A stretch of DNA of 21,431 nt, taken from positions 1-21,431 of the IMG/VR virus record IMGVR_UViG_3300037493_002390; one strand, written 5' to 3'. Under the pieces are notes generated by a model. The model had not been told where the DNA came from and did not search any database. It saw only the letters and a list, made by a program, of their open reading frames with translations. Of the stretch, positions 1 to 21,431 are shown one piece after another. This DNA comes from a virus. Position 1 is the first letter of the stretch; every line of letters starts with the position of its first letter. Position numbers and translations under genes: made by a program.

Positions 1-639
1 AAATAAACGTAATTGGCTTTTAAATTCATTAAATCTTTTCTCCTGTGCATTAAAGTAATCGCTATCAATCTCAAAGCCTACAAAGTTGAACCCGCCTTTA
101 TACGCTGCAATCCTACTGCTTCCACTTCCTAAATGAGTATCTAAAATCAAATCATTTGGCTTTGCGTAATTGTGCAATATCCAATCGTATAAAGCAACAG
201 GTTTTTGAGTAGGGTGTATTCTAATTTCTTTGTCTTTCATATTCTGCTGTATCATACCATTCCAAGTATATTCAAAAACCTTTACGCTTTTATGAGTTGA
301 GCAAATCGCAACCTCCGCTTCGCCAAATGCAGTCCCATTTTTTTGCCACACAATCACGCCACCGCAAAGCCCTAAAAAATTGCCACCCCAAATAATTTGA
401 TTTTTAGATACCCTTGCCAATTCGCAGTAGTATTCATCATCAGGTGCAATATTTTCAAACAGTTTATAGTTTGTTCTTTTAGTCGCTTGTTTGCCTTTCT
501 TCTTGTTATCAATCAATCCTATTGCATCAATATTGCCATAAGGCGGGTCAACTATTGCTAAATCAAAATGGTTATCGTTAAAGCGTTTTAATGCCTTTAC
601 ACAATCTTCCAAATAAACTTCTGATGTTATTTCTTTCAT
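1..639 (-). CDS. DNA methyltransferase (N6-adenine/N4-cytosine, beta-class order), 3' end cut off
   Basis: The frame opens at an ATG (637-639) and stays open for 213 codons to the window edge, so the C-terminus is missing. Visible motifs in order are DPPYG (residues 31-35, catalytic motif IV), HPTQKP (142-147), DTHLGSGSS (167-175, SAM-binding motif I) and GFEID (188-192). Catalytic motif before SAM motif, with HPTQKP between, is the arrangement of the pfam01555 N6/N4 methylase family, which methylates A or C amino groups at specific DNA sites. No restriction partner is visible, so an orphan phage methylase protecting the genome is the likely role. It ends the leftward early operon and is separated from its neighbour by a 99-bp spacer with an operator-like palindrome. 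The family is certain; the recognition site is not predictable. Confidence 0.92.
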   Translation of the reverse strand, partial: MKEITSEVYLEDCVKALKRFNDNHFDLAIVDPPYGNIDAIGLIDNKKKGKQATKRTNYKLFENIAPDDEYYCELARVSKNQIIWGGNFLGLCGGVIVWQKNGTAFGEAEVAICSTHKSVKVFEYTWNGMIQQNMKDKEIRIHPTQKPVALYDWILHNYAKPNDLILDTHLGSGSSRIAAYKGGFNFVGFEIDSDYFNAQEKRFNEFKSQLRLF

Positions 640-658
640 AAATTCCGTTAGTTAGTTT

Positions 659-686
659 GAGTAAAATTACTCAACATATTGAGTAA
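659..686. promoter_or_regulatory. Operator-like palindrome upstream of the methyltransferase
   Basis: TTACTCAACATATTGAGTAA (667-686) is a perfect inverted repeat of 8-bp arms around a 4-nt spacer. A further GAGTAA half-site at 659-664 also pairs with the left arm. It lies 20-48 bp upstream of the methyltransferase ATG. It could bind a dimeric repressor (possibly a methylase autoregulator) or form a leader hairpin in the mRNA. No convincing TAnnTTTG promoter accompanies it. Confidence 0.5.
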
Positions 687-708
687 AGTTGGTTTAATCA
701 TTCATTAA

Positions 709-722
709 CCGCAAATGTGCGG
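709..722. other. Small GC hairpin in the intergenic spacer
   Basis: CCGCA-AATG-TGCGG forms a 5-bp stem with a 4-nt loop just after the stop codon of the 75-residue gene (read leftward). There is no U-run after it on the minus strand, so it is not a standard intrinsic terminator. It may protect a 3' end. Confidence 0.3.
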
Positions 723-738
723 CATAATGCACATTATA

Positions 739-966
739 TCATTCTTCTTCGGGTTCGGATAATTCTTCTTGTTCTAAATCCATTTCATAAACTTGGATTA
801 ACTTCACCCCATCTTCAATTTCATCAAACGTCAATAGCTGCGGCAATTTCAAATCACGTATTTTCCGAAGTGCATCTTTGTAGGTTGGTGCATACACCAC
901 AATGTTTGTGCCTTCAAAGTTCTTGTAATCTAACACTTGAAAAGTCCATTGGTATAGCTGTTCCAT
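739..966 (-). CDS. Small acidic hypothetical protein (75 aa)
   Basis: I do not recognise the family. The protein begins MEQLYQWTFQVLDY and ends in a strongly acidic tail (EQEELSEPEEE). The middle (YAPTYKDALRKIRDLKLPQLLTF) looks like a compact alpha/beta domain. A start 11 codons upstream (999) exists, but the ATG at 966 is preferred because it follows the stop codon of the HNH-like gene (971-973) by 4 nt, whereas the upstream start would overlap that gene by 29 nt. It is co-transcribed with the nuclease genes upstream. Confidence 0.6.
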   Translation of the reverse strand: MEQLYQWTFQVLDYKNFEGTNIVVYAPTYKDALRKIRDLKLPQLLTFDEIEDGVKLIQVYEMDLEQEELSEPEEE

Positions 967-970
967 CTTA

Positions 971-1366
971 TTAGTTTTTCTTTCTGTGCAATCCACCAAG
1001 TCTGCTATTTTCCGAATGGGTTAACCACCTCATGTTATCCAAAGTATAACCTTTTGCAGAATTAATTCTGTCAACCGTTGGTGCTAACTTTCTATCGTAG
1101 CCACTATTTTTGTATTCCTCGAACATATTAAAAAACTGCCTTTCATTACCATGTAATGCCCAAGTATAAAAATCTTCTCTCGATAATAATTCTTTGCCAT
1201 GATACAAATGGCGTTTTTTAACTTGAACCCCAGTAACCCTACTTTGCATATTTCGGTAAAGTCGCATTAAAAATCCTCTTGGTGTCTTTTCGTATTTTTT
1301 TGTGTAGGCATTATTATTCAATCGTCTTAACTCTCTTTGCCTTTCATTTTGCTTTAGTCTATCCAT
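971..1366 (-). CDS. HNH-like endonuclease (131 aa)
   Basis: The N-terminal half is basic and helical (KQNERQRELRRLNNNAYTKK). The C-terminal third carries TVDRINSAKGYTLDNMRWLTHSEN (residues about 97-120). This matches the D-R-I-x(3)-K-G-Y-T-x-(D/N)-N-x-x-W pattern seen in phage HNH and AP2-type homing endonucleases; the canonical first-half HH/CxxC residues are not obvious, so the call is family-level. It has its own putative promoter just upstream (-7 at 1383-1390), which suits a free-standing selfish endonuclease. An alternative is a structure-specific nuclease used in DNA metabolism, given the nuclease-rich neighbourhood. Confidence 0.65.
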   Translation of the reverse strand: MDRLKQNERQRELRRLNNNAYTKKYEKTPRGFLMRLYRNMQSRVTGVQVKKRHLYHGKELLSREDFYTWALHGNERQFFNMFEEYKNSGYDRKLAPTVDRINSAKGYTLDNMRWLTHSENSRLGGLHRKKN

Positions 1367-1382
1367 GTTTATATTATTTATG

Positions 1383-1390
1383 CAAATATA
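1383..1390 (-). promoter_or_regulatory. Putative Bacteroidota-type promoter (-7 element)
   Basis: Minus-strand TATATTTG matches the TAnnTTTG -7 consensus and lies 17-24 bp upstream of the ATG at 1366. No clear TTTG -33 box is present at the expected spacing, so this is a half-match. Confidence 0.45.
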
Positions 1391-1401
1391 ATAAATTCAT
1401 G

Positions 1402-2352
1402 TTAAACATTAGAAATACTTTTGAACATAATGTTTTCGAGCATCCGAATGTAGCTACGGTTGGATATTTTATAAAACTTTCGGCATGAGTTACATTTCAT
1501 GTGACGTTTAATGTAACCCATTGCCGTTGCATCGGTGTGTGATAGTTGCACGTTCTCACTCGCACATTCTGGGCAATGCCACTTTTCACCGCCTTTCAAA
1601 ACTGCCATGTTCGTGTTGTGGTAAATGTACGGTGACATAACCATATAAACATCCTCTAAAACTGCCACATCTTGAACACAATATTCAATCATCTTTTTTA
1701 GTGAAGCCTTATTTTTATGTTCGCAAATGTCAATCCACAACTTCATGCCCTCGTGGTCAAGTTTGCGTCCTACGTTCAACACCTTACCGAGATAGTCAAG
1801 TTTATTACTAGCGAAGCGAAAGTATTGGCGTGACTTCTTTAGCGTGTCAAGTGTGCGATAAATAGGGAACATTAAGTTGCCAGTTAAGATTGCCCTTGTG
1901 CGAAGTTCCTTGATGTCGAATTTATCACCGTTGTGCGCCACTATCTCATCAGCGTGTTTAATTACTTGGATGAAGTCTTTTACTAGTTTGGTATCATCTT
2001 GGTTTTTATCCCACTTTAGAACGTGAACTTTGTCTTCGTACTGCCATTTGTAGGCTATGCAGATAATTTTCTTTTGCCTTAAAATGTTATCGGGATTAAT
2101 GTTGACTTTCCAAAATTGAAATGTAGGCACAATGTAATAACTTGTTTCGATGTCAAAGAATAGCCTTTTGATTTCGCTATTTTGTTTTTTAAGATTTGCC
2201 TTATTTATAAACCTGCTGACCTCTCTTCTAAAACTTTCTGGTTTAACGTCTATCTTAAACTTCTTGAAAATCTCATCCGCAATTTGAGTAATGTTTTGGG
2301 TGCTTTCGTATCTTACTCGAATATACTCTTGGATTTCTTTAGTTAGAACCAT
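1402..2352 (-). CDS. DEDDy 3'-5' exonuclease with C-terminal zinc ribbon (316 aa)
   Basis: The ribonuclease H-like exonuclease core spans about residues 62-240: Exo I FFDIET (D67, E69), Exo II HNGDKFD (140-146) and Exo III YCVQD (Y224, D228, the DEDDy form). This resembles the proofreading domain of family B polymerases and stand-alone YprB-like exonucleases. Residues 1-50 look like a helix-turn-helix, and the C-terminus holds two cysteine pairs (C260/C263, C287/C290) forming a zinc ribbon that may bind DNA. Expected action is metal-dependent removal of 3' nucleotides from phage DNA during replication or recombination. No polymerase domain is attached. The leader is the A-rich ACAAACTATG type. 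The next gene upstream stops 35 bp before the start. Confidence 0.8.
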   Translation of the reverse strand: MVLTKEIQEYIRVRYESTQNITQIADEIFKKFKIDVKPESFRREVSRFINKANLKKQNSEIKRLFFDIETSYYIVPTFQFWKVNINPDNILRQKKIICIAYKWQYEDKVHVLKWDKNQDDTKLVKDFIQVIKHADEIVAHNGDKFDIKELRTRAILTGNLMFPIYRTLDTLKKSRQYFRFASNKLDYLGKVLNVGRKLDHEGMKLWIDICEHKNKASLKKMIEYCVQDVAVLEDVYMVMSPYIYHNTNMAVLKGGEKWHCPECASENVQLSHTDATAMGYIKRHMKCNSCRKFYKISNRSYIRMLENIMFKSISNV

Positions 2353-2387
2353 AGTTTGTTTATTTAATTGTGGCGAATTTACCGTAA

Positions 2388-2732
2388 TTAATTATAAAAA
2401 TAGCTTTGAACTATTCTAACAAAATCATCGAATGTATAACAAAGTTCGTATTTATAGCCGAATAACTTGCATTGCTTCTCAAATTCTTTTTGCGCCTCGC
2501 TTTGCACTCCCTTGCCAAACTTCATTTCGATAAATAAACCGTGATAGGTTTTGGAAGGATACATTAAAAACAAGTCAGCTACTCCAGCAAGTGCGCCCTC
2601 ACGCTTTAAAATCGTGGCTGTTAGTGCATTTCGCTTACCTCCGTTTGGAACGCTAAATATAGTTAGCTTTGGATATTGCAGCCTAAACCATTTAACGCAT
2701 TCAATTTGGAGTTTGCTTTCGTTATTCGCCAT
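2388..2732 (-). CDS. VRR-NUC domain nuclease (114 aa)
   Basis: The ATG at 2732 overlaps the stop of the upstream gene by 11 nt and gives a protein starting MANNESKLQIECVKWFRLQYP. The longer frame up to 2828 is rejected because it would bury 107 nt in the neighbour. The motifs fit the VRR-NUC branch of PD-(D/E)XK nucleases: an N-terminal E-x-x-x-Q-x-x-x-V-x-W helix, VPNGGKR (about 28-34), GVADLFL (about 49-55, with the catalytic D) and FIEMKFGKG (the E-x-K catalytic pair). Members of this family are phage and FAN1-type nucleases acting on branched DNA. Length is typical of single-domain phage versions. Confidence 0.88.
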   Translation of the reverse strand: MANNESKLQIECVKWFRLQYPKLTIFSVPNGGKRNALTATILKREGALAGVADLFLMYPSKTYHGLFIEMKFGKGVQSEAQKEFEKQCKLFGYKYELCYTFDDFVRIVQSYFYN

Positions 2733-3195
2733 GTTCAAATCGTTTTTTACGTGCTTTGCTAATTGCGCTTTTGTAAGGTTCAAATTGTGCAAATTCCTCA
2801 TCTCCTCCGGCATAGAAGAAATAACCAAAGCTTTCTTTGATTAAATTACAAAATGGAATTGTTTGATATTCGCACAATATTCCATCCTCCCAAAATAAAG
2901 ACTTTAAAGGTTTAGCGCTTGGCATCCCGTCAAAAATAATCAAAGGTTTTTTAATATTGGTTACAAAGCTATTCCATCTGTCCACATCAACATCGCCAAA
3001 GTGCTCATGCTTTACTTCACCATAAAAGTCATACTTTGGAAAATAAAAATCCGGCAGGTATCTGTAACCGTCAAACTCAAAACCTTCCATTTCATAAATG
3101 TACTCAATACCAAGTGAGTTAAAGTAAACCGCCCAACGTGCTTCCAAACGTGACCGGAAGTATAAATTATCAAAGTGTGTGTTTATTGCTTTCAT
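2722..3195 (-). CDS. PD-(D/E)XK nuclease-like phage protein (157 aa)
   Basis: The N-terminus carries FRSRLEARWAVYFNSLGI (residues 13-30), an arginine/glutamate helix typical of a widespread phage family. It is followed by YLPDFYFP and GEVK (D and E-x-K), which together make a plausible PD-(D/E)XK active site. The C-terminal half is less characteristic. The start ATG at 3195 shares one base with the stop of the primase-helicase (TAATG), so translation is coupled. It sits between a primase-helicase and a VRR-NUC nuclease, pointing to processing of replication intermediates; which substrate it cuts is unknown. Confidence 0.7.
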   Translation of the reverse strand: MKAINTHFDNLYFRSRLEARWAVYFNSLGIEYIYEMEGFEFDGYRYLPDFYFPKYDFYGEVKHEHFGDVDVDRWNSFVTNIKKPLIIFDGMPSAKPLKSLFWEDGILCEYQTIPFCNLIKESFGYFFYAGGDEEFAQFEPYKSAISKARKKRFEHGE

Positions 3196-4904
3196 TAGAA
3201 TGGTGTTTTTTCGTTATCAATTTTTTTTAGGTTTGGCGCAGGTGGTGGTGTATCACCAACAAAAGGCAATCCATCTTCATCAATTTTAAAATATACTTTG
3301 TCAATCGGGAAGCCTCTTGTATAGCTAAATGTAACCTGAGCCATATCATCAACTATTGCCAAGTTGCAAACGGTTTCAGCCTTTTTTAATATACTGCTTC
3401 CCAAGTGTCCGGTTGCTTTGTTCGTGTAGCTGTTTTGATGTATGATAGTCATTAAGTGGAATTTCTTATCATCTGTCCATTTCATAACCTTTTGAATTAA
3501 TAGGTTAGTTTCTTTCAAGTCATTGAAATCTGCAACCAAGTCGGCAAGTCCATCTATCACCATTAAACCGATATTGTCTTTGTACTGACTTTCATACACC
3601 AAGTAATCAATAAACTGAATACGCTCTAAGTGGCTGTAAGGTCTAAGCGCAAACGGTTTATAGAAATCAGGATTACCTCCGCACATTTTAGGAATACGCT
3701 TAAAAACATTTTGAGCGTGCCATTCTCCTTGCTCGGTGTCTATGTCAATAACAAACTGCCCACTATCTCTGTGACCTTGTATGTGACCTAAGTATCTATC
3801 CGACTGACCGCCAACATAAGCCGAAACTAAAAGCGATTTGAAAAATGTTTTTCGTGACTTTGATGCACCGACTATTGCAGAAAAGTTGCCATAAGTACCA
3901 AATGAAGTTGGATAGTTATTGCCTCCGGTGGTGTGATAACCGATTGAAATAGCAGGTTTCGGATAGTCTAACTTTTTAGACACATCAACAAATGCTGAAT
4001 TAAATATCTGTTGTGGCAAAGATAGTTCCGCTTCCGGTTGCGTTGGTATTTCTTTTGGTGAATAGTTTGCTAACTTTTCAACCGCTGTAAATTCTTTGGT
4101 AGCGTGTAGGTTTGTTTTCCGGTAGGCTGACTTTACCGTTTGTTCAATTTCCTTTTCGGTGAAATCCTCTTGTTGGTATTGATAGCAAAAATACATTGCT
4201 TCGTGTTGACTTACTCCGTACTCGTTAAAGGCTGATGCCAAAACAAATATGTTATGGTTTCGGTTTCCTGCTGTCATTTGATACTTACCGCTCCACCACT
4301 TAAAAAGATTTTGGATTATTATGCTAGTGTCCTCAATCTTTATTTCGTTGTGGTAAATCGGTCGGTCTGCGCTTTTCGGTTCATCAACGTATTCTGTAAA
4401 CTCGATAGCATCTTTATTGATGTAAATATTCGGGTCACAGGATAAAAAACAAACTCGGCTTATGTTTTTATTTTTAGGGTCAAGTTCGGGATGGTGCTTT
4501 TGAAGTCCTCGATAATACCCGGCAAACCTTGCAAACTGCTTTGGTATTCGTGCTAGTGCTTTTACTCCATCACCGTTTGGCGAAACAAATGCAGCATAGA
4601 TGTAAGGCTTTTTGGCTAATTCTTTTTTGGTTTGTTCTACGTCTGCTAAATGGTCAAAGTCAAGTATTGCCAATCCGCTTAGTGCTTCGCAATGTTCATC
4701 AGTTCGGTTTGTAAATGTTCCTGCAAATACGATGGAAGGAAGTTCCGACTTTAGTTTACGGTTTAACTCTAGGTCGGTTGTTTTTCGCAACTTTTCTATT
4801 TTGTCCTTAATTCGGCAATCTCTTATCCAACCAAGTACAACGTCAACATCGTAAAGTTTAGGCTCGGTTATGTGTTGTATGTTATTATAAACGGTGCAAA
4901 TCAT
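3195..4904 (-). CDS. Primase-helicase: BT4734-like/VirE N-terminal domain plus RecA-fold ATPase (569 aa)
   Basis: Residues 1-175 resemble the BT4734/VirE-N domain related to archaeo-eukaryotic primases: LDFDH (81-85) gives two acidic metal ligands and SPNGDGVKALARI (108-120) a conserved glycine/lysine loop. Residues about 195-265 look like a primase C-terminal helical domain. The second half is a RecA/RepA-like helicase: Walker A GASKSRKT (346-353), an acidic DTEQG (389-393), Walker B LMVIDG (447-452) and a sensor-like TIIHQN (486-491). It probably primes and unwinds DNA at the phage replication fork. It starts with a 4-nt ATGA overlap with the replisome-organiser-like gene. A single chain with both activities is common in phages and plasmids of Bacteroidota. 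Confidence 0.88.
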   Translation of the reverse strand: MICTVYNNIQHITEPKLYDVDVVLGWIRDCRIKDKIEKLRKTTDLELNRKLKSELPSIVFAGTFTNRTDEHCEALSGLAILDFDHLADVEQTKKELAKKPYIYAAFVSPNGDGVKALARIPKQFARFAGYYRGLQKHHPELDPKNKNISRVCFLSCDPNIYINKDAIEFTEYVDEPKSADRPIYHNEIKIEDTSIIIQNLFKWWSGKYQMTAGNRNHNIFVLASAFNEYGVSQHEAMYFCYQYQQEDFTEKEIEQTVKSAYRKTNLHATKEFTAVEKLANYSPKEIPTQPEAELSLPQQIFNSAFVDVSKKLDYPKPAISIGYHTTGGNNYPTSFGTYGNFSAIVGASKSRKTFFKSLLVSAYVGGQSDRYLGHIQGHRDSGQFVIDIDTEQGEWHAQNVFKRIPKMCGGNPDFYKPFALRPYSHLERIQFIDYLVYESQYKDNIGLMVIDGLADLVADFNDLKETNLLIQKVMKWTDDKKFHLMTIIHQNSYTNKATGHLGSSILKKAETVCNLAIVDDMAQVTFSYTRGFPIDKVYFKIDEDGLPFVGDTPPPAPNLKKIDNEKTPF

Positions 4905-5623
4905 ATACCCATCCTCCTTTTTATATCGTTATCTTTTTTGCCTTCTACTCTATCTGGTGGTACTCGCTTCCATTCTTCAGGTGTCAAATCTCTATTCCAA
5001 TAATCAAATGGGTTTGTCCAATATTCAACTGGTTTAGATAGATTTTCAATATCTCCATTTTCCCAAAGTTTTGAAGAAAGGTATCTTTCAGCGTGTTTTC
5101 TGAATTTTATATCCGGTGTTGAGTCTAAATACTTTGGCAAGTGTTTACGCAAAGCCTCCATTTCAGTTTCTGTTAGTTTCATAAACCTTTGCTTTGCTGT
5201 TTTCTTTGCACCGTGTTTACCGTAAAACTCCCAAAACTTTTCAAATTGTTCCGAACGTAGTGAGGTATCTATATTAATTACATTTACATTTACATTATCA
5301 TTTACAGTTGAATTTGTTGAAGTTTGTTGAACACTTTGAACACTTGTTGAATTTGTTGAATTTTGTTTACGTTTGTTCGCACTTGCTTTACCTGCTTCAC
5401 TTCGTTTTTCTTTGGTATTTTCCCATTTCACCAAGTCCCTTTTCAGTTGTTGCTTAATTGGTTCAAATGCGATTTGCGTCAACTTATCCGGTGCTGTCGG
5501 ATTTAAATCGTTAACGTATCTAAAAAAATGTTTGATGAGTTTACCTGCCTCCGCATCTTCCAAAGCCTCAAATGTATGTATCAAATCCACATACAAAACG
5601 ACTGATTTCTTATTATCTGCCAT
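4901..5623 (-). CDS. Replisome organiser-like protein (DUF6291-like, 240 aa)
   Basis: The chosen ATG (5623) gives MADNKKSVVLYVDLIHTFEAL; an upstream ATG (5668) would run through the leader hairpin. Residues 1-85 match, from memory, a DUF6291-like phage domain. A low-complexity Ser/Thr/Asn/Gln linker (about 90-115) joins it to a C-terminal domain with FEKFWEFYGKHGAKKTAKQRF and a helical stretch ending in KHAERYLSSKLWENG, the pattern of phage replication initiators of the O/DnaD-like group. Expected role is origin binding and helicase loading, consistent with the ATGA overlap with the primase-helicase. The linker DNA (about 5285-5365) is a chain of GTTGAA-like units. Confidence 0.72.
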   Translation of the reverse strand: MADNKKSVVLYVDLIHTFEALEDAEAGKLIKHFFRYVNDLNPTAPDKLTQIAFEPIKQQLKRDLVKWENTKEKRSEAGKASANKRKQNSTNSTSVQSVQQTSTNSTVNDNVNVNVINIDTSLRSEQFEKFWEFYGKHGAKKTAKQRFMKLTETEMEALRKHLPKYLDSTPDIKFRKHAERYLSSKLWENGDIENLSKPVEYWTNPFDYWNRDLTPEEWKRVPPDRVEGKKDNDIKRRMGI

Positions 5624-5633
5624 AAAATAAAAG

Positions 5634-5679
5634 TGCCTCAAAGAATGCCAGTGGTGGAGCAAAGGCAATCAATGAGGCA
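5634..5679 (-). promoter_or_regulatory. Two-stem leader hairpin before the replication gene
   Basis: An outer 7-bp stem (TGCCTCA 5634-5640 with TGAGGCA 5673-5679) and an inner 4-bp stem (5646-5649 with 5664-5667) are separated by a symmetric 5x5 internal loop and closed by a 14-nt loop. It ends 10 nt before the ATG at 5623, downstream of a putative promoter at 5713-5720, so it lies in the 5' leader. It may modulate translation or RNA stability. Confidence 0.5.
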
Positions 5680-5712
5680 ATAAGTTTATAATTGTATCTC
5701 CACATACATTTG

Positions 5713-5720
5713 CAAATTTA
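5713..5720 (-). promoter_or_regulatory. Putative promoter (-7 element) for the replication genes
   Basis: Minus-strand TAAATTTG fits TAnnTTTG. The region 19-23 bp upstream is T-rich but lacks a clean TTTG. Transcription would start near 5707 and give a leader of about 84 nt containing the hairpin. Confidence 0.45.
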
Positions 5721-5751
5721 AAAATAATTATTGAATAAAAAAAAATAAAGA

Positions 5752-5771
5752 TTAATACTTCACCTTAATTA
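5752..5771. repeat. Short direct repeat at gene end (copy 1)
   Basis: The 20 nt beginning TTAATACTTCAC match 6423-6442 at 18 positions. Both copies encode a terminal LIKVKY plus stop, at the 3' ends of adjacent genes 671 bp apart. Confidence 0.5.
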
Positions 5772-6423
5772 AATATTCGCTCCATTGCTTTGCCATTGCT
5801 TTGGCTATGCCGGGAAAAGTTTTTGAACGTTCTTTGCCTATTTCCTTAGTATACATAAACGCATCTGCATACCATTTCGGCTGTCTTTTTTGTTTGCCAG
5901 TTTTTTTATCAGTCCATTGAAAAAATTCTCCTTTACCGACATGAGTAATAGGCTCGTTAAATAAATTAGGTGCTGAGTTGTGAAACAATTTAGGAACATT
6001 TTTTAACCATAAACAAGTGGTTTTTTGAAACTCATCACCAAAATAATAAGGCTGAATAACCTGGTCGGGCTTTCGGTAGATTTTACTCATTATTCCGATA
6101 GGGTTTTCTATTGCAATGTGTTTTATCGGTGCATTAACCATTGCCATAAAAAAGTCTATACCTTGCTGTTGCCGTCCGTCTTTTCGCTTTTGTTCAAACC
6201 AAGCTGCACCACTAACGGCTAAATGGGTGCAAGGTGGAAAACAAATCATAGCATCCCATCCAAGTTCAAATACTTCAAAAATATCTTGCTGATAGTGCCA
6301 TTCAGGGTGTCCACCGCTACACGGTTGAATATCACAGCTAAATGCTTCAATTCCTAGTTTGCGTAGTTCAATAGTTACGGCTTGGCTTTCTTCGCATCCA
6401 ACTAATACCCGGACCGTTCTCAT
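5752..6423 (-). CDS. Cytosine-C5-type DNA methyltransferase-like protein (223 aa)
   Basis: The N-terminus VLVGCEESQAVTIELRKLG is a SAM-binding strand-loop, followed by SCDIQPCSGGHPEW, then CFPPCTHLAVSG with the PPC catalytic motif (about residues 63-65) and IENPIG (about 104-109, equivalent to the ENV motif). KTTCLWLKNVP is a further hallmark of this phage family, usually annotated as a DNA methyltransferase. At 223 residues it is shorter than canonical C5 methylases and lacks an evident target-recognition domain. Its start shares one base with the preceding stop (TAATG). It carries a C-terminal LIKVKY identical to that of the preceding protein, suggesting the gene was acquired by recombination at a short repeat. 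Which base it modifies is not settled by sequence. Confidence 0.75.
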   Translation of the reverse strand: MRTVRVLVGCEESQAVTIELRKLGIEAFSCDIQPCSGGHPEWHYQQDIFEVFELGWDAMICFPPCTHLAVSGAAWFEQKRKDGRQQQGIDFFMAMVNAPIKHIAIENPIGIMSKIYRKPDQVIQPYYFGDEFQKTTCLWLKNVPKLFHNSAPNLFNEPITHVGKGEFFQWTDKKTGKQKRQPKWYADAFMYTKEIGKERSKTFPGIAKAMAKQWSEYLIKVKY

Positions 6424-6442
6424 TAATACTTCACTTTGATTA
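6423..6442. repeat. Short direct repeat at gene end (copy 2)
   Basis: This is the partner of 5752-5771 (18 of 20 identical). The pair brackets the methyltransferase gene. Confidence 0.5.
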
Positions 6443-6773
6443 GGTCAGTAAAATCCTTTTCAAGTTCCAAAACCTTATCAGTCGGAAGGAAAAATAAACG
6501 CTCGTTGATGCTGGTCACCGCCCTTATTTTCTCATCGCTGTTTTCGATTTCGGCACGGATTAGCTTTTGGCTTTCTATACCAACGTAGGAAAGTAATTGA
6601 TTAACGCCTGTGGTATAGGCAACTTTCAAACGGTGCAGGACGTTTTTAACGCCACTACTTCCGCTTAGTTTTAAATAGTATTCGTGTTCAATGTTCAGCA
6701 TCTTCGAGTAGTATAGTTGTCTAAAGATTGAAGCTGTCAGTTGGTTGAGGTGTTGTTCCTGTTGCTCGGTCAT
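6423..6773 (-). CDS. Hypothetical helical protein (116 aa)
   Basis: Not recognised. The sequence is largely helical and charged (MTEQQEQHLNQL at the start, VLELEKDFTDLIKVKY at the end), with no cysteine pairs, signal peptide or membrane segment. The start at 6773 overlaps the upstream gene by 53 nt; an internal ATG at 6701 would leave a 19-nt gap but would drop a well-formed N-terminal helix, so the longer form is kept with caution. It is coupled by TAATG to the methyltransferase downstream. Confidence 0.5.
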   Translation of the reverse strand: MTEQQEQHLNQLTASIFRQLYYSKMLNIEHEYYLKLSGSSGVKNVLHRLKVAYTTGVNQLLSYVGIESQKLIRAEIENSDEKIRAVTSINERLFFLPTDKVLELEKDFTDLIKVKY

Positions 6774-6954
6774 TTTGTTTGGCTTGGTTTATTTGGTTAT
6801 AGTTAGTAATAATGTGTCTTAATTCTTCAAAGCAAATGTTTAAAGTCTTTCTTATCTCATCCCATTCTACGCCTAGTTTCCGCATTTCAAATGCTTTCTT
6901 GTTGGCAATTAGTTCAACATGGTATGGCTTGGTGAAATCTCTACGGTAACTCAT
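6721..6954 (-). CDS. Hypothetical protein (77 aa), possible DNA-binding helices
   Basis: Not recognised. MSYRRDFTKPYHVELIANKKAFEMRKLGVEWDEIRKTLNI contains a pattern (AFEMRKLGVEWDEIRKTL) that could be a helix-turn-helix like those in small phage regulators; the C-terminal 20 residues are Gln/Thr/Pro-rich and probably disordered. The start overlaps the Gp157-like gene by 4 nt (ATGA), supporting real translation. Confidence 0.55.
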   Translation of the reverse strand: MSYRRDFTKPYHVELIANKKAFEMRKLGVEWDEIRKTLNICFEELRHIITNYNQINQAKQNDRATGTTPQPTDSFNL

Positions 6955-7436
6955 TTTACTTGCAGATTTTGCTTTTCAATAATAGTAGCACCCTCAACTA
7001 TCACACCGCTTTCAATATCGCTTTTAATCGCTGTTTTGTTTACCGTTGGTTTATAGTCAAAGTATTTAGCATCAAGTAAACTTTCATCGCTAATATGTAC
7101 CGACTTTGATGAACGGAAAGACATTTTAACTAATGGCGTTTTAACTTCGCTCAATTCGTACTTTTGCATGGCAAAACCAATCGTTTCTTTTAGTTTAGCA
7201 GTTGCACTATCAATGCCGTCTTTCATTGCCTTTAATCGCTTTATTTCAGCGTCAATAGCTTTGCTGTCTGCTTCGTTGGATAGTATCACCAATCCGTAAT
7301 TAGCCGATTTCTCGGCTAACTCGGTTTGAGTGATTGCTAACTTATTAAACAATTCGTCTGATATTTCGCCTTGTGATGCGATTAGTTCATCATTGATGGC
7401 TTGTAACTCTTGGTCAATGTGGTATAAATTTCTCAT
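6951..7436 (-). CDS. Siphovirus Gp157-like protein (161 aa)
   Basis: The layout matches the Gp157 family (PF05565): a long N-terminal coiled-coil helix (about residues 8-95, with KAIDAEIKRLKAMKDGIDSA) followed by a small beta-rich tail. The tail includes FRSSKSVHISDESLLDAKYFDYKP and a DIESGVIVEGATI segment. Gp157 was first linked to phage resistance in Streptococcus thermophilus; it usually sits beside ERF or RecT annealing proteins, so a recombination accessory role is inferred. It is coupled by ATGA to the genes on both sides, although the HNH gene now separates it from ERF. Confidence 0.85.
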   Translation of the reverse strand: MRNLYHIDQELQAINDELIASQGEISDELFNKLAITQTELAEKSANYGLVILSNEADSKAIDAEIKRLKAMKDGIDSATAKLKETIGFAMQKYELSEVKTPLVKMSFRSSKSVHISDESLLDAKYFDYKPTVNKTAIKSDIESGVIVEGATIIEKQNLQVK

Positions 7437-7900
7437 AGTTCTTTAGTTATTCTAGTTCTTTGCTTTTTTCTTTTTATTAAACTTACATTAAATTCACTTA
7501 TTCCGTACTCAATAGCTATTTCTTTGTTTTTTTTCGTTGAATAAAATATTTCAATAGTTTGCTCATCTGTTATTTTGCTGTGACCATGATTAACGCCTAT
7601 TGCTTTATTTGCTCTACCTCGCTTAAACATATCATCTATGTTATCTTTTTGAGTTCCCAACTCTAAATGCAATGGATTTATGCATTGCTTATTATCGCAC
7701 TTGTGTCTAACTACAAGTCCATCTGGTATTTTCCCATTATTCAAATAATATTCAGAATAGACTATCCTACTAATTTTTAGAGTTTTGTTGTTAACCTTTT
7801 TTCTGGGATAACCACCGTCTGATTTGTGAGAATTGCAATTATGACATCCGTTGTCATCAATTAAATAAGTAATAGGTTTACTGCTCCAATGATTTTTCAT
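7433..7900 (-). CDS. HNH homing endonuclease with C-terminal helix-turn-helix (155 aa)
   Basis: The zinc-binding HNH core is clear: CHNC near residue 19-22, a KISRIVYSEYYLNNGKIP scaffold, VVRHKCDNKQCINPLHLELG (about 63-82) and TQKDNIDDM. The C-terminus (HSKITDEQTIEIFYSTKKNKEIAIEYGISEFNVSLIKRKK) is a repeat-type helix-turn-helix used by phage homing endonucleases for target binding. It probably makes site-specific cuts that spread the gene. It lies between ERF and Gp157, which are normally neighbours, so it is likely an intruder. The ATG lies only 2-3 nt beyond the U-tract hairpin at 7903-7967. Confidence 0.9.
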   Translation of the reverse strand: MKNHWSSKPITYLIDDNGCHNCNSHKSDGGYPRKKVNNKTLKISRIVYSEYYLNNGKIPDGLVVRHKCDNKQCINPLHLELGTQKDNIDDMFKRGRANKAIGVNHGHSKITDEQTIEIFYSTKKNKEIAIEYGISEFNVSLIKRKKQRTRITKEL

Positions 7901-7902
7901 GT

Positions 7903-8014
7903 TTTAAAAAGCCGAGCGCAGAAGGCTTATCAACAGACCCAAGAAGGAAAGTTGCAACTGCACTCGGTATATTTTTAGTATGAATAATATAGGACATGGT
8001 GTCTGTGATAAGCG
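7903..8014 (-). ncRNA. Structured RNA or attenuator leader of about 110 nt ending in a U-tract hairpin
   Basis: The predicted transcript begins near 8014, just after a consensus promoter. Arm A (8001-8013, read leftward GCTTATCACAGAC) pairs with A' (7925-7938, 7+6 bp with one bulged base). Arm B (7958-7967) pairs with B' (7912-7921), 10 bp with one G-U pair, followed by five U (7910-7906), an intrinsic terminator form. The order A-B-A'-B' means the two helices form a pseudoknot or exclude each other. No ORF uses this region. It is either a free small RNA or a regulated leader of the HNH/Gp157 operon. I cannot match it to a known RNA family. Confidence 0.6.
7906..7967 (-). terminator. Rho-independent terminator-like hairpin before the HNH gene
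   Basis: Stem CCGAGTGCAG / CTGCGCTCGG (one G-U pair) encloses a 36-nt loop and is followed by TTTTT on the minus strand. Its loop contains the A' arm of the interleaved helix, so terminator strength may depend on RNA folding. Confidence 0.6.
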
Positions 8015-8017
8015 ATA

Positions 8018-8049
8018 CAAACATATAAAAAATCTATTAATTCTACAAA
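8018..8049 (-). promoter_or_regulatory. Consensus Bacteroidota promoter downstream of ERF
   Basis: TTTG (8046-8049), a 20-bp spacer and TATGTTTG (8018-8025) match the TTTG/TAnnTTTG pair fully. It sits in the non-coding gap immediately after the ERF stop and would start transcription near 8011-8014, exactly at the first arm of the structured RNA. Confidence 0.65.
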
Positions 8050-8059
8050 ATAAATCTCA

Positions 8060-8611
8060 TTATTTCTTAACTTTTAGGTTCAACAATTCATTTTCCATTG
8101 GTTCAAGTAACTGGAACTTTGCTTTCACTTGGTCAATCGTTGCTTTGCCTTGTAGTAAAGCGTTGGTTACGTTGGTGAACTCAATCGTCCCACGTTCTAA
8201 AAATGGTTTTGTAACTGGTTTAGATGGTTGCTGTGCCATATTGTTACTATCTGCATCTGCTTCTGTTTCATCAATTAGGAATAAACCGTTTAAAGCGTAC
8301 TTTCTTGCATAGCTTGACGCTGTGCCAGTACATTGTTCTGCGCTCATGCCTTTGTGTTCGGATAGTTCCGCAAAGCCAGTAACTGATAATTCCGTTTCTT
8401 CGTTCTGAATAGTAGCAGTTGCCACTAAATACAACTTACTTCCAATGGCTTGGATGCTATCGGTTAGCGTTAGTAGACATTCGTGCTTTAGTAGAATAGG
8501 CTTCACGGCTTCCAGTATATCCTCTGCTGACCTGTACTTGTAATTACCGAATTTGTTGACGTTGCCCTTTGGGACTTTGAGTTCGTTTTGGATTTGGATT
8601 AACTTTTTCAT
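8060..8611 (-). CDS. erf: ERF family single-strand annealing recombinase (183 aa)
   Basis: Residues 1-115 match the ERF family (PF04404): IQNELKVPKGNVNKFGNYKYRSAEDILEAVKPIL, then TATIQNEETELSVTGFAE, then a Gly/Ala loop GTASSYARKYALNGLFLIDE. ERF proteins (P22 Erf as the founder) coat single strands and anneal complementary phage DNA, circularising or recombining genomes. The C-terminal 60 residues are a variable Gln/Pro-rich tail. The leader contains AACCAAACCAAATACTATG with no Shine-Dalgarno site. An SSB-like gene precedes it and Gp157 follows after the HNH gene, the usual annealing module. Confidence 0.92.
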   Translation of the reverse strand: MKKLIQIQNELKVPKGNVNKFGNYKYRSAEDILEAVKPILLKHECLLTLTDSIQAIGSKLYLVATATIQNEETELSVTGFAELSEHKGMSAEQCTGTASSYARKYALNGLFLIDETEADADSNNMAQQPSKPVTKPFLERGTIEFTNVTNALLQGKATIDQVKAKFQLLEPMENELLNLKVKK

Positions 8612-8636
8612 AGTATTTGGTTTGGTTGGTTAATAA

Positions 8637-8915
8637 TTAAAATGGCGGTTCATTCAAAAAGTCTGCATTGCCGTTTGCTGTGTTATCTTGTTGTGGCTTT
8701 GGTTGCCACTCATTTAACACCGCATAATGTGTATTACCGTTCTTGTCTGCTTCTTTACGTCTAAGCAAATCAATGTTCACATAGCCTTTGGCGTTCGTGT
8801 GTTTGTTTAGTTCTTCGATTAATGTTTTAGCGTTGATTGATACGCTCACCACTTCACCGAAAGTAGTTTGTTTTGACTTAATGAATAAGCCGTTGATGTA
8901 AGTCTTGTTTGACAT
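8637..8915 (-). CDS. Putative single-stranded DNA-binding protein, small (92 aa)
   Basis: The N-terminal 70 residues are beta-rich (FIKSKQTTFGEVVSVSINAKTLIEEL, NIDLLRRKE) and the protein ends in a Gln/Asn-rich linker with an acidic-aromatic tip, DFLNEPPF, like the C-terminal hook of SSB proteins that recruits replication partners. It is shorter than a canonical OB-fold SSB (about 110 residues before the tail), so the fold is inferred. Its place directly before ERF fits an annealing module. The start is the ATG at 8915 with an A-rich leader. Confidence 0.6.
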   Translation of the reverse strand: MSNKTYINGLFIKSKQTTFGEVVSVSINAKTLIEELNKHTNAKGYVNIDLLRRKEADKNGNTHYAVLNEWQPKPQQDNTANGNADFLNEPPF

Positions 8916-8926
8916 TTGTTTATGGT

Positions 8927-9142
8927 TTAATTGTTAAAAAAGAAATCGAATTGACCGTAGTAGAAATCAACTGCAATTCTTACGTTGTAAGATTTTGCTT
9001 TATTGATTATATCGTTTAAACTGTACGAACTTACCCACGTGCCGTTTTTCGGTTTGGCGTAGTAAAATTCAACATTTGAGCAGCTTACTATTGGCGTAAA
9101 TTTATCGCCTAGTATTTCTTGAATGATTTGTAGTTTGTTCAT
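8927..9142 (-). CDS. Hypothetical small protein (71 aa)
   Basis: Not recognised. The protein starts MNKLQIIQEILGDKFTPIVSC and has alternating beta-type segments with many aromatics (VEFYYAKPKNGTWVSSYSL, VAVDFYYGQFDFFF-like end). The ATG at 9142 is preferred over 9166 because it carries the shared AAACCAAACCACTATG leader and lies just after a putative promoter. A candidate binding or regulatory protein of the early region; function unknown. Confidence 0.55.
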   Translation of the reverse strand: MNKLQIIQEILGDKFTPIVSCSNVEFYYAKPKNGTWVSSYSLNDIINKAKSYNVRIAVDFYYGQFDFFFNN

Positions 9143-9163
9143 AGTGGTTTGGTTTAGTTGATG

Positions 9164-9171
9164 CAAAAATA
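9164..9171 (-). promoter_or_regulatory. Weak promoter candidate (-7 element only)
   Basis: Minus-strand TATTTTTG matches TAnnTTTG 22-29 bp upstream of the ATG at 9142. The -33 region is A/T-rich without TTTG. The spacer 9172-9285 otherwise holds only a 20-codon open frame (9212-9274) that I do not call a gene. Confidence 0.3.
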
Positions 9172-9285
9172 TAAAAATAAATTAAAAGTGAAGTTTTTTT
9201 AAACTTTATTTTTAGAACGGACAAAATTCTTTTGGGATTAATTCGATTTGGGTTTTGAGTTCATCTAGTTGCACATATCTAAGAG

Positions 9286-9453
9286 TTATGCGTCACCTTT
9301 CAGACGCTCCGAAACATAATCCTTAACCATTTTCTTAATCGGTTCGACAAATTCTAATCGGACACGAAATGCAATAGTTTTAGTTTCGTATGGTGCTTTT
9401 TTACGACCAGAGAGGGGGCGTTTTCCCCCTCTCGTTTCTTTCTTCTTTTTCAT
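9286..9453 (-). CDS. Small basic ribbon-helix-helix-like protein (55 aa)
   Basis: Starting at the ATG that overlaps the upstream stop (TAATG at 9451-9455), the protein reads MKKKKETRGGKRPLSGRKKA and then YETKTIAFRVRLEFVEPIKKMVKDYVSERL. The second part has the strand-helix-helix pattern (T-x-A-F-R-V followed by an amphipathic helix) of ribbon-helix-helix DNA-binding proteins. The longer frame to 9597 is an overprint on the upstream gene. It is likely a dimeric DNA-binding regulator. Codons 8-15 form a GC-rich hairpin that is unusual for this AT-rich sequence. Confidence 0.55.
   Translation of the reverse strand: MKKKKETRGGKRPLSGRKKAPYETKTIAFRVRLEFVEPIKKMVKDYVSERLKGDA
9410..9433. other. GC-rich hairpin inside the start of the RHH-like gene
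   Basis: GAGAGGGGG (9410-9418) and CCCCCTCTC (9425-9433) form a perfect 9-bp stem with a 6-nt loop. It covers nucleotides 21-44 of the coding sequence. On the plus strand it is followed by a T/C-rich run (9434-9450), a terminator-like arrangement for antisense transcripts. Confidence 0.5.
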
Positions 9454-9707
9454 TATTTTAGTATGCATACTAATCTTGATTTTGTCATTTTTCTTTCTCC
9501 TACATAAGAAGCACCAACTTCTTTTTCTTTTATAGTTATTGTTTTTGGTGTTTCGTTTATTATTTCTAAAACTTCTCCTTTGCTTCCGAAATTCCACATT
9601 AAAATATCTCCTTTTTTGATTTCACTTGCAGGAGTTCCTAAGACGTTACCAATAGACTGTAATCTCATTGCGTTTGTTGCTGTTTCGTTTACTAAAGTGT
9701 ATTTCAT
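9453..9707 (-). CDS. Hypothetical small beta-rich protein (84 aa)
   Basis: Not recognised by name. The core KKGDILMWNFGSKGEVLEIINETPKTITIKEK followed by ERKMTKSRLVCIL looks like a small SH3/beta-barrel domain; similar short proteins occur in many phages as early genes of unknown role. It is the first gene after the consensus promoter at 9748-9778 and is coupled to the RHH-like gene by TAATG. The leader is A/T-rich without the CCAAAC motif. Confidence 0.6.
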   Translation of the reverse strand: MKYTLVNETATNAMRLQSIGNVLGTPASEIKKGDILMWNFGSKGEVLEIINETPKTITIKEKEVGASYVGERKMTKSRLVCILK

Positions 9708-9747
9708 TTTTTTATTTTTTAAATTGTTATTTGCTTAATTGCTGATA

Positions 9748-9778
9748 CAAATATACAACCCTTTTTGATAACTGCAAA
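9748..9778 (-). promoter_or_regulatory. Consensus Bacteroidota promoter
   Basis: TTTG (9775-9778), a 19-bp spacer and TATATTTG (9748-9755) match the consensus completely on the minus strand. The predicted start near 9743 gives a leader of about 36 nt before the ATG at 9707. Confidence 0.75.
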
Positions 9779-9856
9779 CTTATTTCAAAGTATTTTTGAT
9801 TTATTTTTAAAATAGTTTCTAACTTACTGAAAATCAACACGAAAAAATAAGGCGAA

Positions 9857-9986
9857 CGCATAACAAAGTATTGGCAAAAAAGCGGTTTTAGTGCTTCGTA
9901 TGAACATTTGTAGTAGCATCAACATTGATACTTCGTATAAAATTTAGTGGTAAAAGTCCGCTTCTTCGCCAATACAAACCGTTAGC
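9857..9986. repeat. Long imperfect inverted-repeat element (about 130 bp)
   Basis: Nested arms pair: GTATTGGC 9868-9875 with GCCAATAC 9968-9975, AAGCGG 9880-9885 with CCGCTT 9958-9963, and TTTTA 9886-9890 with TAAAA 9951-9955. Flanks GCATAAC (9858-9864) and GTTAGC (9981-9986) are near-inverted. A direct repeat CTTCGTAT lies at 9894-9901 and 9931-9938. No gene lies inside. The layout resembles interspersed intergenic palindromes I recall from Bacteroidota chromosomes, but no second copy is in this window. The right edge overlaps the stop codon of the 85-residue gene. Confidence 0.55.
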
Positions 9987-10239
9987 AATCATACTCCCTC
10001 AATGTCATTCGTCCGTTCTTAATAAAGAAAATCTGTTGGCGTTCTTCCGCTATGTCATCGCTATCTTTGCCGTTCTCAATCGCTTCTTCAACTTGCTTTA
10101 ATTCCGATGGACTTTTGACTTCTGAGATGGTTTCATCTTGTAACCACTTGGTAACGTTGTGCAAGAATAGTCCTTTATCGTGTACTTCGTACCATCCGCA
10201 GTAAAGGTTTCCGTTTAGTTCGATTTCAAATTTTTTCAT
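9982..10239 (-). CDS. Hypothetical protein (85 aa)
   Basis: Not recognised. The first 35 residues (KKFEIELNGNLYCGWYEVHDKGLFLHNVTKWL) look like a beta-sheet domain; a charged helix (SPSELKQVEEAIENGKDSDD) and a short strand-rich end (QQIFFIKNGRMTLREYDC) follow. It has the shared AAACCAAACTATG leader. Its stop codon (9982-9984) lies inside the right flank of the inverted-repeat element, so the end of the gene may have been set by that element. Confidence 0.55.
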   Translation of the reverse strand: MKKFEIELNGNLYCGWYEVHDKGLFLHNVTKWLQDETISEVKSPSELKQVEEAIENGKDSDDIAEERQQIFFIKNGRMTLREYDC

Positions 10240-10304
10240 AGTTTGGTTTATTTGTTTAGTTTTGCATTAATACTTTTTTTCATAGGGTATTTGGTTAAGA
10301 ATTT

Positions 10305-10329
10305 GGGCGGCTGGTTACCGCCCTTTTTT
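10305..10329 (+). terminator. Plus-strand intrinsic terminator-like hairpin
   Basis: GGGCGG (10305-10310) and CCGCCC (10318-10323) make a perfect 6-bp GC stem with a 7-nt loop, followed by six T on the plus strand. Read leftward there is no U-tract after the stem, yet all nearby genes run leftward. It may block antisense transcription, or act as a weak two-way terminator at the end of the 40-residue gene. Confidence 0.5.
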
Positions 10330-10450
10330 ATATGCCTTTCAGCCAACAAAGCAAAGCAATTCCTCCGCTTGTTACTGCGGCATAAATAAGTAATTGAATG
10401 ACTAGATTAACCTCGTTCCAATTCTTTAGGATGTGCAGGATAAACTTCAT
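10328..10450 (-). CDS. Single-pass membrane peptide (40 aa)
   Basis: The frame begins at the ATG at 10448-10450, which overlaps the stop of the upstream gene by 4 nt (ATGA). It encodes MKFILHILKNWNEV then a hydrophobic helix of about 20 residues (NLVIQLLIYAAVTSGGIALL) and a short CWLKGI tail. The coupling and the clear membrane segment support a real gene despite its size. Possible roles are superinfection exclusion or a membrane-active toxin-like peptide; nothing in the sequence decides. The hairpin at 10305-10323 lies just after its stop. Confidence 0.5.
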   Translation of the reverse strand: MKFILHILKNWNEVNLVIQLLIYAAVTSGGIALLCWLKGI

Positions 10451-10659
10451 AGCTTTGATTTTTTAAAGTTATCTAAAATCTCCATCGCTGTTTTAGCACC
10501 TTGCTCCATCATTGGTAGCGTTTCGGGTAGCCATGCCTTGCCTGTACGGTGTTTCTTTGCCGCTAGTATTCGGCTATTAAAATAAGTCAAAGCCATTTCG
10601 ACTTCGCTTTCTGTTCTGTCTTTTAGGTAGCTATATGCTTCGATTGTTGTATTGCTCAT
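10447..10659 (-). CDS. Hypothetical helical protein (70 aa)
   Basis: Not recognised. From the ATG at 10659 (4-nt ATGA overlap with the HTH gene) it reads MSNTTIEAYSYLKDRTESEVEMAL and is almost wholly helical, ending KTAMEILDNFKKSKL. A start at 10686 adds nine residues but increases the overlap to 31 nt, so 10659 is preferred. It forms a coupled pair with the HTH gene before it and the membrane peptide after it. Confidence 0.55.
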   Translation of the reverse strand: MSNTTIEAYSYLKDRTESEVEMALTYFNSRILAAKKHRTGKAWLPETLPMMEQGAKTAMEILDNFKKSKL

Positions 10660-10874
10660 TTCGTAGAATTTAAAAAGTTTAGCCATGATGTTTTCGCCTC
10701 GTTTCGCATCTCAATCATTTGCTTGATTGCTTCGTGCGCTTTCTTTGTTTTGCCGTTTAGTATATTATACACGGCTGTTTCGCTTACGCCTAGTGCTTTG
10801 GCTACTTGTGCGATGGTGACGTTGTACTTTGTGAGGTCGCTCCAAAGTTCTTTCAGTTGTTTGTTAGTTAGCAT
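10656..10874 (-). CDS. Helix-turn-helix regulator (72 aa)
   Basis: Residues 15-45 (VTIAQVAKALGVSETAVYNILNGKTKKAHEAI) are a textbook helix-turn-helix: a positioning helix, the turn at LGVS and a recognition helix ETAVYNILNG. The size and form fit XRE/Cro-like small phage regulators. It has an N-terminal helix (TNKQLKELWSDL) and a C-terminal helix that could dimerise. It may repress the early promoters nearby, such as those at 11529 or 9748. The leader is AAACAAACTAAACCATG. Confidence 0.75.
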   Translation of the reverse strand: MLTNKQLKELWSDLTKYNVTIAQVAKALGVSETAVYNILNGKTKKAHEAIKQMIEMRNEAKTSWLNFLNSTK

Positions 10875-11034
10875 GGTTTAGTTTGTTTATACGATTAGAA
10901 AATAATTGCAGTTCGCGAATTGCGATTTGGTTTAGGATGTACACCCCTTGAATGTATTTGTGGTGCATCTTGTCTTTTAACGCTTGGTTTGTTAGGCGTT
11001 GCACTTTGTCACGCCTTGATTGTAGTTGGCTCAT
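10864..11034 (-). CDS. Small basic hypothetical protein (56 aa)
   Basis: The reading frame from the ATG at 11032-11034 encodes MSQLQSRRDKVQRLTNQALK, then DKMHHKYIQGVYILNQIAIR, and ends FSNRINKLNHAN. It is helical and basic. Support comes from a strong shared leader (AAACCAAAACCAAACCAAACTATG pattern) and an 11-nt overlap with the HTH gene. No family is recognised; a DNA-binding or anti-repressor-type role would fit the place but is not shown. Confidence 0.5.
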   Translation of the reverse strand: MSQLQSRRDKVQRLTNQALKDKMHHKYIQGVYILNQIAIRELQLFSNRINKLNHAN

Positions 11035-11059
11035 AGTTTGGTTTGGTTTTGGTTTATAA

Positions 11060-11200
11060 TTAGTTTCGTTCTACTGCTCTGTAATAACCGTTTGAGTATT
11101 CGCCATCAATTACTTCACTTTCCCAATTATCTGGTACTGATTGCAAAAATTGGCTTCTAGTAATTGGTTGTCCGTTGTAGTAATAGCTGTAAGTTTTCAT
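11060..11200 (-). CDS. Very small hypothetical protein (46 aa)
   Basis: The frame from the ATG at 11198-11200 encodes MKTYSYYYNGQPITRSQFLQ, then SVPDNWESEVIDGEYSNGYY and RAVERN. It is rich in tyrosine and acidic residues. Evidence for translation is the repeated AAACCAAAACC leader immediately upstream and tight spacing to the neighbours. It could be a host-takeover peptide; no family is recognised. Confidence 0.45.
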   Translation of the reverse strand: MKTYSYYYNGQPITRSQFLQSVPDNWESEVIDGEYSNGYYRAVERN

Positions 11201-11230
11201 AGGTTTGGTTTTTGGTTTTGGTTTAGTTAA

Positions 11231-11494
11231 TTATTTGATTGCTTTTAAGATTGCATTATTTATTAAATTTTCAGTAGATGGTAATAAACTAAACTGCTCT
11301 AAATCTTTTTGTACTGCAAGTAATGCTTCGAGCAATTCGGGCGCACTAGCTATCAATTGAGCGTTAGCTTCTGCCTGTTCGCTTCCTACGTCTGATGATG
11401 AAATAGAGCCTATATACATTTTGTCTGAAAATATAGAATAGTTCTTATTCTCCTTTTCTGCTGTCCATTGTCCTTGTGTGTGTTTTGTTTTCAT
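11231..11494 (-). CDS. Small phage protein with Ea22-like motif (87 aa)
   Basis: The ATG at 11494 carries the AACCAAAACAAAAACAAACCTATG-type leader; the longer frame to 11611 runs through the promoter and is rejected. The protein begins MKTKHTQGQWTAEKENKNYS and holds EANAQLIASAPELLEALLAVQ, a motif frequent in small early phage proteins of the Ea22/ninX-like type (NARLIAAAPELLEAL). Its function is unknown. It is the first gene of the early block, driven by the promoter at 11529-11536. Confidence 0.65.
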   Translation of the reverse strand: MKTKHTQGQWTAEKENKNYSIFSDKMYIGSISSSDVGSEQAEANAQLIASAPELLEALLAVQKDLEQFSLLPSTENLINNAILKAIK

Positions 11495-11528
11495 AGGTTT
11501 GTTTTTGTTTTGGTTAATAATTATAGTG

Positions 11529-11536
11529 CAAATATA
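11529..11536 (-). promoter_or_regulatory. Early promoter (-7 element)
   Basis: Minus-strand TATATTTG, followed by CA, is a perfect -7 match 35-42 bp upstream of the first early gene. The -33 position is A/T only, but a run of phased A/T tracts lies directly upstream and may act as an UP-like element. Confidence 0.6.
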
Positions 11537-11552
11537 AAAGCACTTTTTGAAT

Positions 11553-11590
11553 AAAAAAACTTTTTCTAAACTTTTTTTAAACTTTTTTTT
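11553..11590. promoter_or_regulatory. Helically phased A/T tracts upstream of the early promoter
   Basis: AAAC recurs at 11557-11560, 11568-11571 and 11579-11582, exactly 11 nt apart, each followed by a T-run. A-tract/T-tract units repeating once per helical turn bend DNA. The array lies 20-60 bp upstream of the -7 box. Confidence 0.45.
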
Positions 11591-11647
11591 CAGCAAAAAG
11601 CAATTACACAATGAAAACAGACTAAAAAAATACCCTAAAAAAAATAA

Positions 11648-12085
11648 TTATTTGGCTAAAATAACGCCAGTAACGCCCAAAATAACGCCCAAACCTACAC
11701 CACCAACGCCCCATCCAACCGACTTAATTAATGTTTTCCGCTTTTGTAGCTTTAGTTGTTTCTTCAACTCGTTTCGATTATCAATGGCAATGTCTTTAGC
11801 CAAAGTGAGTAGGCTTATTGTTTCGTCTTTTAAAGCGATAACGGTATCTAGTGAGGCAATATACCTACGTGAAGAAAAAACTACGCTATCTGCCACGCTA
11901 ATGACTTTATTCGAGTGATTTAGTTCCGCTTTGTTCCTATCGTTTAATTCGATTTGTTTAATTAAGTCTAAACGGCTTACGAGTATGCTATCTGATTTGA
12001 CTTGCCCAAATAGTTGTGAGGCTATCATCACTAACATTAAGGTTACGGTAAATAACTTTCGGTTTAACTTTGCGAAGGCTGTCAT
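11648..12085 (-). CDS. Secreted/membrane coiled-coil protein, spanin-like candidate (145 aa)
   Basis: The N-terminus MTAFAKLNRKLFTVTLMLVM and the following IASQLFGQ form a signal peptide with a basic n-region, hydrophobic core and a plausible cleavage after FGQ. A helical, charged middle (about 35-120) looks like a coiled coil. The C-terminus GWGVGGVGLGVILGVTGVILAK is a glycine-rich membrane segment. The start overlaps the upstream gene by 98 nt in another frame; the long start is favoured because it supplies the positive n-region. Position after endolysin and holin suggests a lysis accessory. There is no lipobox cysteine. Confidence 0.5.
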   Translation of the reverse strand: MTAFAKLNRKLFTVTLMLVMIASQLFGQVKSDSILVSRLDLIKQIELNDRNKAELNHSNKVISVADSVVFSSRRYIASLDTVIALKDETISLLTLAKDIAIDNRNELKKQLKLQKRKTLIKSVGWGVGGVGLGVILGVTGVILAK

Positions 12086-12332
12086 AGCTGTATGTTTTAA
12101 GTTCTAAATCGTGCTTCAATCCTGTGGCTTTCTTAATTGCTTTTAGTTCGTTCGCTTGGCTGACATCAATCGCACTTTCTAACCGTTCTATTTCTTCGTT
12201 TTGTTGCTCGATTAGAATATCCCTTGCATCCATTTTAGCGTCAGTTTGCCCACCGCAATAGCTTAGACTGGCAAATAACAATATCAAAAGAAACATGGCG
12301 TAAATTGCCACTATCCAAGGGTGCTCTTTCAT
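11988..12332 (-). CDS. N-terminally anchored coiled-coil protein, i-spanin-like candidate (114 aa)
   Basis: The first 27 residues (MKEHPWIVAIYAMFLLILLF then ASLSYCG) form a signal anchor; LSYC is not a good lipobox because Tyr precedes Cys. A coiled coil follows (ILIEQQNEEIERLESAI), then a short C-terminal domain. This is the architecture of Rz-type inner-membrane spanins. It overlaps the endolysin by 4 nt (ATGA) and the next gene by 98 nt, like Rz/Rz1 pairs. The role is inferred from place and topology. Confidence 0.5.
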   Translation of the reverse strand: MKEHPWIVAIYAMFLLILLFASLSYCGGQTDAKMDARDILIEQQNEEIERLESAIDVSQANELKAIKKATGLKHDLELKTYSYDSLRKVKPKVIYRNLNVSDDSLTTIWASQIR

Positions 12333-12793
12333 TGCTTATTTCTGTAATGTGTTTTACCGCCAATCTTAACGGCTTCTAAAACTTGTTTGCGATTAACTCC
12401 GTTTGCCCTCAAAGAAACGTGAACCCATGCAGGTTCGTTGCTGTCTCCGAACTCCCAAATCAACTGGTCAAATTCTAAGTCGCTTTTAATAAATTCAAAG
12501 ATTTGTTTGTTCGTTACTCCACCGAAAATGTCAGCATCAATATCAATGGCGCAACCGTTACAATGGTCACTATTAATTGAACCGCCTATCGCTTTGTTTA
12601 TTTCTTTGGAGCGAAAAAAAGAACTAATCCCAATCGGTTTGCCAAAGTGCTCACGAACTTTATCAAATACATTTGTCGCTACGTTCTTCATGGCTACCAA
12701 CTGCCCATCATCTGGGATGTTGTTAATCTGTTTGCGAATAGCGTAATCGCTTTTCGTTGCTTCTTTTAGGCTTACATATTTGCTTATCTGCAT
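12329..12793 (-). CDS. Peptidase M15-like endolysin (154 aa)
   Basis: The zinc peptidase motif set is visible: GISSFFRSKEINKAIGG (about 55-71), SDHCNGCAIDID (about 75-86, with the H-x(6)-D zinc ligands) and AWVHVSL (about 122-128, the third histidine ligand). This matches the D-Ala-D-Ala carboxypeptidase fold used by many Bacteroidota phages to cut cell-wall cross-links. It has no signal peptide or cell-wall-binding domain, so it needs the holin immediately upstream (2-nt gap) for export. Confidence 0.88.
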   Translation of the reverse strand: MQISKYVSLKEATKSDYAIRKQINNIPDDGQLVAMKNVATNVFDKVREHFGKPIGISSFFRSKEINKAIGGSINSDHCNGCAIDIDADIFGGVTNKQIFEFIKSDLEFDQLIWEFGDSNEPAWVHVSLRANGVNRKQVLEAVKIGGKTHYRNKQ

Positions 12794-12795
12794 AG

Positions 12796-13191
12796 CTATT
12801 CTGATTTGCGTTCTAGCATATTAATTAAAGGCTTTAGAATGTCCAAGTTAGTAACGCCCTTTATATTCTCTCTCACGCTTTGCAATTCACTTACCGCAAT
12901 AATAGCCACAACCGCTTTGACCATAAAGTCAGCATCGCCATAATAACCGCCAATCACGTGAGAAATCAGTATGGCTAAAAAGTAAGATAGCACCGCATAA
13001 AACTTTCTAATCATTTTATTGGATGTAATTAAATCGCCCTTTGTCTTTGCCGACATAATGCCTGTAATAAAGTCAATAACGCTAATTGCAACAACTAAAA
13101 ACAATGTTGATTGTAATGGTGCTAAATAAGTCAATACTGCTGCTAAAGCCAGTCCACCGTATTTTGAAGAAAGTAGTTTGTAATCTATCAT
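12796..13191 (-). CDS. Phage holin family protein (131 aa)
   Basis: It carries three to four hydrophobic segments: about 11-38 (GLALAAVLTYLAPL and TLFLVVAISVIDFITG), 66-82 (FYAVLSYFLAILISHVIGG) and 90-105 (MVKAVVAIIAVSEL). The D-F-I-T-G-I-M-S-A-K loop and the final ENIKGVTN segment match the phage_holin_4-type family. It forms membrane holes to release the endolysin encoded next. It is coupled by ATGA to the gene before it. Confidence 0.82.
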   Translation of the reverse strand: MIDYKLLSSKYGGLALAAVLTYLAPLQSTLFLVVAISVIDFITGIMSAKTKGDLITSNKMIRKFYAVLSYFLAILISHVIGGYYGDADFMVKAVVAIIAVSELQSVRENIKGVTNLDILKPLINMLERKSE

Positions 13192-13592
13192 AAGTTATCT
13201 ACGAATGTTTGAGGGTCAATAAAGTTTTCTTCTGTTACCGTTTCGCTGTATGCTTTAATAGCATCCCATCCATTCCACCAATAGTTAATAATCAAAATCG
13301 CTTCATCAAAATATTCATTTTCGCTATCTGCTAAAACTGCGTTCAATTCCCACTCAGCTACATAATCCGCATTAAATAATCTGCGTTTAAATTCTTCCTC
13401 ATGCAAAGCGTTTATTTCTGCAATGTGCGCTTCTTTGTTCCATACTTGCAAACTAGCTAAATAATCAATTTGCTCTTGTGCTGTTTCAAAATAAATAAAG
13501 TTAGTGCCATCAAATAGGCTACCAACAAAACTACTCGGTATTGTTTCGGGAGCAAATCCACCATTCGTTTCTATTGCTGTTACTACTATCAT
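13188..13592 (-). CDS. Hypothetical protein after the tail fibre, possible fibre chaperone (134 aa)
   Basis: Not recognised firmly. The protein has a beta-rich first part (MIVVTAIETNGGFAPETIPS, SLFDGTNFIYFETAQEQIDY) and a helical acidic second part with many Glu, Trp and Asp residues (WNKEAHIAEINAL, YFDEAILIINYWW). ATGA overlaps on both sides couple it to the fibre and holin genes. This slot commonly holds a tail-fibre assembly protein, so that is the inferred role. Confidence 0.5.
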   Translation of the reverse strand: MIVVTAIETNGGFAPETIPSSFVGSLFDGTNFIYFETAQEQIDYLASLQVWNKEAHIAEINALHEEEFKRRLFNADYVAEWELNAVLADSENEYFDEAILIINYWWNGWDAIKAYSETVTEENFIDPQTFVDNL

Positions 13593-15856
13593 AGTTTCTC
13601 AAATATTTCGATGTAAGTTCTTGCCGCTATTACTGAATTACTTTGTAAATTCGTACCACTTGCAAATCTAAATTGAACCGTCCCTGCTGTTGACGATGTT
13701 GTTATATTGCCACTCACAATTAAATCACTTGCTGAAGCCGCTATTCTGTTTGATGCCGTTGTTTGCAATGCACCATCTACTGACGCTTCTTGTGTCATAG
13801 TTGTAGCACTACCTCTACCACTTAGAAAAATAATACTAGTCGCTCCTGTTGGCAATGTTGCTCCTATTCGTACACCACCTGCCGCACCAGCTGCCGATGT
13901 CACAGCAATTACTCCACGAACTATGTATGTTTTATTTGCCGCTAATGTTGCAGTCACTAACCCTGTTATGTTTGCTGCTGCGTTTGATGTTGTTGTCTGA
14001 TCTGATGCAATAAATATCCTTGCTACTAAAACAGAATTAATGTAAGGCGCATTATAGTAATGATTTGCATTTGTGCTTACTGCGCTTTGTTTATTCGCCA
14101 CATCTTCGGGCGTAAAACCTAAAGCGTTTTGTTTCCCATCAAATGTTGACCAATCGGCTGAACTTAATGCACCTCTATTTACTGCACTTGCAGTAGGCAA
14201 ATTAAATGTATGCGTTGCTGTTGCTGAATTAATCGCAAAATCAGTTCCACTTGTACCAACTGCGAAGTTTTGAACTTGGTCAGTCAGTCCGTTTAAAGCC
14301 GTTAAGCCTGTTGAAAATGTAGTGATAACTTGGCTAAGATGATTATCTTCTGTGTGAAGTTTAATCGTGCGACCGCTATTGTTTACATATATCCTAACTG
14401 CCAATCTATCGGTTGCTAATAGTGCTGTTTGCGGAACTGCTAAAGCACTCACATATAAATCTATTGCAGTACCGTTGGTGATACCTTCGGGAGTAGCCGA
14501 GTTAGATGCAATTAAAGATAGTGTTGCTCCGTTCCACTTGTATAGTTCAAGATAAAAAGATGGCGAACCACCGCCACTCGATGCGCTGAAATATGTTTCG
14601 AAGTTCCAATTTCCTGCGGGTATCTCTAGTAAGTTTGGAACATTTGCATCTGTGATAAAAGATTGAATATATCCGTTAGTGTTTATAGTAAAGTCAGTCC
14701 CTGCACCTAAGATAGGTGTCCTATCCATTTCTTTGAAAGCTACACCGCCAAATGTACCTTGACTTACTGAACCGTTCAAATAAAATGATTGCGAAGCTCC
14801 ACCACCTGTTGAATTAGGAAAGTTAGCTAATGTTCCATCGCCTCTAACATATTGACTAACTAACCCTGCACCTGTAACCGCTATATCTCCACTTGAAGTT
14901 ATAGGGCTATTTGAAACGGTAAATGCGCTTGGCATTGTTAACCCTACCGATGTTACTGTGCCATTTGTAATTTCATCCGTTGTGGCAATGGTGTAACTCC
15001 CTGCCGCTTTATTCGGGAACTCTAATATAATCCCAGTAGTAGTTGCGGCTGTGTTTTTTAAATTGCTTTCGTGTGTTCCGTTTCCTAAACCTAAAGAACC
15101 ATCCGAAGCAATATAGGCGTAAGTGTCATTTGTATCATTTGCCGTTCCCACATAGCTATCTGCGACTTCGCTATAAATCCCTGCCGTATCGCCTACGGTT
15201 ATAAAATTAGTTGTTATACTTCCTTCGTCTGTAACTTGTTGAAGTGTTGGAACACTAGAAACTTGCAACGCCCAAACTGCCGCACTTGCTGTAGCATCAC
15301 TACAAACATACACATCACCGTTGTCTAAAATCCAACGTGAACCAATTACAAAGCCTTTAGTATCGTCATCGTTTGCCGTTGGTGTAAATGTGAAGTTATG
15401 GCTCACTTCTCGAATGGTGAACCCATCTTGTTGCATGGTGTATAAACGCCCTGCTTCCCACTTCAATTCGTAATCCAATGAACAAACTAGCGCAACTCCT
15501 TTTGCGCCACCGTTCCCTGCATCGGTTAAGCCCTTTCTTACTCGAGAACCGTTGTCGAAAAATATCTCATCCCCATCGCTGACAAATATATCTTCACCTC
15601 CTGTAGTGTTGCCCTCTACCAATACTTCGTTTAGTGTTTGATTTCCACCTCCACCGCCTTGCACCTGCACCCAATCGCCTTGCTCGTTTAGAAAGTAATC
15701 CGCTTCGCCACTTTCGCTAATACCTAAACAATCCCTAACCTCTTCGCAAATGTTACTAGGTAATTGAGTAGCTGGGAACGTCAAAACAAGTGAAACGCTT
15801 TTTGTTTCCGCTTGTATAGTTGTTGCGCTAAAGGTGCAAACTATGTCAATTATCAT
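13589..15856 (-). CDS. Tail fibre / receptor-binding protein (755 aa)
   Basis: A long Gly/Ser/Thr/Ala-rich chain with fibre repeats. GTVTSVGLTMPSAFTVSNSP, then SGDIAVTGAG and YVRGDGTLANFP, is a repeat frequent in fibres of Bacteroidota phages. NRGALSSADWSTFDGKQNAL followed by GFTPEDVANKQ is a second such motif. A poly-Gly (VQGGGGGNQ) hinge follows the N-terminal attachment part, and the last 150 residues look like a compact beta-rich knob, the likely receptor-binding head. It overlaps the BppU-like gene by 11 nt. The knob would decide the host range. Confidence 0.82.
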   Translation of the reverse strand: MIIDIVCTFSATTIQAETKSVSLVLTFPATQLPSNICEEVRDCLGISESGEADYFLNEQGDWVQVQGGGGGNQTLNEVLVEGNTTGGEDIFVSDGDEIFFDNGSRVRKGLTDAGNGGAKGVALVCSLDYELKWEAGRLYTMQQDGFTIREVSHNFTFTPTANDDDTKGFVIGSRWILDNGDVYVCSDATASAAVWALQVSSVPTLQQVTDEGSITTNFITVGDTAGIYSEVADSYVGTANDTNDTYAYIASDGSLGLGNGTHESNLKNTAATTTGIILEFPNKAAGSYTIATTDEITNGTVTSVGLTMPSAFTVSNSPITSSGDIAVTGAGLVSQYVRGDGTLANFPNSTGGGASQSFYLNGSVSQGTFGGVAFKEMDRTPILGAGTDFTINTNGYIQSFITDANVPNLLEIPAGNWNFETYFSASSGGGSPSFYLELYKWNGATLSLIASNSATPEGITNGTAIDLYVSALAVPQTALLATDRLAVRIYVNNSGRTIKLHTEDNHLSQVITTFSTGLTALNGLTDQVQNFAVGTSGTDFAINSATATHTFNLPTASAVNRGALSSADWSTFDGKQNALGFTPEDVANKQSAVSTNANHYYNAPYINSVLVARIFIASDQTTTSNAAANITGLVTATLAANKTYIVRGVIAVTSAAGAAGGVRIGATLPTGATSIIFLSGRGSATTMTQEASVDGALQTTASNRIAASASDLIVSGNITTSSTAGTVQFRFASGTNLQSNSVIAARTYIEIFEKL

Positions 15857-16205
15857 TGCTAACCGAATTTACTACATCACATAATACAATGTCGGTTATT
15901 TTGTTGACCTTAAATCCTGCGTCAAAGTCAGCATCATCTACTTTCGCCACTACTTCAGCATACACACGCCCTGCGATAAAATTAGAACTTGCACCCAAAA
16001 CAATCGCTTTGACTTTACCCAATAAACTACTCACAACTTCCATTTCATTTAGTGCTATTTCAACTAAAATATTTTCACGCCTTTGATAAAGGTATAGAAT
16101 AACATCCTCGCAGTTGCTTATTTGGATAGGTTCGCCATCTTCACCAATTAACTGAATGTTAATGGTCAAGTCTTCACCTTGCACTAATTGTTTTACTGCT
16201 CCCAT
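15846..16205 (-). CDS. BppU-like baseplate/upper-fibre protein (119 aa)
   Basis: LVQGEDLTINIQLIGEDGEPI (about 7-27) then CEDVILYLYQ and GKVKAIVLGASSNFIAGRVYAEVV match the all-beta pattern of BppU N-terminal/immunoglobulin-like baseplate domains. At 119 residues it is a single domain without a helical shaft. It probably joins the fibre encoded next to the tail. It starts 13 nt inside the upstream gene. Confidence 0.55.
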   Translation of the reverse strand: MGAVKQLVQGEDLTINIQLIGEDGEPIQISNCEDVILYLYQRRENILVEIALNEMEVVSSLLGKVKAIVLGASSNFIAGRVYAEVVAKVDDADFDAGFKVNKITDIVLCDVVNSVSNDN

Positions 16206-16882
16206 ATTATGCGTCTATTGTTTTCGTCAAAGTAATATTTTCTATTCTTCACACCTGCACCAATAATGCTGAATGGCAATTTGGTTTTCACTTGTTTGCA
16301 AAGCGTTTCACGCTCATAAACCACACCGTCAAGTGTCCAATTAACATCGTTTAAATAGTTAATCATTTCGTTTGCGTATGCGCTTGTCTGACCTGCTATT
16401 GAATTAAGCAACTCCGCACGTCTTTTGTCGCTTACTTGTCCGAACCCCTCTTGTTGAAACTGCTCTAAACCCCATTGCGTACCATGCAAACCTAAGTAAG
16501 GCATATATCGCTTCATGGTGCAACCTGCTAACCAACGCTTGACAAATACATTGTAGAAGTTCATCAACTCATAATCGCCCCAGTCTGCACTCGGTGGTGC
16601 TTCATTTACTGCGATGTTATCTAATGCGATGTAATAAACGCCATTGTAAAAAACTTTATCACCCTCAACATACGTTCTATTCGTTCTGTATTGCTGTGGG
16701 TTCGCTAGTATAGCGTTATTGATATCTTCAATTAATTCTTTCGGGAGTTCGTTCTTAACGTCCAACGTCTGCGCTAATATCACTTGCTGTTCTATCTGTG
16801 CTGTTGGTGTATTCGGGCTTAACACCGCAAAGAACGGTGTAATATCCACTACGCTTATCCATGCTTTATTATTCGGGAACAT
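16193..16882 (-). CDS. Probable head-tail connector or structural protein (229 aa)
   Basis: The ATG at 16882 overlaps the portal by 14 nt; an ATG 12 codons upstream (16918) would overlap by 50 nt. The N-terminal FPNNKAWISVVDITPFFAVL and the helical rest resemble a DUF6712-like family found beside portals in Bacteroidota phages, recalled without a search. Residues about 60-90 (NRTYVEGDKVFYNGVYYIAL) look like a small carbohydrate-binding (CBM5/12-type) insert with conserved Y-x-x-G-D-x-V-x-Y-x-G-x-x-Y. It is placed directly after the portal, which supports an adaptor role. Confidence 0.5.
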   Translation of the reverse strand: MFPNNKAWISVVDITPFFAVLSPNTPTAQIEQQVILAQTLDVKNELPKELIEDINNAILANPQQYRTNRTYVEGDKVFYNGVYYIALDNIAVNEAPPSADWGDYELMNFYNVFVKRWLAGCTMKRYMPYLGLHGTQWGLEQFQQEGFGQVSDKRRAELLNSIAGQTSAYANEMINYLNDVNWTLDGVVYERETLCKQVKTKLPFSIIGAGVKNRKYYFDENNRRIIWEQ

Positions 16883-18131
16883 CAGTAACTGGTTTAGTAG
16901 GTTCGGCAATAATTCCAAATGCGCTCAATAATTTATCTTGTGGTATCAAGTCAATTAACTTAGTAGCTAACAATGGAGAAAGGCTGTTTAGTGTGCTTAA
17001 TATTCTATCGCCCTCACTTGGGATATTAACTTCAACACCAAACTCTGAAATCGTCCAATCAATAGTCTTACCATAAAGCGAAGTGAACGCAGTTGTAATC
17101 ATTCTTTGAACTGGGTTAACTGCATTTCTTAATTCTCCTCGTGCTTGTTCTATGGCATCTTTGTTGCCTAATACTGCTGCCTCTGCATACCCTAACAAAA
17201 CTGGATGCACACCCCACAAACGGCAAATAGAACGCTCGATAATGTCACGCTTAGTGTTTGATGCTTCTAGTATTGGTTTTGGGTCTGTTGCTGTGTACGT
17301 TGGTGCTTGTTCGGGTGTTTCAACAAAGTGCGCCAATACTCCAAAACGTGAAGTCAATCCATCTTTATTTTTCTGCAACCCTGTGAACTGCGTCATTGCT
17401 TCTTCCACACGCTGACGGTCTGTTAATCCATCTTGCCCCTCCGTTGTTTCATTTACTCCGCTAAAGGTCATGATACCACCCAAAACAAAGCCATTCAATA
17501 CCGCTTCGTAATCCATCTTACTTAACTCGCTTGACGTTTTCAAGTCTTCAAATGCGGCTAAATAGTCGGGGATTGCATAGTGTCCACTATCAAAAGGATT
17601 GCCATTGTAAATGTAAAGGATTTCACCACGTCCACCGAAGTGGTTTACGTTGTTATCCATCGCCTCAAAAGAAGCTACTTCGCCTTGAAAATCTTGCAAC
17701 TCAACCCACGCTTTCTTTTCGTATTTATCTTCACCGATAGTTGGATTATAAAACCAAGTTCCATTTATTCCACGTCTGAATTTCTGCGTTGGCATTACTT
17801 CAATTCTGCCCACTCGTCCATTGCCTAATCTTGATACGTGAATAACTGCGCTCCAAAAGTAACTGAATGATATTGCTAAAATTCCCAACACTTCATCCGC
17901 TGTTTGCTTTGAGTTCACTTTGAACCCAGATGCAACTGGTGAAACAAATCCATCCGCTTGGATGTACTCAGCATATTTCTTTGCGGCTTTCTTAGCCACG
18001 CCACTATTGTTAATTGCCTCGATTAATTCTAAAGGCAAGTTGTCATTCCATCCATAACGAAAATAGCCATCACCTTTCTTTTCAGTAGTGACTGGCAAAA
18101 TGTTTTTGAATGTTCTTGTATGTTTGCTCAT
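16869..18131 (-). CDS. Phage portal protein (420 aa)
   Basis: The length and layout fit small portals: an N-terminal NLPLELIEAINNSGVAKKAA region, a wing with VGRIEVMPTQKFRRG, and the helical stem/clip SNTKRDIIERSICRLWGVHP, LLGYAEAAVLGNKDAIEQAR and NAVNPVQRMI. The portal forms the dodecameric DNA entry ring of the capsid and docks the terminase. The start shares 4 nt (ATGA) with the GT25 frame upstream, so portal translation is coupled to the glycosyltransferase cassette rather than to terminase. No terminase or capsid gene flanks it, an unusual order. Confidence 0.85.
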   Translation of the reverse strand: MSKHTRTFKNILPVTTEKKGDGYFRYGWNDNLPLELIEAINNSGVAKKAAKKYAEYIQADGFVSPVASGFKVNSKQTADEVLGILAISFSYFWSAVIHVSRLGNGRVGRIEVMPTQKFRRGINGTWFYNPTIGEDKYEKKAWVELQDFQGEVASFEAMDNNVNHFGGRGEILYIYNGNPFDSGHYAIPDYLAAFEDLKTSSELSKMDYEAVLNGFVLGGIMTFSGVNETTEGQDGLTDRQRVEEAMTQFTGLQKNKDGLTSRFGVLAHFVETPEQAPTYTATDPKPILEASNTKRDIIERSICRLWGVHPVLLGYAEAAVLGNKDAIEQARGELRNAVNPVQRMITTAFTSLYGKTIDWTISEFGVEVNIPSEGDRILSTLNSLSPLLATKLIDLIPQDKLLSAFGIIAEPTKPVTDVPE

Positions 18132-18775
18132 TGTATGCCTTTATAATTAACCTCGATTTCTTTGATAGTGCTAAACCCTTTTGGATGTATCACTAACCCT
18201 TCGTTTGGCTTAATGCAAAGTTGCACTTTTTGATAGTCAATATAGTGACCATCTACTATTTTTTTAGGACACGAAAGGATTTCTATTAAATTGTTGTACG
18301 CTCTCTTGTGTACGATGTACGCAAACGCTCCCCATGTTTGGTTTTGTTGTGTAAAATATTGATTAAAATAAAAAGGATTACGCCCAAACGAACCGCCCAA
18401 ATAAAGGATGTGCCAATCTTTTGGCAACTGGTTCAAATACTTTTCAAACTTAGGCTTAAAATCTTTTACGAAAGTTATATCATCCTCGAAAATAGCAATG
18501 CACTCATAGTCTCTTTCTTTGGCTAACTTAATAGCGTTTAAGTGGCTTTGAATACAAGCATATTCGTTATTCGTTACACCTTGTATCGGTGAAACTATTT
18601 CCTTACCATCAACGGCAATTAGTCTTTCGACTTGAAGGGTCTTCCCCTTTTCTTTGGCTGTGGAATAGAAACATCCTCTAGCCTCTTGTTTGGCACTAAC
18701 GGTAAATCGCTCTCGTCTGTCGACACTTCGTTCAAGGTTGATAAAGACGCTGGGAACTGGGATGTTGATAGGCTT
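18128..18775 (-). CDS. GT25-family glycosyltransferase domain lacking its own start; read by -1 frameshift
   Basis: The frame is open from 18805 to the stop at 18128-18130 (225 codons) with no ATG or GTG; the first TTG (18436) would delete half the domain. Coding signal begins with PSVFINLERSVDRRERF, then RLIAVDGKEIVSPIQG, CIQSHLNAIKLAKERDY, CIAIFEDDI (the acidic GT25 motif) and LPKDWHILYLGGSFG: a whole LPS-type GT25 domain. It can be reached from the ATG at 18954 by a -1 slip at A9 (18774-18782), giving about 275 residues (60 from the zero frame, 215 from this one). Alternatives are a homopolymer sequencing error, phase variation or a broken gene. The portal start overlaps its stop. Confidence 0.7.
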   Translation of the reverse strand, partial: KPINIPVPSVFINLERSVDRRERFTVSAKQEARGCFYSTAKEKGKTLQVERLIAVDGKEIVSPIQGVTNNEYACIQSHLNAIKLAKERDYECIAIFEDDITFVKDFKPKFEKYLNQLPKDWHILYLGGSFGRNPFYFNQYFTQQNQTWGAFAYIVHKRAYNNLIEILSCPKKIVDGHYIDYQKVQLCIKPNEGLVIHPKGFSTIKEIEVNYKGIQ

Positions 18776-18954
18776 TTTTTTTGACCTTTTTCTTCGCCCA
18801 TAATGTCAAAGCAATGCGACTTGCCAAACTTGCAACACAAGTTGTAAAGTTCTTCGCTAATTTGAGTTTCTTTGTTGATAGACACTATTTGCGTTCCTGC
18901 TCGGAATACGATAGAACCAACGTCTTTTTTTAGTTTAAATTTTTGAGGTATCAT
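18619..18954 (-). CDS. Zero-frame protein with AT-hook-like tail (111 aa)
   Basis: The N-terminal 60 residues (MIPQKFKLKKDVGSIVFRAG and on to CKFGKSHCFDIMG) form a small domain of a kind seen in Bacteroidota phage genes of unknown role. The zero frame then continues for 51 residues, Ser/Thr-rich, and ends PKKRGRPFKSKD, an AT-hook-like basic tail. The last 156 nt are read in a second frame by the GT25 gene. If frameshifting occurs, this is the unshifted product and its N-terminal domain is shared. The start has a putative promoter upstream at 18974-19005. Confidence 0.6.
   Translation of the reverse strand: MIPQKFKLKKDVGSIVFRAGTQIVSINKETQISEELYNLCCKFGKSHCFDIMGEEKGQKKSLSTSQFPASLSTLNEVSTDESDLPLVPNKRLEDVSIPQPKKRGRPFKSKD
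18774..18782 (-). promoter_or_regulatory. A9 slippery site joining the 111-codon and GT25 frames
   Basis: Nine A in a row on the minus strand follow CAA of codon 58. Zero-frame codons are A AAA AAA AGC, so a -1 slip puts AAG CCT in the GT25 frame. A-rich heptamers of this kind drive -1 shifting in dnaX-type signals; long A-runs also allow transcriptional slippage. A clear stimulatory hairpin was not found by eye. Confidence 0.6.
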
Positions 18955-18970
18955 ATTTGGGTTTAATTGT

Positions 18971-19579
18971 TTACAAATCTACTTTAATTAGTTCTACACC
19001 ACAAATCTCCCCACGTTCAACTATCTTGTAGCGTAGGCTATTTAAGCCATCAAACTCCCATGTGTGCTGTGTTCTATTCAATCGCTCTTTATTCGCTTTG
19101 TATTCGCTTGTAATGGGTTGTTTTTCGTGTTTCAAAGACTTGTATCTATGTAACTCGAATTTGGTGCGGATGTTGTTTAGCTTTGTTCGGGTAAACAAGT
19201 CATCATCTTCGCCACCCCATCCCCAATAATTATTTGAAAAGCCGTTGCAAGTTAGAAACGCATCTTCTGTAAACGCTGTTACACCACCAAAACAAGTATC
19301 GTAAGGTACTTTATAGTTGAACTGCTCACATAAACCGCTAAAGTGGGCTGCTCCATAAATAGGCTGTGTGTAATGCGCTAGGCTTTCGGCTAATAAATCA
19401 ACATCATGGAAGCAAACCGTTTTATCATTGCACTCATTAAAGCCTATATTCAGCAACTTGCCACGATTAAATAGTTCGTTATTGGCTTGTTCGACTACTA
19501 AAATGTCAAACCCTTTGTAGTGTTCCACAAATTGTTTAAGGTGGTCAAGTCTGTTTCTGTATGGTACTATTAGCTTCAT
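18971..19579 (-). CDS. Beta-1,4-galactosyltransferase-like protein, GT7 family (202 aa)
   Basis: All hallmarks of the animal-type beta4GalT fold are present in order: VPYRNRLDHLKQF (5-17), FNRGKLLNIGF (38-48), FHDVDLL (57-63, the DxD metal site), FGGVTAF (97-103) and WGWGGEDDDL (119-128). Such enzymes move galactose or N-acetylgalactosamine from UDP-sugar to an acceptor sugar. It has no signal anchor, so it acts in the cytoplasm. It overlaps the GT-A gene before it by 4 nt. Likely acceptors are virion proteins, modified bases or host glycans; none is shown by sequence. Confidence 0.9.
   Translation of the reverse strand: MKLIVPYRNRLDHLKQFVEHYKGFDILVVEQANNELFNRGKLLNIGFNECNDKTVCFHDVDLLAESLAHYTQPIYGAAHFSGLCEQFNYKVPYDTCFGGVTAFTEDAFLTCNGFSNNYWGWGGEDDDLFTRTKLNNIRTKFELHRYKSLKHEKQPITSEYKANKERLNRTQHTWEFDGLNSLRYKIVERGEICGVELIKVDL
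18974..19005 (-). promoter_or_regulatory. Promoter-like pair inside the end of the GT7 gene
   Basis: TTTG (19002-19005), a 20-bp spacer and TAGATTTG (18974-18981) match the consensus in full on the minus strand. It would start transcription about 10-15 nt upstream of the ATG at 18954. It lies in coding sequence, so chance cannot be ruled out. Confidence 0.45.
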
Positions 19580-20217
19580 TGATTTCGGTTAATTATCGCC
19601 CACTCTAGGCACTTATCAATTCGCTCCGTCTGCTTCACGTCTTTGCCATACTCTCGGCTGTACCATGAATGTATGCCAATAGGTTTGTCATTGATGTTTA
19701 TCACGGTGCTAATCCCATCTGTTGAAGTTATCTTGGTAAAGTTAGCGTGTTTGAAGTTTAAATGTAACCAATAGAATAACCCTGCAAACGGCTCATCTAC
19801 ATTGCCATTCTTTTCGCATTGGTTAGCGTAGTCATAAACTTTTGACTGGTCAAATTTTGACAACTTAGTTTTAATCATGTCCACGTTAAAAACATTAAAG
19901 AACGGATTGACGTGGAAGAATGACTTGTCTCTATGGCTAATCACTCCCTTATCGGGAACACCACAATACGCAAAGTCATTTCGTATCATGTCAGCAATTA
20001 CTTGGTCAATTAAGTCTTCATTGGTCACAAAGAAATCTTCGTCAGCGTTTACGATTATGCCGTTGTAGTTTTCAAGTATGTGAAGCAAGTAGGTCAGCGC
20101 ACCATGAAAGCCTGTAAATTGTTGCAACCTCACGAACGTATTATCGTCACGCCATAATGATTTTGCAAGGCTGTAAAGTTTATCGTTTGCGCTTCGGGTT
20201 ATAATTGTTTTCTTCAT
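19576..20217 (-). CDS. GT-A-like glycosyltransferase (213 aa)
   Basis: The region ILENYNGIIVNADEDFFVTN (about 47-66) has the hydrophobic-strand plus D-x-D (D59-E60-D61) signature of GT-A enzymes. It is followed by DFAYCGVPDKG and HVNPFFNVFNVDMI, and ends with IGIHSWYSREYG, the usual C-terminal His/Trp segment. I cannot name the CAZy family. Two further glycosyltransferase genes follow, coupled by ATGA, so the three probably act in sequence on one acceptor. Confidence 0.7.
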   Translation of the reverse strand: MKKTIITRSANDKLYSLAKSLWRDDNTFVRLQQFTGFHGALTYLLHILENYNGIIVNADEDFFVTNEDLIDQVIADMIRNDFAYCGVPDKGVISHRDKSFFHVNPFFNVFNVDMIKTKLSKFDQSKVYDYANQCEKNGNVDEPFAGLFYWLHLNFKHANFTKITSTDGISTVININDKPIGIHSWYSREYGKDVKQTERIDKCLEWAIINRNQ

Positions 20218-20513
20218 TCTGACTTATAGTTTTCGTTGTAGTATTGTTCTGCATCTTCATTACACCCTTGATTAAACTCGCCTTTATCATAAGCATCAAT
20301 TATCTGCTCCTTCTCCATTTCTTTGGCTTGTCTTATTAAAGCATCAAACTTAAACGAAGGGTTGGCTTGTTGTATTTTTTCAACTAACCATTGTACTGCT
20401 GTCTGTTTATTTTCCATTTGTTTCGCTTGTTCAAGTATTGAATGCCAAGTCAACTTATCTTTAGGTGTTTCCCATAGTTTCTCAAATAACCAGTCTACTG
20501 ATGTCTGTTTCAT
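20214..20513 (-). CDS. Small protein with a 34-residue tandem duplication (99 aa)
   Basis: Residues 2-35 and 36-69 are two copies of a helical unit with K-Q-T-x-V-x-W-L-x-E-K at the start and Q-A-K-x-M-E near the end. After the repeats come EQIIDAYDKGEFNQGC and an acidic tail. The motif MEKEQIIDAY is frequent in small Bacteroidota phage proteins. The function is unknown. It is coupled by ATGA on both sides within the glycosyltransferase cassette. Confidence 0.6.
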   Translation of the reverse strand: MKQTSVDWLFEKLWETPKDKLTWHSILEQAKQMENKQTAVQWLVEKIQQANPSFKFDALIRQAKEMEKEQIIDAYDKGEFNQGCNEDAEQYYNENYKSE

Positions 20514-20851
20514 ATTATTTTTTTATAAATATCAATCCTACATTTTATAAACTCGCATAATTCATATTTTTCCTGCGCCTTAAATTCAATCAATGCTTTA
20601 GTCAAAGCGTATTTATTTACCTTTAAAATCTCGGCATCGCTACTATTGTACTTCGCTATGTTAGTCGTATAATATTTGCGCATAGAAACCATCGCATCAA
20701 CTAAGCATGAACTGCAATTACCTTTTAATTTCTTGTTGAAAATTAGTGTGTAGTAATATCGGATAGTAACTCCGCTTACATTGTTGACGCTACCTTTTGA
20801 GATTACATTCTCATTCAACTCATTTAAAAAAGATAGGCTTCTCACTTCCAT
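20510..20851 (-). CDS. Hypothetical protein at the head of the cassette (113 aa)
   Basis: Not recognised. From the ATG at 20851 it reads MEVRSLSFLNELNENVISKG and carries a YYYTLIFNKKLKGNCSSCLVDA segment with a CxxC, then ALTKALIEFKAQEKYELCEF. The CxxC plus a late Cys could bind zinc, but the set is incomplete. A start at 20884 would lie upstream of the promoter -7 box and is rejected. With the chosen start the mRNA would have almost no leader. Confidence 0.55.
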   Translation of the reverse strand: MEVRSLSFLNELNENVISKGSVNNVSGVTIRYYYTLIFNKKLKGNCSSCLVDAMVSMRKYYTTNIAKYNSSDAEILKVNKYALTKALIEFKAQEKYELCEFIKCRIDIYKKII

Positions 20852-20855
20852 AAGG

Positions 20856-20863
20856 CAAATATA
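20856..20863 (-). promoter_or_regulatory. Promoter of the glycosyltransferase cassette (-7 element)
   Basis: Minus-strand TATATTTG lies 5 bp upstream of the ATG at 20851. An ATTG (20881-20884 region) stands in the -33 place at 18-bp spacing, one mismatch from consensus. Transcription would start at or next to the ATG. Confidence 0.6.
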
Positions 20864-20875
20864 ACTAAAGTATTT

Positions 20876-20904
20876 AAAAAACAATAGCCACTCGAAAGTG
20901 GCTA
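20876..20904 (-). terminator. Intrinsic terminator with UUCG tetraloop
   Basis: TAGCCACT-TTCG-AGTGGCTA (8-bp stem, read leftward) is followed after two to three bases by six T (20881-20876). It ends the tail-tube-like transcript about 30 bp after that gene's stop. Its distal edge overlaps the -33 region of the next promoter. Confidence 0.85.
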
Positions 20905-20933
20905 AAGTTTATGCAACTAAGGGAGCGAGAAGA

Positions 20934-21431
20934 CTAAGCTACTGGTGCGCTGATGTTATCCAAGTAAGCGATTGAAGTAGCCAAAGAACCGCCATTCAAG
21001 AAGTATTTTGGTAAGTAGCGTTGCTCACCGCTAAGTGTCAACAACATTCCTGTGTCATCTTGTAAAGCCGTTCCAGTTCCACCTGCGAATGCCGATGCTT
21101 TCAAACCTTTGTCCAGTCCGTAGACTTCAACTTGGTCGTTTTCGTTTTGGAAAATAACAATCAAATCCTTTGCTTTAAACAAAGTCTCAACTGCTTCACG
21201 TTCAGCAGGTGTAGCTGTAAAGATTTTAATCGCTGCGCTGTGGTTGAATGTGTTGGTGTTATCACCAATCACGCCTTCAATAACACCGTTGTGAGTGTAG
21301 TCTTTGCCTGTAACCGTAATCAACTTATAAGCGTCACTAGAATTGTCAACGCCCATTGTAATGGTGTTAACGTATCCGTTGCCGTCAGTTGTTGTGCTTA
21401 CGACTTGGCTCTTTTGCGTTACCCAAACTCT
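20934..21431 (-). CDS. Virion structural protein, probable tail tube, 5' end cut off
   Basis: The frame is open to the right edge, so residues before RVWVTQKSQVVSTTTDGN lie outside; the ATG at 21356 is only internal. The visible part is beta-rich (YKLITVTGKDYTHNGVIEG, LIVIFQNENDQVEVYGLDKG, AGGTGTALQDDTGMLLTLSG) and ends LATSIAYLDNISAPVA. This style fits tail tube or similar self-assembling virion proteins of siphophages. It is followed by a strong terminator, as often seen after a highly expressed structural gene. The exact role is inferred. Confidence 0.55.
   Translation of the reverse strand, partial: RVWVTQKSQVVSTTTDGNGYVNTITMGVDNSSDAYKLITVTGKDYTHNGVIEGVIGDNTNTFNHSAAIKIFTATPAEREAVETLFKAKDLIVIFQNENDQVEVYGLDKGLKASAFAGGTGTALQDDTGMLLTLSGEQRYLPKYFLNGGSLATSIAYLDNISAPVA

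Follow-up and report, generated by a model that had tools for sequence, protein, structure and literature searches.

The DNA ahead of an HNH endonuclease gene in the window (the whole stretch analysed here, a 21.4-kb virus fragment of 21,431 nucleotides, IMGVR_UViG_3300037493_002390) almost certainly encodes a structured leader RNA acting in cis. We somewhat favour the reading that this RNA forms the 5' leader of the HNH gene and belongs to a family of riboregulators that act in cis in Bacteroidota phages, for which a conditional attenuator model is proposed. As judged by sequence comparison, the members of this family have a common structure, undergo compensatory change and are placed ahead of genes; the family looks like an RNA control element that is apparently undescribed. 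A preliminary description of this DNA had proposed that a leader, through a pseudoknot or competing folds, might switch the HNH gene. This proposal is now well supported, as the element recurs before many start codons with compensatory changes. The larger family, the 5' hairpin (P1) of most members and the second copy of the 5' pairing sequence in one subtype go beyond that description.

Structure and promoter of the window leader

The genes lie on the minus strand in the order ERF, HNH_3, Gp157, methyltransferase, DUF6291/primosomal-like protein and BT4734-N/PriCT primase (Table 1). The ERF-HNH interval is 159 bp long and gene-free. All the elements previously claimed for it, namely a 13-bp A/A' helix, a B/B' helix, the order A-B-A'-B' and five T before the HNH gene, are present where they had been placed. 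The A/A' helix contains one bulged base (stacking energy -19.3 kcal/mol), the B/B' helix has 10 bp including one G-U (-21.7), and the interleaved helices are followed by C, T5, AAAAC and the HNH start codon. The window also encodes, at 8637-8915, a protein with no Pfam or PHROG match that by eye resembles short phage SSB-like proteins and is a candidate RNA-binding regulator of the kissing leaders described below.

Table 1. Location of the features discussed in the text. Positions refer to the window unless a contig is named.
Feature	Position	Strand	Basis or remark
ERF gene	8060-8611	-	Upstream neighbour of cassette
Inserted cassette, ~610 bp (promoter, leader RNA, HNH gene)	7444..8054	-	blastn against L002-L007; ends +/- ~10 bp
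-33 element TTTG	8046..8049	-	Sequence; consensus from PMC6847099
-7 element TATGTTTG (TAnnTTTG)	8018..8025	-	Sequence; PMC6847099; spacer 20 nt, disfavoured G at -9
Predicted transcription start	8013	-	Fifth base after box; F. johnsoniae spacing
Arm A GCTTATCACAGAC, extreme 5' end of predicted RNA	8001..8013	-	Pairing computation
Arm B CCGAGTGCAG	7958..7967	-	Pairing computation
Arm A' GTCTGTTGATAAGC, within B-hairpin loop	7925..7938	-	Pairing computation
Arm B' CTGCGCTCGG	7912..7921	-	Pairing computation
U tract TTTTT	7906..7910	-	Sequence
HNH_3 endonuclease gene, 155 aa, ATG at 7900	7433..7900	-	Pfam PF13392, E 7.6e-11; PHROG HNH endonucleases
Gp157 gene	6951-7436	-	Downstream neighbour of HNH gene
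-7 element TAAATTTG of second copy	5713..5720	-	Sequence
Second leader copy	5712-5621	-	Five aligned copies 100% paired, compensatory changes
DUF6291/primosomal-like replication protein gene after second copy, 240 aa from its ATG	4901..5623	-	Pfam PF19808, E 1.3e-22; PHROG primosomal protein
L304 leader	1283-1410		Second A copy at start codon
L305 leader	15728-15850 (index)	-	Second A copy at start codon

The best interleaved pair of helices has a stacking energy of -41.0 kcal/mol, a value reached by none of 3000 dinucleotide-shuffled versions of this 113-nt segment (mean -17.5, best -36.5); the fold of the whole transcript region gives z = -2.9. Used as a sequence query, the window RNA returned no matches among isolates or viral contigs, and its helices were therefore judged by chance statistics and family resemblance instead of covariation. 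A chance fold in A/T-rich intergenic DNA might be considered for a single instance, the more so as the structure descriptor has a background of its own, but the outcome of the shuffles and the covariation within the family make it extremely improbable.

The B/B' helix is a G+C-rich stem adjoined by a T run (C, then T5), as in an intrinsic terminator or attenuator. Its loop of 36 nt, which holds A', is not the canonical short terminator loop of 3-8 nt, which is why B/B' is absent from the output of the terminator scan. The end of B' (7912) lies 11 nt ahead of the ATG and the start region is A/U-rich and unpaired in the model; no stem masking the ribosome binding site, as in T4-type endonuclease hairpins, was found in the window leader. 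Neither a convincing P1 hairpin nor a second A copy is found there: A forms the bare 5' end and is longer than in relatives, and the loops measure 33, 19 and 3 nt versus 24, 10 and 8 in the main group.

The promoter, TTTG-N20-TATGTTTG at the usual spacing, is of the Bacteroidota sigma-A type, which lies outside the coverage of the sigma-70 scan. In mapped Flavobacterium johnsoniae promoters the refined consensus is TAHHTTTG, a G at -9 is nearly absent and the G of the box stands at -5 (PMC6847099). With this spacing the predicted start falls on the first base of arm A, in agreement with the earlier statement that the transcript begins with this arm. The 'full-consensus promoter' of the preliminary description fits TTTG-N20-TAnnTTTG, but the term is slightly too strong given the G at -9 avoided by mapped promoters.

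Probable joint insertion of the leader and the HNH gene

Comparison by blastn with six related viral contigs (L002-L007, ERF genes 93-96% identical) revealed that homology to the window ends at 8055 and picks up at 7443-7448. The sequences of the empty sites were read directly: leader and HNH gene are jointly absent, and the ERF stop overlaps the Gp157 start with nothing in between. The leader and the HNH gene thus appear to have arrived as one insertion and, to judge from these sites, very probably moved as one cassette. A single insertion of this kind is expected for a free-standing homing endonuclease. As in a homing cassette, the insertion separates genes that are adjacent in relatives (six empty sites) and its product has an HNH domain with phage endonuclease relatives (HNH_3; PHROG 59/1872/6254; 1236 phage records). 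The earlier suggestion of a leader serving the HNH/Gp157/replication operon is wrong for the copy at 7903-8049, in view of the overlap between ERF and Gp157 in the six relatives; in the window, the replication-gene leader is the second copy (Table 1).

Relatives of the HNH protein occur in T7-like, Bacillus and other phages and those inspected are devoid of such a leader, which is therefore not a general part of HNH genes. An HNH-specific RNA comparable to the HEARO/IscB guides was ruled out: the protein is a 155-aa HNH_3 protein in which no other domain was found, and the leader serves unrelated genes.

A family of leaders in Bacteroidota phages

An initial scan for interleaved helices near HNH genes, performed with no promoter requirement, was swamped by G+C-rich background. 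A scan combining the promoter box, interleaved helices and a T run was run on contigs with related ERF genes, and the design was found in many of them, ahead of diverse genes. These encode DUF6291 proteins, BT4734-N primases, NUMOD4-HNH, GIY-YIG and DnaD-like proteins, small ORFs and, on a reading of the sequence with no supported Pfam match, putative ParB-like proteins. Among viral contigs, L089 contains the closest HNH relative (45%), with a leader of its own that is built alike but unrelated in sequence; L018 displays such a leader before a NUMOD4-HNH gene. MAFFT could not align the window RNA with L089, L018 or L011, where the likeness is one of architecture alone.

In most copies, A is located in the loop of the 5' hairpin P1, whose first base coincides with the predicted transcript start or lies within a few bases of it. 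A' occupies the apical loop, closed by an inner stem, of a second hairpin; the A-A' pairing is thus a kissing interaction. In one copy after another, the leader is succeeded on its own strand by an ORF, a few to about 30 nt away. This close succession argues against a stand-alone, trans-acting small RNA of about 105 nt ending at the U tract, as does the consumption of A and A' in cis with no seed common to the copies. Such an RNA, for which the leader's own promoter and terminator-like end would be suitable, is very unlikely. The free-standing small RNA of about 110 nt considered previously accordingly loses ground as a main role, the more so as the two copies of the window have different kissing sequences.

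Endonucleases of three families (HNH_3, NUMOD4-HNH and GIY-YIG) use the leader. Between L049 and L051, leader and promoter are 98% alike over 166 nt, and the next gene encodes a GIY-YIG protein in L049 versus a DUF6291 protein in L051. The GIY-YIG nuclease appears, from this comparison, to have captured the leader of a DUF6291 gene; the window endonuclease apparently brought its leader along and that of L049 landed behind an existing one. The L049 gene (L049:550-960), located behind the L051-like leader, also has its first codons in common (ATGAAAACAG).

Several additional leaders were observed. The contig of L004 carries, in L276 (minus strand, index ~180), a strong extra leader (82.7 bits with covariance model R1) before a ParB-like gene; it belongs to a close relative of the window phage, in a region beyond the reach of the window fragment. 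In two other close relatives, L277 (~10379, plus strand) and L278 (minus-strand index ~3174), a NUMOD4-type endonuclease gene has its own kissing leader (TGCG[CTGCAC]CGCA). The leaders of L326 and L333 contain an extra perfect hairpin (GGTTTTCTGAAAACC) between T run and ATG.

Three cultured phages, Cellulophaga phi18:3 (record 3183, upstream of gp007-gp006), Olleya Harreka_1 (30070, at gp54-56) and Flavobacterium elemoA_1-9A (20761), each have one clear copy at the head of the replication genes; no convincing copy was found in Riemerella PJA1 or Flavobacterium tant8-1. Model R1, an insensitive search whose strict filters left just 10 candidates per genome to be scored, had no match over 395 Bacteroidota genomes. 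The subgroup promoter (see below) is absent from the same genomes, and the subgroup therefore seems to be phage-borne.

No Rfam 15 family matched the window or any of 13 copy-bearing loci (the best score below threshold was 14.7 bits against 75.2), and ribozymes and known riboswitches were ruled out on this ground. Nucleotides conserved in the manner of a riboswitch aptamer were not found across the family, unpaired motifs being common within subgroups only (alignments A2-A5). A leader peptide was likewise rejected, the short ATG frames of one subgroup not being kept in others. The element is not described in surveys of candidate structured RNAs (PMC2864571, PMC8040213), nor was a description found in the open-licence literature on Bacteroidetes phage leaders, pseudoknots, kissing loops and structured RNAs.

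Covariation of the helices

Applied to 2.4 Mb of simulated sequence, the structure descriptor yields 155 matches scoring -24 or better, and single weak matches were not counted. In eight leaders selected by structure, 94% of the cells are paired, with 54 two-sided cells versus 17 when shuffled and a covariation of 0.739 versus 0.257. In order to avoid selection by structure, viral contigs were also searched by the subgroup promoter only, TTTGAGTTTGATTA-N10-13-TATATTTG, and 31 distinct leaders were retrieved. Their best sets of P1, kissing and B helices average -41.4 versus -21.8 for shuffled sequences, and the real median was reached by 0 of 620 shuffles. The automatic choice of helices was wrong for L327, L329, L334 and L346, where the right set is visible in the sequence.

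An alignment of 22 leaders was established, one of which (L052) was added from the earlier set. Pairing amounts to 96.7% overall, with 100% for P1, 97.2% for the kissing helix, 95.0% for B and 96.6% for the inner stem. Two-sided change is seen at 6 of the 8 pairs of the kissing helix. Two-sided cells number 154 versus 45.5 in shuffled alignments, and the covariation is 0.714 versus 0.245 shuffled and at most 0.166 in slid controls; shared ancestry inflates such counts and is preserved by the slid control.

The second copy of the window, at 5712-5624, has a P1 stem TGTAT/ATACA whose loop GTGGAG (5703-5698) kisses CTCCAC (5659-5654) in the loop of the hairpin TGCCTCA (5679-5673)/TGAGGCA (5640-5634); CTTTTATTTT and the DUF6291 start codon come next. 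It is weak by itself, its score being reached by 7 of 2000 shuffles. Aligned with four relatives, which hold this leader at the head of their replication genes with compensatory changes, it is fully paired in all cells, and 3 pairs are changed on both sides. The kissing sequences of the two window copies are unlike each other within one phage, which points to action in cis.

An operator for a phage RNA-binding protein, such as the SSB-like or ERF protein, would resemble the T4 gene 32 pseudoknot, whose anatomy is alike, with a 5' pseudoknot followed by an unstructured A+U-rich start (PMC3014915). Many of the genes behind the leaders are replication genes, as this explanation would have it. The kissing sequences vary widely, even within one phage, so that recognition would have to be by shape only, and the leader is common to unrelated genes; an operator of this kind is consequently unlikely.

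Two proposed outputs on one kissing core

In most leaders, a T run adjoins B' and is followed by nearly pure A/U and the ATG. Promoter-selected leaders with no second A copy have a T run behind B' (at least 5 T out of 8), a feature required neither in the promoter-only selection nor in helix scoring. A second, identical copy of A is found at the start codon in L327 (ATACGCAACCA before ATG), L329, L321/L331, L319/L322 and L304/L305. In the homologous leaders L304 and L305, A, A' and the second copy read TCCAC/GTGGA/TCCAC versus TCGAC/GTCGA/TCGAC, with one base altered in concert in all three; L327 and L329 provide a further case of such covariation. The same pattern gave 1 chance match in shuffled sequence of equal size (2.45 Mb). 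As the second copy covaries with A and A', A' seems to have two alternative partners, one of them beside the start codon.

Leader switches usually act through one of two outputs, a terminator or a start-site mask. Some leaders being terminator-like and others start-site masking, a switch is favoured over a static structure. The latter would be a 5' stabiliser without switching: the kissing complex would guard against mRNA decay and hold the A/U-rich start region open. All helices can form together and the inner stem closing the A' loop is conserved alongside the kiss, a circumstance that a static kissing complex would explain as well as a switch. Such a stabiliser agrees with the position of A or P1, which in almost every copy begins no more than a few bases from the predicted start, with the simultaneous conservation of four helices including the inner stem around A', and with the lack of conservation of unpaired sequence across subgroups. 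It leaves the T run behind B' and the covarying second A copy unexplained, and is on the whole rather unlikely.

Proposed mechanism

The likeliest function of the leader is the conditional expression of the downstream gene, most likely with a terminator as output in the window copy; the chances for conditional attenuation or a translation switch are about even. Termination and switching, together with its direction and its signal, are what we infer, and the model can be summarized as follows. The host RNA polymerase would start at 8013 and the first 13 nt of the RNA (A) would pair with A' in the loop of the B/B' hairpin; in most relatives A is held in the loop of a 5' hairpin, so that two hairpins kiss. 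The B/B' hairpin and the U tract before the start codon would constitute a conditional intrinsic terminator, or attenuator. A minority of leaders would instead rely, for their output, on the second A copy beside the start codon, which would compete for A'. During emergence of the RNA, the A-A' contact would form and decide whether the polymerase or the ribosome continues into the gene. In the window, the leader would have come with the homing-type HNH gene, which would so carry the phage's own early expression signal.

A bolder version, quite unlikely at present, is a new phage RNA switch in which the A' loop chooses between the identical A (5' end) and second copy (start codon) or the terminator, with a leader-specific code diversifying in the manner of plasmid incompatibility loops. 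If this version were true, short terminated leaders could act on sister transcripts, limiting replication or excluding related incoming phages. Because a single kissing core comes with either a T run or a second A copy as its output, the switching idea is easily tested.

To our knowledge, little is known about gene control in Bacteroidota phages. A compact, covariation-backed RNA element heads replication genes in many phages, three of which can be grown, and selfish endonucleases carry copies too. The element provides a model of RNA-based control of phage replication genes that can be tested directly, and a tag by which such operons can be recognised.

Comparison with known systems

Like attenuators and riboswitch-type leaders, the family combines a promoter-proximal structured leader with a hairpin and U tract before the start codon, and its output is of two kinds, through a terminator or by masking of the start site. 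It differs from them in having no known ligand, leader peptide, conserved aptamer sequence or Rfam match, and in pairing a 5' hairpin loop (or bare 5' end) with the loop of a terminator-like hairpin.

In T4-type homing endonuclease genes (I-TevI, mobE, segB), the structured leader consists of single hairpins masking the ribosome binding site (PMC2988022). The likeness resides in a structured leader ahead of a mobile phage endonuclease gene, whereas the present family has its own promoter, interleaved helices and a U tract and also serves non-mobile replication genes. T4 gene 32 has a 5' pseudoknot followed by an A/U-rich start region (PMC3014915). Compared to it, the family is larger, of the kissing type and endowed with a U tract, precedes many unrelated genes and has no known binding protein.

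Kissing RNAs also control plasmid replication, as in ColE1 RNAI/RNAII and in the IncI repZ pseudoknot. Loop pairing, fast-changing sequence and a position ahead of replication genes are common to these systems and to the leaders, and in the subtype with a second A copy a hairpin loop can likewise pair with the start region of the gene. Unlike in these plasmids, no antisense RNA is seen, both partners reside in one leader and the carrier is a phage. The put leaders of HK022, finally, are two hairpins located just behind phage early promoters and act by specific contact with RNA polymerase; in the present family, by contrast, pairing takes place between the loops, and the sequences that pair are free to vary.
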